Source: Rhodothermus marinus DSM 4252
GTDB lineage: Bacteria > Bacteroidota > Rhodothermia > Rhodothermales > Rhodothermaceae
DNA: 64,000 nucleotides
Assembly (NCBI RefSeq): GCF_000024845.1
Contig: NC_013501.1
Coordinates: 500,001-564,000, forward strand
Direction: 5' to 3'
The notes under the pieces are model-generated. The model saw only the letters and a list, made by a program, of their open reading frames with translations, was not told the origin of the DNA and ran no database searches. The translations under genes were made by a program, and so were the position numbers. This document shows, one piece after another, positions 1 to 64,000 of the stretch (position 1 is the first letter of the stretch; the number at the start of each line of letters is the position of its first letter).

Positions 1-1
1 C

Positions 2-1162
2 GTCCTGACCACGCTGGGCATCATCATCGGCATCGTGGCCGTCACACTGATGGCCACGGTGATCAACGGCATCGAGCGGGACTTCAACGAGTCGCTCTCG
101 GAGCTGGGCACCGACGTGCTGTATGTGGAGAAGTGGCCCTGGATCGTCGGGCCCGGCTCACGCTGGTGGGAGTACATCAACCGCCCGGACATCACGCCCG
201 AGCTGGCCGACGTGATCGAGGAGCGGGCCCGCTACGTGGTGGCCGCCGTGCCGGTGCTCGATCGCATGGGTACGGCCCGTTATGGCGGCACCACCGTCTC
301 GTCGCTGACCATCGTGGGCGCCGAGGCCGACTATCCCCGGGTGCATGCGGTGGACCTGGCGCTCGGCCGTTTCTACACCGAAGTGGAAGAGCGAAGCGCC
401 CGCGCCGTGTGCGTGCTGGGTGCCGAGGTGGCCTCCCGACTGTTTCCCGTCGAGCAGCCGCTGGGCAAATTCATTCGCCTCAGCGGACATCGCTGCCAGG
501 TGATCGGCGTGCTGCAGCGCAAGGGAAGCGGCCCCGACAGTCCGGCTTCGACCGACACCCAGGTGTTCATTCCGTTCCGGACCTACGCGCGGTTCTTCGG
601 CATTCGCAACCGGAGCGTGTCCATTCACGTCAAGGTGGTCGATCCGGAGCTGATGGCGCTGGCGAAGGACGAGCTGACGGGGGTCCTGCGCGTGGCGCGC
701 CGGCTGGACGCGCTGGAAAAGAACGACTTCGAGATCAACGAGCAGCAGGCGCTCCGGGAACAACTGGCGCCGGTCAAGACCGCCATCTACGGTGTGGGGC
801 TGTTTCTCACGGGCCTGTCGCTGCTGGTGGGCGGCGTGGGCGTGATGAACATCATGTTCGTGTCGGTCAAAGAACGCACGCGCGAGATCGGCATCCGCAA
901 GGCCGTGGGCGCCACGCGCCGGGCCATTCTCGTGCAGTTTCTGATCGAGGCGATCCTGGTCTGCATGATTGGAGGCGTGATCGGCGTGCTGCTGGCCATG
1001 GCACTGACCGGTGTGGTCAACCTGTTCATCGACGCCTTCCTGCCAGCCACGACGGTCGCCCTTGCCTTCCTGATCTGCGTGCTGACCGGGATTACGTTCG
1101 GGCTGGCGCCGGCCTGGACGGCCGCCCGTGCCCAACCCATTGAAGCGCTACGCTACGAGTGA
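2..1162 (+). CDS. MacB-type ABC transporter permease, 5' end outside window
   Basis: The reading frame is open from the first bases of the window, so the N-terminus is missing. The first visible residues (LTTLGIIIGIVAV) match the first membrane helix of MacB/FtsX-type permeases. The GTG at 35 falls inside that helix and is not the real start. A long periplasmic MacB core follows (about residues 30-230 of the visible part). Three helices close the protein, the first carrying the GVGVMNIMFVSVKERTREIG signature and followed by IRKAVGATRR, and it ends with PIEALRYE. Such permeases work with a separate or upstream ATPase in efflux or lipoprotein export, and the ATPase is not in the window. The next gene starts 3 nt downstream and is a paralogue. 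The substrate cannot be told. Confidence 0.88.
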   Translation, partial: VLTTLGIIIGIVAVTLMATVINGIERDFNESLSELGTDVLYVEKWPWIVGPGSRWWEYINRPDITPELADVIEERARYVVAAVPVLDRMGTARYGGTTVSSLTIVGAEADYPRVHAVDLALGRFYTEVEERSARAVCVLGAEVASRLFPVEQPLGKFIRLSGHRCQVIGVLQRKGSGPDSPASTDTQVFIPFRTYARFFGIRNRSVSIHVKVVDPELMALAKDELTGVLRVARRLDALEKNDFEINEQQALREQLAPVKTAIYGVGLFLTGLSLLVGGVGVMNIMFVSVKERTREIGIRKAVGATRRAILVQFLIEAILVCMIGGVIGVLLAMALTGVVNLFIDAFLPATTVALAFLICVLTGITFGLAPAWTAARAQPIEALRYE

Positions 1163-1165
1163 GCC

Positions 1166-2389
1166 ATGGAATTTGTCGAAGCCTTCCGAATGGCCTGGAC
1201 GGCCCTGCGCACCAACCGGCTGCGTTCGGGACTGACGCTGCTGGGCATGGTGATCGGCGTCTTCGCGATCATCAGCTCGGTGACGGCCGTCGAAGTGATC
1301 GACGTGTACTTCCGGGAGTCGATGAACTTCCTGGGATCGTCCACCTTCACGATCAGCCGCTACCCGAGCATCCGGGTGAGCAACGAGCAGTTCGCCTACC
1401 GCCGACCCATCACGTACGAACAGATCGAGCGCCTCAAGCGGAGCCTCTCCCAACCGGTCTTCATCAGCATTCTGGAGGATTTCGATCTGGGATCCGTGCG
1501 CTACGGGGACCGGGAGACCGAGCCGAACGTGCAGCTCCTGGGCACCGACGAAAACTTTCTGGAAAACTTCAGCTACGAGCTGGCCGAGGGGCGTTTCATC
1601 ACGGCGCAGGATGTGCACTACGCGCGGCCGGTCATTGTGCTGGGCTCGGTGATCGCCGAGGAGCTGTTTCCGAACGAGACGCCGCTGGGCAAGGTGGTGC
1701 GCTTCGGTGGGCATCGCTACGAGGTGATCGGCGTGCTGAAAACCAAGGGGAGCTTTCTGGGCTTCAGCCAGGACCGGCGCGTGCTGATTCCGATCACGAC
1801 GGCGTTCGCCCGCTATGGACAGCCGGATCGTAACCTGGCGGCCGTCAGCGTGCGCGTCAGCAGTCCGGAACGGCTGGGCGCGGCGATGGACGAGGTGATC
1901 AGCAAGTTTCGCGTGATCCGCAAGGTGCCGCCCGGACAGCCCAACGATTTCGAGATCAGCACGAACGACTCGATGCGAAGCGTTTTCGAGGCGTTCACGC
2001 GCACGCTTTCGATCGGCGGGGCCGGGATCGGACTGATTGCACTGCTGGCGGCCGGGATCGGGATCATGAACATCATGCTGGTGTCGGTCACCGAGCGCAC
2101 GCGCGAGATCGGCATTCGCAAGGCCGTGGGCGCCCGGCGACGCGACATTCTGCGACAATTCCTGCTTGAAGCATTTTTCTTGTGCCAGATCGGTGGACTT
2201 GTCGGTATCTTACTGGGCGCGCTGGGGGGCAACCTGGTGGCGGTGTACTTCGACATTTCGGCCGTCTTTCCCTGGGACTGGGCGCTGGGCGGCATGCTGC
2301 TGGTGACGCTGGTGGCCGTGGTGTTCGGTAGCTACCCGGCGTTCAAGGCGGCCCGGTTGAATCCCATTGAGGCATTGCGGTACGAATAG
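1166..2389 (+). CDS. MacB-type ABC transporter permease
   Basis: A 407-residue protein with the full FtsX/MacB layout: an N-terminal helix (about residues 20-45, LRSGLTLLGMVIGVFAII), a periplasmic domain (about 50-270) and three C-terminal helices. It carries the family signature around IGIMNIMLVSVTERTREIGIRKAVGARRRD and the ending PIEALRYE. It starts 3 nt after the previous permease and is followed 3 nt later by rpiA, so the three genes probably share a transcript. The two permeases are paralogues and probably form a heterodimer; that pairing is inferred from adjacency. Confidence 0.9.
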   Translation: MEFVEAFRMAWTALRTNRLRSGLTLLGMVIGVFAIISSVTAVEVIDVYFRESMNFLGSSTFTISRYPSIRVSNEQFAYRRPITYEQIERLKRSLSQPVFISILEDFDLGSVRYGDRETEPNVQLLGTDENFLENFSYELAEGRFITAQDVHYARPVIVLGSVIAEELFPNETPLGKVVRFGGHRYEVIGVLKTKGSFLGFSQDRRVLIPITTAFARYGQPDRNLAAVSVRVSSPERLGAAMDEVISKFRVIRKVPPGQPNDFEISTNDSMRSVFEAFTRTLSIGGAGIGLIALLAAGIGIMNIMLVSVTERTREIGIRKAVGARRRDILRQFLLEAFFLCQIGGLVGILLGALGGNLVAVYFDISAVFPWDWALGGMLLVTLVAVVFGSYPAFKAARLNPIEALRYE

Positions 2390-2392
2390 CCT

Positions 2393-3103
2393 ATGCAGGA
2401 GACGCTGTCGGCGGCCGATCGGGCCAAGAAGGCCGCGGGCGAAAAGGTAGCGGCCATGGTGGAGCCGGGCATGCGGCTGGGACTGGGAACGGGCTCGACG
2501 GCTGCCTGGGCCATCCGGGCGCTGGGGCGGCGCGTACGCGAAGAAGGGCTTCGCGTGGTGGGCGTGCCCACGTCGTATGCCGCGGAGCAGCTGGCCCGTG
2601 CCGAAGGCATTCCGCTGGTGACGCTGGCGGACGTCGAGGCGCTGGACCTGGCCTTCGACGGGGCCGACGAGGTCAGTCCGGAGCTGAACCTGATCAAAGG
2701 CCGCGGGGCCGCCCACACGCGGGAAAAGGTGGTGGCTTCGCTGGCCCGGCGGTTCGTGGTGCTGGTGGACGAGTCGAAGCTGGTCGATCGGCTGGGGACG
2801 CGCTGGCCCGTGCCCATCGAGGTGTTGCCGATGGCGGCCGAGCCGGTGTTGCGACAGCTCCGACGCATGGGGGCCGAGCCCGTGCTGCGGATGGGCAAGT
2901 GCAAGGACGGGCCGGTGGTAACCGATCAGGGCTTCTGGGTGATCGACGCGCGCTTTCCCGGTGGCATCGACGATCCGCACGCGCTGGCCGTCACGCTCTC
3001 GACGATGCCCGGCGTGCTGGACCACGGCCTGTTTCTGGGACTGGCCACCGACGTGCTGGTCGGGCAGGCCGACGGCCAGGTGCGTCACATCCGTCGTCCG
3101 TAA
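2393..3103 (+). CDS. rpiA: ribose-5-phosphate isomerase A
   Basis: A 236-residue protein of normal RpiA length that interconverts ribose-5-phosphate and ribulose-5-phosphate in the non-oxidative pentose phosphate pathway. The phosphate loop GTGST lies at residues 32-36, the catalytic DGADE at 89-93, and KGRGAAHTREK at 102-112; all are diagnostic of RpiA rather than RpiB. It follows the permease gene by 3 nt. With the transketolase and transaldolase at 18.6-21.4 kb it gives a complete non-oxidative branch for pentose use, although it sits in a separate transcription unit. A repeat element and a terminator lie downstream. Confidence 0.95.
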   Translation: MQETLSAADRAKKAAGEKVAAMVEPGMRLGLGTGSTAAWAIRALGRRVREEGLRVVGVPTSYAAEQLARAEGIPLVTLADVEALDLAFDGADEVSPELNLIKGRGAAHTREKVVASLARRFVVLVDESKLVDRLGTRWPVPIEVLPMAAEPVLRQLRRMGAEPVLRMGKCKDGPVVTDQGFWVIDARFPGGIDDPHALAVTLSTMPGVLDHGLFLGLATDVLVGQADGQVRHIRRP

Positions 3104-3154
3104 TGTGGAATCGTTGATTTGCTGGTGCATGAGGGAGCCACACCCCATGTGGCG

Positions 3155-3295
3155 GACGTGATCCGGCGGGTATGATCGGGCGGATACAATGGTCCGCCCC
3201 TACGGGATAGGGAAACCTGTCAATGATCTGGTAGGGGCGCACCACAGTGTGCGCCCGTGCTTTCTCACATGCACTATGATTTTTCAGAAATCGTA
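3155..3295 (+). repeat. dispersed palindromic repeat, copy A
   Basis: An intergenic element of about 141 nt, nearly identical to an inverted copy at 21487-21625. It holds an inverted repeat pair CGCCCCTAC ... GTAGGGGCG and an overlapping hairpin GGGCGCAC ... GTGCGCCC. The side ending in ATGATTT...AAATCGTA faces the neighbouring intrinsic terminator in both copies. It has no coding capacity. Its structure resembles REP-like or miniature palindromic elements; mobility is not shown. Confidence 0.85.
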
Positions 3296-3323
3296 TAAGC
3301 GTCTATTCCCCTGACGCTATGCA

Positions 3324-3360
3324 ATAAAAAAGCGCGGTCCATCGGACCGCGCTTTTTTGT
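3324..3360. terminator. bidirectional intrinsic terminator between rpiA and tonB
   Basis: A perfect 10-bp stem AGCGCGGTCC / GGACCGCGCT (3331-3340 and 3344-3353) with loop ATC. It is preceded by an A tract and followed by a T tract, so it can end transcription from both rpiA (+) and tonB (-). Confidence 0.9.
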
Positions 3361-3377
3361 TTCGACAGATCTGATGG

Positions 3378-4043
3378 TCACTGCAGGCGGAAGATCACCG
3401 GCAGCGTGAAGCGCACGCGCACCGGACGCCCACGCTGACGCCCCGGTTTGAATTTGAGCAGGCTGACGCACCGGAGCGCTTCTTCGTCGAGGCCAGCTCC
3501 GACACCGCGCAGCACCTGCGGGTTGGTCACGTTGCCGTTTTCGTCCACCACGAACTGAATGATCACACGACCTTCGACTCCTGCCTTGCGGGCAATTTCC
3601 GGATACTTAATGCAGTCGTAGAGCGCCTTCTGGCCGCCGATGATCTCGGGCATTTCCTCGACCACCACGAACACCTCCGGCTCCGGCTCTTCTTCTTCCT
3701 CAGGTGGTGGCGGAGGAGGCGGGACGTTGGTGACTGCCTCGTTGATATCCAGCGCGGCGTCCAGGTTCAGGTCTTCCTCTTCCAGGACGGTTTCATCCGG
3801 CACTTCTACCGGAACCGGCGGACGCGGCGGAGGCGGTGGCTTGACCTCCTGCTTGGTCTGCACGATCTCTTCCATCTGCACCACTTCCTGCTCCTCCATC
3901 ACAAATTGCATTTCCTGCTTGGGCCGCCAGTCGACGCGGAAGGCGACGATCAGGAGGAGCAGCGTGATGACCAGGCCGATCTCAATGTAGAGCGGATACC
4001 GCTTTCGCAGATCGGCCTCTTCCGTCTTCCGAACAATCCCCAT
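3378..4043 (-). CDS. tonB: TonB family energy transducer
   Basis: A 221-residue protein with one N-terminal membrane helix (about residues 17-36, YIEIGLVITLLLLIVAF). A proline- and glutamate-rich periplasmic spacer follows (about 60-125, with runs of Pro and Glu). The C-terminal TonB domain (about 130-221) has the YPEIARKAGVEGRVIIQFVV and VLRGVGAGLDEEALR elements typical of Bacteroidota TonB. The role is to couple the inner-membrane proton gradient to outer-membrane receptors. No exbB or exbD lies next to it, so it uses a motor encoded elsewhere. A promoter-like pair of boxes lies just upstream at 4072-4102. Confidence 0.9.
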   Translation of the reverse strand: MGIVRKTEEADLRKRYPLYIEIGLVITLLLLIVAFRVDWRPKQEMQFVMEEQEVVQMEEIVQTKQEVKPPPPPRPPVPVEVPDETVLEEEDLNLDAALDINEAVTNVPPPPPPPEEEEEPEPEVFVVVEEMPEIIGGQKALYDCIKYPEIARKAGVEGRVIIQFVVDENGNVTNPQVLRGVGAGLDEEALRCVSLLKFKPGRQRGRPVRVRFTLPVIFRLQ

Positions 4044-4071
4044 GACAGATAGCTACTGTTTGGTGTAGCGG

Positions 4072-4102
4072 CGAAGATACAGTGTTTTCAGCATGGAAGC
4101 AA
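4072..4102 (-). promoter_or_regulatory. candidate tonB promoter
   Basis: On the minus strand TTGCTT (4102-4097) is followed after exactly 17 nt by TATCTTCG (4079-4072), one mismatch from the Bacteroidota -7 consensus TAnnTTTG, about 30 nt before the tonB start. The same TTGnnT-N17-TAnnTT.G arrangement occurs upstream of galM. Confidence 0.4.
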
Positions 4103-4137
4103 CCACGCTTATGCATGAAGGATTGCTGAAGTTCCAT

Positions 4138-4488
4138 TCAGGAACGGGTGGTGGGAATGATCAGCCAGCGATCGAAGGCATAGCCGGCCAGCAGGCCCAG
4201 TCCGTCGGCCGCCAGGTCGAACCACTCGGCCGAACGGCCGATCGGCAGCAAATATTGCCCGGCTTCGGTGAGCAGGGCCAGCAGCAGACCCGCCCCGAGC
4301 ACCAGCGCAAAGCGACGATTTCCGGGAAGGGCCGAGAGCCAGAACCCGGCAAACCCGGCAAACAGCACGAAGTGGGCGATTTTGTCGATCCATTCGAAGA
4401 CGATGGGCTCGACGAGTTTGCCGGGGATGAAGCAGGCGACCAGCACGCCCAGCGTCCAGCCCACCGCCAGCAGTCGAAACAACCGCAT
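4138..4488 (-). CDS. VanZ-like membrane protein
   Basis: A 116-residue protein starting at the ATG at 4488; an upstream extension in the same frame has no hydrophobic character and overlaps the preceding gene. It has hydrophobic segments at about residues 5-22, 37-55, 58-76 and 93-112. The motifs FEWIDKIAHFVLF and LTEAGQYLLPIGRSAEWFDLAADGLG are those of the VanZ-like family (small integral membrane proteins, function mostly unknown). It starts 2 nt after the stop of the NAD(P)HX-repair gene, so it is probably the last gene of that operon. Confidence 0.8.
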   Translation of the reverse strand: MRLFRLLAVGWTLGVLVACFIPGKLVEPIVFEWIDKIAHFVLFAGFAGFWLSALPGNRRFALVLGAGLLLALLTEAGQYLLPIGRSAEWFDLAADGLGLLAGYAFDRWLIIPTTRS

Positions 4489-4490
4489 AC

Positions 4491-6125
<1,635 letters not shown>

Positions 6126-6126
6126 A

Positions 6127-7794
6127 TCAGGGCGTCTGGCGCAAATGAAGCGACGGAAAATGCAGCGTGTCGGCCGCAGCTACTTCCCAGCGGGGACGCG
6201 TCTGCAGCGGCTCGGGCAACCGGCGCAGCGGTTCGGGCGGCTCGTAGGGCAGCAGTTGGCCGCCGTCCCAGCGTCGATTGCCGTTGCGGTCCAGAAAGGC
6301 CCGCACGCGGAAGCGCCCTTCGGGCAATTGTTTGAAGTGAAACGCACCGCCGCCGGGCGGTAAAGTCTGTCGGCGAACGGGTAAGGTAGGCGTTTCCGGA
6401 AGCAATTCGACGACGATCGGCGCGGTGGTGTCGGCCGCCTGCACGACGCCGCTCAGGCTGCCCAGCATGGCGGCGGGCATCCGGGCCAGCGTGGCGCGCC
6501 AGAGCGTGTCGGGCCGGCCGACGATCCGCCCCTCCAGCACCAGGTGCAGCCGTTCGTCTGGGCGCAGCGGCGGGTCCGGCCACAGCGCATAGGTCGTTCC
6601 GTCGGCGCTTTCCAGGTGGAAGGTCCGGGGGGCTCCGGCCGTATCGGTCAGGCTCAGATAAGGCGTCAGATCGGGCGGGGGCTGGTTGAACCGAAGCCGA
6701 AGCGGTTGGTCCGGCAACAGCAGGGCCTCGGCGGCCGGCTCGAATCCCAGAAAACGAAGGCGGAGTGTGTCGGGCCGTTCGCTTCCTGTAAAGCGGAGGG
6801 TGTCCGGCCGCACCGGATTGCCGGCCGTGTCCACCACGCCGCCTGGACGCAGGAAATACGTGGTGGCCCGAAGCGGAGCCGTGTAGAGCAGCACGTCGAG
6901 CGGTCGCTCGGGCACCTGGTACACGACGTCGACGGGCACGGTGGCGTCCCCGGTGAATAGCCGCCAGCGGGAGGGGTCGCGCGTCTGAAGCCGGACCGGT
7001 TCCGAAAAGCGCACCTGCAGGCGCCGGTTCGAGAGCGGCTGCACGCGCTGGGGCGCAGGGGGCATGGTGTCGAGCCGGGTCAACAGCCAGGGCTCAGGGA
7101 AAGGTCGGTCGGTGGTATCGGCCACCAGCATCGGAATCGGCGGAGCGGCGAAGGCTTCACCGGGATCCGGTCGGCGGTTCCGGTTACGGTCGGCCAGGGC
7201 CACCACGAAGTAGGGCTGCTCGCTCAGGTAGGCGAACCGGAACCGTCCTTCGGGATCGGTCTGCGTGCGGTAGTCCGGAGCGTTCGGCCACGCATGCGGC
7301 GGGAGCGTATCGGGCAGGGCGTAGGCGTACACATCCACGCCGGCGACAGGTCGGCCGGAGGCGGCGTCGAGCACGTGTCCGGCCAGCTGGCCCCGGTTGA
7401 TCGTGGGACCGGTGGAGAAGGCCAGCACGATGGGTTCACGGAGGGCGACGCCGTGCAGGTCGCGGAGATTGGTGTCGAAGGTCAGCACGTAGGTGGTGTT
7501 GGGCCGCAGCGGCGCGGGGAGCGTAAAGGTGACGGTGCGGCCCCGGACGCGCACTTCGGGCAGGCGCTCCGGGGTGGGCGTGATCGAGAGGGCCCGGGCG
7601 ACGGAAGCCGGATCGATCCCTTCCGAAAAGATCAGCCGAATGCGCGGGTCCTGTACGCCGGTGGCGTTGGGCGGTGGCATGCTCTCCACCAGCGCCGGCG
7701 GGGTGCGGTCCGGGGGGCCGCCGGAGGGCGGTACCGGGTTGGCGCACGCCGCCAGTCCCAGCAGCAACCACAGCAGCTTACGGGCTGGACGCAT
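6127..7794 (-). CDS. lipoprotein with N-terminal bacterial Ig-like domain
   Basis: A 555-residue exported protein. The signal peptide LLWLLLGLAAC ends in a lipobox with Cys at about residue 17, so it is probably lipid-anchored. Residues about 30-130 form an SbsA-type Ig-like domain (PPNATGVQDPRIRLIFSEGI, then RVRGRTVTFTLP and LRPNTTYVLTF). A carboxypeptidase-regulatory-like beta-sandwich follows (GHVLDAASGRPVAGVDVYAY), with acidic DRNRNRRPDPGEAF and FLDRNGNRRWDGG segments that could bind Ca2+. Such proteins are common in Bacteroidota with no assigned function. It overlaps the upstream gene by 17 nt and precedes the NAD(P)HX gene by 1 nt. Confidence 0.75.
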   Translation of the reverse strand: MRPARKLLWLLLGLAACANPVPPSGGPPDRTPPALVESMPPPNATGVQDPRIRLIFSEGIDPASVARALSITPTPERLPEVRVRGRTVTFTLPAPLRPNTTYVLTFDTNLRDLHGVALREPIVLAFSTGPTINRGQLAGHVLDAASGRPVAGVDVYAYALPDTLPPHAWPNAPDYRTQTDPEGRFRFAYLSEQPYFVVALADRNRNRRPDPGEAFAAPPIPMLVADTTDRPFPEPWLLTRLDTMPPAPQRVQPLSNRRLQVRFSEPVRLQTRDPSRWRLFTGDATVPVDVVYQVPERPLDVLLYTAPLRATTYFLRPGGVVDTAGNPVRPDTLRFTGSERPDTLRLRFLGFEPAAEALLLPDQPLRLRFNQPPPDLTPYLSLTDTAGAPRTFHLESADGTTYALWPDPPLRPDERLHLVLEGRIVGRPDTLWRATLARMPAAMLGSLSGVVQAADTTAPIVVELLPETPTLPVRRQTLPPGGGAFHFKQLPEGRFRVRAFLDRNGNRRWDGGQLLPYEPPEPLRRLPEPLQTRPRWEVAAADTLHFPSLHLRQTP

Positions 7795-8365
7795 CGCCGG
7801 AACGACTCCGGAGGGTGAAAAGCAGATAGACGCTCAGCGTGGTCGCTACCAGCGCCACGGCCGGGATCACGTAGCGTTCGAGGAGGCCGGGACGTTCGGG
7901 AGGCAGCGGGGCCTGCGTTTCCGGGAAGGCCGGGTGCTCCAGACGGTCGCGCAGCGCCTGCGCGATGGTATCGACGGCCACCGGCTGGCAGGCGCGCACG
8001 TCGAGCAGGCGTCCCCGGGGATCCAGCAGTTCGGCCTGCAGCGCCAGGGTCACGGTGCGCTGCAGGCGGTCGTGGTCAAGGCGGGCGTATGCCACGCGGG
8101 CCGCGTCGATCCGGTAGCGCACCGTGGGCAGCGCCGAGGTGTCGCGCCGGTACACCCGGCGGCCTTCCTGCAGCCAGCGGGCTTCGAGGGCGGTCCGGAT
8201 GTAGGGCAGCGTGTCCGGCGCTTCCAGTCGGAAGGCCCGGAGCGTGTCCGGAAGCGTCAGGCAGGAGCGGGCCAGCTCCTGGAAACGCGCCAGGTTGGTG
8301 GGCTGGGCGCCGGCCGGAACGCCGAGGCCCCAGCAGAGCAGACCGAACAGCAGAAAGCGTCGCAT
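7778..8365 (-). CDS. uncharacterised secreted or membrane-anchored protein
   Basis: A 195-residue protein that I do not recognise. It has a clear signal peptide (MRRFLLFGLLCWGLGVPAGAQ, cleavage near AGAQ), a charged domain of about 140 residues, and a C-terminal hydrophobic segment (about 165-185, VIPAVALVATTLSVYLLFTL) followed by a short basic and Ser-rich tail, suggesting a periplasmic domain tethered to the membrane. The frame overlaps the next gene by 17 nt, so the two are probably co-translated and may act together. It is the first gene of the four-gene minus-strand unit ending at 4138. Confidence 0.65.
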   Translation of the reverse strand: MRRFLLFGLLCWGLGVPAGAQPTNLARFQELARSCLTLPDTLRAFRLEAPDTLPYIRTALEARWLQEGRRVYRRDTSALPTVRYRIDAARVAYARLDHDRLQRTVTLALQAELLDPRGRLLDVRACQPVAVDTIAQALRDRLEHPAFPETQAPLPPERPGLLERYVIPAVALVATTLSVYLLFTLRSRSGDASSP

Positions 8366-8464
8366 GCGAACCGTGCTTTTGCCTGAAGATCCGAATTTCC
8401 GAAGCCAAAGTCATCCGGGGGCGTTCTGTAGAGGCTTCCAACCCGTCGGATTTCGTATGGCTTC

Positions 8465-9238
8465 ATGCTCACGCGACGTCGCTTGAAGGAACTGGCCCGA
8501 CTGCACCGACGCAAAGACCGGGAAGCGCTGGGACAATATCTGGTGGAAGGCGTGCGCCTGCTGGCCGCGGCGTTGGAGGCACAGGCTCCGCTGGTGGAGG
8601 TGCTGGTGACCGCGACGGCCCGCAGGCGGCCCGAGGTGCAGGCGCTGCTGGCACGCGTCGCGGTGCCGGTCGCGGAAGTGTCCGAGCAGGAAATGGCCCG
8701 GCTTTCGGAGGTGGAGACCAGCCAGGGCGTGCTGGCCGTCGCCCGAATGCAGTGGCAGCCGGAGGCGCACCTGCTGCGCTGCCGTCGCATTCTGGCGCTC
8801 GACGGCCTGCAGGACCCGGGGAATGCCGGTACCATCCTGCGCGCGGCGGCCTGGTTCGGGATTGAGGCCGTCGTGGCCGGGGCCGGCACGGTGGACCTCT
8901 ACAACCCCAAGGTGGTGCGGGCGGCCATGGGAAGCCACTGGGATCTGGCGCTGGTGCGCACGGGTGCGTTGCCCGACTTGCTCGCACAGCTTCAGGCAAA
9001 CGGATTCACCTGCTATGGGGCCGATCTGGAGGGCACGCCGGCCTCCCGGTGGCAGCCCCGCGAGCCGGCCGTGCTCGTGCTGGGCAGCGAGGCGCACGGG
9101 TTGCAGCCGGCCGTGCGGGAGCGGCTGACGGCACGCGTCACGGTGCCGGGCTCGCCGCGCCGTCAGGCGACCGAGTCGCTGAATGTGGCCATGGCCGCCA
9201 CGGTGTTGCTGTACGAATGGCTGGGCCGCACCGGGTAG
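8465..9238 (+). CDS. TrmH/SpoU family RNA 2'-O-methyltransferase
   Basis: A 257-residue SPOUT enzyme that uses S-adenosylmethionine to methylate a ribose in tRNA or rRNA. The N-terminal substrate-binding domain (about 1-95) begins with LTRRRLKELARLHRRKDR. The three SpoU motifs are present: LDGLQDPGNAGTILRAA (about 117-133), VLVLGSEAHGLQPAV (about 200-215) and ESLNVAMAATVLLYEW (about 235-250). It could be RlmB, RlmH-like or TrmH; the target cannot be assigned. A hairpin terminator lies 30-75 nt downstream. Confidence 0.88.
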   Translation: MLTRRRLKELARLHRRKDREALGQYLVEGVRLLAAALEAQAPLVEVLVTATARRRPEVQALLARVAVPVAEVSEQEMARLSEVETSQGVLAVARMQWQPEAHLLRCRRILALDGLQDPGNAGTILRAAAWFGIEAVVAGAGTVDLYNPKVVRAAMGSHWDLALVRTGALPDLLAQLQANGFTCYGADLEGTPASRWQPREPAVLVLGSEAHGLQPAVRERLTARVTVPGSPRRQATESLNVAMAATVLLYEWLGRTG

Positions 9239-9270
9239 GCACGTCGGCATACCGGGAAAATCCTGAAAAG

Positions 9271-9315
9271 AAAAAACTTTCCCGGCCGGTAAAGCCGGCC
9301 GTTCCTTCTTTTTTA
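9271..9315 (+). terminator. intrinsic terminator after the SpoU gene
   Basis: A 7-bp stem CGGCCGG / CCGGCCG (9283-9289 and 9295-9301) with loop TAAAG. It is followed by a pyrimidine-rich tract ending in six T and preceded by an A-rich tract. Confidence 0.75.
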
Positions 9316-9329
9316 AGGGGCGTTCGTCG

Positions 9330-9337
9330 TATATTTG
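9330..9337 (+). promoter_or_regulatory. candidate -7 box for alanine dehydrogenase
   Basis: TATATTTG is an exact match to TAnnTTTG, 39 nt before the start codon and just after the preceding terminator. No convincing TTG box lies 17-19 nt upstream, so the call is tentative. Confidence 0.35.
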
Positions 9338-9375
9338 AAGAACTATAGCAACCAGTAAGGTGGCCGTCGCTGCGT

Positions 9376-10596
9376 ATGGAGATCCCCGCCCTTCAAGGGA
9401 TGACCATCGGTCAGGCGCTTCTGCCGATGGAGAAGCCGTTGCGGCTTCGCGAACAGCACCGCTCGTTGCGGATTGGCGTGCCCCGGGAAGTAGCAAACGA
9501 GGAGCGTCGCGTGGCGCTGGCCCCCAGCGGGGTGGCCACGCTGGTCGCCAACGGGCACGAGGTGTACGTCGAGCAGGGCGCCGGGGTGCTGGCGAACTTC
9601 CCGGACGCGGAGTACATGGAGGCCGGGGCGCAGATCGTGGCCACCCCGGAGGACCTTTACAGCCAGTGTGAGCTGATCGTCAAGGTCGGGCGGCCTACCG
9701 ACGACGAACTCAAGCTGCTGCAGGAAAACCAGGTGCTCATCTCCGCGCTGCACCTGGGCAACACCACGCCCGATTTTCTGCGGCGGCTCATGGAGCTGGG
9801 CGTTACGGGTATTGGCTTTGAATTTATCCGTGATTCGGACGGCACACTGCCCATCGTGCGCATGATGCACGAGATCATGGGGTCGATGGCCGTCCAGATT
9901 GCCGCCCGCTATCTGGAGAGCAACGAAGGGGGCAAAGGCGTCATGCTGGGCGGGATTTCGGGGGTGCCGCCGGCCACCGTGGTGATCATCGGCGCCGGCG
10001 TCGTCGGAGAGTGGGCCGCCCGCACGGCGCTGGGATTCGGCGCGCACGTGGTAGTGCTCGATACCGATCTGGGGGCGCTCCGGGCCATCGAACACTACCT
10101 GGATCGACGGGTCACCACGGCGATGGCCTCGGTCGAATTCATCCGCAAGGCGGTGCGGTCGGCCGACGTGGTGATCGGAGCCAAAATGGGCGAAGGGCAA
10201 CGGGCTCCCATTCTGGTCACCGAAGACATGGTGGCCGAAATGCAGCCCGGCTCGGTGATCGTCGATACGATGATCGATCAGGGCGGATGTATCGAAACGA
10301 GCCGTCCCACCACGCACTCCAACCCCGTCTTCCGTAAGTACGACGTCATCCACTACTGCGTGCCGAACATGCCCTCGAACGCGGCCCGCACGGCCACCTA
10401 TGCGCTGAACAACGTGCTGGTGCCCTACCTGATCGAGATCGGCGAGAGTGGCTCCATCCACGAGGCACTCTGGCGCAATGTGGGATTGCGTAACGGCACC
10501 TACGTCTACCGGCGCCACCTGACCAAGAAGAGCCTGGCGGCCATGTTCGGCCTCCCCTATCGCGACATCGAGCTGCTGATCGCCTCGGGCCTTTAG
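9376..10596 (+). CDS. ald: alanine dehydrogenase
   Basis: A 406-residue NAD-dependent dehydrogenase that converts L-alanine to pyruvate and ammonia. The N-terminal substrate domain has IGVPREVANEERRVALAPSGV (about residues 34-54). The Rossmann domain has VVIIGAGVVGEWAARTALGFGAHVVVLD (about 197-224). VDQGGCIETSRPTTHSNP and YCVPNMPSNAARTATYALNN are typical of Ald. The 30-residue N-terminal extension before the first beta-strand is longer than in Bacillus Ald, and the true start could be the ATG for MEKPLRLREQ (9430). It converges on a LacI gene with a 4-nt overlap at the stop codons. Confidence 0.88.
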   Translation: MEIPALQGMTIGQALLPMEKPLRLREQHRSLRIGVPREVANEERRVALAPSGVATLVANGHEVYVEQGAGVLANFPDAEYMEAGAQIVATPEDLYSQCELIVKVGRPTDDELKLLQENQVLISALHLGNTTPDFLRRLMELGVTGIGFEFIRDSDGTLPIVRMMHEIMGSMAVQIAARYLESNEGGKGVMLGGISGVPPATVVIIGAGVVGEWAARTALGFGAHVVVLDTDLGALRAIEHYLDRRVTTAMASVEFIRKAVRSADVVIGAKMGEGQRAPILVTEDMVAEMQPGSVIVDTMIDQGGCIETSRPTTHSNPVFRKYDVIHYCVPNMPSNAARTATYALNNVLVPYLIEIGESGSIHEALWRNVGLRNGTYVYRRHLTKKSLAAMFGLPYRDIELLIASGL

Positions 10597-11636
10597 GTCG
10601 AGGGCTGCAGGGCGCGCGTCGTGGCGCGGAGCACCAGCTCGAAGTCCAGGTGTACTTTCTCGATCGGCACGGGCTGCTCCGCCTCGATATTACGGATCAG
10701 GATTTCGGCCGCCTTTTCGCCCATCGTTTCTTTGGGCACGCGCACCGTCGAAAGCGGCCAGGGCGTGTAGCGAAGGAAGGCCAGGTCGTCGAAGCCCATG
10801 ACCGACACCTCGTCGGGCACCCGGATGCCCAGTTCCTGCAGCGCGCGGAGCACGCCGAGCGCCACCAGGTCGTTGTAGCAGGCGACGGCCGTGGGCATGG
10901 GATCGGGCCGCTGCGCGAAATATGCCCGGGCGGCCTCGTAGCCGTCGCGGGCATGCGCGCCGGCGTAGATGACCTGGTCGTCGCGAAGCGCCCGGTTCGA
11001 GGCGCTGAAGGCCCGGCGCACGCCTTCCAGGCGTTCTTCCGTGTGGAGCGAGTAGCGCGGGCCGGCAAAATAGACGATGTGCGCGTGCCCCTGCTCCATA
11101 AGATGCTGCACGGCCGCCTGCGAGGCGCGCACGTTGTCGATGTCCACCAGGTTGGCCTGCAGCCCGCGGATCCCCTCCAGCAGCACGAACGGAATGTTGC
11201 GGCGCTTGAGTTCGAAGATGTGCGAGAGGTCGGCCTCGTCGTCGATGACCGGCGTGATGATGAAGCCGTTGACGTCCTTGGCCGTCATGAGCTGAATAAT
11301 CTGCTGCTCGGCGCGGAACGAGCCTTCGGAGCTGGCCACCAGGATCGTGTAGCCTTTGGCCTCGGCCACGCGCCGGGCGCCGGCGATCAGCTCGGCATAG
11401 TACGGGTTGTCGTCTTCCTTGATGATGAAGCCGATGCTGCGCTCCCCGTCGGAGCGGAAGCGGTGGCGGGCGAATTCGCGCGGCCGGTAGTTGAGCTCGC
11501 GGATCACGGCCAGCACCTTTTCGCGGGTGGCCGCGCTGACCGTATCCCGATCGTTCAGCACGGCCGAGACGGTGGCCTTCGAGACGCCGGCCAGACGGGC
11601 AACGTCCGAGATGGTAGGATTGCGCCGCTTCTTCAT
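10593..11636 (-). CDS. LacI family transcriptional regulator (paralogue 1)
   Basis: A 347-residue repressor. Residues about 7-50 form the LacI helix-turn-helix and hinge (TISDVARLAGVSKATVSAVL). A periplasmic-binding-protein-like ligand domain follows (about 65-340). It is clearly a paralogue of the regulator at 26610-27692; both contain FELKRRNIPFVL and HIVYFAGPRYSLHTEER-type blocks. The ligand is unknown; the neighbours (GH26 upstream, arabinose genes beyond) suggest a plant sugar. AAATCGGTTC and a second imperfect box lie 10-30 nt upstream of the start and could be its own operator. Confidence 0.9.
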   Translation of the reverse strand: MKKRRNPTISDVARLAGVSKATVSAVLNDRDTVSAATREKVLAVIRELNYRPREFARHRFRSDGERSIGFIIKEDDNPYYAELIAGARRVAEAKGYTILVASSEGSFRAEQQIIQLMTAKDVNGFIITPVIDDEADLSHIFELKRRNIPFVLLEGIRGLQANLVDIDNVRASQAAVQHLMEQGHAHIVYFAGPRYSLHTEERLEGVRRAFSASNRALRDDQVIYAGAHARDGYEAARAYFAQRPDPMPTAVACYNDLVALGVLRALQELGIRVPDEVSVMGFDDLAFLRYTPWPLSTVRVPKETMGEKAAEILIRNIEAEQPVPIEKVHLDFELVLRATTRALQPST

Positions 11637-11738
11637 TGCAGGTAAACTGGACCGTTAAATCGGTTCAAATTCCGTCGTGGAATAAAGGACCCCGGGGCCA
11701 GGTTCCCGGAAGCCGTGCGAAGCCGGCGCGGGATGTTT

Positions 11739-12881
11739 TCAACGGCCGTTTTCCAGGCGGTACAGGTCGGGCAGTTCGTCTTCGAAGTAAATGAGCGGGT
11801 GGGCCTTGAAGCGACGAAAGTCCTCGGCGCTGGGATGACCGGGATAGGGGGCGAAGTAGTGTCCGGGTCGGTTGTAGGCGTTGCGCCAGGTGAGCACGTA
11901 GATGATCTGGCGCGTCGTGTCGTCGTGATCGAGCGCCCGGAGCAGTTTGCCTGTCCACCAGGTGCTGTCGGGAATGGCTTCGTAGCCGGTTTCGGTCAGG
12001 GCGGCCAGTTTGCCGCGCGCCCGGGCCATGCGAACCACGTCGTGCAGCTCACGGATCAGGAAGGGGAGCGTTTCCTCGCTTTTGTGGGAGTGGTAGTCGT
12101 CGAAGCCCAGCAGGTCCACGTAGTCGTCGCCGGGGTAGCGTTCCAGGTAATCCTCGGGCGAGTGGAAGCGATCGGAGGAGTAGGCCAGGAGCAGGTTGTG
12201 CAGGCCCTTTTCCCGGCGCAGGTAATCGACGGTAAAACGCCAGAGCTGGATGAATTCGTCCGGGGTGCAGTGGCCGCGCCCCCACCAGAACCAGCTACCG
12301 GTCCACTCGTGGTAAGGGCGGAAGATGATGGGGATGGCGACGGTGTCGGTGCGGCCGGGCGGTACGCCCCGGAGCGTGCGGACGAAGTCGGCGAAGCGGT
12401 CCAGCCAGCTCCGGAACAGGGCGTGTTGCGGGCCGCCGGGCAGGATGGCATCGACCGCCCGCGTGGTGTCCCAGGCGTTGCCGCCGCTGACCGGGTTGTC
12501 CATGTGCCAGCTGATCGTGATGACGCCGCCGCGCTGGAAGCCTTCGATGATCCAGCGGCGCATGTCGTCGAAGCGCACGCCGTCGAGGTTGCGTTCGGCC
12601 CCGTGTTCCAGGTCGCCCACGTCCCAGCCGTAGACGGCCGGATAGGAGCCGGTCACTGCTTTCACGTCGGAGCGGCCGGGTTCGGCCCACCAGGAGACGC
12701 CGTAGGCCAGGTCGTCCTGATGGCCGTAGAGGATGGCGCGGGGGGCCAGACGGTACAGGTTGTGAAAGAGCGCGCGTGTTTCCGGGGTGGCGTCCGGATC
12801 GGAGGGGGCGACGGACGGCTGCGAATCGGCCGCATTACAGCCGAGCAGGAGCAGTCCGAGCAGCAACAGCGTGCGAAGCAT
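11739..12881 (-). CDS. glycoside hydrolase family 26 lipoprotein (mannanase-type)
   Basis: The start is taken at ATG 12881, giving 380 residues with signal MLRTLLLLGLLLLGC (lipobox Cys at 15); an ATG 30 nt upstream (12911) adds a Pro-rich segment before the signal and is less likely. It has the GH26 hallmarks: ILYGHQDDLAYG at about 50-61, acid/base Glu192 in FRPYHEWTGSWFWWG, and nucleophile Glu297 in LTETGYE. GH26 enzymes are mostly endo-beta-1,4-mannanases, with some beta-1,3-xylanases and lichenases. The substrate is therefore probably mannan or galactomannan, which would also supply galactose to the gal genes. Confidence 0.88.
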   Translation of the reverse strand: MLRTLLLLGLLLLGCNAADSQPSVAPSDPDATPETRALFHNLYRLAPRAILYGHQDDLAYGVSWWAEPGRSDVKAVTGSYPAVYGWDVGDLEHGAERNLDGVRFDDMRRWIIEGFQRGGVITISWHMDNPVSGGNAWDTTRAVDAILPGGPQHALFRSWLDRFADFVRTLRGVPPGRTDTVAIPIIFRPYHEWTGSWFWWGRGHCTPDEFIQLWRFTVDYLRREKGLHNLLLAYSSDRFHSPEDYLERYPGDDYVDLLGFDDYHSHKSEETLPFLIRELHDVVRMARARGKLAALTETGYEAIPDSTWWTGKLLRALDHDDTTRQIIYVLTWRNAYNRPGHYFAPYPGHPSAEDFRRFKAHPLIYFEDELPDLYRLENGR

Positions 12882-13015
12882 GGCCGGGATGGAAGGCGGT
12901 GGCGGTGACATAGCACAGAGCTACTATAATCCATTCATTTTACAAAATAAATCTTCTATCGTTTATTCACGGGATCTTTATGAAATGCCCGTCCGGTGAA
13001 AAGCCGGCCACAGGC

Positions 13016-13046
13016 TTGCTTAATAAAAAGAGGTTTCCTATTATTG
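13016..13046 (+). promoter_or_regulatory. candidate promoter of the L-arabinose operon
   Basis: TTGCTT (13016-13021), a 17-nt spacer, then TATTATTG (13039-13046), one mismatch from TAnnTTTG. The spacing is identical to that found upstream of tonB and galM. It lies 76 nt before the isomerase start, in the 211-nt gap that separates the operon from the divergent GH26 gene. Confidence 0.5.
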
Positions 13047-13089
13047 AATCGCTTCGCTCATTACCTAAACGATACCTGAAATCGCTTTT
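13047..13089 (+). promoter_or_regulatory. operator-like half-sites downstream of the ara promoter
   Basis: GAATCGCTTC overlaps or follows the -7 box (13046 onward), followed by AAACGATACC (13067-13076) and AAATCGCTTTT (13079-13089). The GAATCG(C/T)TT and AAACGAT half-sites are also the arms of the large inverted repeat downstream of the galM promoter (21786-21815), in the same position relative to the -7 box. That suggests one repressor for both units (inference). Confidence 0.4.
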
Positions 13090-13122
13090 GCTGTCACTGT
13101 AAAACCCAGGGAGGTGCAACAC

Positions 13123-14526
13123 ATGGTTACACTGGGGGTGCTTATCGGCAACCGGGGCTTTTTCCCCGCCCATCTCTGCACTGAAGGCCGCCAGAAGGTA
13201 TTGCAGGTACTGGAATCGGAAGGGATCCGGGCACTCATCCTTCCGGAAGAGGCCACGCGCAACGGCGCCGTCGAAAGCCTCGAAGAAGCGCGGAAATACG
13301 CCGAGTTTTTCAAAGCGCATCGCGATGAACTGGACGGCGTGCTGGTCTCGCTTCCCAACTTCGGCGACGAGCGGGCCATCGCCAATACGTTGCGCTGGGC
13401 CGGGATCGACGTGCCCGTGCTGATTCACGCCTTTCCGGATCAGCCCGATCGCATGTCGATCAACTTCCGTCGCGACAGTTTCTGCGGCAAGATTTCGGTC
13501 TGCAACAACCTGTACCAGTACGGCATCCGCTACTCGCTGACGACGCTGCACACGGTCGATCCCGACAGCGAGGCGTTTCGGGCCGATCTGCGGCGCTTTG
13601 CGGCCGTCTGTCGCGTGGTGCGCTCGCTGCGCGGGCTGCGGATCGGACAGATCGGTGCGCGGCCGGCCGCCTTCAACACCGTGCGCTACAGCGAAAAACT
13701 GCTCGAACGGGCGGGCATCACCGTCGAGCCGCTGGACCTTTCGGAGCTGCTGGGCTGGATCCGGCGCATGAACGATCAGGACCCGCCGGTCCAGCAGAAG
13801 CTCGAAGAAATCCGGGCCTATACCGACACCCAGGGCATCCCTGAGGAAAGCCTGTACAAGCTGGCCAAGCTGGGCGTGGCCATCGATCGCTTTCTGCAGG
13901 AAAAAGAACTCAAGGCGGTGGCCATTCAGTGCTGGACGGCCCTCGAGGAATTCTATGGCGTGGTGCCCTGCACGCCCATGAGCATGCTCAGCAACCGGCT
14001 GATCCCCAGCGCCTGCGAGGCCGACATCCCGGGCGTGCTCAGCATGTACCTGCTGCAGCAGGCTTCGGGCAAACCCGCGGCGCTGCTGGACTGGAATAAC
14101 AACTACAGAGACGAGCTGGACAAGGGCGTCGTGTTCCACTGCAGCAACCTGCCGGCCGCCTTTTTCGAGTCGCAACGCATGGATTATCAGGAGATCATTG
14201 CGGGCACGGTCGGTAAGGAAAACACCTACGGCACGCTGGTGGGGCGCATCGCGCCGGGACCGTTCACCTTCTGCGGGCTGACCACCGACGAATTCAGCGG
14301 CCGCATCCGCACCTACGTGGGCGAAGGACGCTTTACGGACGATCCGCTCGAGACCTTCGGTGGCTACGGGGTCTTCGAAGTGCCCGGCCTGCAGCAGCTG
14401 TTGCGCTATATCTGCGCCAACGGCTTTCCGCACCACGTGGCCGCCACGCTGAACCACGTGGCCGACGTGCTGGCCGAGGCGCTGGGGACGTACCTGGGCT
14501 GGGACGTGTACCGCCATCAGGCCTGA
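13123..14526 (+). CDS. FucI/AraA-like sugar isomerase, probable L-arabinose isomerase
   Basis: A protein of about 467 residues. ATG 13123 is chosen because an AGGGAGGTG ribosome-binding sequence lies 8 nt upstream; the earlier in-frame GTG at 13114 is inside that sequence. It belongs to the L-fucose isomerase-related family (COG2407 type), visible in LIGNRGFFPAHLCTEGR, the central AIQCWTALEEFYGVVPCTPMS and the C-terminal GGYGVFEVPGLQQLLRYICANGFPHHVA. It is not the canonical 500-residue AraA family. It is the first gene of an operon with araB and araD, so the reaction is most likely L-arabinose to L-ribulose. The function is inferred from context; L-fucose or D-arabinose are alternatives. Confidence 0.75.
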   Translation: MVTLGVLIGNRGFFPAHLCTEGRQKVLQVLESEGIRALILPEEATRNGAVESLEEARKYAEFFKAHRDELDGVLVSLPNFGDERAIANTLRWAGIDVPVLIHAFPDQPDRMSINFRRDSFCGKISVCNNLYQYGIRYSLTTLHTVDPDSEAFRADLRRFAAVCRVVRSLRGLRIGQIGARPAAFNTVRYSEKLLERAGITVEPLDLSELLGWIRRMNDQDPPVQQKLEEIRAYTDTQGIPEESLYKLAKLGVAIDRFLQEKELKAVAIQCWTALEEFYGVVPCTPMSMLSNRLIPSACEADIPGVLSMYLLQQASGKPAALLDWNNNYRDELDKGVVFHCSNLPAAFFESQRMDYQEIIAGTVGKENTYGTLVGRIAPGPFTFCGLTTDEFSGRIRTYVGEGRFTDDPLETFGGYGVFEVPGLQQLLRYICANGFPHHVAATLNHVADVLAEALGTYLGWDVYRHQA

Positions 14527-14547
14527 ACCACACCGGAGGAAAACGCC

Positions 14548-16236
14548 ATGCAACCGACGTTCGCCATCGGACTGGACTACGGCACGAATTCCGTCCGGGC
14601 CCTGATCGTCAACGTGCAGACCGGCGAGGAAGTCGGCACCTGCGTGTTTCCGTATCCTTCGGGCGAGCAGGGTATTCTTCTGGACGCATCCGATCCGGAT
14701 CTGGCCCGTCAGTATCCGGGCGACTACCTGCAGGGCGCCGAGGTAAGCATCCGGGGAGCGCTGGAGCAGGCGCGGCGCCATCCCGACTTCGATCCCGCAC
14801 GCGTCATCGGCATCGGGGTCGACACGACAGGTTCGACGCCGCTGCCGGTCGACGCTGAGGGGCGTCCGCTGGCTTTCGACGAACGCTTTCGCAACAACCT
14901 CAATGCCCAGGCCTGGCTCTGGAAGGACCATACGAGCCATGCCGAGGCGGCCGAGATCACCGAAAAGGCGCGGGCGCTGCGGCCGCACTACATTGCCCGC
15001 TACGGCGGCACCTACAGCGCCGAGTGGTTCTGGGCCAAAATCCTGCACTGTCGGCGGGTGGATCCGGAGGTGTTCGAGGCGGCCTACACGTGGGTGGAGA
15101 TCGCCGACTGGATCCCGGCGGCGCTGACCGGCACCGAGCATCCCGAACGGCTGCGGCGCTCGATCTGTGCCGCCGGCCACAAGGCGTTCTTCAACCCGGA
15201 CTGGGGTGGCTACCCGGACGAAGAATTCCTGGCCGCCATCGATCCGGCGCTGGTGCGCGTGCGGCGCTCGTTGCCGGACCGGGCCTACGACGTGTCGCAA
15301 CCGGCGGGGCGGCTCACGCCCGAATGGGCCGAGCGGCTGGGCCTTCCGGCTGGCATTCCCGTGGCCGTCGGTGCCTTCGACGCCCATCTGGGGGCCGTGG
15401 GGGCGGGCATCGAACCGGGCGTGCTGGTCAAGATCATCGGTACGTCCACCTGCGACATCATGATCGCACCGGGCGATCAGCCGCTGGCCGACATTCCCGG
15501 GCTGTGCGGCATCGTGCGCGACTCGGTGCTCCCGGGCTACTACGGGCTGGAAGCCGGCCAGTCGGCCGTGGGCGACATCTTCAACTGGTTCGTGCAGGTG
15601 GTGCGCCCGGAGGGTCAGGATCATGCTTCGCTGACCGAGGCGGCCGCGCGGCTGCGTCCGGGCGAAAGCGGCCTGCTGGCGCTCGACTGGCACAACGGCA
15701 ACCGGACCGTGCTCGTCGATCAGCGCCTGACCGGGCTGATCGTGGGGCTGACGCTGCGCTCAACACCCGCCGAGATCTACCGGGCGCTGATGGAAGCGAC
15801 GGCCTTCGGGGCCCGCGTCATCATGGAGCGTTTCGAGGAATATGGCGTGCTGGTTCGGCGCGTGCTGGCCTGCGGGGGCATTCCGCCCAAAAATCCGCTG
15901 CTCATGCAGATCTATGCCGATGTGATGGGCCGTCGCCTCGAGCTGGCCCGAAGCGATCTGACCTGTGCGCTGGGCGCCGCCATCAGCGGGGCCGTGGTGG
16001 CCGGCAAGCAGAACGGTGGCTACGATCGCTTCGACGAAGCCATCCGGGCCATGACCGGCGTGCGGCCGGAAGCCTACGAACCGGACCCGGAGCGACGGCG
16101 CGTCTACGACGAGCTTTTTGCACTTTATAAGAATTTGCACGACGCCTTTGGGGTATCCGGCGTCGAAATGGATCTTTATCCAGTGATGAAGCGCTTGCTT
16201 CAAATCCGTGACGAGGTATGGCGTTCGAAAAACTGA
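14548..16236 (+). CDS. araB: ribulokinase
   Basis: A 562-residue FGGY-family kinase that phosphorylates L-ribulose to L-ribulose-5-phosphate. The start is supported by GAGGAAAA 8 nt upstream. Motifs seen: IGLDYGTNSVRALIVN at the N-terminus, GIGVDTTGSTPLPVD (about 89-103), GAFDAHLGAVGAGIEPGVLVKIIGTSTCDIM (the AraB active-site region) and LACGGIPPKNPLLMQIYADV near the C-terminus. The length matches AraB (about 560) rather than shorter FGGY kinases. The gene overlaps araD by 19 nt. Confidence 0.93.
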   Translation: MQPTFAIGLDYGTNSVRALIVNVQTGEEVGTCVFPYPSGEQGILLDASDPDLARQYPGDYLQGAEVSIRGALEQARRHPDFDPARVIGIGVDTTGSTPLPVDAEGRPLAFDERFRNNLNAQAWLWKDHTSHAEAAEITEKARALRPHYIARYGGTYSAEWFWAKILHCRRVDPEVFEAAYTWVEIADWIPAALTGTEHPERLRRSICAAGHKAFFNPDWGGYPDEEFLAAIDPALVRVRRSLPDRAYDVSQPAGRLTPEWAERLGLPAGIPVAVGAFDAHLGAVGAGIEPGVLVKIIGTSTCDIMIAPGDQPLADIPGLCGIVRDSVLPGYYGLEAGQSAVGDIFNWFVQVVRPEGQDHASLTEAAARLRPGESGLLALDWHNGNRTVLVDQRLTGLIVGLTLRSTPAEIYRALMEATAFGARVIMERFEEYGVLVRRVLACGGIPPKNPLLMQIYADVMGRRLELARSDLTCALGAAISGAVVAGKQNGGYDRFDEAIRAMTGVRPEAYEPDPERRRVYDELFALYKNLHDAFGVSGVEMDLYPVMKRLLQIRDEVWRSKN

Positions 16237-16919
16237 AGGCGGCGGTCTGGAAGACGAACCGGGACATCGTGCGGAGCGGGCTGGTGCAGCTCACCTGGGG
16301 CAATGCCAGCGGGGTGGATCGCCAGGCCGGCGTCATGGCCATCAAACCCAGCGGCGTGGACTACGACCGACTGCGGCCGGACGACATGGTGATCGTCGAA
16401 CTGGAAACCGGCCGCGTGGTGGAGGGCACGCTGAAGCCCTCGACCGACACGCCCACGCACCGCTACCTGTACCTGGCGTTCGAAGAAATCGGCGGCATCG
16501 TGCACACGCATTCCCGACATGCGGTGGCCTGGGCCCAGGCGCGCCGACCGATCCCGTGCCTGGGGACGACCCATGCCGACCATTTCTACGGAGAGATTCC
16601 GGTTACGCGACCGTTGCGGCCGGAAGAGGTCGCCGAAGCCTACGAGCACCAGACGGGCGTGGTGATCGCCGAGTGCTTCCGGGAGCGCGGGCTCGATCCG
16701 CTGGAGGTGCCCGGCGTGCTGGTGGCCGGGCATGGCCCTTTTGCCTGGGGTGAAACCCCGGAAAAAGCGGCCGAAAACGCGCTGGTGCTCGAACTGGTGG
16801 CCGAAATGGCCCTCTACACCTGTCAGCTCAATCCCGAAGCGCCCGTGCTCGAGCGGTACGTGCTGGACAAACACTTCCGGCGCAAGCACGGAAGCCAGGC
16901 TTACTACGGACAGCGATAG
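16218..16919 (+). CDS. araD: L-ribulose-5-phosphate 4-epimerase
   Basis: A 233-residue zinc-dependent class II aldolase-family enzyme giving D-xylulose-5-phosphate. The zinc and catalytic histidines are in VHTHSRHAVAWAQARR and GTTHADHFYGEIP, almost identical in pattern to AraD. SNAS-type phosphate binding appears as LTWGNASGVDR near residue 27. The start codon lies inside the end of araB, so the two are translationally coupled. Confidence 0.95.
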   Translation: MAFEKLKAAVWKTNRDIVRSGLVQLTWGNASGVDRQAGVMAIKPSGVDYDRLRPDDMVIVELETGRVVEGTLKPSTDTPTHRYLYLAFEEIGGIVHTHSRHAVAWAQARRPIPCLGTTHADHFYGEIPVTRPLRPEEVAEAYEHQTGVVIAECFRERGLDPLEVPGVLVAGHGPFAWGETPEKAAENALVLELVAEMALYTCQLNPEAPVLERYVLDKHFRRKHGSQAYYGQR

Positions 16920-16950
16920 ACTCCTTCCCCAACGAACCTTCTGGAGCCCT

Positions 16951-18624
16951 ATGACGGTACTGGACTGGTTAATCGTGGCGGCCTATTTCGCGATCCTGGC
17001 CGGGATCGTCTGGTGGTCGGCCCGCCGCGTCAAGACCACCACGGACTATTTCCTGGCCGGCCGCGACGTGGGCTTTTTCGTCATCGGCGCCTCGATTTTC
17101 GCTTCGAACATCGGCTCGGAGCACATCGTGGGGCTGGCCGGAAGCGGTGCGGCCAACGGCCTGGCCCAGGCGCACTGGGAGCTGCACGCCTGGATTCTGG
17201 TGCTGCTGGCCTGGGTGTTCGTGCCGTTTTACTACCGCTCGGGCGTTTTCACGATGCCGGAGTTTCTCGAGCGGCGCTTCAACAGCCGCGCGCGCTGGAT
17301 TCTGGCCGTGGTGTCGCTGACGGCCTACGTGTTCACGAAGGTGTCGGTGACGGTCTATGCGGGGGCGCTGGTGTTTCGGACGCTGCTGGCCGACGTGTTT
17401 GGTTCGCCGGACCAGGCGTTCTGGGTGGGGGCGATTGCGACGGTGCTGGCCACGGGGATTTACACGATTCTGGGGGGGCTTCGGGCGGTGGTTTACACCG
17501 AGGTGTTGCAGACGGGGTTGTTGATTCTGGGGAGTGTGTTCATCACGGTGTTCGGACTTTCGGCGCTGGGGGGCTGGGGCGAGCTGCGGGAGGTGGCGCG
17601 CCTGCAGGGCGAGCAGTGGGCCCTGTGGCGCTCGAACAGTGATCCGGTGTTTCCGTGGCTGGGCGTGATGATTTCCTCGCCGATCGTGGGCATCTGGTAC
17701 TGGTGCACGGACCAGTACATTGTGCAGCGGACGCTGGCGGCGCGTTCGCTCAAGGATGCACGTCGGGGCGCGCTCTGGGGTGGTTTTCTGAAGGTGTGGC
17801 CGGTGTTCATTTTTCTGGTGCCGGGGATGATCGGCTATGCGCTGCACCAGAAGGGGTTGATTCACATTCCGACGGACGCCACGGGGAAGATTCAGGGCGA
17901 CATGGTCTTTCCGACGCTGGTGGCGGAGTTGTTGCCGCTGGGCCTGCGTGGGCTGGTCGTCGGCGGCCTGCTTTCGGCATTGATGTCGTCGCTTTCGTCG
18001 CTGTTCAATTCGTGCGCGACGCTTTTCACGGTGGACATTTACGAGAAGCTTCGTCCGGGTCGCCCGGAGCCGGAGCTGGTGCGTGTGGGACGGATTGCGA
18101 CGGCGGTGGTGGTGGGGCTGGGCTTGCTGTGGATTCCGATCATGAAGGTGATGGCCGAGTCGAAGGCGGGGTTGTACGACTATTTGCAGAACGTGCAGGG
18201 TTTTCTGGCGCCGCCGATCACGGCGGTATTTCTGCTGGGATTGGCCAGTCGTCGCATCAATGCGAAGGGTGCGGTGTGGGGGCTTGGTGTTGGTTTTGTG
18301 CTGGGGCTGTTGAAGTTGACGTTGCAGTCGATGGTGCAGAACGGGGCGCTGGATCCGAATACGCTCCTGGGCGCAATCGGTGCGTTTAATGGCTATTACT
18401 TCTCCGGACTGTTATTTTTCGTGAGCGTGGCGATTGTGGTGGGTGTGTCGTTGCTGACGGAGGCGCCGCCGGAGGAGAAGGTTCGGGGGTTGACGTTTGG
18501 TACGGTGTCGGCGTCGGACCGGTCTGAGAGTCGGAAGACGTGGGACTGGCGGGATGTGACGTTGACGGTGGTGGTGCTGGGGCTGGTGCTGGCGATTTAT
18601 CTGTACTTCTCCTTCTGGGTGTAA
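16951..18624 (+). CDS. sodium:solute symporter (SSS family), probable arabinose importer
   Basis: A 557-residue membrane protein. ATG 16951 is chosen (GGAG 6 nt upstream, and the first helix VLDWLIVAAYFAILAGIVWW begins immediately); a longer in-frame extension covers araD in another frame and is not real. The SSS signature is clear: TTDYFLAGRDVGFFVIGASIFASNIGSEHIVGLAGSG near the N-terminus, and GLVVGGLLSALMSSLSSLFNSCATLFTVDIY in the middle, with about 14 helices. Its place between araD and tkt suggests L-arabinose uptake with sodium. Codon choice changes inside the gene near 17.4 kb, from C-ended to G- and T-ended codons. Confidence 0.88.
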   Translation: MTVLDWLIVAAYFAILAGIVWWSARRVKTTTDYFLAGRDVGFFVIGASIFASNIGSEHIVGLAGSGAANGLAQAHWELHAWILVLLAWVFVPFYYRSGVFTMPEFLERRFNSRARWILAVVSLTAYVFTKVSVTVYAGALVFRTLLADVFGSPDQAFWVGAIATVLATGIYTILGGLRAVVYTEVLQTGLLILGSVFITVFGLSALGGWGELREVARLQGEQWALWRSNSDPVFPWLGVMISSPIVGIWYWCTDQYIVQRTLAARSLKDARRGALWGGFLKVWPVFIFLVPGMIGYALHQKGLIHIPTDATGKIQGDMVFPTLVAELLPLGLRGLVVGGLLSALMSSLSSLFNSCATLFTVDIYEKLRPGRPEPELVRVGRIATAVVVGLGLLWIPIMKVMAESKAGLYDYLQNVQGFLAPPITAVFLLGLASRRINAKGAVWGLGVGFVLGLLKLTLQSMVQNGALDPNTLLGAIGAFNGYYFSGLLFFVSVAIVVGVSLLTEAPPEEKVRGLTFGTVSASDRSESRKTWDWRDVTLTVVVLGLVLAIYLYFSFWV

Positions 18625-18648
18625 CCTGAAAGACATAAACCAGAAACC

Positions 18649-20697
18649 ATGCAGGAACAGAAGGCGACGGAGGCGATTCGGGAAACCGACTTTTCGCCGG
18701 GTGAACTGGACAATCTGTGCATCAATACGATTCGATTTCTGGCCGTCGATGCCGTCGAGCAGGCGAAGTCCGGCCATCCAGGCATGCCGATGGGCGCGGC
18801 GCCAATGGCCTACGTGCTCTGGACCCGGCATCTGCGGCACAATCCGCGCGATCCGAAGTGGCCGAACCGGGATCGGTTCGTGCTTTCGGCCGGTCATGGC
18901 TCGATGTTGCTCTACGCGCTGCTGCACCTGACCGGCTACGACCTGCCCATGGAGGAGTTGCAGCGCTTTCGTCAGTGGGGATCGCGCACGCCGGGCCATC
19001 CGGAATACGGGTTAACGCCCGGGGTCGAGACCACGACGGGACCGCTGGGCCAGGGCTTCGGAAATGCCGTCGGGATGGCGATCGCCGAGCAGTATCTGGC
19101 GGCGCATTTCAACCGGGACGGATTCCCGCTGTTCGACCATTTCACGTACGTGATCGCCTCCGACGGCGATCTGATGGAGGGCATCTCGCACGAGGCGGCT
19201 TCGCTGGCCGGACATCTCGGGCTGGGGAAGTTGATCGTGCTCTACGATGACAACGACATTTCCATCGACGGCTCGACGGACATCACCTTCACCGAGGACG
19301 TCGGCGCGCGCTTTGAGGCCTACGGCTGGCATGTGCAGCGCGTGGACGACGGGAACGACCTGGTAGCCATCGATGCGGCGCTTCGGCAGGCCAAAGCCGA
19401 GACCGAACGCCCTTCGCTCATCATCGTGCGCACGCACATCGGCTACGGAAGCCCGAACAAGCAGGACACGCCCGCCGCGCACGGCGCGCCGCTCGGACCC
19501 GAAGAGGTGCGCCTGACCAAGCGCAACCTGGGCTGGCCCGAGGACAGGACCTTCTACGTGCCGGACGAAGTCTACCGGCACATGCGGCAGGCCGTCACGC
19601 GGGGGCAGCAGTGGCAGGCCGAATGGGAGGCGCTGCGCGCCCGCTATCGGGAGGCCTATCCCGCCGAAGCCGCTGAACTGGACCGCTGGCTGAGCCGGCG
19701 GTTGCCCGAAGGGTGGAGCGAGGGACTCCCGACCTTCGAGGCGGGCAAGGCCGTGGCCACGCGTAATGCCGGCGGCGCCGTGCTCGACGTACTGGCCGCC
19801 CGTATTCCCGAGCTGATCGGCGGCTCGGCCGACCTGGCCGAGTCGAACAAGACGCATCCGAAAGGGCGCGAGGCCTTCAGCCGCGACAACCGCAAGGGCG
19901 GCTACATCCATTTCGGGGTGCGCGAGCATGCCATGGCGGCCATCTGCAACGGGCTGTCGCTGCACGGACTGCGGGCCTACGCGAGCACCTTTCTGGTCTT
20001 CAGCGATTATCTGCGGCCGTCGCTGCGGCTGAGCGCCCTCATGGAGCAGCCGGTCATCTACGTGTTCACGCACGACTCGATCGGGCTGGGCGAGGACGGG
20101 CCCACGCATCAGCCGATCGAGCATCTGGCCAGCCTGCGCGCCATCCCGCACGTGGTGGTGCTGCGGCCGGCCGACGCGACCGAGACGGTGGAAGCCTGGA
20201 AGGTGGCGCTCGAGCGCGAGGACGGTCCCACGGTGCTCGTACTGACACGTCAGAACGTGCCGGTGCTGGACCGGAGCCGCCTGGCACCGGCCGATGGGGT
20301 GCGCCGTGGCGCTTACGTGCTCAAAGAAGCACAGGGCGCGCTGCAGGCGATCCTGCTGGCTTCGGGCAGTGAAGTGCATGTGGCGCTGGCGGCCGCCGAA
20401 CAGCTCGAAGCCGAAGGCATCGGCACGCGCGTCGTCAGCGTGCCTTCCTGGGAGCTGTTCAAAAAGCAGGAGGCGGCCTATCGGGAATCGGTACTCCCGC
20501 CGGAGGTGACCGTGCGGGTGGCCGTCGAAGCCGGGGTCGGACAGGGATGGGAGCAGTTCGTGGGGTGCCGGGGCCGCATCGTCAGCATCGAGCGCTTCGG
20601 CGCTTCGGCCCCCGGCAAGGTCCTGTTCGAAAAATTCGGCTTCACGCCCGAGCGGGTGGCCAGTGAAGTGCGTGCGCTGCTGGCGCAGAACCATTGA
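18649..20697 (+). CDS. tkt: transketolase
   Basis: A 682-residue thiamine-diphosphate enzyme of the usual length. The TPP motif spans [13 protein letters not shown] to NDISIDG (about 165-203). [18 protein letters not shown] and the transketolase signature [20 protein letters not shown] (about 482-501) are present. It converts xylulose-5-phosphate and ribose-5-phosphate to glycolytic intermediates, which is the fate of arabinose carbon from this operon. It follows the symporter by 24 nt. Confidence 0.96.
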
Positions 20698-20750
20698 ACT
20701 TGATCAAGCGTAAGCTTTGAAAATACAGGATTAAAAAACGAAAGGGAACC

Positions 20751-21422
20751 ATGAAATTCTTTCTGGACACGGCCGACCTGGACGAAATCCGTGAAGCGGC
20801 GAGCCTGGGCATTCTCGATGGCGTCACCACAAACCCCACGCTGATCCGGAAAGCGGGCGCCCGTGATTTCCACGAGCATATCTACCAGATCTGCGAGCTG
20901 GTCGAAGGCGACGTGTCGGCCGAGGTGACGGCCACGGACTACGAGGGCATGTTGCGCGAAGCGCGGGAACTGGCCCGCATCCACGAGCGCGTGGTCGTGA
21001 AGATCCCGCTGATCGCCGAAGGCATCCGTGCCATCAAGACGCTGACGGAGGAAGGCATTCGCACGAACTGCACGCTGTGCTTTTCGCCCACGCAGGCACT
21101 CGTGGCGGCCAAGGCCGGAGCGACCTACATCAGTCCGTTTGCCGGTCGCCTCGACGACGTGTCGTCCGACGGCATGCACGTGATCGAGCAGGTGGTCAAG
21201 ATTTATCGGAACTACGGTTTCAAGACGCAGGTGCTGGCCGCCTCGCTGCGCCATCCGATGCATGTGCTGCAGGCGGCCCTGATGGGTGCCGACGTGGCCA
21301 CCATGCCCTTCAGCGTGATGATGCAGTTGCTCAAGCACCCGCTGACGGATGTGGGGCTGGAGCGCTTCCTGAAAGACTGGGAAGCCTACCTGCAGGCAAA
21401 GCAGGGCGTGCAGACGGCCTGA
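20751..21422 (+). CDS. tal: transaldolase (TalB subfamily 3 / fructose-6-phosphate-aldolase-like)
   Basis: A 223-residue short transaldolase beginning [30 protein letters not shown]. The Schiff-base lysine is Lys84 in VVVKIPL. The ending [14 protein letters not shown] and the length fit the 215-225-residue MipB/TalC group, which has transaldolase activity in most thermophiles; pure fructose-6-phosphate aldolase activity cannot be excluded. It is the last gene of the ara operon, with a strong terminator 28 nt downstream. Confidence 0.92.
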
Positions 21423-21449
21423 CCCGGTTTTACTGGTACAGAAAAATCG

Positions 21450-21485
21450 AAAAAAGCTCCGGCCCGGTGCCGGAGCTTTTTTGTA
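21450..21485 (+). terminator. intrinsic terminator of the arabinose operon
   Basis: A perfect 10-bp stem AAGCTCCGGC / GCCGGAGCTT (21454-21463 and 21469-21478), loop CCGGT, followed by six T and preceded by A5, so it may also work in reverse. Confidence 0.92.
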
Positions 21486-21486
21486 A

Positions 21487-21625
21487 TACGATTTCCGGGA
21501 AATCATAGTGCATGTGAGAAAGCACGGGCGCACACGGCGGTGCGCCCCTACAGATCCTTGACGTTTTCTCTATCCCGTAGGGGCGGACCCCTGTGTTCGC
21601 CCGATCATACCCGCCGGCTCACGTC
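21487..21625 (-). repeat. dispersed palindromic repeat, copy B
   Basis: An inverted copy of the element at 3155-3295. Aligned by eye as the reverse complement, almost all of about 139 nt match, including the CGCCCCTAC/GTAGGGGCG pair and the GGGCGCAC/GTGCGCCC hairpin. It abuts the ara operon terminator on the same side as copy A does at tonB. Together with the next 125 nt it fills the first part of a 472-nt gap without genes (21423-21894); the rest of the gap holds the galM promoter and operator. Confidence 0.85.
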
Positions 21626-21751
21626 AGGGCACATGTGGCGTTGCGCCATCGGAGTACCGGTGACTTGGCGATCACATATGATCCCTGTTCCCTGAGGACA
21701 CAAGAGGGCCTGCGCTACTCCGGACCGTGCGTTTTTTATGATGGGTGGGCC

Positions 21752-21782
21752 TTGACTTAATTTTGAATAGCTGCTATTTTTG
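21752..21782 (+). promoter_or_regulatory. galM operon promoter
   Basis: TTGACT (21752-21757), a 17-nt spacer, then TATTTTTG (21775-21782), an exact TAnnTTTG. It is AT-rich and lies 112 nt before the galM start. Confidence 0.6.
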
Positions 21783-21785
21783 GCG

Positions 21786-21815
21786 AAACGATTCGATTTT
21801 AGAATTGAATCGTTT
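21786..21815 (+). promoter_or_regulatory. large inverted-repeat operator downstream of the galM promoter
   Basis: Arms AAACGATTCGATT (21786-21798) and AATTGAATCGTTT (21803-21815) separated by TTAG, with one mismatch in 13 bp. It starts 4 nt after the -7 box, so it should cover the transcription start. That position fits a repressor site. The half-site GAATCGTTT resembles LacI-family operators (central CG) and recurs at the ara promoter. Confidence 0.6.
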
Positions 21816-21894
21816 TGAAATGAGAAAGCTGTGAAAAAATCAGGACCTGTAGGGGACTGCGCGTGTTTTTGCGTCCACCATCTTAGAAGCAGCT

Positions 21895-23046
21895 ATGCGA
21901 ACGTTCTGGCTCGTGCTCTGCGGGGGGCTGCTGTTTGGTTGTCAGCCTTCGTCCAACGAAACCCCTTCGCCTGTGGAAGCGACAACGGTAACCGTCACCG
22001 AGGAATCGTTTGGCCAGTTGCCCGACGGACGGCCTGTCACGCTTTTCCGGCTACGCAATGCCAGCGGGATGGAAGTCGAAGTCCTGAATTACGGGGCGAT
22101 CATCCGGGCCATTCGGGTGCCCGATCGCGAGGGGAACCCGGGCGATGTGGTGCTGGGCTTCGACAGTCTTGCAGCCTATCTGCAACCCCATCCTTACATC
22201 GGGGCAGTGGTCGGTCGCTATGCCAACCGCATCGGCGGGGCCCGCTTCGTGCTCGACGGCCAGACCTACGAGCTGGCGGCCAACGATGGCCCCAACCACC
22301 TGCACGGCGGGCTGAAAGGCTTCGACAAAGTGCTCTGGGAGGCTGAGCCGTTCACGAATGGGAACGAAGCCGGTGTGCGCTTGACGTACGTGAGTCCCGA
22401 CGGTGAGGAGGGCTATCCGGGCACGCTGCGGGCGACGGTTACCTACACGCTGGCCGATTCGAACGCGCTCGTGATCGACTACGAGGCGACCACCGACAAA
22501 CCCACCATCGTCAACCTGACGCAGCATGCCTACTTCAACCTGGCCGGTCGCGGGGACATCCTGAACCATGAACTGCAGCTCTTTGCCGATTTCTACACGC
22601 CGGTAGACGAGCGGCTGATTCCTACCGGCGAAATATGCCCGGTGGCGGGCACGCCGCTGGACTTTCGCACCCCGCAGCGCATCGGTGCGCGCATCGACGC
22701 CGACCACGAGCAGATCCGTCGCGGCCGTGGCTACGACCACAACTTCGTGCTGCGCCACACCGAACGCGGCGCGCTGGAGCTGGCCGCCCGCGTCTACGAG
22801 CCCACCACCGGCCGCATCATGCGCGTCTACACCACCGAGCCGGGCATTCAGTTCTACAGCGGTAACTTCCTGGACGGCTCGCTGACCGGCAAAGGCGGCA
22901 TGGTGTACGCCCGGCGCACCGGCTTCTGTCTGGAGACGCAGCATTTTCCGGATTCACCCAACAAGACGCATTTTCCGTCACCGGTGCTGCGTCCGGGTGA
23001 GACCTACCGCTCGCGTACGGTTTACGCCTTCGACGTGGCCGAGTAG
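21895..23046 (+). CDS. galM: aldose 1-epimerase (mutarotase), exported lipoprotein
   Basis: A 383-residue galactose-mutarotase-fold protein. The N-terminal signal [16 protein letters not shown] has a lipobox Cys at 16, so it should act in the periplasm or at the membrane surface. The catalytic His in [12 protein letters not shown] and Glu in [14 protein letters not shown] are present, as is the substrate loop [14 protein letters not shown]. Bacteroidota often export this enzyme. Its co-transcription with GH51 and GH97 genes suggests it equilibrates released arabinose or galactose before uptake. Confidence 0.92.
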
Positions 23047-23097
23047 TGCATCGCACAGGTTTCGTCTATTCGCCTTCAACACAATCCGAGCATCGCC

Positions 23098-24675
23098 ATG
23101 CGTGGACTGTTTTCGAAAGGGCTTTTGCTGCTGATCGTGCTGGCCTGCACGGGCAGCGTCTTGCAGGCACAACCGACGCACCGGCTCGTCATTCACGCGG
23201 ATCAGGGTCGGGTGCAGATCAGCCGGCACATCTACGGGCATTTTATCGAACACCTGGGCTACGGCATCTATGGCGGTTTCTGGCAGCGGGACGCGCAGGG
23301 GCGCTGGCACCTGCGGCAGGACATTGTCGACGCGCTCCGGCGCATTCGCATCCCGAACCTGCGCTGGCCGGGCGGCTGCTTTGCCGATCTGTACCACTGG
23401 AAAGACGGCATCGGTCCGCAGGAGCAGCGCCGTCCGATCCTGAATGCCTTCTGGGGACAGGTGGTCGAGGATAACAGCTTTGGCACGCACGAATTCATGG
23501 CGCTGGTCGAAGCACTGGGCGCCGAGCCCTACATCGCCGGGAACGTGGGCAGCGGCACGCCCCGCGAAATGGCCGAATGGGTCGAATACCTGACGGCCGA
23601 AGACGGTCCCATGGCCCGCCTGCGCAAACAGAACGGCCGGGAACAGCCCTGGCGTGTGCCCTTCTGGGGCGTGGGCAATGAAAGCTGGGGCTGCGGCGGC
23701 AACATGGATCCTGAGTACTATGCGGACCTCTACCGCCGCTTTGCCACCTACCTGTTCAACTATGGCGGCAATCGGCTCTACAAAATTGCCGCCGGGCCGG
23801 CCGATGCCGACACGACCTGGACCAGCGTGCTCATGCGCGACGTCTTCCGTCGCAATCCCGGGCTGATGCAGGGCATTTCGGTGCACTATTACACCTGGAT
23901 TTCGAAAACGGGCCGCTGGAACGATAAAGAACCGGCCACCGGCTTTGACGAGTGGGGCTGGTTCAAAGGCTTGCAGAAAGCGCTCTTTCTGGACGAAGTG
24001 CTGCGCCGGCACGAAGCCGTCATGGATCGCTACGATCCCGAAAAGCGGGTGGGGCTGATCGTGGACGAGTGGGGCATGTGGCATGCGCCCGAGCCCGGCT
24101 CGAACCCGGCCTTTCTGGTGCAGCAGAACACGCTGCGCGACGCGCTCGTGGCGGCCGTTTCGCTGAACATCTTCAACCACCACGCCGAACGCGTCAGGAT
24201 GGCCAATCTGGCGCAGACGATCAACGTGCTGCAGGCACTGATCCTCACGCGAGAAGGCGAGGAAACGATCGTGCTGACGCCCACCTATCACGTGTTCGAC
24301 CTCTACAAAGAACATCAGGACGCGACGCTATTGCCTGTCGAGCTGGAGGCCGGGGAATACCGCTACGGCGACGAGGCCATTCCGGCGCTGAATGCTTCGG
24401 CTTCGCGCAATGCGGAAGGGGCCGTGCATCTGACGATTGCCAATCTGGACCCGCACCAGGAGCGGGTGGTGCAGGCCCGACTGGAGGGCATCCAACCGGC
24501 CCGCGTGGAAGGACGTGTGCTGACCGCCGAGGCAATGGATGCGCACAACACGTTCGAAGCGCCCGACCGGGTGCGACCGGTCGCCTTCACCGCCTACCGT
24601 GCCGTGGGCGATGGCGTCTATGAGCTACGCCTTCCGGCCAGGTCGGTCGTGGCGCTCACTTTCTATCCGCGCTGA
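23098..24675 (+). CDS. alpha-L-arabinofuranosidase, GH51
   Basis: A 525-residue secreted enzyme (signal LFSKGLLLLIVLACTGSVLQAQ). It has the GH51 catalytic residues: acid/base Glu195 in GVGNESWGCGG and nucleophile Glu324 in IVDEWGMWH. The N-terminal segment IYGHFIEHLGYGIYGGFW and LRWPGGCFADLYHWKDGIGP also match GH51. A C-terminal beta-sandwich follows about residue 350. It removes alpha-L-arabinofuranosyl residues from arabinan, arabinoxylan or arabinogalactan. It lies 51 nt after galM and 1 nt before the GH97 gene. Confidence 0.94.
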   Translation: MRGLFSKGLLLLIVLACTGSVLQAQPTHRLVIHADQGRVQISRHIYGHFIEHLGYGIYGGFWQRDAQGRWHLRQDIVDALRRIRIPNLRWPGGCFADLYHWKDGIGPQEQRRPILNAFWGQVVEDNSFGTHEFMALVEALGAEPYIAGNVGSGTPREMAEWVEYLTAEDGPMARLRKQNGREQPWRVPFWGVGNESWGCGGNMDPEYYADLYRRFATYLFNYGGNRLYKIAAGPADADTTWTSVLMRDVFRRNPGLMQGISVHYYTWISKTGRWNDKEPATGFDEWGWFKGLQKALFLDEVLRRHEAVMDRYDPEKRVGLIVDEWGMWHAPEPGSNPAFLVQQNTLRDALVAAVSLNIFNHHAERVRMANLAQTINVLQALILTREGEETIVLTPTYHVFDLYKEHQDATLLPVELEAGEYRYGDEAIPALNASASRNAEGAVHLTIANLDPHQERVVQARLEGIQPARVEGRVLTAEAMDAHNTFEAPDRVRPVAFTAYRAVGDGVYELRLPARSVVALTFYPR

Positions 24676-24676
24676 G

Positions 24677-26608
24677 ATGCGGCGCGTGTCGCTGTGGTTG
24701 ACGCTGGCGCTGCTGGCGGCAGCCGCCTGTCGGCCATCCACGGAGCGCTCGCTTTCCAGCCCGGACGGACAGCTCACCGTACAGGTGTGGCTGCAGGATG
24801 GACGCCTCTTGTATCAGGTGTGGCGCCAGGGACAGCCCGTATTGGAACCCTCACCGCTGGGGCTGGTCCGATCCGATGCCGACTTTACGGGCGGGCTCCG
24901 GCTGGAGGGCGTCAGCCCGGTGCGTCGGGTGGTCGAAACCTACACGCTGGTGGCCGGCAAGCGCCGCGTCAATCGCCATGAAGCGAACGAACGCGTCTAC
25001 CGGCTGCGCAATGCCGAGGGGCGGCTGCTGGAGGTGGTGTTTCGCGTCGCGAACGACGGCGTGGCCTTCCGCTATCGCTTCCCGGAAAGCGACCCGACGC
25101 CCCGGGAAATCCTTGAAGAACGGACCACGTTCGACTTCCCCGACAGCGCGCGGGCCTGGCTGCAACCGCTGGCCGAGCCGAAAAGCGGCTGGCGCCAGAC
25201 GAACCCTTCCTACGAAGAGTACTACCTGCAGGACATCCCGGTCGGTACGCCCTCGCCCATGGCCGGCTGGGTCTTTCCCGCGCTGTTCCGGGTGGGGTCG
25301 CACTGGGTGCTGATTATCGAGGCGGACGTCGACAGTACGTTCTGCGGCGCACGGCTGCGCCCCGAGGCGCCGGGCGGTGCCTATCGGATCGGCTATCCGG
25401 ACGCCCGCGAGGCCATTCCCGGTCAGGGCCATCTACCGCGCAGCGCGCTTCCTTGGCAGACGCCCTGGCGCGTGCTCGCGGTGGGCGATCTGAAGACGAT
25501 CGTCGAATCGACCCTGGGCACCGATCTGGCCGCACCGGCCATTGCCGTCGATACCACGTTCATCCGGCCGGGCCGCGCCTCCTGGAGCTGGGCGCTGCTC
25601 AAAGACCCTTCCATTACCTATGAGGTGCAGCGCCGCTTCATCGACTATGCGGCCGAGATGGGCTGGGAGTACACGCTGATCGACGTCAACTGGGACTCGA
25701 CGATCGGCTATGGCCGCATGGCCGAACTGGCCCGCTATGCCGCCACGCGCGGCGTGGGGCTCTGGCTCTGGTACAACTCGTCGGGCAACTGGAACACGAC
25801 CACCTATCGGCCAAAAAGCCGGCTGCTGACCCGTGCGGATCGGCAGCGTGAATTTGCGCGGCTGGCCGCCATGGGCATTCGGGGGATCAAGGTGGACTTC
25901 TTCGGAGGCGATGGCCGCTCGATGATCCGCTACTACCATGAAATCCTGCAGGACGCGGCCGCGCACCGGCTGATGGTGAACTTTCACGGCTGCACGTTGC
26001 CGCGCGGCTGGACCCGTACCTATCCCCACCTGATGACGATGGAGGCGGTCCGGGGCTTCGAATTTGTCACCTTCACGCAGGAAGGAGCCGATCGAGAGGC
26101 CAACCATGCAGCCATGCTCCCGTTCACGCGCAACGTGTTCGATCCGATGGACTACACGCCCCTGAGCCTTGGTGAAATTCCGGGCGTGGTGCGGCGCACG
26201 ACGAACGGGTTTCAGCTGGCGCTGACCGTGCTGTTTACGTCCGGCGTCCAGCACTTTGCCGAAACGCCCGAGGGCATGCGCCGGGTGCCTGAGGCGGTGC
26301 GGGCGTTTTTGCGAGAGGTACCGGTCGTGTGGGAGGAGACGCGCTTTGTGGACGGCTGGCCCGGTCGGTTCGTGGTGCTGGCCCGACGGGCCGGAGACGG
26401 GCGCTGGTATCTGGCCGGCATCAACGGCGAGGCGACGTCGCGGACGGTCACGCTGGATCTATCGTTTCTACAGCCCGGGCAGACCGGCCTGCTCCTGACC
26501 GACGGCGAAACCGCACGCGCTTTTCGGATCGACACGCTGCGCTACCAGCCGCCGCTTACGGTCTCTATGCGGCCGAACGGCGGCTTTGTGCTCGTCTGGT
26601 CGCCCTGA
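24677..26608 (+). CDS. glycoside hydrolase family 97, retaining type
   Basis: The start is at ATG 24677, immediately after the GH51 stop, giving 643 residues with signal LWLTLALLAAAAC (lipobox Cys18). SSPDGQLTVQVWLQDGRLLYQV is the GH97 N-terminal domain, followed by the (beta/alpha)8 barrel. The barrel has Asp407 in IKVDFFGGD, the place of the nucleophile in retaining GH97 members, and Glu456 in MTMEAVRG as candidate acid/base. This points to an alpha-galactosidase or beta-L-arabinopyranosidase rather than an inverting SusB-type alpha-glucosidase. The arabinose context favours a galactosyl or arabinopyranosyl substrate (inference). Confidence 0.85.
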   Translation: MRRVSLWLTLALLAAAACRPSTERSLSSPDGQLTVQVWLQDGRLLYQVWRQGQPVLEPSPLGLVRSDADFTGGLRLEGVSPVRRVVETYTLVAGKRRVNRHEANERVYRLRNAEGRLLEVVFRVANDGVAFRYRFPESDPTPREILEERTTFDFPDSARAWLQPLAEPKSGWRQTNPSYEEYYLQDIPVGTPSPMAGWVFPALFRVGSHWVLIIEADVDSTFCGARLRPEAPGGAYRIGYPDAREAIPGQGHLPRSALPWQTPWRVLAVGDLKTIVESTLGTDLAAPAIAVDTTFIRPGRASWSWALLKDPSITYEVQRRFIDYAAEMGWEYTLIDVNWDSTIGYGRMAELARYAATRGVGLWLWYNSSGNWNTTTYRPKSRLLTRADRQREFARLAAMGIRGIKVDFFGGDGRSMIRYYHEILQDAAAHRLMVNFHGCTLPRGWTRTYPHLMTMEAVRGFEFVTFTQEGADREANHAAMLPFTRNVFDPMDYTPLSLGEIPGVVRRTTNGFQLALTVLFTSGVQHFAETPEGMRRVPEAVRAFLREVPVVWEETRFVDGWPGRFVVLARRAGDGRWYLAGINGEATSRTVTLDLSFLQPGQTGLLLTDGETARAFRIDTLRYQPPLTVSMRPNGGFVLVWSP

Positions 26609-26609
26609 T

Positions 26610-27692
26610 TCACTTCAGCGGGCGCGTCGAATTCCGCACGACCAGTTGTGCCTGCAAGAAGATGCGCTCGACCGCATCCGAACCGCCCCGTCCATTGGCC
26701 CCCTCGATCTGGCGGATGAGCAGTTCGGCCGCTTTGGCACCCATCTCCGTTTTGGGCACGCGCACGGTCGTCAGCGGGATGGGCAGGTATTCGGCAATGG
26801 CGATGTCGTCGTACCCGATGATGGAGACCTGGTCGGGCACCTTGATGCCGAGCTGGTGCAGCGCCCGCATCAGCCCGATGGCCACCAGGTCGTTATAGCA
26901 GGTGACGGCCGTCGGCGGGTTGTCTCGGTGCTCCTGGAAGTAGGCCAGGCCCTTTTCGTAGCCGTCTTTCAGGCGGGCCCCGGCGTAGACGATCATGTCT
27001 TCGCGGAAGATCAGATTCGTTTCACTGAAGGCCCGCCGGAAGCCTTCGATGCGTTCTTCGGTGTGCAGCGAGTAGCGCGGCCCGGCAAAGTGGATGATGC
27101 GTTCGTGTCCGCCTTCGATCAGGTAGCGCGTGGCTTCTTTGGAGGCCGCCACGTTGTCCACGTCCACGATGTTGGCCTGTAGGCCGAGGACGTTTTCAAT
27201 GAGCACAAAGGGAATGTTGCGGCGCTTGAGTTCGAACAGGTGGGAAAGGTCCGCCTGCTCTTCGAGCAGCGGATTGATGATCAGGCCATCGACGTCTTTG
27301 TCGGCCAGCAGGTCGACGATGCGGTGTTCGGAGGTGAAGTCGCTTTCCGAGCTGGTGATGAGCACGGTGTAGCCATGCTGGTTGGCCACTGCGCGGGCGC
27401 CCAGGAAGATGTCGGCAAAGTAGGGGTTGTCGACTTCCTTGACGACCAGGCCGATTGTGCGGTGCAGCGTGGGCTGCAGGCGACGGCGGGCGGCGCCGCT
27501 GGGCCGGTAGTTCAGTTTTTCGATGGCTTCCAGCACGCGACGACGGGTGCTATCCTTGACCGTACCCTTGTTGTTGAGCACGGCCGAGACGGTCGCGTTC
27601 GAGACGCCCGCGTAGCGGGCCACGTCCGAGATGGTGACGCGCTTCTGCGTGGAGGCTTCCGAGGGCATAGGACGTTTCGTAGCTACGTGCAT
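26610..27692 (-). CDS. LacI family transcriptional regulator (paralogue 2)
   Basis: A 360-residue repressor. ATG 27692 is the longest start; ATG 27668 is equally possible, since the helix-turn-helix (VTISDVARYAGVSNATVSAVL) begins 18 residues in. The ligand-binding domain spans about residues 75-355. It is a close paralogue of the regulator at 10593-11636. It converges on GH97 with 1 nt between the stops and is divergent from the GH127/146 gene, with AAAGCGGTTT-type boxes in the gap that could be its operators. It likely senses an arabinose- or galactose-containing sugar (inference). Confidence 0.9.
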   Translation of the reverse strand: MHVATKRPMPSEASTQKRVTISDVARYAGVSNATVSAVLNNKGTVKDSTRRRVLEAIEKLNYRPSGAARRRLQPTLHRTIGLVVKEVDNPYFADIFLGARAVANQHGYTVLITSSESDFTSEHRIVDLLADKDVDGLIINPLLEEQADLSHLFELKRRNIPFVLIENVLGLQANIVDVDNVAASKEATRYLIEGGHERIIHFAGPRYSLHTEERIEGFRRAFSETNLIFREDMIVYAGARLKDGYEKGLAYFQEHRDNPPTAVTCYNDLVAIGLMRALHQLGIKVPDQVSIIGYDDIAIAEYLPIPLTTVRVPKTEMGAKAAELLIRQIEGANGRGGSDAVERIFLQAQLVVRNSTRPLK

Positions 27693-27827
27693 CCTAAATC
27701 CTTGCTAAAACGGGCCAGCGCTTTAAAAAGATTCTGCGGACGTGCATACCAACGAGGGAGGTCATTTTGTGAAAATCGAAAGAACCAAGAAAATTTGATT
27801 TTCATGCAGCATTTCTTTGATTGAGAA

Positions 27828-28076
27828 AAAGCGGTTTCTCTTTCTGGAAAGGGTATTTTTATTTTTTTGTTGACAAATTATATGAAATGATTTTATATTA
27901 TTGAAAATGTTTAGGAATTCATGAAAGTTGGAAATGCGTCATTGCTTTGCGCAGTCGATTATGGATCAGTGATAGAACTCTGTCGGAGAAAGCGGTTAAG
28001 GCAGGGACGATCTTCCAGCAACGACCACCCGTCAGATTGTGTGGTACGAGCCCTCAGGTCGAGAGGTAAACCGCTG
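27828..28076. promoter_or_regulatory. three LacI-operator-like boxes in the regulator/GH127 intergenic region
   Basis: AAAGCGGTTT at 27828-27837, AAAGCGGTTA at 27989-27998 and the inverse TAAACCGCTG at 28067-28076. They flank the promoter at 27870-27899. The boxes fit a LacI-type AAAYCGSTTT pattern. The 424-nt gap (27693-28116) otherwise holds AT-rich DNA and no convincing gene. Confidence 0.35.
27870..27899 (+). promoter_or_regulatory. candidate promoter of the GH127/146 gene
   Basis: TTGACA (27870-27875), an 18-nt spacer, then TATATT (27894-27899), in an AT-rich island unlike the rest of the window. TATTATTG at 27896-27903 also resembles the -7 box. It lies about 215 nt before the start codon, implying a long leader. 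Confidence 0.4.
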
Positions 28077-28116
28077 GACGCCAACTGCTTCTTTTTCAGA
28101 CCCTGACCTGTTTACT

Positions 28117-30042
28117 ATGCCCACACGCATCTGCTGGATTTTGCTATCGGGACTGCTGCTGAGCCACACGCTGCAGGCGCAGCCGCTCACGGCCGAAACG
28201 GACGCCCGCTCCCGGGAACGCCTCCGGGCCTTCGCCTTCCCGCCGCGGGCCGTCCGGCTGCTCGACAGTCCTTTCCTTGAAGCCATGCAGCGGGACGTGG
28301 CCTATCTGTTCGAGCTGGACCCCGACCGACTCCTCAGTCGCTTTCGTCGCTTCGCCGGTCTGGAGCCGAAAGCGCCGGAGTACGGCGGCTGGGAATCGCA
28401 GGGCATCTCGGGCCATACGCTGGGGCACTACCTGTCGGCGCTGTCCATGTACTACGCGGCCACCGGCGACGAGAAGGCCCGTGCGCGCATCGACTACATC
28501 GTAAGCGAACTGGCCGAAGTGCAACGCGCACACGGCAACGGCTACGTGGGGGCCATCCCCGAAGGCGATCGCCTCTGGGCCGAAATCGCCCGGGGCGAGA
28601 TCTGGCAGGCCGAGCCTTTCTCGCTCAACGGCGCCTGGGTTCCCTGGTACACTATGCACAAAATCTTTCAGGGACTGATCGATGCCTACTGGTATGGCGG
28701 CAGCGAGCAGGCGCTGGAGGTGGTGACCCGACTGGCCGACTGGGCCTACGAAACCACAAAGAACCTGACGCCCGCCCAGTGGCAGCAGATGCTCCGCACC
28801 GAGCACGGCGGCATGAACGAAGCGCTGGCCAACCTCTACAGCATCACAGGCAACCCGAAACACCGCGAGCTGAGCGAGAAATTCTACCATGCGGCCGTGC
28901 TCTCGCCGCTGTCCCGCGGCATTCCGAACCTGACCGGCCTGCATGCGAACACGCAGATCCCCAAGGTCATCGGGGTGGTGCGGCAGTACGAACTGATCGG
29001 CAGCGACTCGCTGCGGGCCGTGGCCGAGTTCTTCTGGGAAGAAGTGGTGCAGCACCATACCTACGTCATCGGCGGTAACTCGCAGAACGAGCACTTCGGA
29101 CCGCGCGACAGCCTCGCCAACCGCCTGGGTGAAGGTACCGCCGAGACCTGCAACACCTACAACATGCTGCGGCTCACGCGCCATCTGTTTGCGCTCCATC
29201 CCGAAAAAGTACGCTACGTGGACTTCTACGAGCGGGCGCTCTACAACCACATTCTGGCCTCGCAGGACCCCAAACGGGGCATGTTCACCTATTACATGTC
29301 GCTTCGCCCCGGGCACTTCAAGACCTACGCGACCCCGGAGCATTCCTTCTGGTGTTGCGTCGGGACCGGCATGGAAAATCATGTCAAATACAATGAATTC
29401 ATCTACTTCTACAACGGTGATACGCTGTACGTGAACCTGTTCATTCCTTCGGAGCTGAACTGGGAGCGGCGGGCGCTCCGGTTGCGTCTGGAGACGGCCT
29501 TTCCGGAAAGCAACCGCGTGCGGCTGGATTTCGACCCGGAAGTGCCGCAACGGCTGGTGGTAAAAGTGCGGCATCCGTCCTGGGCACAGGACGCCCTCGA
29601 CGTCCGGATCAACGGCGAGGTGCAATCCGTGACGAGCCGGCCGGGAAGCTACCTGACGCTGGCACGCGTCTGGCAGCCGGGCGACGAAGTGGAAATCACG
29701 CTCCCGATGCGCCTTCGTGTCGAAACCATGCCGGACAATCCCGATCGCTTTGCCATCCTCTACGGACCGATCGTGCTGGCCGGCGTTTTCGGAAGCCGCG
29801 GCCTGCCCGAGGGCGGCGCCTACGCGAAGGATCAGTGGGAGTTTTTCGGCTGGCCGGCCCCGCCGCTCCCGAAGCTCTGTGGCGATCTGAACCGCGTGGA
29901 AGACTGGGTGAAACCCCTGGCCACCGGCGGCGAGTTGCGTTTCCACACCGTGGGCGTCGGTCGACCCGCCGACGTACTGCTCAAGCCCTTCTACGAAGTG
30001 CACCACGAGCGCTACACGATCTACTGGGATCGTTGCCGCTGA
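28117..30042 (+). CDS. beta-L-arabinofuranosidase, GH127/GH146 (DUF1680)
   Basis: The start is at ATG 28117, giving 641 residues with signal [22 protein letters not shown]. The all-alpha catalytic domain has every residue of the zinc-thiolate site known in GH127: Glu325 (acid/base position, NSQNEHFG), Glu343 and Cys345 ([11 protein letters not shown]), and the Cys413-Cys414 pair ([12 protein letters not shown]), of which the first Cys is the nucleophile. A beta-sandwich C-terminal region follows about residue 450. GH127 enzymes release beta-L-arabinofuranose from hydroxyproline-linked oligosaccharides; GH146 enzymes act on rhamnogalacturonan-II or arabinan. The family choice between the two needs phylogeny. 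Confidence 0.9.
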
Positions 30043-30090
30043 GCAGCCGGCGGTAGCCTGCTCCAGGCGGAACCGGCCAGAGCAAACCGG

Positions 30091-30175
30091 GGTGCCACCT
30101 CGCTGGGACAGGGCTTTTCGGCTTATTCCAGCTCAGGGAGATGCGCTGGAAGGGAATGCCGCTCGAGGTGGCACC
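30091..30175. repeat. 12-bp inverted repeat around the exonuclease start
   Basis: GGTGCCACCTCG (30091-30102) and CGAGGTGGCACC (30164-30175) are perfect reverse complements separated by 61 nt that contain both candidate start codons of the DnaQ-like gene. Confidence 0.6.
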
Positions 30176-30659
30176 GCTGCTTTTCTTCGACGTGGAGACC
30201 AGCGGGCTGCGGCCTGATCGTGGCGCCGCGATCGTCGAACTGGCGCTGCTCGGCGCGCGTGAGCCGCTCCTGCTCTGGAAAGGGACAAGCGCGCAACGAC
30301 TGCAGCGCGCCCAGTTCAGGGAGCTGTTCGCGCATGTTCGGGAAGGGGTGATCGTCGGACACAACCTGCGCTTCGACTTCTGGTTCGTCACGTACGAGGC
30401 CGGACGGCTGGGATTGGCCGTGCCACCCATCCGGTTCATCGACACACTTGGACTGGCCCGGCGTTTGCTGCCCGAACAGGCTGATTACCGGCTCGTCGCC
30501 CTGCTGCACGCGCTGGGGATCGAACCGGACAAACCCCTGCATACGGCCGTAGCCGATGCACAGGCTACCCGTGCGCTTTTCTGGAAACTGGTGGAACGAG
30601 GCAAGCTGCGTACCCTGGCCGACGCCGGCATGAAGCAATTGACCTGGACTCATCGCTGA
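30141..30659 (+). CDS. DnaQ-like DEDDh 3'-5' exonuclease
   Basis: A 172-residue single-domain exonuclease. All five DEDDh residues are visible: Asp17 and Glu19 (FFDVETSGL), Asp79 (VGHNLRFDFWF), His134 and Asp139 (HTAVADAQATRALF). It resembles the epsilon-subunit proofreading fold but lacks any other domain. ATG 30156 (MPLEVAPLLFF) is an alternative start. It ends 19 nt before cas3 on the same strand and begins 98 nt after an unrelated sugar-hydrolase gene, so it appears to be the first gene of the cas3 unit. In other type I-E systems DnaQ-like exonucleases trim prespacers or are fused to Cas2; a similar role here is an inference. Confidence 0.88.
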   Translation: MRWKGMPLEVAPLLFFDVETSGLRPDRGAAIVELALLGAREPLLLWKGTSAQRLQRAQFRELFAHVREGVIVGHNLRFDFWFVTYEAGRLGLAVPPIRFIDTLGLARRLLPEQADYRLVALLHALGIEPDKPLHTAVADAQATRALFWKLVERGKLRTLADAGMKQLTWTHR

Positions 30660-30678
30660 ACCAATCCAGAAAAAAGCC

Positions 30679-33285
30679 ATGGAGGGAGCCCCTTCGCCTG
30701 CTCAGTTCTGGGCCAAGCTCCGGTACACGGAGGAGCGACACCCCGAAAACATTGTGGCCTGGCATCCGCTGGTTGCCCACGCGGCCGACGTGGCGGCCGT
30801 CGTCGAGGCCTTGCTGCAACGCACGCTGCTTCGGAAACGCCTGGCCCGATTGATCGGGTGGAACGACCTGGCGGAGGTGCACGTGGCCCGACTGGCCGTG
30901 CTGGCGGCGCTGCACGATGCGGGCAAAGCCAACCACGGCTTTCAGGACCAGGCGTTCGATCCTCGCGTGCGCAGCCCGGGGCACGTGCGCCCCATCGTCG
31001 AGATCCTCTGCGCAGATGAACCGGCCCGGTGGCTGGAGCCGCTCAAAATAGGGGAAATGGCGGGATGGTTCGTGTCGGAAGAAGTGTTCTACCACTTCCT
31101 GTTGGCCACCTGGTCTCATCATGGCCGGCCGGTGCTGCCGGAAGGGGATTTCCAGGCGCACTACTGGCGCCCTAACGCGCGGCGCGATCCTCGAGCGGCC
31201 TGGCGCCGTCTGGCCGAACTGGTGCGCCTGTGGTTCCCGGCGGCTTTTGCAGACGGTGCCGAACCATTTCCCGCAGATCCACGCTTTCAGCACGCGTTCA
31301 ACGGTCTATTGACACTGGCCGACTGGATCGGTTCGGACACGCGCTTCTTCCCCTATGCCGACGAGACGGCAGATCCGATGTGTCCGATCGAGCGGGCGCG
31401 GGAGGGAGCACGGCGGGCACTGCAGTCGCTGTTTCTGGACGCTGCAGGCGGGCGCAAGGCGCTGGGGGACGTGCCCGTGGGATTCCGCGGGGTGATCGAA
31501 GCCGGTACGCCCTATCCCATCCAGCAGGCCTGCTACGACCTTCCGGTACATCCGCAGGGGAGTCTGACCATTCTCGAATCGGACACCGGTTCGGGCAAAA
31601 CCGAGGCGGCCGTGGCCCGCTTTCTCCGGCTCTATCAGGAGGGGCTGGTGGATGGGATGTACTTCGCCCTGCCTACCCGCAGCGCGGCCTCGCAGATCCA
31701 CCGACGCATTACCGAGATCGTGGCCCGGGTCTTTCCGGAAGCCCATCGTCCTCCGGTGGTGCTGGCCGTTCCGGGCTACCTGCGCGTGGACGAGGCGGAG
31801 GCCGTTCGCCTGCCGGACTTTCGGGTACTCTGGGACGACGAGGCGCTACGCTACCGCGGATGGGCGGCCGAGCATCCCAAGCGCTATCTGGCCGGCCCCA
31901 TCGTGGTGGGGACGATCGATCAGGTGCTGCTCGCGGGCCTTCAGGTCAGCCATGCCCACATGCGGGCCGCCGCACTACTTCGCCATTTTCTGGTAGTCGA
32001 CGAGGTGCACGCCTCGGACCCCTACATGACGACCCTGCTGGAGCGGATCCTGGCCTTTCATCTGGCGGCGGGAGGGCACGCGCTGCTCATGTCGGCCACC
32101 CTGGGTTCCGTGGCGCGCGTGCGTTACGCGACGAAGGGCGGTACGCCACCACCGCTCGACGAGGCGGAAGGCGAGCGCTACCCGTTGCTGACGCACGTGG
32201 ATGCCGGCCGCCAGAGGCTCGAAACGGTATCCGCCGCATCGTCCGGCCGGGAAAAGCCGGTGACGATTCGCGTGGAGTCCATCGCGTCCGATCCGCAGGC
32301 TGTTGCCGAGCTGGCCCTGCAGCACGCTCGTGTCGGGGCGCGCGTGCTGCTCATCCGCAACCGGGTGGAAGACTGTCTGGCCGTGCAGCAGGCCTTCGAG
32401 GAAGCGGCGTGCGACGATCGTTCGCTGCTGCTGACCTGCAACGGCCAGCCCGTTCCGCATCATGGCCGCTACGCTCCGGAAGATCGCCGGGCGCTGGATG
32501 CCGCCATCGAGGCGGCCTTTGGCAAAAACAGTCCGCGGCGGGGCCTTGTGGCCGCCTGTACACAGACGGTGGAGCAGAGCCTGGATATCGATGCGGACCT
32601 GCTGATCACGGACCTGTGCCCGATCGACGTGCTGCTGCAGCGTATCGGACGGCTGCATCGCCACGAGCGCCCGCGGCCGAAAGGCTACGAACAGGCCGTG
32701 TGTCTGGTGCTGACGCCGGCGGAACGAGATCTGACCCGGACCATCCAGCCCGACGGTGGGGCACGGGGACCGCACGGCCTCGGCACCGTGTATCCGGACC
32801 TGCGGGTGATCGAGGCGACCTGGCGCGTGCTCGAAGGCCAGAACCTGTGGCAGATCCCCCGCGACAACCGCCGCCTGGTAGAACGCGCCACGCATCCGGC
32901 CGTTTTGCAGCAGATCGTCCGGGAAAAAGGCGAACGCTGGGAGGCCCATCAGCGCCACATACTCGGACAGGAAGCCGCCAATCGCTATGTGCCCAAGATT
33001 ACAGGACTTCATTTCGAGCGGCCGTTCGGGGCGCATCCATTCGGCCGGGACATTGCGCCGCGTACTCGGCTGGGCGACGACGACTACCGGGTCGAGCTAC
33101 CGGAGCCGGTTCTGGGACCGTTCGGCTGGCCTGTCGGAACGCTACCGGTGGCTTCCTGGATGGTCGGCGACGAGCTACCGGAAGAACCGAAAGCCCGGGA
33201 CGTGACTCCGTTCGACGGCGGCTTCTCCTTTGTGTTCGCCGGAAGGCGGTTCCACTACGACCGCCTGGGCCTCCAGATTGTCTAA
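30679..33285 (+). CDS. cas3: Cas3 HD nuclease-helicase, type I-E
   Basis: An 868-residue protein of E. coli-like length. The N-terminal HD nuclease has His29/His34, the His79-Asp80 pair (LHDAGKANHGFQ), His147-His148 (TWSHHGRP) and LADWIGSD (213-220). The superfamily 2 helicase has Walker A SDTGSGKTEA (301-310), DEVH (441-444), a SAT-like MSATLG, and motif VI QRIGRLHRHER. It unwinds and degrades target DNA after recruitment by Cascade. It follows the exonuclease gene by 19 nt; a 78-nt gap with an inverted repeat separates it from cse1. Confidence 0.96.
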   Translation: MEGAPSPAQFWAKLRYTEERHPENIVAWHPLVAHAADVAAVVEALLQRTLLRKRLARLIGWNDLAEVHVARLAVLAALHDAGKANHGFQDQAFDPRVRSPGHVRPIVEILCADEPARWLEPLKIGEMAGWFVSEEVFYHFLLATWSHHGRPVLPEGDFQAHYWRPNARRDPRAAWRRLAELVRLWFPAAFADGAEPFPADPRFQHAFNGLLTLADWIGSDTRFFPYADETADPMCPIERAREGARRALQSLFLDAAGGRKALGDVPVGFRGVIEAGTPYPIQQACYDLPVHPQGSLTILESDTGSGKTEAAVARFLRLYQEGLVDGMYFALPTRSAASQIHRRITEIVARVFPEAHRPPVVLAVPGYLRVDEAEAVRLPDFRVLWDDEALRYRGWAAEHPKRYLAGPIVVGTIDQVLLAGLQVSHAHMRAAALLRHFLVVDEVHASDPYMTTLLERILAFHLAAGGHALLMSATLGSVARVRYATKGGTPPPLDEAEGERYPLLTHVDAGRQRLETVSAASSGREKPVTIRVESIASDPQAVAELALQHARVGARVLLIRNRVEDCLAVQQAFEEAACDDRSLLLTCNGQPVPHHGRYAPEDRRALDAAIEAAFGKNSPRRGLVAACTQTVEQSLDIDADLLITDLCPIDVLLQRIGRLHRHERPRPKGYEQAVCLVLTPAERDLTRTIQPDGGARGPHGLGTVYPDLRVIEATWRVLEGQNLWQIPRDNRRLVERATHPAVLQQIVREKGERWEAHQRHILGQEAANRYVPKITGLHFERPFGAHPFGRDIAPRTRLGDDDYRVELPEPVLGPFGWPVGTLPVASWMVGDELPEEPKARDVTPFDGGFSFVFAGRRFHYDRLGLQIV

Positions 33286-33290
33286 AGGCT

Positions 33291-33308
33291 GTGACATAAC
33301 GTTGTCAC
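33291..33308. promoter_or_regulatory. inverted repeat between cas3 and the Cascade genes
   Basis: GTGACA (33291-33296) and TGTCAC (33303-33308) flank six bases (TAACGT), just after the cas3 stop and 56 nt before cse1. It is the only sizeable gap in the cas region, so it is a reasonable place for a promoter or operator of the Cascade operon. No clear -7 box is visible. Confidence 0.3.
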
Positions 33309-33363
33309 CGATCTGTTTTTCGTTGAAAAAGCACGTGTTCTGACAGCCATTTCAAAAAGGGTC

Positions 33364-34923
33364 ATGATGCGATACGCTCTTCTAAACGAACCCCTGATTC
33401 GGGTGCGGCTCAAGGACGGGACGGTGCGGGATTGCACGTTGCCGGAGGTGATCGTGGCCCTGCTGCGCGACGAGGTGCTTGGCTTCGAAGCGCTGCAACC
33501 GCACCAGCAGCAGGCCTGGCACAGCTTTCTGGTGCAGCTTGTGGCCATGGCCGTGGCGCGCATCACGGGCGGTGCCTTTCCCGAAGAGGCCGAACCCTGG
33601 CGGCGGGCCCTGGTGGAGCTGGCCGGCGGCGAAGAAGCGGCCTGGTATCTGGTGGTATCCGATCTCAGCCGCCCGGCCTTTCTGCAACCGCCCGTCCCGG
33701 AAGGCTCGCTCGAAGCTGCTCGCTACCGGGCCGATGTGCAGACACCGGACCAGCTCGACGTGCTGATCACGGCAAAAAATCATGACCTGAAGGCCCGGCG
33801 CATCGTGCAGCCCCGGCCCGAACACTGGATGTTCGCGCTGGTGACGCTCCAGACGATGGAAGGCTTCCTGGGCCGGGGCAACTATGGCATCGTGCGCATG
33901 AACGGGGGATTCGGCAACCGTCCCCTGGTGGGGCTCACCCGGGCGCTTTCGCCGGGCGCCCACTTCCGTCGCGACGTGCAGGTGCTGCTCGACGCCCGCC
34001 CGTCGTTTGCCGACCGCTACGACCTCGGGGGGCACGCGCTGCTGTGGGTGTTGCCCTGGGATGGGAAAAAGCAGCGTGCTATCGAGCTGAAGGAATGCGA
34101 TCCGTATTTCATCGAGATATGCCGTCGGATCCGATTTCTGGAGGAAGCAGGGCGCCTCGTGTGCTGGCGCACCAACACCGACGGACCACGGGTTGCGGCA
34201 CCGAAAGCGCTGAACGGCATCACAGGCGACCCCTGGACGCCCGTGGAAAAGTCGGACAAACCGAAAGCGCTGACCGTAAGCGATAGTGGCTTCACGTACC
34301 GGCTGCTCCAGCAGGTCTTCCTGTCCGGCGATTACGAACCGCCTGTAGCGCTTGCCTTCCGGGAAGATGAAAAAGACGGGGTGTACCTGGTGGCCCGTAC
34401 GCTCGTGCGCGGTCAGGGAAAGACCGGCGGTCTGCACTTTCGGATCGTGCCGGTGTCGCAGGCCGCGGCGCGATGGCTCTCGGGGTCCGAGGAGCGGCGC
34501 ACGAAGCTGGCCCGCCGGGCCGAACAGCGCGTCCGGTTGGCAGCAGATGTGCAGCGCAAGGTGCTCTATCCGGCGCTGGCCGCGCTGCTGAGCGGTGGAC
34601 GGGATGCCCGCGTGGAGTGGGAGCAGGTGACGCCCTGGATCGAAGCCTTCGATCGCGCCGTGGATGCGCAGTTCTTCGATCGTCTGTGGGCTTCCGTGGA
34701 GCAGGACGAAGAAATTGCCCGTCGCGACTGGGAACGCTTTCTGCTGACCGAAGCCCGGCGTCAGTTCGCGGTGGCCGAGCACGGCATGCCCGTGGCGTCC
34801 GCGCATCACTGGCGGGCGCGCAGCCGGGCCCATGCGATCTTCGAGGCCCGAGCCCGCGAGGTATTGCCGTATGCCTTCAATGCAACCCGTTCCCTATCAA
34901 CCGAACAGGAGGTCCGGTCATGA
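33364..34923 (+). CDS. cse1: Cascade large subunit Cse1 (CasA/Cas8e)
   Basis: A 519-residue protein starting YALLNEPLIRVRLKDGTVRDCTLPEV, the typical Cse1 opening. The large N-terminal domain includes the region that reads the PAM in type I-E (about residues 110-165, SRPAFLQPPVP onward, then RIVQPRPEHWMFALVTLQTMEGFLGRGNYGIVRMNGGFGNRP). A C-terminal four-helix bundle follows. It recognises PAM and recruits Cas3. A second ATG lies one codon in. Its stop overlaps the cse2 start (ATGA). Confidence 0.93.
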   Translation: MMRYALLNEPLIRVRLKDGTVRDCTLPEVIVALLRDEVLGFEALQPHQQQAWHSFLVQLVAMAVARITGGAFPEEAEPWRRALVELAGGEEAAWYLVVSDLSRPAFLQPPVPEGSLEAARYRADVQTPDQLDVLITAKNHDLKARRIVQPRPEHWMFALVTLQTMEGFLGRGNYGIVRMNGGFGNRPLVGLTRALSPGAHFRRDVQVLLDARPSFADRYDLGGHALLWVLPWDGKKQRAIELKECDPYFIEICRRIRFLEEAGRLVCWRTNTDGPRVAAPKALNGITGDPWTPVEKSDKPKALTVSDSGFTYRLLQQVFLSGDYEPPVALAFREDEKDGVYLVARTLVRGQGKTGGLHFRIVPVSQAAARWLSGSEERRTKLARRAEQRVRLAADVQRKVLYPALAALLSGGRDARVEWEQVTPWIEAFDRAVDAQFFDRLWASVEQDEEIARRDWERFLLTEARRQFAVAEHGMPVASAHHWRARSRAHAIFEARAREVLPYAFNATRSLSTEQEVRS

Positions 34924-35459
34924 AGACGCAGATCCAGACCGAAGGGCCGTCGATCACGCGCGGCCAGGCCGTTGGTAAGGCGGCCGGATTGCTGGCCTCA
35001 GAGGCGCTCTCGTCCGGCGAGCGCGCCGAACTGCGCCGCATCGCTTTTGAGGCGCCGTTCACCCCGGCCCTGTGGAAGGTGCTGTTCTACCTGCGCGACG
35101 AAGGAGCGCCCGTGCGTATCGGCGACGAGGCGGACGAACGCTGCTGGGCTACGCTACTCATGGGCATGGCCCATTGCATTAAGCTGCACGACTATCAGGT
35201 TCCGCTCGGGCGTGCGCTGGCCGAGGCCGGATGGTCCGAGCTGCGCTTCACGCAGCTCCTTCGCGCCCGGGGACCGCAGCTTGCCGTTTTCCTGCGGAGG
35301 ATGGCGCAGTACCTCTCGGCCAAAAACCAGCTGGCCAACTGGGCCGACGTGGCCGATCTGCTTTTTGAGCAGGAAGGGGCAAAGGCCGACACCGTCCGGC
35401 TGCGCATCGCCCGGGACTACTACGCCCGGCGCTATCAACAGGAACGTGAGGCCGCCTGA
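34920..35459 (+). CDS. cse2: Cascade small subunit Cse2 (CasB)
   Basis: The start ATG 34920 overlaps the cse1 stop and has an excellent AGGAGGT 6 nt upstream; a longer in-frame extension is only a shadow of cse1. The protein has 179 residues, is helical and basic near the C-terminus (RLRIARDYYARRYQQ), with the Cse2-type LLMGMAHCIKLHDYQVPLGRALAEAGWSE block. Two copies stabilise the R-loop in Cascade. Confidence 0.9.
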   Translation: MKTQIQTEGPSITRGQAVGKAAGLLASEALSSGERAELRRIAFEAPFTPALWKVLFYLRDEGAPVRIGDEADERCWATLLMGMAHCIKLHDYQVPLGRALAEAGWSELRFTQLLRARGPQLAVFLRRMAQYLSAKNQLANWADVADLLFEQEGAKADTVRLRIARDYYARRYQQEREAA

Positions 35460-35506
35460 GGCCCGATCGATACGTCCTTTCCATCAAAACCAAACCCGTA
35501 AAAGCC

Positions 35507-36778
35507 ATGGTATCCGCATTCGTTCAGATCCACACGCTGACGGCGTATCCCGCCGCGCTGCTCAACCGGGACGACGCCGGATTCGCCAAGCGCCTGCCCT
35601 TCGGCGGGGCTATTCGTACCCGTGTTTCGTCCCAGTGCCTGAAGTATCACTGGCGCAATTTTTCGGGCGAGCATGCCCTCTACGGACTGGATGTGCCCCG
35701 TTCGCTTCGTTCGCGCGAGACGTTCAAACGATGCATTGCCCGGCCGCTCGTCGAGGAAGGGTATCCGTTGCGGCTGGTGGTAGCCTTCGCGCTGCATCTG
35801 CAGAAGCTGATCGTTTCGGACGAGTCGTTGAGCAAAACCGATTTCAAGAAGCTGATGAGCGATGAGGTGGACGATGCGACGTTGCTGGACCAGCTCAAAT
35901 CAAACCAGGTCATCATCCTGGGCCGTCCCGAAGTCGATTACCTGACTCGGCGCATCCGGGAGCGGCTGGATGCCCTGCGCGAGGTATGGGCGGATGCCGC
36001 GGCGCCGCTTTCCGACGAGCAGCTGGAACGGGTATATCAGGAGCTGCAGGCCATCGGCAAGGGGGAGCTGAAAAAGAATCTCAAAGGGCTGTATCTGGCG
36101 GCCGGGCTGGACGCAGCCCTGTTCGGGCGCATGGCGACCAGCGACGTGCTGGCCCGGGGCGATGCCGCCATCCACGTGGCGCATGCCTTCACGACGCACG
36201 CGGAAGAAAGCGAAAGCGACTACTTTACGGCGGTGGACGAACTGGTCGCGCAGGAAGGGGAAGGCGAGCTGGGCAGCGGGCACCTCAACAACCAGGAGTT
36301 GACGAGCGGCCTGTTTTATGGCTACGTGGTGGTGGACGTGCCGCTGCTGGTTTCGAACCTGGAAGGCGTGCCGCCGGCGGCCTGGCAGGAGGCCGATCGT
36401 ACGCTGGCCGCCGAAGTCGTCAGGCGGTTGCTGCACCTGATCGCCACGGTCTCGCCGGGCGCCAAGCTGGGTTCGACGGCACCCCACGCTTACGCTCAGT
36501 TTATGCTGGTGGAGTGGGGCCGATCCCAGCCGCGCACCCTGGCCAACGCCTTCCACCGACCGGTATCGCTGGACGGCGAGGGCGTGCTCGTCAACAGCTA
36601 CCGCGCCCTCGGCCGTTACGTCGAGCAGATGGACCGGATGTACGGCAAGCTGACGGAGCGCCGACTGGCGGCCATCGACCTGCCCGAAGCGGTGCAACGC
36701 CAGCTTCAGGTGGACACGCTCAATGCCGTGCCGGAGATTGCCGACTGGGTTGCTGAAAAAATCCAGGGAGGGGCATGA
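35507..36778 (+). CDS. cas7: Cascade backbone Cas7 (CasC/Cse4)
   Basis: A 423-residue Cas7e opening with FVQIHTLTAYPAALLNRDDAGFAKRLPFGGAIRTRVSSQCLKYHWR, the highly conserved Cse4 N-terminus. The central AHAFTTHAEESESDYFTAVDEL and GSGHLNNQELTSGLFYGYVVVDVPLL are also family-typical. Six copies bind the spacer part of crRNA. At 423 residues it is longer than E. coli CasC (363), mostly through a charged middle segment (about 100-185). It overlaps cas5 by 4 nt. Confidence 0.95.
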   Translation: MVSAFVQIHTLTAYPAALLNRDDAGFAKRLPFGGAIRTRVSSQCLKYHWRNFSGEHALYGLDVPRSLRSRETFKRCIARPLVEEGYPLRLVVAFALHLQKLIVSDESLSKTDFKKLMSDEVDDATLLDQLKSNQVIILGRPEVDYLTRRIRERLDALREVWADAAAPLSDEQLERVYQELQAIGKGELKKNLKGLYLAAGLDAALFGRMATSDVLARGDAAIHVAHAFTTHAEESESDYFTAVDELVAQEGEGELGSGHLNNQELTSGLFYGYVVVDVPLLVSNLEGVPPAAWQEADRTLAAEVVRRLLHLIATVSPGAKLGSTAPHAYAQFMLVEWGRSQPRTLANAFHRPVSLDGEGVLVNSYRALGRYVEQMDRMYGKLTERRLAAIDLPEAVQRQLQVDTLNAVPEIADWVAEKIQGGA

Positions 36779-37536
36779 TGGAAATCCTCCTGCTACGCTT
36801 CGATGCCCCACTGATGAGCTTCGGGGCGCCCATCGTGGATCAGTATGGATTTATCCAGCCCTATCCGGCGCTTTCCATGATGACCGGCCTGCTGGCCAAT
36901 GCGCTGGGCTACACGCATGCCGAGACGGCCCGCCTGGAGCGTCTGCAGGAGCGCCTCCGCTACGCCGTGCGCGAAGACCGACGCGGTCAGCAGCTGCGCG
37001 ACTTTCAGACGGTGGATCTATCGCAGCCGTTTCTGCATGACGAGCGGGCCTGGACCACCCGCGGTACGCTGGAAACCCGCCAGGGCGGTACGGCCAGCCT
37101 CGGCATCCACATCCGCCTGCGCGACTACTGGGCCGACGCCGTCTATACCGTCGCGCTCACGCTTGACCCACCGGACGAGCCGCCCACGCTGGCGGATCTC
37201 GAACAGGCTCTCCGCTTTCCGGCGCGGCCGCTGTTTATCGGCCGCAAGCCCTGTCTGCCGGCTGCGCCGCTTTTTATCGGACGCGTGGAGGCGGCCGATC
37301 TGCTGGATGCGCTGCGACGGGCGCCGCTGGACGCGCGGGCCGACCGCGCTGACTTCTATCGGGTCTGGTGGGAGACGGGCCCTGACGATCCGCCGCCCGT
37401 CGAAGGCATTCGAGAAAATCTGCGGCGGCCGGTTACCGACCGGCGTGACTGGGCCAACCAGATCCACGTGGGCAGCCGCTGGATCGCCATGGGAGAACTG
37501 TCCGTCCATCCAGCCGGAGAACGTCATGAAGGATAA
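36775..37536 (+). CDS. cas5: Cascade Cas5e (CasD)
   Basis: A 253-residue RAMP protein beginning EILLLRFDAPLMSFGAPIVDQYG, the Cas5e opening that binds the 5' handle of crRNA. FIGRKPCLPAAPLFIG is the conserved mid-protein motif. ATG 36775 overlaps the cas7 stop; ATG 36778 is next to it. The last 11 nt overlap cas6e. Confidence 0.93.
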   Translation: MMEILLLRFDAPLMSFGAPIVDQYGFIQPYPALSMMTGLLANALGYTHAETARLERLQERLRYAVREDRRGQQLRDFQTVDLSQPFLHDERAWTTRGTLETRQGGTASLGIHIRLRDYWADAVYTVALTLDPPDEPPTLADLEQALRFPARPLFIGRKPCLPAAPLFIGRVEAADLLDALRRAPLDARADRADFYRVWWETGPDDPPPVEGIRENLRRPVTDRRDWANQIHVGSRWIAMGELSVHPAGERHEG

Positions 37537-38323
37537 TGCAAGCCAGGGACGAGCCGACCCGACGCCTTTTCACATGGTGCAACTCTGGCTCGACGTCCGG
37601 CGCCTTTACGAACTGGGCCGGATGCTTGATCTTTTCCGGGCGCGCCGGCCGGTGAGCCTGTCCTACCTGGTGCACTGCGCCCTGGGCGAACTCTTCCAGG
37701 CGCAGGCCCCGCGGCCGTTTGCCGTCGAGGGGGAAAATCGGCGGGGACCCTGGGTCCGGGTACTCGGCTATGCGGATGTGCCGTGGGAGACGCTGCAGGA
37801 GCTTGCCCGGGGGTTTGCCAGCCCGGCCGTTTATGCCATCTGCGGCTGGGATCGTGGCGCTTCGAAGCCGATGCCCACGGAGATCCCGCGCGGAATGCGG
37901 CTGGCCTTCAGCGTACGGGTCTGCCCGGTGGTGCGCAAGGCCTCGGCCGGGCAATCGCCCCGGGGGCGGCGCTGGCAGAAAGGTCAGGAACTGGACGTCT
38001 TCCTCGATGCGGCCTGGAGCCAACCCGAGGCTGTGCTGGATCGCGAGGCCGTCTATGCGGAATGGCTTCGCCGTCAGATGGCCCGCCCTGAAAAAGGAGG
38101 CGCCCGGGTGGAGACCGTTCGCATGACGCGGTTTTCCATCGAACGAATGACGCGCCGGACGAACGGTTCGTCGCGTTCGGTCACGGTCATCCAGCGTCCG
38201 GACGTAACCCTCGAAGGGGTGCTGACCGTCACCGACAGTGCCGCGTTCATGCGAATGCTCCGCCGGGGCGTCGGACGCCACACCAGCTTCGGCTACGGCA
38301 TGCTCAAGCTCCGCCGGGCCTGA
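37526..38323 (+). CDS. cas6e: crRNA-processing endonuclease Cas6e (CasE/Cse3)
   Basis: The start ATG 37526 lies inside the end of cas5; the longer open frame upstream is a shadow of cas5. The 265 residues exceed E. coli CasE (199). The catalytic His is probably His50 in SYLVHCALGELF, which aligns with the E. coli LYQLHQGLWHLF segment. The C-terminal glycine-rich loop GVGRHTSFGYGMLKL binds the repeat hairpin. The family's first strand (FHMVQLWLDV) is followed by an inserted stretch of about 20 residues before the catalytic helix. It cuts the repeat 3' of the CCCCGC/GCGGGG hairpin. Confidence 0.92.
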   Translation: MKDNASQGRADPTPFHMVQLWLDVRRLYELGRMLDLFRARRPVSLSYLVHCALGELFQAQAPRPFAVEGENRRGPWVRVLGYADVPWETLQELARGFASPAVYAICGWDRGASKPMPTEIPRGMRLAFSVRVCPVVRKASAGQSPRGRRWQKGQELDVFLDAAWSQPEAVLDREAVYAEWLRRQMARPEKGGARVETVRMTRFSIERMTRRTNGSSRSVTVIQRPDVTLEGVLTVTDSAAFMRMLRRGVGRHTSFGYGMLKLRRA

Positions 38324-38340
38324 AGAGGAGAAATGCGCTC

Positions 38341-39234
38341 ATGGTTTTCAAAGGACGCCTCGGACTCGAATCGGCGCGGGTGCCGCAGGCCGACCGGCAC
38401 GGACTGCTGTGGCTGGAGCGGGGCCGCCTGAGCGCCGAAGACGGAACGCTGGTGTTCACCACGGCCGGTACCGATCGGCTGGCCGCCGGCACCTACGACA
38501 TTCCGCTGCAGCAGGTCTCCAACATCCTGCTCGGACCGGGCACCGTCGTCAGCCACGATGCGCTGCGCCTGCTGGCCCGTCAGCAGACCGGGTTGCTGGC
38601 GGTCGGCTCCGGTGGGGTACGGCTTTATGCCGTCAGCATGCCGTTTGGCCCCGACCGTTCGGAGCGGGCACGTCGGCATGCCCGTCTCTGGGCCGACGAA
38701 ACGCGCCGGCTGGAGATTGCCCGCGCCATGTACGCCATCCGGCTGGGCGGAGCGTTGCCACCGTACATTCAGGATCTGGACACGTTGCGCGGAATCGAAG
38801 GGGCACGCGTCAAAGAAAGCTATCGGCAGCTTGCGCGGCAGTTCGGCATTGACTGGCGGGGCCGTCGGTACGATCGCCAGCATCCTGAACTCAACGATCT
38901 GGTCAACAACGCGATCAACCATGCAGCCGTTGCCGTTTACGCGGCCGCCCGGATTGCCGTGGCCGTAACCGGCACCATCCCACAGCTCGGCTTCATCCAT
39001 GAGGCCTCCGGCCATGCCTTTGCGCTGGACATTGCCGATCTGTTTCGAACCACGGTCACCGTACCGGTGGCTTTTCGTGCGGTGCGTCAGTTCATCACGG
39101 AGGGCGGGCGCGACATCGAATCGGTGACCCGGACGCTGGCCGGGCGCACGCTGCGGGACGAGGAGGTCATTCCACGCATGATTGACTACATCAAGGAACT
39201 GATCGATGGCCATGACGATCGCCGTGACCCGTAA
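38341..39234 (+). CDS. cas1: Cas1 integrase, type I-E
   Basis: A 297-residue protein with the metal-binding residues Glu153 (RGIEGARVK), His220 (LGFIHEASGHAF) and Asp230/Asp233 (ALDIADLF), matching E. coli Glu141, His208, Asp218 and Asp221. A good ribosome-binding sequence (GAGGAG) precedes ATG 38341, 17 nt after the cas6e stop. With Cas2 it inserts new spacers at the leader end, which is only 51 nt after cas2. Confidence 0.97.
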   Translation: MVFKGRLGLESARVPQADRHGLLWLERGRLSAEDGTLVFTTAGTDRLAAGTYDIPLQQVSNILLGPGTVVSHDALRLLARQQTGLLAVGSGGVRLYAVSMPFGPDRSERARRHARLWADETRRLEIARAMYAIRLGGALPPYIQDLDTLRGIEGARVKESYRQLARQFGIDWRGRRYDRQHPELNDLVNNAINHAAVAVYAAARIAVAVTGTIPQLGFIHEASGHAFALDIADLFRTTVTVPVAFRAVRQFITEGGRDIESVTRTLAGRTLRDEEVIPRMIDYIKELIDGHDDRRDP

Positions 39235-39634
39235 CACGCCTGGCCGCTTTCGGGGCTTTCTGGCTTCCTGCATGCTGGAAATAGCACCGGGCGTGTATGT
39301 GGCGCCCCGGATGCCCCGGGATGTGCGTGAGCGGGTCTGGCAGGTCCTGCTGTCCTGGGCCGAGTTGATTCCGCCGGATGGGGGTGTGGTGCTGCTCTGG
39401 CGCAATCGCAAAGCGCCTTCTGGCCTGGATGTGCGGCTACTGGGCTGGCCCAAAAAGGAGCTGGTGGAGTACGAAGGAGTGTGGCTGGCGTGGCGTGGGT
39501 TGACGGCGGCGCACGACGTGGAGGAGCTTGCTCGACTGGTGGAGGCCGAGGAGCCGCCGCTTGAGGCGGGAGATCCGATCCTGCGGCTGGTGGAAAGACC
39601 GGACCTGGACGAAGAGGAGGGATCGTCTCTCTAA
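39206..39634 (+). CDS. cas2: Cas2, type I-E, with C-terminal extension
   Basis: A protein of up to 142 residues; ATG 39212 (MTIAVTRNTPGRFRGFLASCMLEIAPGVYV) is an alternative start. The core of about 95 residues is Cas2e, including VLLWRNRKAPSGLDVRLLGWPKKELVEYEGVWL. E. coli Cas2 has 94 residues; here an acidic tail of about 45 residues (VEELARLVEAEEPPLEAGDPILRLVERPDLDEEEG) follows the core. In some type I-E systems the same position carries a DnaQ-like domain; here such a domain is instead encoded separately upstream of cas3. The gene overlaps cas1 by 29 nt. Confidence 0.93.
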   Translation: MAMTIAVTRNTPGRFRGFLASCMLEIAPGVYVAPRMPRDVRERVWQVLLSWAELIPPDGGVVLLWRNRKAPSGLDVRLLGWPKKELVEYEGVWLAWRGLTAAHDVEELARLVEAEEPPLEAGDPILRLVERPDLDEEEGSSL

Positions 39635-39685
39635 TCAATCCTTAATTGTCCTTTTTTTGCCGCGGTTATGCCATAATGGCATAGA
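39635..39685 (+). promoter_or_regulatory. CRISPR leader
   Basis: 51 AT-rich nucleotides between the cas2 stop and the first repeat. They contain the palindrome TATGCCAT-A-ATGGCATA at 39667-39683, 2 nt before the first repeat. AATCAATCCTTAA at 39633-39645 matches 12 of 13 positions of the IHF consensus WATCAANNNNTTR and overlaps the cas2 stop. The leader side is confirmed by cas2 adjacency and by the repeat-type gradient. It is short for a type I-E leader, so the promoter may lie within cas2. Confidence 0.7.
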
Positions 39686-42600
39686 GGTGTCCCCGCACCC
39701 GCGGGGATAGTCCCTAAACTAATGGTAGCATGATGTGGCTGGATATGGTGTCCCCGCACCCGCGGGGATAGTCCCGTACCGGGCGCCGGTTTGTAACCCT
39801 TAATGCGGGTGTCCCCGCACCCGCGGGGATAGTCCCTATTCGTGAAGTCTCGCGCGGATCTGGCGCTCGGTGTCCCCGCACCCGCGGGGATAGTCCCGTG
39901 TACGTGAATGGATCGCACGTTATAAGGGAGGTGTCCCCGCACCCGCGGGGATAGTCCTCATTCTCGGGAAGTGCATTAGTGCAGCTAACGGGTGTCCCCG
40001 CACCCGCGGGGATAGTCCCATTTCGATCTCTTCGGGTGTGTAGATAGTTTGGGTGTCCCCGCACCCGCGGGGATAGTCCTTGCTGGAAAGCGCCGTGAAA
40101 GCGGGTAAGATCGGTGTCCCCGCACCCGCGGGGATAGTCCTTCGATGCAGATCGGCTCTTTCATCTTATTCTTGGTGTCCCCGCACCCGCGGGGATAGTC
40201 CCTGGCGAAGATAAGAAGGTGCTCTTCGCCGAGAGGTGTCCCCGCACCCGCGGGGATAGTCCCCTGGCCCGCGACTACGTGCGCGTCATGGCTGCGGTGT
40301 CCCCGCACCCGCGGGGATAGTCCCACTCCCTACCGTGTCAAGCCCTCACACTTCAGGGTGTCCCCGCACCCGCGGGGATAGTCCCTCTTCCAAAAGTTTC
40401 TATTGTGGAGCGTGTCCGGTGTCCCCGCACCCGCGGGGATAGTCCCCTCTGTGAGCCGCGAGGCCGACTCCCAAGGCCGGTGTCCCCGCACCCGCGGGGA
40501 TAGTCCCGCAAGCCCAGGCGAATCTTAAAATGGCAACGGGGTGTCCCCGCACCCGCGGGGATAGTCCCTCGCCCGCTGGAAGACGGACCGCGGCGAATAC
40601 GGTGTCCCCGCACCCGCGGGGATAGTCCTCGTGTATGAGAATGCGATTTCGTCGACGAACTGGTGTCCCCGCACCCGCGGGGATAGTCCCTGGACGAATT
40701 TGCCCCCGGCCGTTGCATGGGCGGTGTCCCCGCACCCGCGGGGATAGTCCCTCGAACGGGCCTCTGCATCCTCTATAGAAAGGGGTGTCCCCGCACCCGC
40801 GGGGATAGTCCCTTTAGGCAAAAAATTCTGGAGGTTTCTCTTTCGGTGTCCCCGCACCCGCGGGGATAGTCCCCTACACGATATGGGATGCCGTAAACAT
40901 CTACAGGTGTCCCCGCACCCGCGGGGATAGTCCCGACTCGGTCGGTCTGATTGGCCCGCCAGTCGGGGTGTCCCCGCACCCGCGGGGATAGTCCCGACTC
41001 GGTCGGTCTGATTGGCCCGCCAGTCGGGGTGTCCCCGCACCCGCGGGGATAGTCCTCGTTGCCACAGATCTGGCGGGAATGTGCGCCAGGTGTCCCCGCA
41101 CCCGCGGGGATAGTCCCTCCCTTGGAAATAGAGCTGAACGGCACAGCGGGGTGTCCCCGCACCCGCGGGGATAGTCCCACGATCCAGTTCTACCTCGATC
41201 TTCTGGCGCTGGTGTCCCCGCACCCGCGGGGATAGTCCCCCTTCCGCGTAGAAACGGATCCGGTCCAGATCGGTGTCCCCGCACCCGCGGGGATAGTCCC
41301 CGTCCGAGGTGGCGAAGGATAAAGTGATTTGGGGTGTCCCCGCACCCGCGGGGATAGTCCCGTGCTGTATTACACGAAAACCAACCGCCATCTGGTGTCC
41401 CCGCACCCGCGGGGATAGTCCCTCGACGAGCGTGACGTACTTCGTGCCGACCAGGGTGTCCCCGCACCCGCGGGGATAGTCCCGTATAGACCTTGCCGTA
41501 GTGTTTTTTGCAGAAGGTGTCCCCGCACCCGCGGGGATAGTCCTTGCACTAACGTTGCACTAACGATTGCACTTTGGGTGTCCCCGCACCCGCGGGGATA
41601 GTCCCACATCGGGCACGCCATCAGGCCGCGTGAAGCCGGTGTCCCCGCACCCGCGGGGATAGTCCCCTGGGGCTTTCCAGGCTAAAGCAGTTTAAGAAGG
41701 TGTCCCCGCACCCGCGGGGATAGTCCCTTGATGAGCTTTTCCTGGAAGCGACCGATCAGGGTGTCCCCGCACCCGCGGGGATAGTCCCTCTTTCACGCCG
41801 ATCAGGTGGACTCCCTCTTCGGTGTCCCCGCACCCGCGGGGATAGTCCCTAAACGGAGGTTTGCCATGCGCATCAACGAATGGTGTCCCCGCACCCGCGG
41901 GGATAGTCCCTCTGCACGTCCAGCGCCAGGCCCACCGTGTGCGGTGTCCCCGCACCCGCGGGGATAGTCCCCTCTCTGCTCTACCCGAAAGCTTCCGGCC
42001 CTGGGTGTCCCCGCACCCGCGGGGATAGTCCCCTTAGCGGTTGTGGAAAGGGTTGAAAACGTATGGTGTCCCCGCACCCGCGGGGATAGTCCCCGCTTCA
42101 AGCCCGACTTCGTGGGCGACGTGAAGGTGTCCCCGCACCCGCGGGGATAGTCCCGACCGTCTCCCCATCCTGCTGGGCCTTGTCGAGGTGTCCCCGCACC
42201 CGCGGGGATAGTCCTTCGATCTCCTGGTCGCCGATCCGGATGACCTGGGTGTCCCCGCACCCGCGGGGATAGTCCTTGCGCTTTGACGGACTCGGCCACC
42301 TGCACCAGGGTGTCCCCGCACCCGCGGGGATAGTCCCTTTCGGCGCAGCGCCAGCTGCTGACGGAAGTGGGTGTCCCCGCACCCGCGGGGATAGTCCCGT
42401 CACGAAGAAAGGCTCAGGAAGCAGGTCCTGGGTGCCCCCGCACCCGCGGGGATAGTCCTTCGAATGGTGTGGTGTATAGGTACTTAGACGCGGTGCCCCC
42501 GCACCCGCGGGGATAGTCCCTATGATCGACTTATGAAAAAGTTGAACATTCGGGTGCCCCCGCACCCGCGGGGATAGTCCCTGTTGATTACGTCCGCTTC

Positions 42601-44166
42601 GTAAACATCGCGCGGTGCCCCCGCACCCGCGGGGATAGTCCCAGCACCCGCTCGGTCGATCCGTCCGGGCCGCCGGTGCCCCCGCACCCGCGGGGATAGT
42701 CCCGTGATCGTGCGCTCAGCCATTCTCTTGCCGCAGGTGCCCCCGCACCCGCGGGGATAGTCCTGCCAGCGATACGCCGCAGCGACTTCGGATTGAGGTG
42801 CCCCCGCACACGCGGGGATAGTCCATGGCCGTCGATCTGGCCTACATTTACGACAAGGGTGCCCCCGCACACGCGGGGATAGTCCTCCAGACCGGCAAGC
42901 CCTGGCCGTTATCAAGCTGGTGCCCCCGCACACGCGGGGATAGTCCCGACGGCACGACCTACGTCATTCCGAACAACGAGGTGCCCCCGCACACGCGGGG
43001 ATAGTCCCTATGCGGAGCGCCTCTTGCCGGCCGAGACGGTGGTGCCCCCGCACACGCGGGGATAGTCCCTGCCGCCGGGTTTGCCGCGCCGCTCCCAGAG
43101 GGGTGCCCCCGCACACGCGGGGATAGTCCCTTCCAGGCGCATCACTTTTTCGGATAGATCCAGGTGCCCCCGCACACGCGGGGATAGTCCGTGCCTCTTC
43201 GGCCGTGTACACGGAGCGGCAGAGGTGCCCCCGCACACGCGGGGATAGTCCCGATCGTAAAGCGGTAATGCTCGAGGCGTCGCAGGTGCCCCCGCACACG
43301 CGGGGATAGTCCCTAAGGGAAAGGGCCGCCCTTCTTTCCGAAAAGGGTGCCCCCGCACACGCGGGGATAGTCCCAAAGCCATGGAGCGCCCTGTGATTCG
43401 CATGCTGGTGCCCCCGCACCCGCGGGGATAGTCCCCAGCGCCAGGTTGTGGCGCCGCGCGTAGAGATGGTGCCCCCGCACACGCGGGGATAGTCCTCCGG
43501 CCGCGATGCAAATGGTGCGCATCGTCCAGGTGCCCCCGCACACGCGGGGATAGTCCCCACGCGCTGAGGCCGTCATGGTCGAAGATGCCGGTGCCCCCGC
43601 ACACGCGGGGATAGTCCCCCGGAAGAAAAAAGAGGCCCGAAAAAAAAAGCGGTGCCCCCGCACACGCGGGGATAGTCCCGAGGAGCTGGTGCGCCAGGAG
43701 GCCGTCCTGGAGGTGCCCCCGCACACGCGGGGATAGTCCTTACGCCGCAGATCCCCTCTGATCTCTTTATTCGGTGCCCCCGCACACGCGGGGATAGTCC
43801 TCGTTTCAAAACGGGTACGATTATCTTCGTCTGGGTGCCCCCGCACACGCGGGGATAGTCCTTATCCCGTCCTCGACAAATGCCGAGGGTGGGAGGTGCC
43901 CCCGCACACGCGGGGATAGTCCCAGAAAAGCGCGGCCTATCGCTCATCGAAGAGCGGTGCCCCCGCACACGCGGGGATAGTCCTCAGATTAGGGCCACCA
44001 ATGGGGCGCTAGCTGTGGTGCCCCCGCACACGCGGGGATAGTCCTTGGTGAAAATGCGGTAAAGACTGCGTGAAGAAGGTGCCCCCGCACACGCGGGGAT
44101 AGTCCCAATACTTTCACAATACCATCGCCAGGGGCCAGGGTGCCCCCGCACACGCGGGGATAGTCC
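39686..44166 (+). CRISPR. type I-E CRISPR array, 74 repeats and 73 spacers
   Basis: Repeat starts were followed individually from 39686 to 44139; every step is exactly 61 nt, giving 74 repeats. The 28 fixed bases begin GGTG and contain the hairpin CCCCGC-ACCC-GCGGGG, ending ATAGTCC. A 29th base is nearly always C or T and probably comes from the protospacer motif, so the functional unit is 29 + 32. Three repeat types occur in order: GGTGT...CACCC (repeats 1-45), GGTGC...CACCC (46-51) and GGTGC...CACAC (52-74, except repeat 62, which is CACCC). Spacers 21 and 22 (40934-40966 and 40995-41027) are identical. The orientation matches E. coli repeats, so crRNA is read from the + strand. Confidence 0.99.
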
Positions 44167-44220
44167 CGCGGTCGATGCGGAAAAACCTCGAGACTGGCGT
44201 CGCATCGGTCGCAAATACAG

Positions 44221-44250
44221 AAAAAGGCTGCTGCACATAAAGCAGCAGCC
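44221..44250 (-). terminator. minus-strand intrinsic terminator 1 at the array end
   Basis: GGCTGCTGC (44226-44234) and GCAGCAGCC (44242-44250), a 9-bp perfect stem with a 7-nt loop, followed on the minus strand by TTTTT (44225-44221). It would stop leftward transcripts before they enter the array. Confidence 0.7.
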
Positions 44251-44459
44251 TGGTAGGTGACCCGGGTCAAGCACCGCGCTGCCCTCCCGGGTACGCCGCG
44301 CGTTTCGACGGGCGCGGCCTCCACGCGCGACGACATGGTCTTACAAGAAGTAGCTTAACAACGGTTCCATGTCTGTACGGATCATCGCCCATCTGGACGA
44401 CAAAGCCTTCCAGGCGTCGGTTCGAGAGCTGCACCGGCGCGTGCGTAACCTGCGTTCGC

Positions 44460-44487
44460 GGTGCCTCGCATACGCGGGGATCGTTCC
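44460..44487 (+). repeat. degenerate CRISPR repeat
   Basis: 28 nt beginning GGTGCC, with ACGCGGGGAT intact in the middle and CGTTCC at the end; about six differences from the CACAC repeat type. It lies 321 nt after the last intact repeat, out of phase with the 61-nt period. Confidence 0.75.
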
Positions 44488-44526
44488 GTCGAAAGGTTGC
44501 CGCCGTATCGGCTGCGACTTGCAGAG

Positions 44527-44557
44527 AAAAGGGCTGCTGCATGTAGCGCAGCAGCCC
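44527..44557 (-). terminator. minus-strand intrinsic terminator 2
   Basis: GGGCTGCTGC (44531-44540) and GCAGCAGCCC (44548-44557), a perfect 10-bp stem with a 7-nt loop, followed on the minus strand by TTTTC. It is the counterpart of the terminator at 44221-44250 in the duplicated unit and the first one met by transcripts from the DinB-like gene. Confidence 0.7.
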
Positions 44558-44836
44558 GGAGCGTAATCCAGACGAAGCGCCGCACCGCTTCCGGATACCC
44601 CGCGGGTTCATCGGACGCGGCCTTCCCCGCAGGGCTACACATTACAGGGGACTGTCCGCAGAAGGTTCCATGCGGAGCGTCGCGCGGCACGACGACAAGC
44701 CCCTCCAGGCCACAAGTGGGAAGCCGCATCGCATGAGGGCGGATAGCCTGCCCGAATCAATTCGGGCGTCGCCGATCCCGTAAAGATCGCGCTGTGGCCT
44801 TTTGCCCGCCGAAGTGCGGCCTGAGACACATGGAGG

Positions 44837-45325
44837 TCATGCCGGATTTTGCGGAGAGCGGGCCCAGACGATGAAGTCCGTTTTTGTCGGCACGCCCTCC
44901 AGCTGGCGAACCAGCAGCATGATCTGGCCCCGATGATAAGCTCCGTGGGCCAGAAGATGGGTAAGGATGTCCGCCAGGGTGCTCCTGTGGGCAACGCCGA
45001 AAGTCGTTCGGTAGGACACCGTGCGCTCCAGTTCTTCGGCGTTCAGCCGCGAAAGCAAGCGCTCCCAGCGGTCAAGCGCCCGGTCAATTCGAAGCGCCGC
45101 TTCCTCCACAGAAAGGTCGGTCGGAAACAACGTCACCGCCGTCTGCTCCTCACCTTCCACCCGCGCAAGCCAGCATTCGAGCGCCACCGCCAGATGCCCC
45201 AGCAGGGTGACCGCTCGTTGATAGGAAGGCGCTTGCCGACGGGCTTCCGGCACGCTCTGAAAGGCCTCTACAACCGGCCGGATGCAGTGACGCTCGTACG
45301 CGAGCCAGCGATGCCAGGGTGTCAT
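44837..45325 (-). CDS. DinB-like metalloenzyme superfamily protein
   Basis: A 162-residue four-helix DinB/YfiT-like protein. The metal-binding histidines are probably His48 region (LLGHLAVALE) and the pair in LTHLLAHGAYHRGQIMLLVRQLEG near residues 125-145, the typical DinB C-terminal motif. GGAGG lies 7 nt before ATG 45325. Members include thiol-dependent transferases and many of unknown function. It is transcribed towards the CRISPR array, from which two hairpin terminators separate it. Confidence 0.85.
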   Translation of the reverse strand: MTPWHRWLAYERHCIRPVVEAFQSVPEARRQAPSYQRAVTLLGHLAVALECWLARVEGEEQTAVTLFPTDLSVEEAALRIDRALDRWERLLSRLNAEELERTVSYRTTFGVAHRSTLADILTHLLAHGAYHRGQIMLLVRQLEGVPTKTDFIVWARSPQNPA

Positions 45326-45516
45326 GATGAATCCTCCTGCAAAAGCCCGGAGCTACCGGCGGGCTCGGGAGCACATTGCCGTCAGCTTGGCGTCTCCCGC
45401 GTCGTGGACAGGACCAGGCTTCGTGCGTAATGGCGGGACTGATCCGCGTCAATCGCTATGTCCTGTTACCACCCGGCGTTGACCAGGTTCTTGATCGAAA
45501 AGACTTGACTTTTAAA

Positions 45517-45543
45517 ACCGGTTTACTTTGTTTAAAGACCGGT
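45517..45543. promoter_or_regulatory. paired ACCGGT boxes upstream of the GH5-like gene
   Basis: AAAACCGGTTT (ACCGGT at 45517-45522) and AAGACCGGTAA (ACCGGT at 45538-45543), centres 21 bp apart, two helical turns. AAACCGGTTT is a typical even-length LacI-family operator. A matching pair lies upstream of galT. Confidence 0.45.
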
Positions 45544-45569
45544 AATCGATTCATCCACCGACTACGTTC

Positions 45570-48119
45570 ATGAAGCGATCGCGATTCCTGAAAAAAGCGC
45601 CCTGGATGCTGATGCTGGTGGCGCTGGCCGTGCAGGCGCAGACTCCCGAACCGGTCCGTACCTTTGTCGATGCGCAGGGCGTCTGGCGCTGGACCGACAC
45701 CGGCGCCGAAGTGGCCTTCTTCGGGGTGAACTACACGACACCCTTCGCCCATGCCTATCGGGCCCACAGGCTCCGACGCGTGGACCTGCGGCGCGCCATC
45801 GAAGCCGACGTGGCCCATCTGGCCCGGCTGCGCCTGAACGCCTTTCGCATTCACGTCTGGGACCGCGAAATCTCCGATCACCGGGGCAACCTTATCGAAA
45901 ATGAACATCTGGAGTTGCTCGACTACCTCATCGCCCGCCTCAAAGCCCACGGCATTGCCATCGTTCTGACGCCGATCGCCTGGTGGGGGACGGGCTACCC
46001 CGAACCGGATCCAAAAACCGACGGCTTTTCGGACCATTATTCCAAGTGTGAGCTGACCGCCGATACAACCGCCTGGCGCATTCAGGCCAACTACCTCCGG
46101 CAATTCATCCGGCACGTCAATCCGTACACCGGCCTTTCCTACCGGGACGATCCCGACATCCTGGCCGTCGAGATCTTCAATGAGCCCTGCCACCGGACCG
46201 CACCCGATACCACCACGCGCTACATCAACACGCTGGTGGCGGCGCTTCGGGAGGCCGGGCTGCGCAAGCCGATCTTTTACAACATCAGCGAAGGCTACAC
46301 CGACGCGCACGGGCGGGCCGTCTGCGCCGCCGATGTGCAGGGCATTACGTTCCAGTGGTATCCGACGGGGCTGGTGCGGGGGCGGATGCTGGAGGGCAAC
46401 ATGCTGCCCAACGTCGATCGCTACGCCATGCCGCCGGCCGCCTTTCCCGAATGCCGCAACAAAACCCGGATGGTGTACGAGTTCGACGCGGCCGATGTGG
46501 GCGGTGCCTACATGTATCCGGCCATGGCCCGGAGTTTCCGGGCGGCGGGCTTCCAGTGGGCCACGCAGTTCGCCTACGATCCGCTGTTTATCGCCGACGC
46601 GAACACGGAATACCCCACGCACTATGTGAATCTGGTCTACACGCCCGCCAAGGCGATCAGCCTGATGATTGCGGCCGAGGCGTTCCGGCGATTGCCGCGC
46701 GGCGTCGAGACGGGCACGTATCCGGAAAGCGCCCGTTTCGGGCCGTTTCGGGTGGATGCCGCGCGGGATCTGAGCGAAATGGTGACCGACACGGCCTTTT
46801 TCTACAGCAATACGACCGACACGCGTCCGCCGCGTCCAGAGCAGCTCCGGCACGTGGCCGGGGTGGGTAGCTCGCCGGTCGTGCAGTACGAGGGGACCGG
46901 CGCCTACTTCCTGGATCGGCTGGCGGAGGGCGTGTGGCGGCTGGAGGTGTACCCCGATGCGTACTGGGTGCGTGATCCGTTCGGGCGCACCGGTCTGCAC
47001 CGACCGGTGGCGCGGCTGGTGCGCCGCCAGCGCCGGATGACGATCCGGTTGCCGGATCTGGGCCCTGATTTTTCGGTGCAGCCGCTGAATCCGGGCAACG
47101 CGCACCGGCCAGCCGTCGTGGCGGGCGCCTTCGGCATTCGTCCCGGCGTGTATCTACTGCGAGCGGCCGGGGCAGCCGCGGTCGATTCGAGCTGGCTCCG
47201 GCCCGTGCCGTTCTATCTGCCCCCGGCCGCCGAGTTCGGATTGCAGGTGCTGCACGCGCCGCCCGTCGAGCTGACGGCCACCGATACGCTCCGGGTGCAG
47301 GTGGTGGCCGACGCGGCGCCCGATTCGGTGCGGCTCTACGTGCAGCGGCCTGGCTGGCGTGGCTTTGCGGCGGTGCGTATGGTACCGCTGGGTGGGGATC
47401 GCTACGGGGCCACGCTTCCGCCGTCGGTCGCGCAGCCCGGCGTGCTGACCTATGCCATCACCGTGTACATCGGCGGACGGACGCACACCTTCCCGGCCGA
47501 CGAGCCCCGAGATGTGCGCGACTGGGACTTCGCCGGCCGTACGTTCTGGCAGACCACGCTGGTGACGCCGGAGGCGCCGATCGTGCTGCTGGACCCCCGC
47601 CGCGACGCCGACCGGCTGCTGCTTCCCCGCTTCGGGCGCGGCTTCCGGTTCGCGGTCGAGCCGGTTCCGACCGACGAGCCCGGCCGGTGGGCACTCCGGG
47701 CGACGGCTTCGGGTCCGGATCCCGAAGCGCAGGGGTTCGTGTTCCGGACCGAATTGCCGGCGACGTTACGTGATCGGCTGGCCCGGGGGAGCTGGACGCA
47801 CCTGCGCGTGCGGGCCCGTGCGTGTCAGGGTGTGCGGCGGCTCGAGGTGGCGCTGGTCGATCTGGATGGGGTGGCCTGGGCAGCCACGGTCACGCTGCGC
47901 GAGGACTGGCGCGACGTGCGGATCCCGCTCCATGCGTTACGGCCCGTCGAACTGGCGCTGCTGCCCCGGCCCTATCCGTCGTTCCATCCCTATTTCTTCA
48001 GGACGACTCCGCGCGCGGACCGGATCGATCCGGCGCGGCTGGACGGATTGCAGTTCCGCGTACGCGCAACTGAGGGTGCGCCGGCGTTCGAGGTGGCCGC
48101 GGTGGCGCTTGTGCCGTAA
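45570..48119 (+). CDS. secreted GH5-like (clan A) glycoside hydrolase with C-terminal beta domains
   Basis: An 849-residue protein with a signal peptide (residues 1-24, ending VQAQ). The (beta/alpha)8 domain (about 45-390) has acid/base Glu205 in EIFNEPCH and nucleophile Glu304 in MVYEFDAADVGG, with FGVNY and FRIHVWD typical of clan A GH5-like enzymes. The remaining 450 residues look like beta-sandwich modules, the last (about 690-849) resembling a carbohydrate-binding fold. The exact substrate is unknown; cellulase, mannanase or galactanase-type activities are possible, and the neighbouring galactose genes favour a galactose-containing polymer. Confidence 0.75.
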   Translation: MKRSRFLKKAPWMLMLVALAVQAQTPEPVRTFVDAQGVWRWTDTGAEVAFFGVNYTTPFAHAYRAHRLRRVDLRRAIEADVAHLARLRLNAFRIHVWDREISDHRGNLIENEHLELLDYLIARLKAHGIAIVLTPIAWWGTGYPEPDPKTDGFSDHYSKCELTADTTAWRIQANYLRQFIRHVNPYTGLSYRDDPDILAVEIFNEPCHRTAPDTTTRYINTLVAALREAGLRKPIFYNISEGYTDAHGRAVCAADVQGITFQWYPTGLVRGRMLEGNMLPNVDRYAMPPAAFPECRNKTRMVYEFDAADVGGAYMYPAMARSFRAAGFQWATQFAYDPLFIADANTEYPTHYVNLVYTPAKAISLMIAAEAFRRLPRGVETGTYPESARFGPFRVDAARDLSEMVTDTAFFYSNTTDTRPPRPEQLRHVAGVGSSPVVQYEGTGAYFLDRLAEGVWRLEVYPDAYWVRDPFGRTGLHRPVARLVRRQRRMTIRLPDLGPDFSVQPLNPGNAHRPAVVAGAFGIRPGVYLLRAAGAAAVDSSWLRPVPFYLPPAAEFGLQVLHAPPVELTATDTLRVQVVADAAPDSVRLYVQRPGWRGFAAVRMVPLGGDRYGATLPPSVAQPGVLTYAITVYIGGRTHTFPADEPRDVRDWDFAGRTFWQTTLVTPEAPIVLLDPRRDADRLLLPRFGRGFRFAVEPVPTDEPGRWALRATASGPDPEAQGFVFRTELPATLRDRLARGSWTHLRVRARACQGVRRLEVALVDLDGVAWAATVTLREDWRDVRIPLHALRPVELALLPRPYPSFHPYFFRTTPRADRIDPARLDGLQFRVRATEGAPAFEVAAVALVP

Positions 48120-48124
48120 AACGG

Positions 48125-49369
48125 CTATTCCTCGGAAGCCCCCGCTTCGTCGCTTTCGGAGGCCGAAGAGACCGGCAGGGCGGCCGTTTTCGGCCAGATG
48201 GGACCGGCCTCGACGTTGTGGTCCAGCGGGTAGAAAGCCGGTTGTCGGCCGAAAGTCGCCTCGTAGGCCCGGGCGACGCGCTGCTCGAGTTCGGGCAGGG
48301 CGTCGCGGTGGAGGAGCACCACGGTGCAGCCGCCGAAGCCGGCTCCGGTCAGGCGCGCGCCCAGCACGCCCTCGACCTGGCGCGCCGTATCGACGATCAG
48401 ATCAAGCGCCGGGGAGCTGACCTCGTAGAGGTCGCGCAGGCTGTCGTGCGAGGCGTTCATCCGCTGGCCGAAGGCTTCCAGACGGTCCTGTTCCAGATCG
48501 ACGACGGCTTCCTGCACGCGTCGGTTTTCTTCCACCACGTGGCGGCAGCGGCGCCAGATCGTCGGCGTGGGCTGGTCCGGATGGGCCCAGAGCAGCTCGG
48601 GCGAAACGTCGCGCAACGCCCGGATCTCCGGATCGAAGCGGCGGAAAAAGGCCACGCCGGCCTCGCATTCGGCCCGGCGTTCGTTGTAGCGCGAGGCGGC
48701 CAGCTCGCGGGGCGCCCGGCTGTCGATGATCACGAACAGCCAGTCTTTCAGGTGCACGGGCACATGCCGGTAGGCCAGGCTCCGGCAGTCCAGAAACAGC
48801 GCATGGCCCCGGCGTCCCAGCCGTGCGGCGAACTGGTCCATGATGCCGCACTGCACGCCCACGTAGGTATGCTCCACGTACTGGCACAGGCGGGCGGCTT
48901 CCTCGCCCGACATGGCGAAGCCGAACAGATGCTGGAGCGTCACGAGCGTGGCCACCTCCAGGGCGGCCGACGAGCTGAGGCCCGAGCCGAGCGGCACGTC
49001 GCCGTAGAGCACGCCTTCGAAGCCGTTCGGCAGCAGCGCGCGGCGGTGCAGTTCGGTTACCACGCCCTGCACGTAGGCCGCCCAGCGGGGCGTTTCGGTC
49101 GGGGGCGTGCCTATCTCGAAGCGGATCGTTTCGTCAAAGTTGAGCGACAGCAGCCGCACCTCTCGATCCGGGCGGGGACGCACGGCCAGATAGACCGCCC
49201 GGTCGAGCGTCATGGGCAGGACGAAGCCGTCGTTGTAGTCCGTGTGATCGCCGATCAGGTTGACCCGGCCGGGCGCGCGGGCCACGACGGCCGGCGCAGG
49301 GGCGCCGAAGTGCGCCGCAAAAGCTTCGAGCAGTCGTGTCACGATGGAGTTCGTTGCGGAAGAAGGCAT
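48125..49369 (-). CDS. galK: galactokinase
   Basis: A 414-residue GHMP kinase that makes galactose-1-phosphate. The galactokinase signature APGRVNLIGDHTDYNDGFVLPM is near residue 32. The ATP loop GDVPLGSGLSSSAALEVAT is near 124, the catalytic Asp region is GIMDQFAARLGRRGHALFLDCRSL, and the third motif is RLTGAGFGGCTVVLL. An acidic Ser/Glu tail of about 20 residues ends the protein. It is the last gene of galT-symporter-galK. Confidence 0.95.
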   Translation of the reverse strand: MPSSATNSIVTRLLEAFAAHFGAPAPAVVARAPGRVNLIGDHTDYNDGFVLPMTLDRAVYLAVRPRPDREVRLLSLNFDETIRFEIGTPPTETPRWAAYVQGVVTELHRRALLPNGFEGVLYGDVPLGSGLSSSAALEVATLVTLQHLFGFAMSGEEAARLCQYVEHTYVGVQCGIMDQFAARLGRRGHALFLDCRSLAYRHVPVHLKDWLFVIIDSRAPRELAASRYNERRAECEAGVAFFRRFDPEIRALRDVSPELLWAHPDQPTPTIWRRCRHVVEENRRVQEAVVDLEQDRLEAFGQRMNASHDSLRDLYEVSSPALDLIVDTARQVEGVLGARLTGAGFGGCTVVLLHRDALPELEQRVARAYEATFGRQPAFYPLDHNVEAGPIWPKTAALPVSSASESDEAGASEE

Positions 49370-49382
49370 GGTTTGACGCGCG

Positions 49383-50912
49383 TTACCAGAACAGCAGGTA
49401 CAGCAAGGCGGTCAGTCCCACAATCCCGAGTCCCATCCGGCGCAGACGGGGAGACGTTTCCATGGGGATAGGTGGGGCGTCGGGCATTTTTGGCGGCTCG
49501 GGCAGCGGGCGAAGTTTCGTGACGATCCACATGAAGGCGGCCAGCACCAGGAACGTGATCATCATGTGGTGCAGGAAGGCCACGTGCGGCAGCTTCCAGA
49601 GCAGTAGGCCATAAACCGGAATGCCCAGGAGCATGGCGCCGATGGCCGCTTCGGGCGGCGTGCGCTTCGAAAACAGCCCGAACAGGAAGGCCGCCGTGAT
49701 GCCCGGCGAGATGAAGCCCCAGAACATCTGAATGTACTGGAAGACGCTTCCCGTACGTCCCACGATGGGGGCCCACAGGCAGCCGAAGAGCACGAAGGCG
49801 GCCGTGGCCACGCGGCCGATGGTTACCAGCTCGCGCGGGGTGGCCTGGCCCTTCTTCCAGTGGCGCTGGTAGAGGTCGATCGTGAAGATCGTAGCGGCCG
49901 AGTTCAGCATGGAGTCGAGGCTGCTCATTACGGCGCCGAACAGCGCGGCCAGCATGATCCCGCGCAGTCCGACCGGCAGCAATTCGCGGATCAGGACCGG
50001 ATAGGCCTGGTCGGCCTGCGTCACTTCCTGCGGGTAGAGGATGGCGGCCATGATGCCGGGGAAAACGATGATGAACGGGATGAGCAGCTTGAGCAGGGCG
50101 GCCAGCATGATGCCCTTCTGGCCTTCTTCGAGACTGCGGGCACCCAGCGTGCGCTGCGTGATGAACTGGTTCAGTCCCCAGTAGAACAGGTTGGGAATCC
50201 AGAGACCGCCGATGAACACGGCCACCCAGGGCATTTCCGGATGGTCCCAGGGCAGCACGGTGTGGAGTTTGTCGCCCGCCTGGGCGAAGAACACGTCCAC
50301 GCCGCCGAGCGCCTGAAAGCCCAGCACCGTCACCAGCAGGCCGCCCAGCAGCAGAGCGGCGCCCTGCAACAGATCGGTCCACACCACCGCCTTCAACCCG
50401 CCGTACACCGTGTAGAAGCCGGCCAGCAGACCGATGAGCCAGATCCCCAGCACCGTGTCGAGCCCGAAGATGGCTTCGAGCGCCAGCGCGCCGGAGTAGA
50501 GCACCGTGGCCAGCGCCACGAACACGTAGGCCAGCATCATGAAGGTGGCCATGATCGTGCGCGCCGTCGTGTTGTAGCGGTATTCGAGGTATTCAGGCAT
50601 CGTGTAGATGCCGGCGCGAAGGAATTTGGGCAGAAAGAAAAAGGCCACGAGGACCAGCGTGATGGCCGCCATCCATTCGTAGCTGGCGATGGCCAGGCCC
50701 AGCTCGAAGCCACGTCCGGCCATGCCCACGAAGTGCTCCGTCGAAATGTTGGAGGCAATGAGCGAAAAACCGATCAGCCACCAGGTCAGGCCGCGCCCGG
50801 CCAGGAAGTAATCTTCGCCCGTCTCTTCCTTGCGGGAAGCGTAGAGCGAGAAGCCGATCACGAAGGCGATGAAGCCGACGAAAGCGATCAGGTCAACGAT
50901 TCCGAACGTCAT
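49383..50912 (-). CDS. sodium:galactose/glucose-type symporter (SSS family)
   Basis: A 509-residue membrane protein of the vSGLT/SGLT type. EDYFLAGRGLTWWLIGFSLIASNISTEHFVGMAGRGFELG is the signature of sodium-sugar symporters, and LAALFGAVMSSLDSMLNSAATIFTIDLYQRHW is the second. It lies between galT and galK (22 nt and 13 nt gaps), so galactose is the likely substrate. It is distantly related to the arabinose-operon symporter but has C-ended codons throughout. Confidence 0.92.
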   Translation of the reverse strand: MTFGIVDLIAFVGFIAFVIGFSLYASRKEETGEDYFLAGRGLTWWLIGFSLIASNISTEHFVGMAGRGFELGLAIASYEWMAAITLVLVAFFFLPKFLRAGIYTMPEYLEYRYNTTARTIMATFMMLAYVFVALATVLYSGALALEAIFGLDTVLGIWLIGLLAGFYTVYGGLKAVVWTDLLQGAALLLGGLLVTVLGFQALGGVDVFFAQAGDKLHTVLPWDHPEMPWVAVFIGGLWIPNLFYWGLNQFITQRTLGARSLEEGQKGIMLAALLKLLIPFIIVFPGIMAAILYPQEVTQADQAYPVLIRELLPVGLRGIMLAALFGAVMSSLDSMLNSAATIFTIDLYQRHWKKGQATPRELVTIGRVATAAFVLFGCLWAPIVGRTGSVFQYIQMFWGFISPGITAAFLFGLFSKRTPPEAAIGAMLLGIPVYGLLLWKLPHVAFLHHMMITFLVLAAFMWIVTKLRPLPEPPKMPDAPPIPMETSPRLRRMGLGIVGLTALLYLLFW

Positions 50913-50934
50913 GCTTCGGTCGGATTGATGAGTG

Positions 50935-51990
50935 TCAGGAAGCCGGTTGCATGCGGTAATGTACTTCGGAGAGGGCGCGCAGGCGCGCGGCGGCCATCTC
51001 GGGCGTCAGGTCGCGCTGCGGCATGCCCAGCATTTCGTAGCCCACCATGAACTTCCGGATCGTGGCCGAGCGCAGCAGCGGCGGATAAACGTGCAGGTGC
51101 AGGTGCCATTCAGGATGCGGCCGGCCGTCGGTGGGTGCCTGGTGAAAGCCGGCCGAGTAGGGAAAGGAAATCTGGAACAGGTTGTCGTAGCGCACCAGCA
51201 GCCGCTTGAGGAGGTCGGCCAGGCCGTCGCGTTCGGCATCGGTGAGTTCGAGCAGGCTGGGCACCGGGCGTCGGCTGATCACCAGCGTTTCGAAGGGCCA
51301 GACGGCCCAGAACGGCACCAGCGCCACGAAGTGATCGTTGGCACAGACGATCCGCTGGTCCAGGCGCAGCTCGAGCGCCAGGTAGTCGGCCAGGAGCGTG
51401 CGGCCGGTGCGCTCGAAGTACGCCTGCTGCTGGCGGCATTCCTTGAGCGGTTCGTTGGGGATCGTCTCCTGCGCCCAGATCTGGCCGTGCGGGTGCGGGT
51501 TGCTGCACCCCATCAGCTCGCCCTTGTTCTCAAAGATCTGCACGTAGCGGATTTCCGGGCGCGCGCCCAGTTCCCGGTACTGTTCGGTCCAGACGTCCAC
51601 CACGCGCCGGATGGCGGCCACGTCCAATTCGGCGAGCGTCAGATCGTGGCGCGGCGAAAAGCACACGACGCGACAGATGCCGCGCTCGGCGTGGGCTTCG
51701 AGCAGTCCGTCGGCCGTCCAGTGCGCTTCCGGCGCGTCGGGTTGCAGCGCGGCGAAGTCGTTGTCGAAGACGAACGTCTCGGTGTAGGGGGGATTGCGTC
51801 GACCGCCGGCGCGTGCATTGCCCGGACAGAGATAGCAGGTGGAATCGTAGGCCGGGCGCGTTTCGGCCGGGATCGACTCGACCAGCCCCTGCCAGGGGCG
51901 GCGTGCCCGGTGTGGGGAAACCAGCACCCACTCGCCGGTCAGCGCATTACGTCGCCGATGAGGGGTTTCCGCCAGCCAGCTTGCTTCCAT
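50935..51990 (-). CDS. galT: galactose-1-phosphate uridylyltransferase
   Basis: The start is taken at ATG 51990, giving 351 residues; a longer frame to 52053 would run through the ACCGGT operator pair and adds residues without homology. The active-site motif [13 protein letters not shown] carries the nucleophilic His. N-terminal [21 protein letters not shown] and zinc-site cysteines in CYLCPGNAR are present. It transfers UMP between UDP-glucose and galactose-1-phosphate in the Leloir pathway. UDP-glucose 4-epimerase is not in the window. Confidence 0.94.
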
Positions 51991-52038
51991 GAACGTCGGA
52001 GGCCGTCGCGTTTTTTCAAACGAATGATCGGTATTTAA

Positions 52039-52064
52039 ACCGGTATATATCACATCTGACCGGT
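52039..52064. promoter_or_regulatory. paired ACCGGT boxes upstream of galT
   Basis: TTAAACCGGTATA (ACCGGT at 52039-52044) and TGACCGGTAAG (52059-52064), centres 20 bp apart, in AT-rich DNA 50-75 nt upstream of the galT start. Same arrangement as upstream of the GH5-like gene. Confidence 0.45.
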
Positions 52065-52249
52065 AAGCTATGTTTCGGGTCGGTGCTTTTCAAAAAGCCC
52101 TGTGTTAAGTGTGAATGAAAAGTGAATGGCGAAAGGCCCGCCCTGCTCGTTACCGAAATTTCCCGGCCGCGGTTTTCGGGACTTCGAATCTCTGTGGCCT
52201 GTCCGACGTTGATCGGCCGCTTGAAGCCAGACCATCTTCGAACGAGCCT

Positions 52250-52591
52250 ATGCATCCGCTGTGGCAGACCATCGGGTTGCTGATGCTGTCGAACCTGTTC
52301 ATGACCTTCGCCTGGTACGGGCACCTGCGGCATCTGGGCGATCGCCCCTGGTACGTGGCCGTGCTCGTGAGCTGGAGTATCGCCCTGTTCGAATACATGC
52401 TACAGGTGCCGGCCAACCGCATCGGGTTCACCGTGCTGAACCTGGCCCAGCTTAAAATCCTGCAGGAAGTGATCACGCTCAGTGTGTTCGTGCCCTTTGC
52501 CGTCTTCTACATGCACCAGCCGATTCGACTGAACTACCTCTGGGCCGCCCTGTGCCTGCTGGGGGCCGTGTACTTCATCTTCAAAGGCTGA
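52250..52591 (+). CDS. DUF486 family membrane protein
   Basis: The start is at ATG 52250, giving 113 residues with four helices; the longer open frame upstream is hydrophilic and basic. WQTIGLLMLSNLFMTFAWYGHLRH, SIALFEYMLQVPANRIG and LKILQEVITLSVFVPFAVFYM match the DUF486 family, small drug/metabolite-transporter-like proteins of unknown function. The overlapping ancestry with the galT divergent promoter gives no functional clue. Confidence 0.82.
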   Translation: MHPLWQTIGLLMLSNLFMTFAWYGHLRHLGDRPWYVAVLVSWSIALFEYMLQVPANRIGFTVLNLAQLKILQEVITLSVFVPFAVFYMHQPIRLNYLWAALCLLGAVYFIFKG

Positions 52592-52687
52592 GCGGCTTTC
52601 CGCCAGCACAGGGCGGGTTGCTTTTCTCCATGGCTTCTGATATATTACTGATGTCTGAACTGGTACTTCGGAAAAACATAGGCTTAC

Positions 52688-53605
52688 ATGGAGACACCCG
52701 GATCGAACTGGCAGGGCGTTTTTCCGGCCGTAACGACGCCGTTTACCGAGGAAGATCGCGTGGACGTGCCCGGCCTGCACCGGCTGGTGGATTTTCTCAT
52801 CGAAGGGGGCGTGGACGGGCTGATCATGCTGGGGACGCTGGGCGAGGGCAGCGTGCTGAGCCCGGAGGAAAAAGAACTGGTGCTGCGGGAGGCGCTGGCG
52901 GCGGCCGACGGACGCGTGCCCGTGCTGGCCGGCGTGGCCGAGACGACCACGCGCGCAGCCTGTCGCTTTGCCGAGCGGGCGGCCGCGCTGGGCGTACAGG
53001 GCTTCATGGCGCTCCCGGCGCTGCTCTACAACGCGCTGCCGCATGAAACGCTGGCCCACTTTCAGGCGCTGGCGCGGGCGACCGATCTACCCCTGATGCT
53101 CTACAACAATCCGGTGCTCTACGGGGTGGACGTGACACCCGAGATGCTGGCCGAACTGGCCGACGAGTCGCGCATCGTGGCCGTCAAGGAATCGTCGGAA
53201 GACGTGCGGCGCATCACGGACATCCGCGTGCACACGGGCGACCGCTACCGGCTCTTCGTGGGCGTGGACGACCTGGTGCTGGAAGGGGTGGCTGCCGGCG
53301 CCGACGGCTGGGTGGCCGGGCTCACCAACGCCTTCCCGCGCGAAAGCGTGGCGCTGTTTCGGCTGGCGCGGGCGGGACGGCTCGACGAAGCGCGGCGGCT
53401 CTACCACTGGTTCATGCCGCTGTTGCACCTGGACGCTTCGCCGCAACTGGTGCAGCACATCAAGCTGGCGCAGGCCTTGGTGGGCGTGGGCAGCGAGCAT
53501 GTGCGGCCGCCCCGCCGGCCCCTGCAGGGTGAGCGGCGTCGGGCGGTGGAAGCCCTCATCCGAAAGGCGCTGGATACCCACGCGGAGATCGAAGACCTGC
53601 TCTGA
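52688..53605 (+). CDS. DapA-family lyase, probable 1-pyrroline-4-hydroxy-2-carboxylate deaminase
   Basis: A 305-residue TIM-barrel lyase. Schiff-base Lys167 (IVAVKESSED) and Tyr139 (PLMLYNNPVLYG) are present. The usual GTTGE of true dihydrodipicolinate synthase is GTLGE here (49-53), losing the second threonine, which argues against lysine biosynthesis. The adjacent alpha-ketoglutarate-semialdehyde-type dehydrogenase, 4-hydroxyproline epimerase and FAD dehydrogenase place it as the deaminase of the D-hydroxyproline route, giving alpha-ketoglutarate semialdehyde. Specific activity is inferred from context. Confidence 0.82.
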   Translation: METPGSNWQGVFPAVTTPFTEEDRVDVPGLHRLVDFLIEGGVDGLIMLGTLGEGSVLSPEEKELVLREALAAADGRVPVLAGVAETTTRAACRFAERAAALGVQGFMALPALLYNALPHETLAHFQALARATDLPLMLYNNPVLYGVDVTPEMLAELADESRIVAVKESSEDVRRITDIRVHTGDRYRLFVGVDDLVLEGVAAGADGWVAGLTNAFPRESVALFRLARAGRLDEARRLYHWFMPLLHLDASPQLVQHIKLAQALVGVGSEHVRPPRRPLQGERRRAVEALIRKALDTHAEIEDLL

Positions 53606-53624
53606 AAACCTGAAAAGAAAAGCC

Positions 53625-55073
53625 ATGCAGACAAAAACCTACGGGCACTTCATCAACGGCGAATGGGTGGTGGGAACGGAGACGTTCCCGAACGTCAACC
53701 CGTCCGACACGCGCGACGTCATCGGCCACTACGCGCAGGGCACGGAGGCCGACGTGCGGGCGGCCGTCGAGGCGGCCGCAGCGGCCTTTCCGCGCTGGGC
53801 GGCCTCGACGCCCCAGGAGCGCTTCGACGTGCTGGATCGGGTGGGCAGCGAGATGCTGGCCCGCGCCGAAGAACTGGGCACGCTCCTGGCCCGCGAAGAG
53901 GGCAAGACGCTGAAGGAGGCCATCGGCGAGGTGAAGCGGGCCGGGCAGATCTTCAAGTTTTTTGCGGGCGAGGCGCTTCGGATGAGCGGCGAGCACCTGC
54001 GCTCGGTGCGTCCCGGCGTGGAGATCGACCTGATCCGGGAGCCGGTCGGTGTGGTGGGGCTCATCACGCCCTGGAACTTTCCCATCGCCATTCCGGCCTG
54101 GAAGGTGGCGCCGGCGCTGGCCTACGGCAATACGGTGGTGCTGAAGCCGGCCGAGCAGGCGCCGGCCAGCGCCTGGGCGCTGGCCGAGATTCTGTTGCGA
54201 TCCGGTTTGCCGCCGGGCGCCTTCAATCTGGTGCTGGGCGACGGCACGGTGGGGGCGGCGCTGGTGGCGCAGCCGGGTGTGTCGGCCATCAGCTTCACGG
54301 GCTCGCGCGAGGTCGGGCGCCAGGTGGCCGAAGCGTGCGCCCGGCGCATGATCCGCGTGCAGGTGGAGATGGGCGGCAAGAATCCGCTTGTGGTGCTGGA
54401 CGATGCGCCCCTGGAGGCGGCCGTCGAGGCGGCCGTGAACGGCGCGTATTTTTCGGCCGGGGAGCGCTGCACGGCTTCCAGCCGGCTAATCGTTACCGAG
54501 GGCATCTACGAGCGCTTCCGCGCGGCGCTGCTGGAGCGCATCCGGCGGCTCCGGGTCGGGCCGGCGCTGGACCCGAACACCTACATCGGGCCGGTCATCG
54601 ACGAGGCGCAGCTGCGGCGCATTCTGCATTACATCGAGCTGGGGCAGCAGGAGGGCGCCGTGCTGGCCTGTGGTGGACAGCGCCTGGAGCTGGGAACGCC
54701 GGGGTTTTACCTGGCGCCCGCGCTGTTTGACGAGACGGACAACCGCATGACGATCAACCGGGAGGAAATCTTCGGGCCGGTGGCCGCGCTCATTCGCGTG
54801 CGTGACTATGAGGAGGCGCTGGCAGTGGCGAACGACACGGACTACGGGCTTTCGGCCGGGATTTTCACGCGCTCGCTCAGGTATGCCCACCACTTTCGCC
54901 GCCACGTGCAGGCCGGTACCGTGATGGTCAACCTCCCGACGGCCGGGCTGGACTATCACATTCCGTTCGGCGGGCACAAGGCGTCCGGCTACGGACCGAA
55001 AGAGCAGGGCCGCTATGCCCAGGAATTCTATACGGTCGTCAAGACCTGCTACGTTGCACCGGAGATCACCTGA
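53625..55073 (+). CDS. aldehyde dehydrogenase, probable alpha-ketoglutarate semialdehyde dehydrogenase
   Basis: The start is at ATG 53625, 19 nt after the previous stop; the longer frame upstream is a shadow. The 482-residue NAD(P)-dependent aldehyde dehydrogenase has PWNFPIAIPAWKVAPALAYGNTVVLKPAEQAP, catalytic Glu in VEMGGKNPLVV and Cys in FSAGERCTASSRLIV. In hydroxyproline clusters this enzyme oxidises alpha-ketoglutarate semialdehyde to alpha-ketoglutarate. It belongs to the same operon as the deaminase and regulator. Confidence 0.88.
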   Translation: MQTKTYGHFINGEWVVGTETFPNVNPSDTRDVIGHYAQGTEADVRAAVEAAAAAFPRWAASTPQERFDVLDRVGSEMLARAEELGTLLAREEGKTLKEAIGEVKRAGQIFKFFAGEALRMSGEHLRSVRPGVEIDLIREPVGVVGLITPWNFPIAIPAWKVAPALAYGNTVVLKPAEQAPASAWALAEILLRSGLPPGAFNLVLGDGTVGAALVAQPGVSAISFTGSREVGRQVAEACARRMIRVQVEMGGKNPLVVLDDAPLEAAVEAAVNGAYFSAGERCTASSRLIVTEGIYERFRAALLERIRRLRVGPALDPNTYIGPVIDEAQLRRILHYIELGQQEGAVLACGGQRLELGTPGFYLAPALFDETDNRMTINREEIFGPVAALIRVRDYEEALAVANDTDYGLSAGIFTRSLRYAHHFRRHVQAGTVMVNLPTAGLDYHIPFGGHKASGYGPKEQGRYAQEFYTVVKTCYVAPEIT

Positions 55074-55076
55074 ACC

Positions 55077-55733
55077 ATGAACGTCAAACGTGCAAGTCTG
55101 GCCGATCGGGCCTACGAAGCGCTGGAGCACCGCATCGTAACGCTGCAACTGGCTCCGGGCACGATCGTCACTGAAAAGGAACTGATCCGGGAAGTCGGTC
55201 TGGGTCGCACGCCGCTTCGGGAAGCGGTGCTCCGGCTGGCGCAGGAGCAGCTGGTGACCGTACTGCCCCGCAAGGGCATCTACATTGCGGAAATCAACCT
55301 GACCGATCAGCTGGCCGCGCTGGAGGTGCGGCGGGAGCTGGACCGGCTGATGGCAAGGCGGGCGGCCCGCCTGGCACGTCCGCAGGAGCGGGTCCAGTTT
55401 GCGGAGCTGGCGCAATCCATGCGCAACCTGGGGGAAGAAGATCTGGATCTGTTCATGCATCTGGATCGTCTGTTCGACCGGCTGGTCGAGAAGGCCTGCC
55501 ACAACCGGTTTGCTGTGCGGGCGGCGGCGCCGCTGCACACGCTGGGCCGGCGTTTCTGGTATGCCTATCACCATGAAGGCGATCTGGAGGCGTCCATTCA
55601 ACTGCATGCGCATTTGATGGAACAGATCGCCAAGGGCGATGCGGAAGCGGCCGAGGCGGCGGCCGTCGAGCTGATAGACGCCATGATAGGCTTTACGCAG
55701 CGTGTTCTGCAACAAACGATCGAACCCCGATGA
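55077..55733 (+). CDS. GntR family regulator, FCD (FadR) subfamily
   Basis: A 218-residue protein. The winged helix-turn-helix (about 8-72) has APGTIVTEKELIREVGLGRTPLREAVLRLAQEQLV. The all-helical FCD ligand domain (about 80-210) has the metal-binding His/Asp positions in DLFMHLDRLFDRLVEKACHNRF and HEGDLEASIQLHAHLMEQIAKGD. Regulators of this type often control hydroxyproline or dicarboxylate genes. It is 3 nt after the dehydrogenase and overlaps the peptidase gene (ATGA), so it is probably autoregulated within the operon. Confidence 0.9.
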   Translation: MNVKRASLADRAYEALEHRIVTLQLAPGTIVTEKELIREVGLGRTPLREAVLRLAQEQLVTVLPRKGIYIAEINLTDQLAALEVRRELDRLMARRAARLARPQERVQFAELAQSMRNLGEEDLDLFMHLDRLFDRLVEKACHNRFAVRAAAPLHTLGRRFWYAYHHEGDLEASIQLHAHLMEQIAKGDAEAAEAAAVELIDAMIGFTQRVLQQTIEPR

Positions 55734-57493
55734 GGACGCTTCGATGGAGCGGACTTTTGCTGCTGGCCGGTCTGCTGAGCGCCTGCCGGCCGGCGCCGGA
55801 TCCGGCGGCACAATTTCGCGCGCTGCTGGACGAAAGCTGGGCGTTTCTGCTACGTGAAAACCCGCTTACGGCCACCTACGTGGGCGTGCATACCTATGAC
55901 GATCGGTTGCCATCGGTAACGCCGGCCGATCTGGCCCGGCGCGACTCGTTCTGGGCACAGGTCGAGCAACGACTGAACGCCATCGATCCGGCGCAGCTTT
56001 CCGAAGACGACCGCATCACCTACGACATTTTCCGGCACTGGCTGACGCATCAGCGGGCCGTCTATCGCTATCGCGGATACCTGATTCCCATTACTTCGGA
56101 CGAGGGCTTCCACATCGCACTGGGGCGGCTGCCCGAATGGCTGGTGCTGCGCACCGAGGCGGATTACCGTAACTACCTGGCCCGGCTGAAGGCCGTGCCG
56201 ACCTACATGGCGCAGCACATTGCATTGATGCGTGAGGGGCTGCGACAGGGCATCACGCAGCCGAAAGTGGTGTTGCAGAACTACACGGCCACCATCACGG
56301 GCTATATTGTAGAAGATCCGGCGCAGAGTGTGTTTTTCCGGCCGTTTCGGGAGTTTCCGCCGGGCATCCCGGATTCGGTGCAGCAGCAACTGCGGGCGGA
56401 GGCGCTCCGGGTGATCCGGGAGCAGGTGATCCCGGCTTATCGGGACTTTCTGCAGTTCATGGAGACGGAATACATCCCCGGGGCGCGGACGACCACGGCG
56501 CTTTCAGATTTGCCCGAAGGACGGGCCTACTACGAACACCTGGTGCGCTACTATACGACACTGGACCTGACGCCTGAAGCGGTGCACGAGATCGGTCGGC
56601 GCGAGGTGGCCCGCATTCGCGCGGAGATGGATTCGGTTATGCGGCGCACTGGCTTCCGGGGGAGCTTCCAGGAGTTTCTGCATTTTCTCCGGACCGATCC
56701 GCGCTTCTATGCGCGCTCGGCCGACGAGCTGCTGCGCGAGGCGGCCTGGATCGCCAAGCAGATGGACGGGCGCCTGCCCGCGCTGTTCCACGTGCGGACC
56801 CTGCCCCGTCAGCCCTATGGCGTGGCGCCGGTGCCGCCGCATCTACAGCCCCGGTACACCGGCGGTCGCTACATCCCGGCTCCACCGGCGTCGCGCACGG
56901 GGGCCTACTACTGGGTCAATCCCTATCCGCTCGACGGACGGCCGCTCTACGTGCTGGAGGCGCTGACGCTGCACGAAGCCGTGCCCGGCCATCATCTCCA
57001 GTATGCAATTCGACAGGAGCTTACCGGCGTGCATCCCTTCCGGCGGTGGGTCTCTTTTTCGGCGTTCGGGGAAGGCTGGGCGCTCTATGCCGAGAAGCTG
57101 GGCAAGGAGGTGGGCTTCTATTCCGACCCCTATCGGGAGTTCGGCCGCCTGACCTACGAGATGTGGCGGGCCTGTCGCCTGGTGGTCGATACCGGGCTGC
57201 ACGCGCTGGGGTGGACGCGCCGGCAAGCCATCGACTACATGGCCGCCAACACGGCGCTTTCGCTGCACGAGATCACGACCGAAGTGGACCGCTACATCAG
57301 CTGGCCCGGACAGGCGCTGGCCTACAAGATGGGTGAGCTGACGATTCTGCGCCTGCGCCGGGAGGCCGAAACGCGACTGGGCGATCGCTTCGACCTTCGC
57401 GATTTCCATGAAGTCGTGCTACGCCAGGGCGACGTGCCGCTTGGCACGCTGGAGCGTCTGGTCCACGCTTACATCGAACAGCAGGCGAAGTGA
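55730..57493 (+). CDS. DUF885 family zinc-peptidase-like lipoprotein
   Basis: A 587-residue exported protein with signal SGLLLLAGLLSAC (lipobox Cys19). It has the DUF885 zinc motif HEAVPGHH (415-422) inside ALTLHEAVPGHHLQYAIRQE. A second ligand is expected among the Glu residues of FSAFGEGWALYAEKLGKE downstream. DUF885 proteins look like large-substrate carboxypeptidase or oligopeptidase relatives with few tested. Embedded in a hydroxyproline operon, it may release hydroxyproline from small peptides, but this is not demonstrated. Confidence 0.82.
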   Translation: MRTLRWSGLLLLAGLLSACRPAPDPAAQFRALLDESWAFLLRENPLTATYVGVHTYDDRLPSVTPADLARRDSFWAQVEQRLNAIDPAQLSEDDRITYDIFRHWLTHQRAVYRYRGYLIPITSDEGFHIALGRLPEWLVLRTEADYRNYLARLKAVPTYMAQHIALMREGLRQGITQPKVVLQNYTATITGYIVEDPAQSVFFRPFREFPPGIPDSVQQQLRAEALRVIREQVIPAYRDFLQFMETEYIPGARTTTALSDLPEGRAYYEHLVRYYTTLDLTPEAVHEIGRREVARIRAEMDSVMRRTGFRGSFQEFLHFLRTDPRFYARSADELLREAAWIAKQMDGRLPALFHVRTLPRQPYGVAPVPPHLQPRYTGGRYIPAPPASRTGAYYWVNPYPLDGRPLYVLEALTLHEAVPGHHLQYAIRQELTGVHPFRRWVSFSAFGEGWALYAEKLGKEVGFYSDPYREFGRLTYEMWRACRLVVDTGLHALGWTRRQAIDYMAANTALSLHEITTEVDRYISWPGQALAYKMGELTILRLRREAETRLGDRFDLRDFHEVVLRQGDVPLGTLERLVHAYIEQQAK

Positions 57494-58494
57494 TGGCGCG
57501 CTATACGTTTTCCTGCATCGATGCGCATACCTGCGGCAACCCGGTGCGCGTGGTGGTAGGCGGTGCGCCGCAGCTGCAGGGCGATACCATGGCCGAAAAG
57601 CGGCTCGACTTTATGGCGCGCTACGACTGGATTCGCACCGGGCTGATGTTCGAGCCGCGCGGCCACGACATGATGTCGGGCAGCCTGCTCTATCCGAGCC
57701 GGCGGCCGGACTGCGACATCGGGCTGGTCTTCATCGAGACGAGCGGCTGCCTGCCCATGTGCGGTCACGGGACCATCGGGACGGTCACCGTGCTGCTGGA
57801 ACACGGGCTCGTGCAGCCCCGGACGGAAGGCGTCGTAGCACTGGAAGTGCCCGCCGGTCGTGTGGAGGCCTACTACCGAAAAAGCGGGGAGTACGTCGAG
57901 TCCGTCCGCATCGTCAACGTGCCGTCGTTTCTCTACGCCGAAGGGCTCCGGGTGGAATGCCCGGACCTGGGCGAGCTGACGGTGGACGTGGCCTACGGCG
58001 GTAACTTCTACGCCATCATCGAGCCACAGGAAAACTATCCGGGGCTGGACGCCATCTCGGCGCTCGACATCCTGCGCTGGAGTCCGGTCGTTCGGGAACG
58101 TCTGAACGCCGCCCATCGCTTCGTCCACCCCGAAGACCCCCGCATTGCGGGACTCAGCCACGTGATGTGGACGGGGCCGCCGCGCAATCCGGAGGCCCAT
58201 GCCCGCAACGCTGTCTTCTACGGCATGAAGGCCATCGACCGCTCGCCCTGCGGCACGGGCACCTCGGCCCGAATGGCCCAGCTCTATGCGAAAGGAAAGC
58301 TCCGCGTGGGCGACACCTTCGTCCATGAAAGCATCATCGGCAGCCTGTTCGTCGGACGCGTCGAAGCGACCGCGCAGGTGGACAATTTTACGGCCATCGT
58401 GCCCAGCATCGAAGGATGGGCGCGGGTGACCGGATTCAACACGATTTTCATCGATGAGCGCGATCCCTATTGTCACGGATTTCAGGTACTTTAA
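57493..58494 (+). CDS. 4-hydroxyproline 2-epimerase (proline racemase family)
   Basis: Starts at ATG 57493, overlapping the peptidase stop (TGATG); an in-frame GTG lies one codon upstream. The 333-residue enzyme has both catalytic cysteines: Cys90 (LPMCGHGTIG) and Cys253 (SPCGTGTSAR). Having both separates it from trans-3-hydroxyproline dehydratases, in which one is replaced by Thr or Ser. DAHTCGNPVRVVVGG is the family opening. It converts trans-4-hydroxy-L-proline to cis-4-hydroxy-D-proline, the first catabolic step. Confidence 0.9.
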   Translation: MARYTFSCIDAHTCGNPVRVVVGGAPQLQGDTMAEKRLDFMARYDWIRTGLMFEPRGHDMMSGSLLYPSRRPDCDIGLVFIETSGCLPMCGHGTIGTVTVLLEHGLVQPRTEGVVALEVPAGRVEAYYRKSGEYVESVRIVNVPSFLYAEGLRVECPDLGELTVDVAYGGNFYAIIEPQENYPGLDAISALDILRWSPVVRERLNAAHRFVHPEDPRIAGLSHVMWTGPPRNPEAHARNAVFYGMKAIDRSPCGTGTSARMAQLYAKGKLRVGDTFVHESIIGSLFVGRVEATAQVDNFTAIVPSIEGWARVTGFNTIFIDERDPYCHGFQVL

Positions 58495-58537
58495 ACGCAA
58501 CGTGGATCGCTTCAGGTAACCATCGGGCCGACAGGAC

Positions 58538-59785
58538 ATGCCATCGGTTGTGATCATCGGAGGCGGCGCCATCGGGCTGGCGTCCGCCTTTTTTCTTCAG
58601 CAGCGGGGCACCTTTTCGATCACCGTGATCGATCAGGGGCCGATCGGGGATGGCTGCTCCTACGGCAACGCCGGCTTTATCAGTCCCAGCCACCTGGTGC
58701 CGCTGGCGGCGCCGGGCGTGATCGGCAAGGGGTTGCGCTGGCTGCTGGACCCGGAAAGTCCGTTTTACATCCGACCCCGGTGGGATCCGGAGCTGTTCCG
58801 GTGGCTCTGGCTTTTCCGACGCGCGGCCAACGAGGCCCATGTGACCCGGAGCGCACCGGTGCTGCAGGCGCTGCTGGAGCGGAGCCGGGAGTTGACGGCC
58901 CGACTTCAGGAAGGGGTGGGTGATTTCGAGTTTCGGCGGGACGGGCTGCTGATGCCGTATCAGAGCGAGGAGGGACGGCACGAGTGCGCGCAGCTGGCGC
59001 GTGAAGCCGAACGACTCGGGATGGCGCACGAGTGGATCCCGGCCGAGCGGCTGGCGGAGCTGGCCGGCACCAAAGTGCATGCGGAGGGCGGCCTGTTCTT
59101 CCCCGGGGATGCGCATTTGCGGCCGGACCGCTTCACGGCCGCGCTGCATCGCTACCTGGAACGGCAGGGCGTGCGGTTTCTGGCTGAGACGCCGGTGACC
59201 GAACTGGAACGTCGGGGAGGGCGGGTGAGGGGCGTGCGCACGCCCGACGGCGTGCTCTCGGCCGATCAGGTGGTGGTGGCGGCCGGTGCCTGGTCGGCGC
59301 GCCTGGTGCGGGCCGTCGGGTATCGGTTGCCGCTGCAGCCGGCCAAGGGCTACAGCCTGACGTTCACGCCACCGCCGGAGGGCATGCCCCGGCGTCCGTT
59401 GCTGCTGACCGAGACCAAGGTGGCGGTGACGCCGTTCCGGGAGGCGTTCCGGCTGGCCGGCACGCTGGAACTGTCGGGGCTGGAGCTGTCCATCCGGGAC
59501 CGAAGGGTGCAGGCCATTTACCGGGCGGCCGGCCGTTACCTACCGGCCCTTCGGTTGCCACGCATGGAGCAGGCTGAAATCTGGGCGGGGCTGCGTCCCT
59601 GCACACCCGACGGCCTGCCCGTGGTCGATCGTGTGCCGGGCACCGAAAATCTCTGGCTGGCGACCGGCCATGCCATGCTGGGCATCTCGCTGGCGGCCGT
59701 CACGGGCGAGCTGGTGGCGGCGCTGATCTCCGGTGCTGAACCGCCCGTCGATCCGACGCCGCTGCGGGCCGACCGGTGGCGCTGA
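58538..59785 (+). CDS. FAD-dependent D-amino-acid dehydrogenase, probable D-hydroxyproline dehydrogenase
   Basis: A 415-residue DadA/DAO-like flavoprotein. The FAD-binding GGGAIGLASAFFLQQRG lies at residues 8-24, CSYGNAGFISPSH follows, and FAD contacts near the C-terminus are in WAGLRPCTPDGLPVVDRVPG and GHAMLGISLA. It oxidises cis-4-hydroxy-D-proline to the pyrroline that the upstream deaminase uses. It is the single-subunit type rather than the three-subunit type known in some pseudomonads. It follows the epimerase by 43 nt. Confidence 0.87.
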   Translation: MPSVVIIGGGAIGLASAFFLQQRGTFSITVIDQGPIGDGCSYGNAGFISPSHLVPLAAPGVIGKGLRWLLDPESPFYIRPRWDPELFRWLWLFRRAANEAHVTRSAPVLQALLERSRELTARLQEGVGDFEFRRDGLLMPYQSEEGRHECAQLAREAERLGMAHEWIPAERLAELAGTKVHAEGGLFFPGDAHLRPDRFTAALHRYLERQGVRFLAETPVTELERRGGRVRGVRTPDGVLSADQVVVAAGAWSARLVRAVGYRLPLQPAKGYSLTFTPPPEGMPRRPLLLTETKVAVTPFREAFRLAGTLELSGLELSIRDRRVQAIYRAAGRYLPALRLPRMEQAEIWAGLRPCTPDGLPVVDRVPGTENLWLATGHAMLGISLAAVTGELVAALISGAEPPVDPTPLRADRWR

Positions 59786-59858
59786 CGGCGGTCGCATTTA
59801 AGAAAAAGTGCGTACCGGCCGATTCCAGAAACATCCTTTCGGGCAAAAATCGCCTGTC

Positions 59859-60680
59859 ATGGCACCGCGCATGTCCGGGACGCGACAGGTTGCCACAGAC
59901 GAGTATTTTCGGTTCGACGTGCCGGGCTGCTATCGCACGCAGGCCTTCCAGGCGCTGCTGGCGCGCCATCCGGAGGCGTTGCAGCTCTATGCCCGGCACG
60001 TGGAAGCGCAGGCGCATGAACCGGCTTACCTGCAGCGGGTGCGGCAGCTCGTTCCCCGGCTGGTTCGCTGGCTCGGGGCGGAGGTGGCCGCCGACGGGCG
60101 ACCGGGGCTCTGCGTGCAGACCAGTGCGCTGCTGAGTCGTCTGCTGGAGGAGCTGGGCATCTGGAATTACGTGGTGGCCGGAGGCTGCGTACTCTCGTTT
60201 GTGCCGGCCGACGTGCGACCGCGCGTTTTCTATCTGTTCGACCTGCAGCCGGTGGAGGTCCCGCACGCCTGGGTGGTGGCGCCGCCTTACGACGTGATCG
60301 ACCTGACGCTGCGTCAACAGCGCTATCCGGGACCGGAGGGACGGCGCATTCCGACGCAGGTGCTGAGTTGCCGGGCGCCGCAGGTAACCGTGCAGCCCGA
60401 AGACGTGTGCACCCCGGCCCTGTTGCAGGGGTTGTTGCTGCGGGGATGGACGCGGGAGACGCTCCTGCGCCGGGCATTTCCGGAGTTCTGGCACTTTCTG
60501 AAGCAGTTTCCGGCGCGTCGGGTGCAAACGCCGACCGTGTCCGTTACGTACATTCCGGCCCGATTGCTGCTACCGCCCTGGCATGAAGCCTGGGAGCGCA
60601 TGCCGCTGATCAACGGCAAGTCGTTTGTACAGTTTAGAAGTGAGATGACGCTGGTACTGAGCGGCAACGGAGCAGCCTAA
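59859..60680 (+). CDS. uncharacterised protein with transglutaminase/NAT-like Cys-His-Asp triad
   Basis: The start is taken at ATG 59859 (273 residues); GTG 59808 and ATG 59871 are alternatives. I do not recognise a named family. A conserved-looking triad is visible: Cys85 in RPGLCVQTSALLSRLLEELG, His136 in VPHAWVVAPPYDV and Asp148 in VIDLTL, spaced as in transglutaminase-like and arylamine N-acetyltransferase folds. There is no signal peptide, so it is probably cytoplasmic. It sits after the hydroxyproline genes and converges on mpgP with a 4-nt overlap, so membership in the hydroxyproline operon is uncertain. Confidence 0.6.
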   Translation: MAPRMSGTRQVATDEYFRFDVPGCYRTQAFQALLARHPEALQLYARHVEAQAHEPAYLQRVRQLVPRLVRWLGAEVAADGRPGLCVQTSALLSRLLEELGIWNYVVAGGCVLSFVPADVRPRVFYLFDLQPVEVPHAWVVAPPYDVIDLTLRQQRYPGPEGRRIPTQVLSCRAPQVTVQPEDVCTPALLQGLLLRGWTRETLLRRAFPEFWHFLKQFPARRVQTPTVSVTYIPARLLLPPWHEAWERMPLINGKSFVQFRSEMTLVLSGNGAA

Positions 60681-61510
60681 AGGGCAAGCTGTGTCAGGAG
60701 CTGCTCCACGGCCATGCACCAGCCTTCGGGTCCGGGTGCCGGAATGGGCACCAGACCGGGCACATCGACCGATTCCCAGGTGCCGTCCGGCCGCTGCACC
60801 AGAAACGGCCGATCGACGGCGCGGAGCATGGGCACATCGTTGGGGCTGTCGCCCAGGCCGACGGTGAGGATGGCGCCATGTTGCTGGCGGTAGAGCTCGG
60901 CCAGCCGATGCACCGCCTGTCCCTTGTCGGTGCCAAGGCCCACCACCGTGTGGAAGCGACCGCCCGCGAAGCAGACCAGCCCATGCGCCACCAGCGCGGC
61001 GTTGAACCGTTGCCAGTCGGCCGGTCCGAAGTCCACGATGATCGTTTCGCTGTACTCGCGGGTCATGGCGCGGCGCGCCGCCTCGGGCGGCAGGCCGGTC
61101 AGTTCGGCCACCTCCTCCACCGTCATCTCGTGATAGCCCCGGAACGACAGGCCGGTCTCTTTGCGGATTTCCCGGAGTGCCCGGCGGATTTCGGCGGCGG
61201 GCCGTCCCAGTTCGATCACCTCCAGGCCGTGCGAGGTGGGACGCGCCTCATGCGGTACGGTGAAATACCCGCGGGGGATGAAAATGGCCGCGCCGTTTTC
61301 GACGATGAACGGATCCCGGATGCCCAGTTGCCGGCGGTAGGCGAGCTGCTCGGCCCGTGTCTTGGAAGAGCAGAATACGATCGGGATGCCGCGCTCCTGC
61401 AATCGGGCGACGGCTTCACGGGCCGGACCGGGATCGTACGTGTGCAGATCGAGCAGCGTCCCGTCCAGATCCGTAAAAATGACCGGCAGGGGCGTAGGTG
61501 TCCGGTTCAT
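60677..61510 (-). CDS. mpgP: mannosyl-3-phosphoglycerate phosphatase
   Basis: A 277-residue HAD-superfamily (Cof/MpgP type) phosphatase. Motif I FTDLDGTLLDLH is near residue 11, motif II is FCSSKTRAEQ, and the C-terminal GLGDSPNDVPMLRAVDRPFLVQ binds Mg2+. FIVENGAAIFIPRGYF is MpgP-typical. It removes phosphate from mannosyl-3-phosphoglycerate to give mannosylglycerate, a compatible solute in heat and salt stress. The start overlaps the mpgS stop by 4 nt. Confidence 0.93.
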   Translation of the reverse strand: MNRTPTPLPVIFTDLDGTLLDLHTYDPGPAREAVARLQERGIPIVFCSSKTRAEQLAYRRQLGIRDPFIVENGAAIFIPRGYFTVPHEARPTSHGLEVIELGRPAAEIRRALREIRKETGLSFRGYHEMTVEEVAELTGLPPEAARRAMTREYSETIIVDFGPADWQRFNAALVAHGLVCFAGGRFHTVVGLGTDKGQAVHRLAELYRQQHGAILTVGLGDSPNDVPMLRAVDRPFLVQRPDGTWESVDVPGLVPIPAPGPEGWCMAVEQLLTQLAL

Positions 61511-62790
61511 GCGGGCGTGGCGACCTGTTCGGAGCCGTCACCTTCGGGCGGTGTGACCGTCGGTCGGGGCAGTCGGCGGCGATAGCCTCGCCGCTGGGCC
61601 AGCGTTTCCAGTTGCTCGCCATAGGGGGCCCGCATCAGCGCATTGCGGAACGCCTCCAGATCCACGTGTAGCAAGGCCGGATAGATGCGAGGCGGCGCCG
61701 GCTCTTCACCCTTCGACAGAATGCCCCGGCGATACAGCTCGCGCAACACCTCGCGCTTGATGGGCTCCGGACAGATCTTGGAGTGGTAGATCACCTGCAG
61801 CGACGAGAGAATCATGTCGTCGATGTGCTCTTCGCCTTTCGACTCGTGCAGGTGTGGGTTACGCGATTCGATCTGAAAGACGTTGACCTGATGCTGCATC
61901 ACTTCGGGATGGGCGCTTTCGATTACGCCGCCGTACTTTTCCAGCAGATCGATGTAGTGATAGGGCTCGATGGCATAGCCCGTCGCATAGTCCAGGAGCA
62001 TCGCCAGTTCCATGGTCATGGCGTGCTCGCCCGCGTTACCCGTGCGAATCACCTCGGTTTCGAAGCCCGTGTAGTAGCTGATGAGCTGGTTCAGGAAGCG
62101 GTTGGTCACCACCGACGTGCGACCGTACTTGGCAAAGAAAAGCTGCGACTGGACCACCTTGGGCTTGCTGTGCCAGGCGATGCGAACCATCGTGTAGGGC
62201 GACTTGCTCAGCGCAAAGCCGGCCGCGTACTCGTGCACGTACTCGTAGACCGCGCCCGGGAAGTAGTTGTCCGCGTCGATGAACCCGATGTAACGCTTGC
62301 CCAGAATGCGCGCCAGGAGCGTGGCCATGATCATGCCCTCGGCCTTGCCGTTGGCCACCAGGTCGTTTTCGTCCAGGATGTACGGATAGCCGGCTTCGGC
62401 CAGCGCGCGGGCGATGAAAGGATCTTTCTGATGGACGAGCAGCAGCTGCTTCTGGGTGAAGCGCGACCAGGTCTCGACGGCGTCCTGCTCCATCTTGAAG
62501 CGATCGACCGGCGCGCGACGGCTGTTCGACACGATGATCACCGTGCACTGATGGGGAATGCCGAACAGCACGCCTTCCAGCAGTTTGAGCCGTTCGTCCC
62601 GGATGGGGACGACGATGGCCATGTCGCGTTCGATTTCGTAAAGCGTCTCGTAGGGAAGGTTCTGAATCACACTGTTTTCCGAAGCCGGCGCATCCTGGCG
62701 CAGACCGGAGTCCAGTTCATAGACCTTCTGCACGCCGTAGATGTGATTGGCGCCGAACCGTTCGGCTTCTCGTGGTATTTCGATGCGCAT
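61507..62790 (-). CDS. mpgS: mannosyl-3-phosphoglycerate synthase, GT55
   Basis: A 427-residue GT-A glycosyltransferase that joins GDP-mannose and 3-phosphoglycerate. MRIEIPREAERFGANHIYGVQKVYELDSG is the MpgS opening. The metal-binding region is IGFIDADNYFPGAVYEYVHEYAAGF, with IVSNSRRAPVDRFKMEQ and LVHQKDPFIARALAEAG before it. The C-terminal about 30 residues (after YGEQLETLAQRRGYRRRLPRPT) form a basic, Pro-rich extension. R. marinus is known to make mannosylglycerate by this two-step route. Confidence 0.95.
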   Translation of the reverse strand: MRIEIPREAERFGANHIYGVQKVYELDSGLRQDAPASENSVIQNLPYETLYEIERDMAIVVPIRDERLKLLEGVLFGIPHQCTVIIVSNSRRAPVDRFKMEQDAVETWSRFTQKQLLLVHQKDPFIARALAEAGYPYILDENDLVANGKAEGMIMATLLARILGKRYIGFIDADNYFPGAVYEYVHEYAAGFALSKSPYTMVRIAWHSKPKVVQSQLFFAKYGRTSVVTNRFLNQLISYYTGFETEVIRTGNAGEHAMTMELAMLLDYATGYAIEPYHYIDLLEKYGGVIESAHPEVMQHQVNVFQIESRNPHLHESKGEEHIDDMILSSLQVIYHSKICPEPIKREVLRELYRRGILSKGEEPAPPRIYPALLHVDLEAFRNALMRAPYGEQLETLAQRRGYRRRLPRPTVTPPEGDGSEQVATPA

Positions 62791-63039
62791 GGTGATTTTC
62801 CTGTTTGGTGGTCGCCTGAAAAGAACGAGCGGATCGCGGTATGCTCTGCCCGATCAGAAAAACGGCGGAGCCTACCGCTCAGGTTCCAGAATCGGATGCG
62901 CCGGAGCCGTAAGAGGCCTTGCGCCAGAAATACCCTTTTTTTCGAACCGATGGTGAAGTTGTTTTGCGCCTTGTTAAGCTTTGGTGAAAGCGACCGATAA
63001 TCTATCCTGCACGTACCAGAGTGGTTCAACGCCGTATCT

Positions 63040-64000
63040 ATGCGTACAACGACAGCGTTACGGGAACAGGCGTGTCAGGTGCTGGAGGCTAACTGGACGG
63101 GGCGCTTCACGAAGCCGGCGCCGCGCCTGTATCCGCATCAGTGGTCCTGGGATGCCGCCTTCATTGCGCTGGGGTGGATGCACGAGAATCAGGAACGGGC
63201 ACAGCAGGAACTGCGGCATCTGTTCCGGGCACAGTGGAAAAACGGGCTGGTACCGCACATCGTGTTCCATCGACGGGCACGCGGGTATTTCCCGGGGCCC
63301 GGTGTCTGGGAGACGCACCGGAGCCCGGACGCACCGGCCCGGATCGCCACGTCCGGGATCGTGCAGCCGCCCGTGCATGCCACGGCCGCCTGGGCCATGT
63401 ACCGACAGGCGCGCGATCGGAGGGCGACCCGTGCCTTTCTGGAGGAGCTGTTCCCGAAGCTGATGGCCTGGCACGACTACCTGTTCCGGGAGCGGGACTA
63501 CCACAGCGAGGGGCTGGTCTACATCCGGCACCCCTGGGAGTCGGGCATGGACAACGCGCCGCTGTGGGATGGGATCGAACAACGCATGCATCTGAACCCG
63601 GGCGACCGGCCACGCTATCGCCGCGTCGATACGACGCTGGTAGCCGAGGCCGACCGTCCGACGGGAGCCGAGTACGACCGTTACCTGTACCTGGTGCGGC
63701 TGTTTGCCGAGGCCGGCTACGACGAGGCGCGCCTCCGGGAAAGCTGTCCGTTTCTGGTCGAGGACGTGCTATTCAACACGCTGATCTGTCAGGCCGAGCA
63801 GGATCTGGCCGAAATCGCCGCGGAGCTGGGCGACGACCCCGAGCCGTTCCGGCAGCGGGCCCGTCGCGTGGCCGAGGCCGTCAACCGGAAGCTCTGGGAC
63901 GATCGGCGGGCGCTGTATTTCGACTACGATCTGGTGCTGGATCGGCCGATCTGGGTGCGCATGGCCGCCTGTTTTACGCCGCTGTTCGCCGGCATCCCGG
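63040..64000 (+). CDS. GH63 family hydrolase, probable mannosylglycerate or glucosylglycerate hydrolase, 3' end outside window
   Basis: The frame opens at ATG 63040 and runs off the window end with 320 residues visible. The (alpha/alpha)6 signatures LYPHQWSWDAAFIALGWMHE (about residues 30-49), TSGIVQPPVHATAAW and HPWESGMDNAPLWDGI (about 160-175) match bacterial GH63 glycosylglycerate hydrolases; the Asp in GMDNAP is the expected catalytic acid. The gene is divergent from mpgS across a 249-nt gap (62791-63039), suggesting turnover of the same osmolyte. The C-terminal catalytic Glu lies beyond the window. Confidence 0.82.
   Translation, partial: MRTTTALREQACQVLEANWTGRFTKPAPRLYPHQWSWDAAFIALGWMHENQERAQQELRHLFRAQWKNGLVPHIVFHRRARGYFPGPGVWETHRSPDAPARIATSGIVQPPVHATAAWAMYRQARDRRATRAFLEELFPKLMAWHDYLFRERDYHSEGLVYIRHPWESGMDNAPLWDGIEQRMHLNPGDRPRYRRVDTTLVAEADRPTGAEYDRYLYLVRLFAEAGYDEARLRESCPFLVEDVLFNTLICQAEQDLAEIAAELGDDPEPFRQRARRVAEAVNRKLWDDRRALYFDYDLVLDRPIWVRMAACFTPLFAGIP

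Follow-up and report, generated by a model that had tools for sequence, protein, structure and literature searches.

A MITE-like element of Rhodothermus that encloses a REPIN-like pair of GTAG hairpins

The window analysed here is a stretch of 64,000 nucleotides from the genome of Rhodothermus marinus DSM 4252 (500001-564000 of the larger contig) and carries two copies of a repeat in opposite orientations (Table 1). Copy 1 directly follows a ribose-5-phosphate isomerase A gene (ORF 2393-3103; Pfam), the stop codon of which doubles as the TAA flanking the copy on its left, and copy 2 lies near a transaldolase-like gene. The original prediction, made from the window alone, was of a 140-bp palindromic element at 3155-3295 repeated in inverse orientation, with matching hairpins, at 21487-21625. 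The inverted match is real: the first stretch can be aligned with the reverse complement of the second, both have an identical set of internal hairpins, and when the genome was searched with 3150-3300 as query, bases 6-147 of the query matched 521486-521625 (89%, E 8.3e-47). The 140 bp are, however, only the inner part of an element of about 190 bp, as the similarity runs on to the left of 3155 and the displayed flanks of other copies have about 50 bp more in common. At full length the two window copies are identical in 158 of the 196 columns of their alignment (81%; the aligned stretches carried one flanking base, or one per side). Copy 2 is flanked (+ strand) by TAA at 21484-21486 and TGA at 21679-21681, triplets whose identity has since been lost. 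The terminators next to the two copies are host features and lie outside the element. Rfam gave nothing at gathering score in the 64-kb window, and around copy 1 sub-threshold matches only.

Table 1. Coordinates of the two copies and their neighbouring features in the window
Feature	Position	Strand	Basis or match
Left target-site duplication TAA, copy 1	3101..3103	.	sequence, TSD analysis
Element copy 1 (192 bp)	3104..3295	+	91% to family consensus 1-194 at G000:C1:503102-503296
Left end, copy 1 (family form TATGGGATCGCTGATTTACCGGTGCATG)	3104..3131	+	alignment of copies
REP 1, copy 1: GTAGGGGCGGACCATTGTATCCGCCC, GTAG inward	3178..3203	-	pattern search, fold
REP 2, copy 1: GTAGGGGCGCACCACAGTGTGCGCCC, GTAG inward	3231..3256	+	pattern search, fold
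Right end, copy 1 (family form TGCACTATGATTTCCCGGAAATCGTA)	3270..3295	+	pattern search
Right target-site duplication TAA, copy 1	3296..3298	.	sequence, TSD analysis
Bidirectional intrinsic terminator, between convergent rpiA-like and tonB-like genes	3326..3358	.	sequence, detector
Intrinsic terminator 3' of transaldolase-like gene (Pfam)	21450..21482	.	sequence, detector
Element copy 2	21487..21678	-	genome-wide copy search
REP 2, copy 2	21526..21551	-	pattern search
REP 1, copy 2	21577..21602	+	pattern search

Each window copy contains two GTAG-tagged hairpins facing inward, with 27 bp between them in copy 1. As is characteristic of REPs, the GTAG stands at the foot of a G+C-rich hairpin and the hairpins occur as inverted pairs. 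A pattern describing these hairpins matched the genome 68 times (three palindromes being counted on both strands) against no match for the reversed pattern; 58 of the 68 matches fall within places occupied by the element and ten lie outside. Folding of the 192-nt element gave z values of -4.1 (plus strand) and -4.3 (minus strand), better than all 200 shuffles on both strands, and the plus strand is predicted to fold with one REP paired to the other. The core can accordingly be described as two inward GTAG REPs that are predicted to fold together in a REPIN-like manner. Compensatory base changes were no more frequent than in shuffles, whether pairs or pair types were counted. The spacer between the two REPs occurs as two haplotypes, the rarer one in 6 of the 33 aligned copies. 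Elsewhere in the genome a truncated copy of the element is followed by solitary and degenerate GTAG hairpins in a BIME-like cluster near 629 kb (L103, G000:C1:627354-633100), and a further solitary REP (L105) has a T run behind it and looks like a terminator.

A search with a 194-nt consensus, which besides the element takes in one or two bases of the flanking triplets, placed the element at at least 40 sites in the 3,386,737-bp genome of two contigs. These 40 places were derived from 43 match rows, three of which were small pieces beside copies already counted, and the figure is a lower bound in that 40 of 69 first-look candidates were scored. By hand count 25 of them are near full length (query start 3 or lower, end 188 or higher). 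The right-end pattern adds further places, namely variants of about 300 bp at 2192926 and 2398901 and a partial one at 2503113. This copy number disposes of the alternative that the original prediction had named for two similar copies 18 kb apart, the segmental duplication of one region, which is ruled out by at least 40 places with unrelated flanks and to which we give practically no weight. At about 190 bp the element is, like a MITE, short, without room for a transposase gene and present in many dispersed copies. It is abundant in three of seven Rhodothermus genomes (the window genome, G000, together with G002 and G004). The right-end pattern (up to two mismatches) was found in 2 of the 394 genomes of a phylum sample, both of them Rhodothermus; G004, another Rhodothermus that carries it, is outside this sample. 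The family is thus MITE-like, encloses a REPIN-like core and is seen here only in Rhodothermus. Four G002 copies are mutually 97.9-99.5% identical, which points to recent activity, and two of them have clean empty sites in the window genome. The titles and abstract openings of the literature on Rhodothermus repeats or miniature elements gave no description of the element (subscription journals were mostly outside this scope).

The ends of the element are fixed, with TATGGGATCGC... on the left and TACGATTTCC... on the right, each read inward and each starting with TA. The flanking triplets were compared in 32 full-length copies, 27 of them in the window genome and 5 in G002, after four further G002 copies at the same sites had been dropped. 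TNA was present on both sides in 21 of the 32, and N was identical in 16 of these 21 (permutation p 2.5e-5) and differed between the sides in five, window copy 2 included; at least one side was without TNA in 11 of the 32. In a search for empty sites, 27 stretches of 20 kb were set against the flanks of 48 copies; a match was obtained for 21 copies, 15 of which were inspected. Six of the 15 (L118, L116, L069, L091, L084 and L076) are clean filled/empty pairs with one triplet at the empty site and two at the filled site, and these run in both directions between the window genome and G002. Another (L068) is near-clean with one extra base, at two (L061 and L090) the site is empty but the triplets have changed, and the remaining six are filled, have been rearranged or have diverged too far. 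The combination of a target-site duplication with empty sites is as expected of a MITE. In the filled/empty comparisons the moving unit is the whole element of about 190 bp, with duplication of the triplet, and not the REP pair itself, so that only the core counts as REPIN-like. The term 'REP-like' used in the original prediction is therefore apt for the hairpins that the element carries but not for the element, which is not itself a REP but is MITE-like with TNA duplications. Its further claim, of a miniature mobile family that is more than a shared terminator, is upheld by the at least 40 places, the TNA duplications and the empty sites. When the consensus ends of the 190-bp form are compared with each other as an inverted repeat they agree at 13 of 26 positions, and 221 of 5000 shuffles scored as high. 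The variants of about 300 bp carry a right-type end on both sides, and in the one compared (L150) the inverted repeats agree at 22 of 26. Judged from these sequences, the terminal inverted repeats of a MITE are clear in the variant of about 300 bp and appear weak in the 190-bp form.

Placement relative to genes and terminators was assessed for 39 of the at least 40 places (420368 was left out), with genes predicted by a simple finder based on codons, for which 20 long window ORFs served as the training set. None of the 39 copies has more than half of its length inside a predicted gene, even though coding sequence is predicted for about 90% of the control DNA (244 kb). They lie in 20 convergent, 12 tandem and 7 divergent gaps. 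The proportion in convergent gaps (20/39) compares with 11/113 among control gaps of 20 bp or more, one of the 11 being the CRISPR region of the window (Fisher p 2.2e-7), which agrees with the expectation that the element is found at the ends of genes or operons. A recount of the control without gaps that exceed 600 bp or hold a hairpin core gave 16/139 convergent (gaps of any length). A terminator was detected within 100 bp of 10 of the 39 copies, five times at the right end and five at the left. Control gaps without the core held a terminator in 4/8 convergent, 12/73 tandem and 3/25 divergent cases, and class-matched controls predict about 13 terminator-linked copies (worked out by hand), although the comparison is rough as 100 bp on each side of a copy is set against the whole control gap plus 10 bp. 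Thus, among the 39 copies, we found no association with terminators in excess of that due to the preference for convergent gaps and no constant end facing the terminator. The observation that a terminator stands beside both copies on the same side is correct for the window copies, where it is the right end, but does not hold for the family. With 10 observed against about 13 expected, the preference is for gene ends rather than terminators. The CRISPR-like array of the window (39808-44045) repeats every 61 bp, and its repeat has two variants, GGTGTCCCCGCACCCGCGGGGATAGTCCC in the first part and GGTGCCCCCGCACACGCGGGGATAGTCCC later in the array. Within 40906-41055 adjacent units do not differ from one another, even in the spacer.

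A repeat that is found between convergent genes in 20 of 39 cases and has stable predicted folds on both strands might be of benefit to the host, as a 3' element (a terminator, an mRNA stabiliser or a protein-binding site) selected at operon ends. The terminator-like appearance of the solitary REP at L105 would fit such a role, as would the pattern of substitution: across 33 copies the REP stems are substituted at 66 of 1710 positions (3.9%) compared with 418 of 4465 (9.4%) in the rest, and in a test of 191 circular placements of this pattern no other placement was as low. This extra conservation is not predicted by a plain MITE. At sites shared by two genomes, however, the parts of the element diverge alike. 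In 15 orthologous pairs (5 of 20 being excluded since their best alignment spanned under 70% of the stretch) substitutions amount to 21/776 in the REPs (2.7%), 43/1504 in the rest of the element (2.9%), 18/380 in the spacer and 158/4486 in the flanks (3.5%), the number of REP substitutions being small. Selection on the REPs at resident sites was thus not seen in these 15 pairs. As the stems are conserved between copies and not between orthologues, their conservation seems to be a legacy of the active lineage's history and not of selection at resident sites, and on this small comparison the resident copies look neutral for the host. Terminators are not in excess and sites are empty in a related genome, which also count against a benefit to the host; we consider such a role unlikely.

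The original prediction had pointed to a REP-associated transposase as something to look for, and one intact gene of this kind (RAYT) is indeed present in the genome. It encodes 223 aa (G000:C1:1262520-1263191; L106:1321-1992) and matches NCBIfam REP_Tyr_transpos with E 1.4e-18 and 67.2 bits, which is below the cut-off of 80, and Pfam Y1_Tnp with 23.6 bits (cut-off 23). A second match near 1320616 has a stop inside. A Pfam search of the window genome missed both, and the gene was located by reading around a solitary hairpin. On visual inspection, the ORF directly upstream (L106:29-1324) resembles a type I restriction specificity subunit. RAYT matches were found in three of the seven Rhodothermus genomes (G000, G001 and G002). 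In G004, which has 43 match rows for the element, RAYT was not detected, though in a draft that is 92% complete and in 230 contigs it could be missed; in G001 RAYT genes are present and the element is absent except for a 34-bp match inside a RAYT gene. The intact gene of the window genome has an in-frame GTAG palindrome, GTAGGGGCGACGCGCCGCGTCGCCCCTAC. Among the matches listed, many RAYT relatives (from Thermus, Chloroflexota, Cyanobacteria and others) have palindromes at the same place with different stems, and others, such as L257, L262, L264 and L265, have no in-frame palindrome. In-frame REPs inside RAYT genes are already known (PMC6006769).

Given this gene, the family might be a set of REPINs or BIMEs spread by the RAYT (TnpA-REP) of the same genome, in which case the outer 40-75 bp or so on each side would be conserved flanks. 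Such an origin would account for a core of two inward GTAG hairpins and for the REP stems being the part most conserved across copies, and it could accommodate the ten hairpin matches outside the element, some of them clustered near 629 kb, as well as the poor agreement between the inverted repeats of the 190-bp form. It is difficult to reconcile with fixed outer ends, 3-bp target duplications and empty sites: we know of no target duplication by IS200/IS605-type enzymes, and the duplications argue against movement by RAYT. The location of 58 of the 68 hairpin matches inside the element, the abundance of the element in the draft genome in which RAYT was not detected and the existence of longer variants that keep the ends but hold other palindromes all point the same way. 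Spread by RAYT is therefore, in our opinion, decidedly improbable, a shade more so than a benefit to the host.

The longer variants measure about 290-530 bp between recognised ends, so that the longest exceed the usual MITE size of 400 bp. They keep the ends and have other palindromes in the middle, among them CTCCCCC...GGGGGAG and CCCTCCC...GGGAGGG hairpins. The flanking triplets are identical in 8 of the 12 variants in which both ends and flanks can be read (hand count, leaving out rows L138, L149 and L152 and a spurious pairing in L133), although two of the eight are TTC and GTA and not TNA; 9 of the 12 come from G004. A second repeat, roughly CCACGAAGGCGCCAGCC...AGTGGCGTC...GGCACTCCGCTTCGCTCCGTGCC, was noticed at or near the right end of L009, L012, L017 and L019. 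In a test for mosaic copies the left part was uncorrelated with either the spacer or the right part over all 33 copies; when 8 diverged copies were dropped, the left part correlated with the spacer (0.41) and the right part was without signal, even with itself. The test leaves a single clear mosaic pair (L082/L073), along with some copies in which one end has diverged, and we treat exchange of cores between copies as a hypothesis. A bolder proposal, which we advance tentatively and would not be surprised to see fail, is that in this genus the REPs may have changed vehicle and travel as cargo of a DDE-type MITE and not by RAYT, within a modular shell that swaps its palindromic core, be it the REP pair or one of the hairpins of the longer variants, between copies and uses the REPs as joints.

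The reading that we prefer is that the element is a non-autonomous transposon of the MITE type, about 190 bp long, which makes a TNA duplication, carries the REP pair as cargo and is moved in trans by a DDE transposase whose existence we infer; we would put the probability of this at roughly 85%. A DDE-type transposase acting in trans would recognise the ends of the element and insert it into TNA, with duplication of the triplet. The 3-bp TNA duplication found here is that of IS5/IS1031 or PIF-Harbinger elements (IS1031 duplicates a TNA target), and suggests transposition in their style. The REP pair would multiply here mainly by riding the element, not through a RAYT of its own, and the clustering at convergent gene ends would reflect which insertions are tolerated. 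The stop codons TAA and TGA fit a TNA target, and copy 1 sits exactly in such a codon, the TAA that ends the rpiA-like gene, which it restores. An autonomous partner with these ends was not found with PF01609, PF13586, PF13340 or the end patterns. PF01609 gave no match in the window genome, the sole genome searched with it; PF13586 gave none there, with 7 rows in G002 and 2 in G004; and PF13340 gave one partial match on the plasmid contig of the window genome, with 8 rows in G002 and 3 in G004. Those IS5-like elements of G002 whose ends were inspected have ends that differ from those of the element. As not every described MITE has a known autonomous partner, the missing partner lowers the account of mobilisation and not the classification as a MITE. 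In G002 an IS5-like element of about 845 bp, present there in several near-identical copies, adjoins the right end of a MITE variant of about 325 bp (L277, G002:C1:1029238-1032498), and about 700 bp further on there is another left end of the MITE.

Nearest in kind is QMITE2 of Coxiella burnetii, which is described as a 150-190-bp MITE with terminal inverted and direct repeats and a GTAG REP inside, found mainly in 3' untranslated and intergenic regions and with many copies truncated (PMC5896051, PMC10969869). In those descriptions it is likewise a MITE of similar size holding a GTAG REP and mainly intergenic or 3' in location, but its direct repeats are variable and of 7-11 nt whereas the Rhodothermus element has the 3-bp TNA; it is described as holding a GTAG REP, where the Rhodothermus element has an inward-facing pair, and the hosts differ. 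REPINs or GTAG dimers are described as two opposed GTAG REPs able to form one hairpin; the arrangement with the tags on the inside corresponds to Di Nocera's TT dimer, and REPs are mostly found between unidirectional and convergent genes (PMC3116915, PMC3733652). Unlike REPINs so described, the Rhodothermus REP pair lies between additional conserved ends, and pair and ends move as one, duplicating 3 bp at the target. A looser parallel is with the Pseudomonas TIRs of degenerate REPs joined to unrelated stem-loops (PMC3733652). The RAYT of the window genome may be placed by resemblance with TnpA-REP subclass 2.4, for which REPs inside the transposase gene are described (Quentin 2018, PMC6006769): its in-frame double-foot palindrome, GTAGGGGCG...CGCCCCTAC, falls after the HUH motif and before the later part of the protein, the position given for that subclass. 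A 3-bp target duplication is also described for PIF/Harbinger; the TNA duplication is shared with PIF/Harbinger and IS5/IS1031 DDE transposons, but in our searches no transposase linked to the ends of the element was found. The element, though real, is therefore a genomic passenger of a mostly familiar kind. MITEs with a GTAG REP inside are already represented by QMITE2; what is particular to the present case is the TNA duplication, the pairing of REPs in the core and the existence of empty sites. It provides a case, with empty sites, of REP hairpins spread inside a larger target-duplicating mobile element, so that the abundance of REPs in a genome need not measure RAYT activity, and taken together with QMITE2 it makes the enclosure of REPs in transposon ends testable as a repeated evolutionary route.
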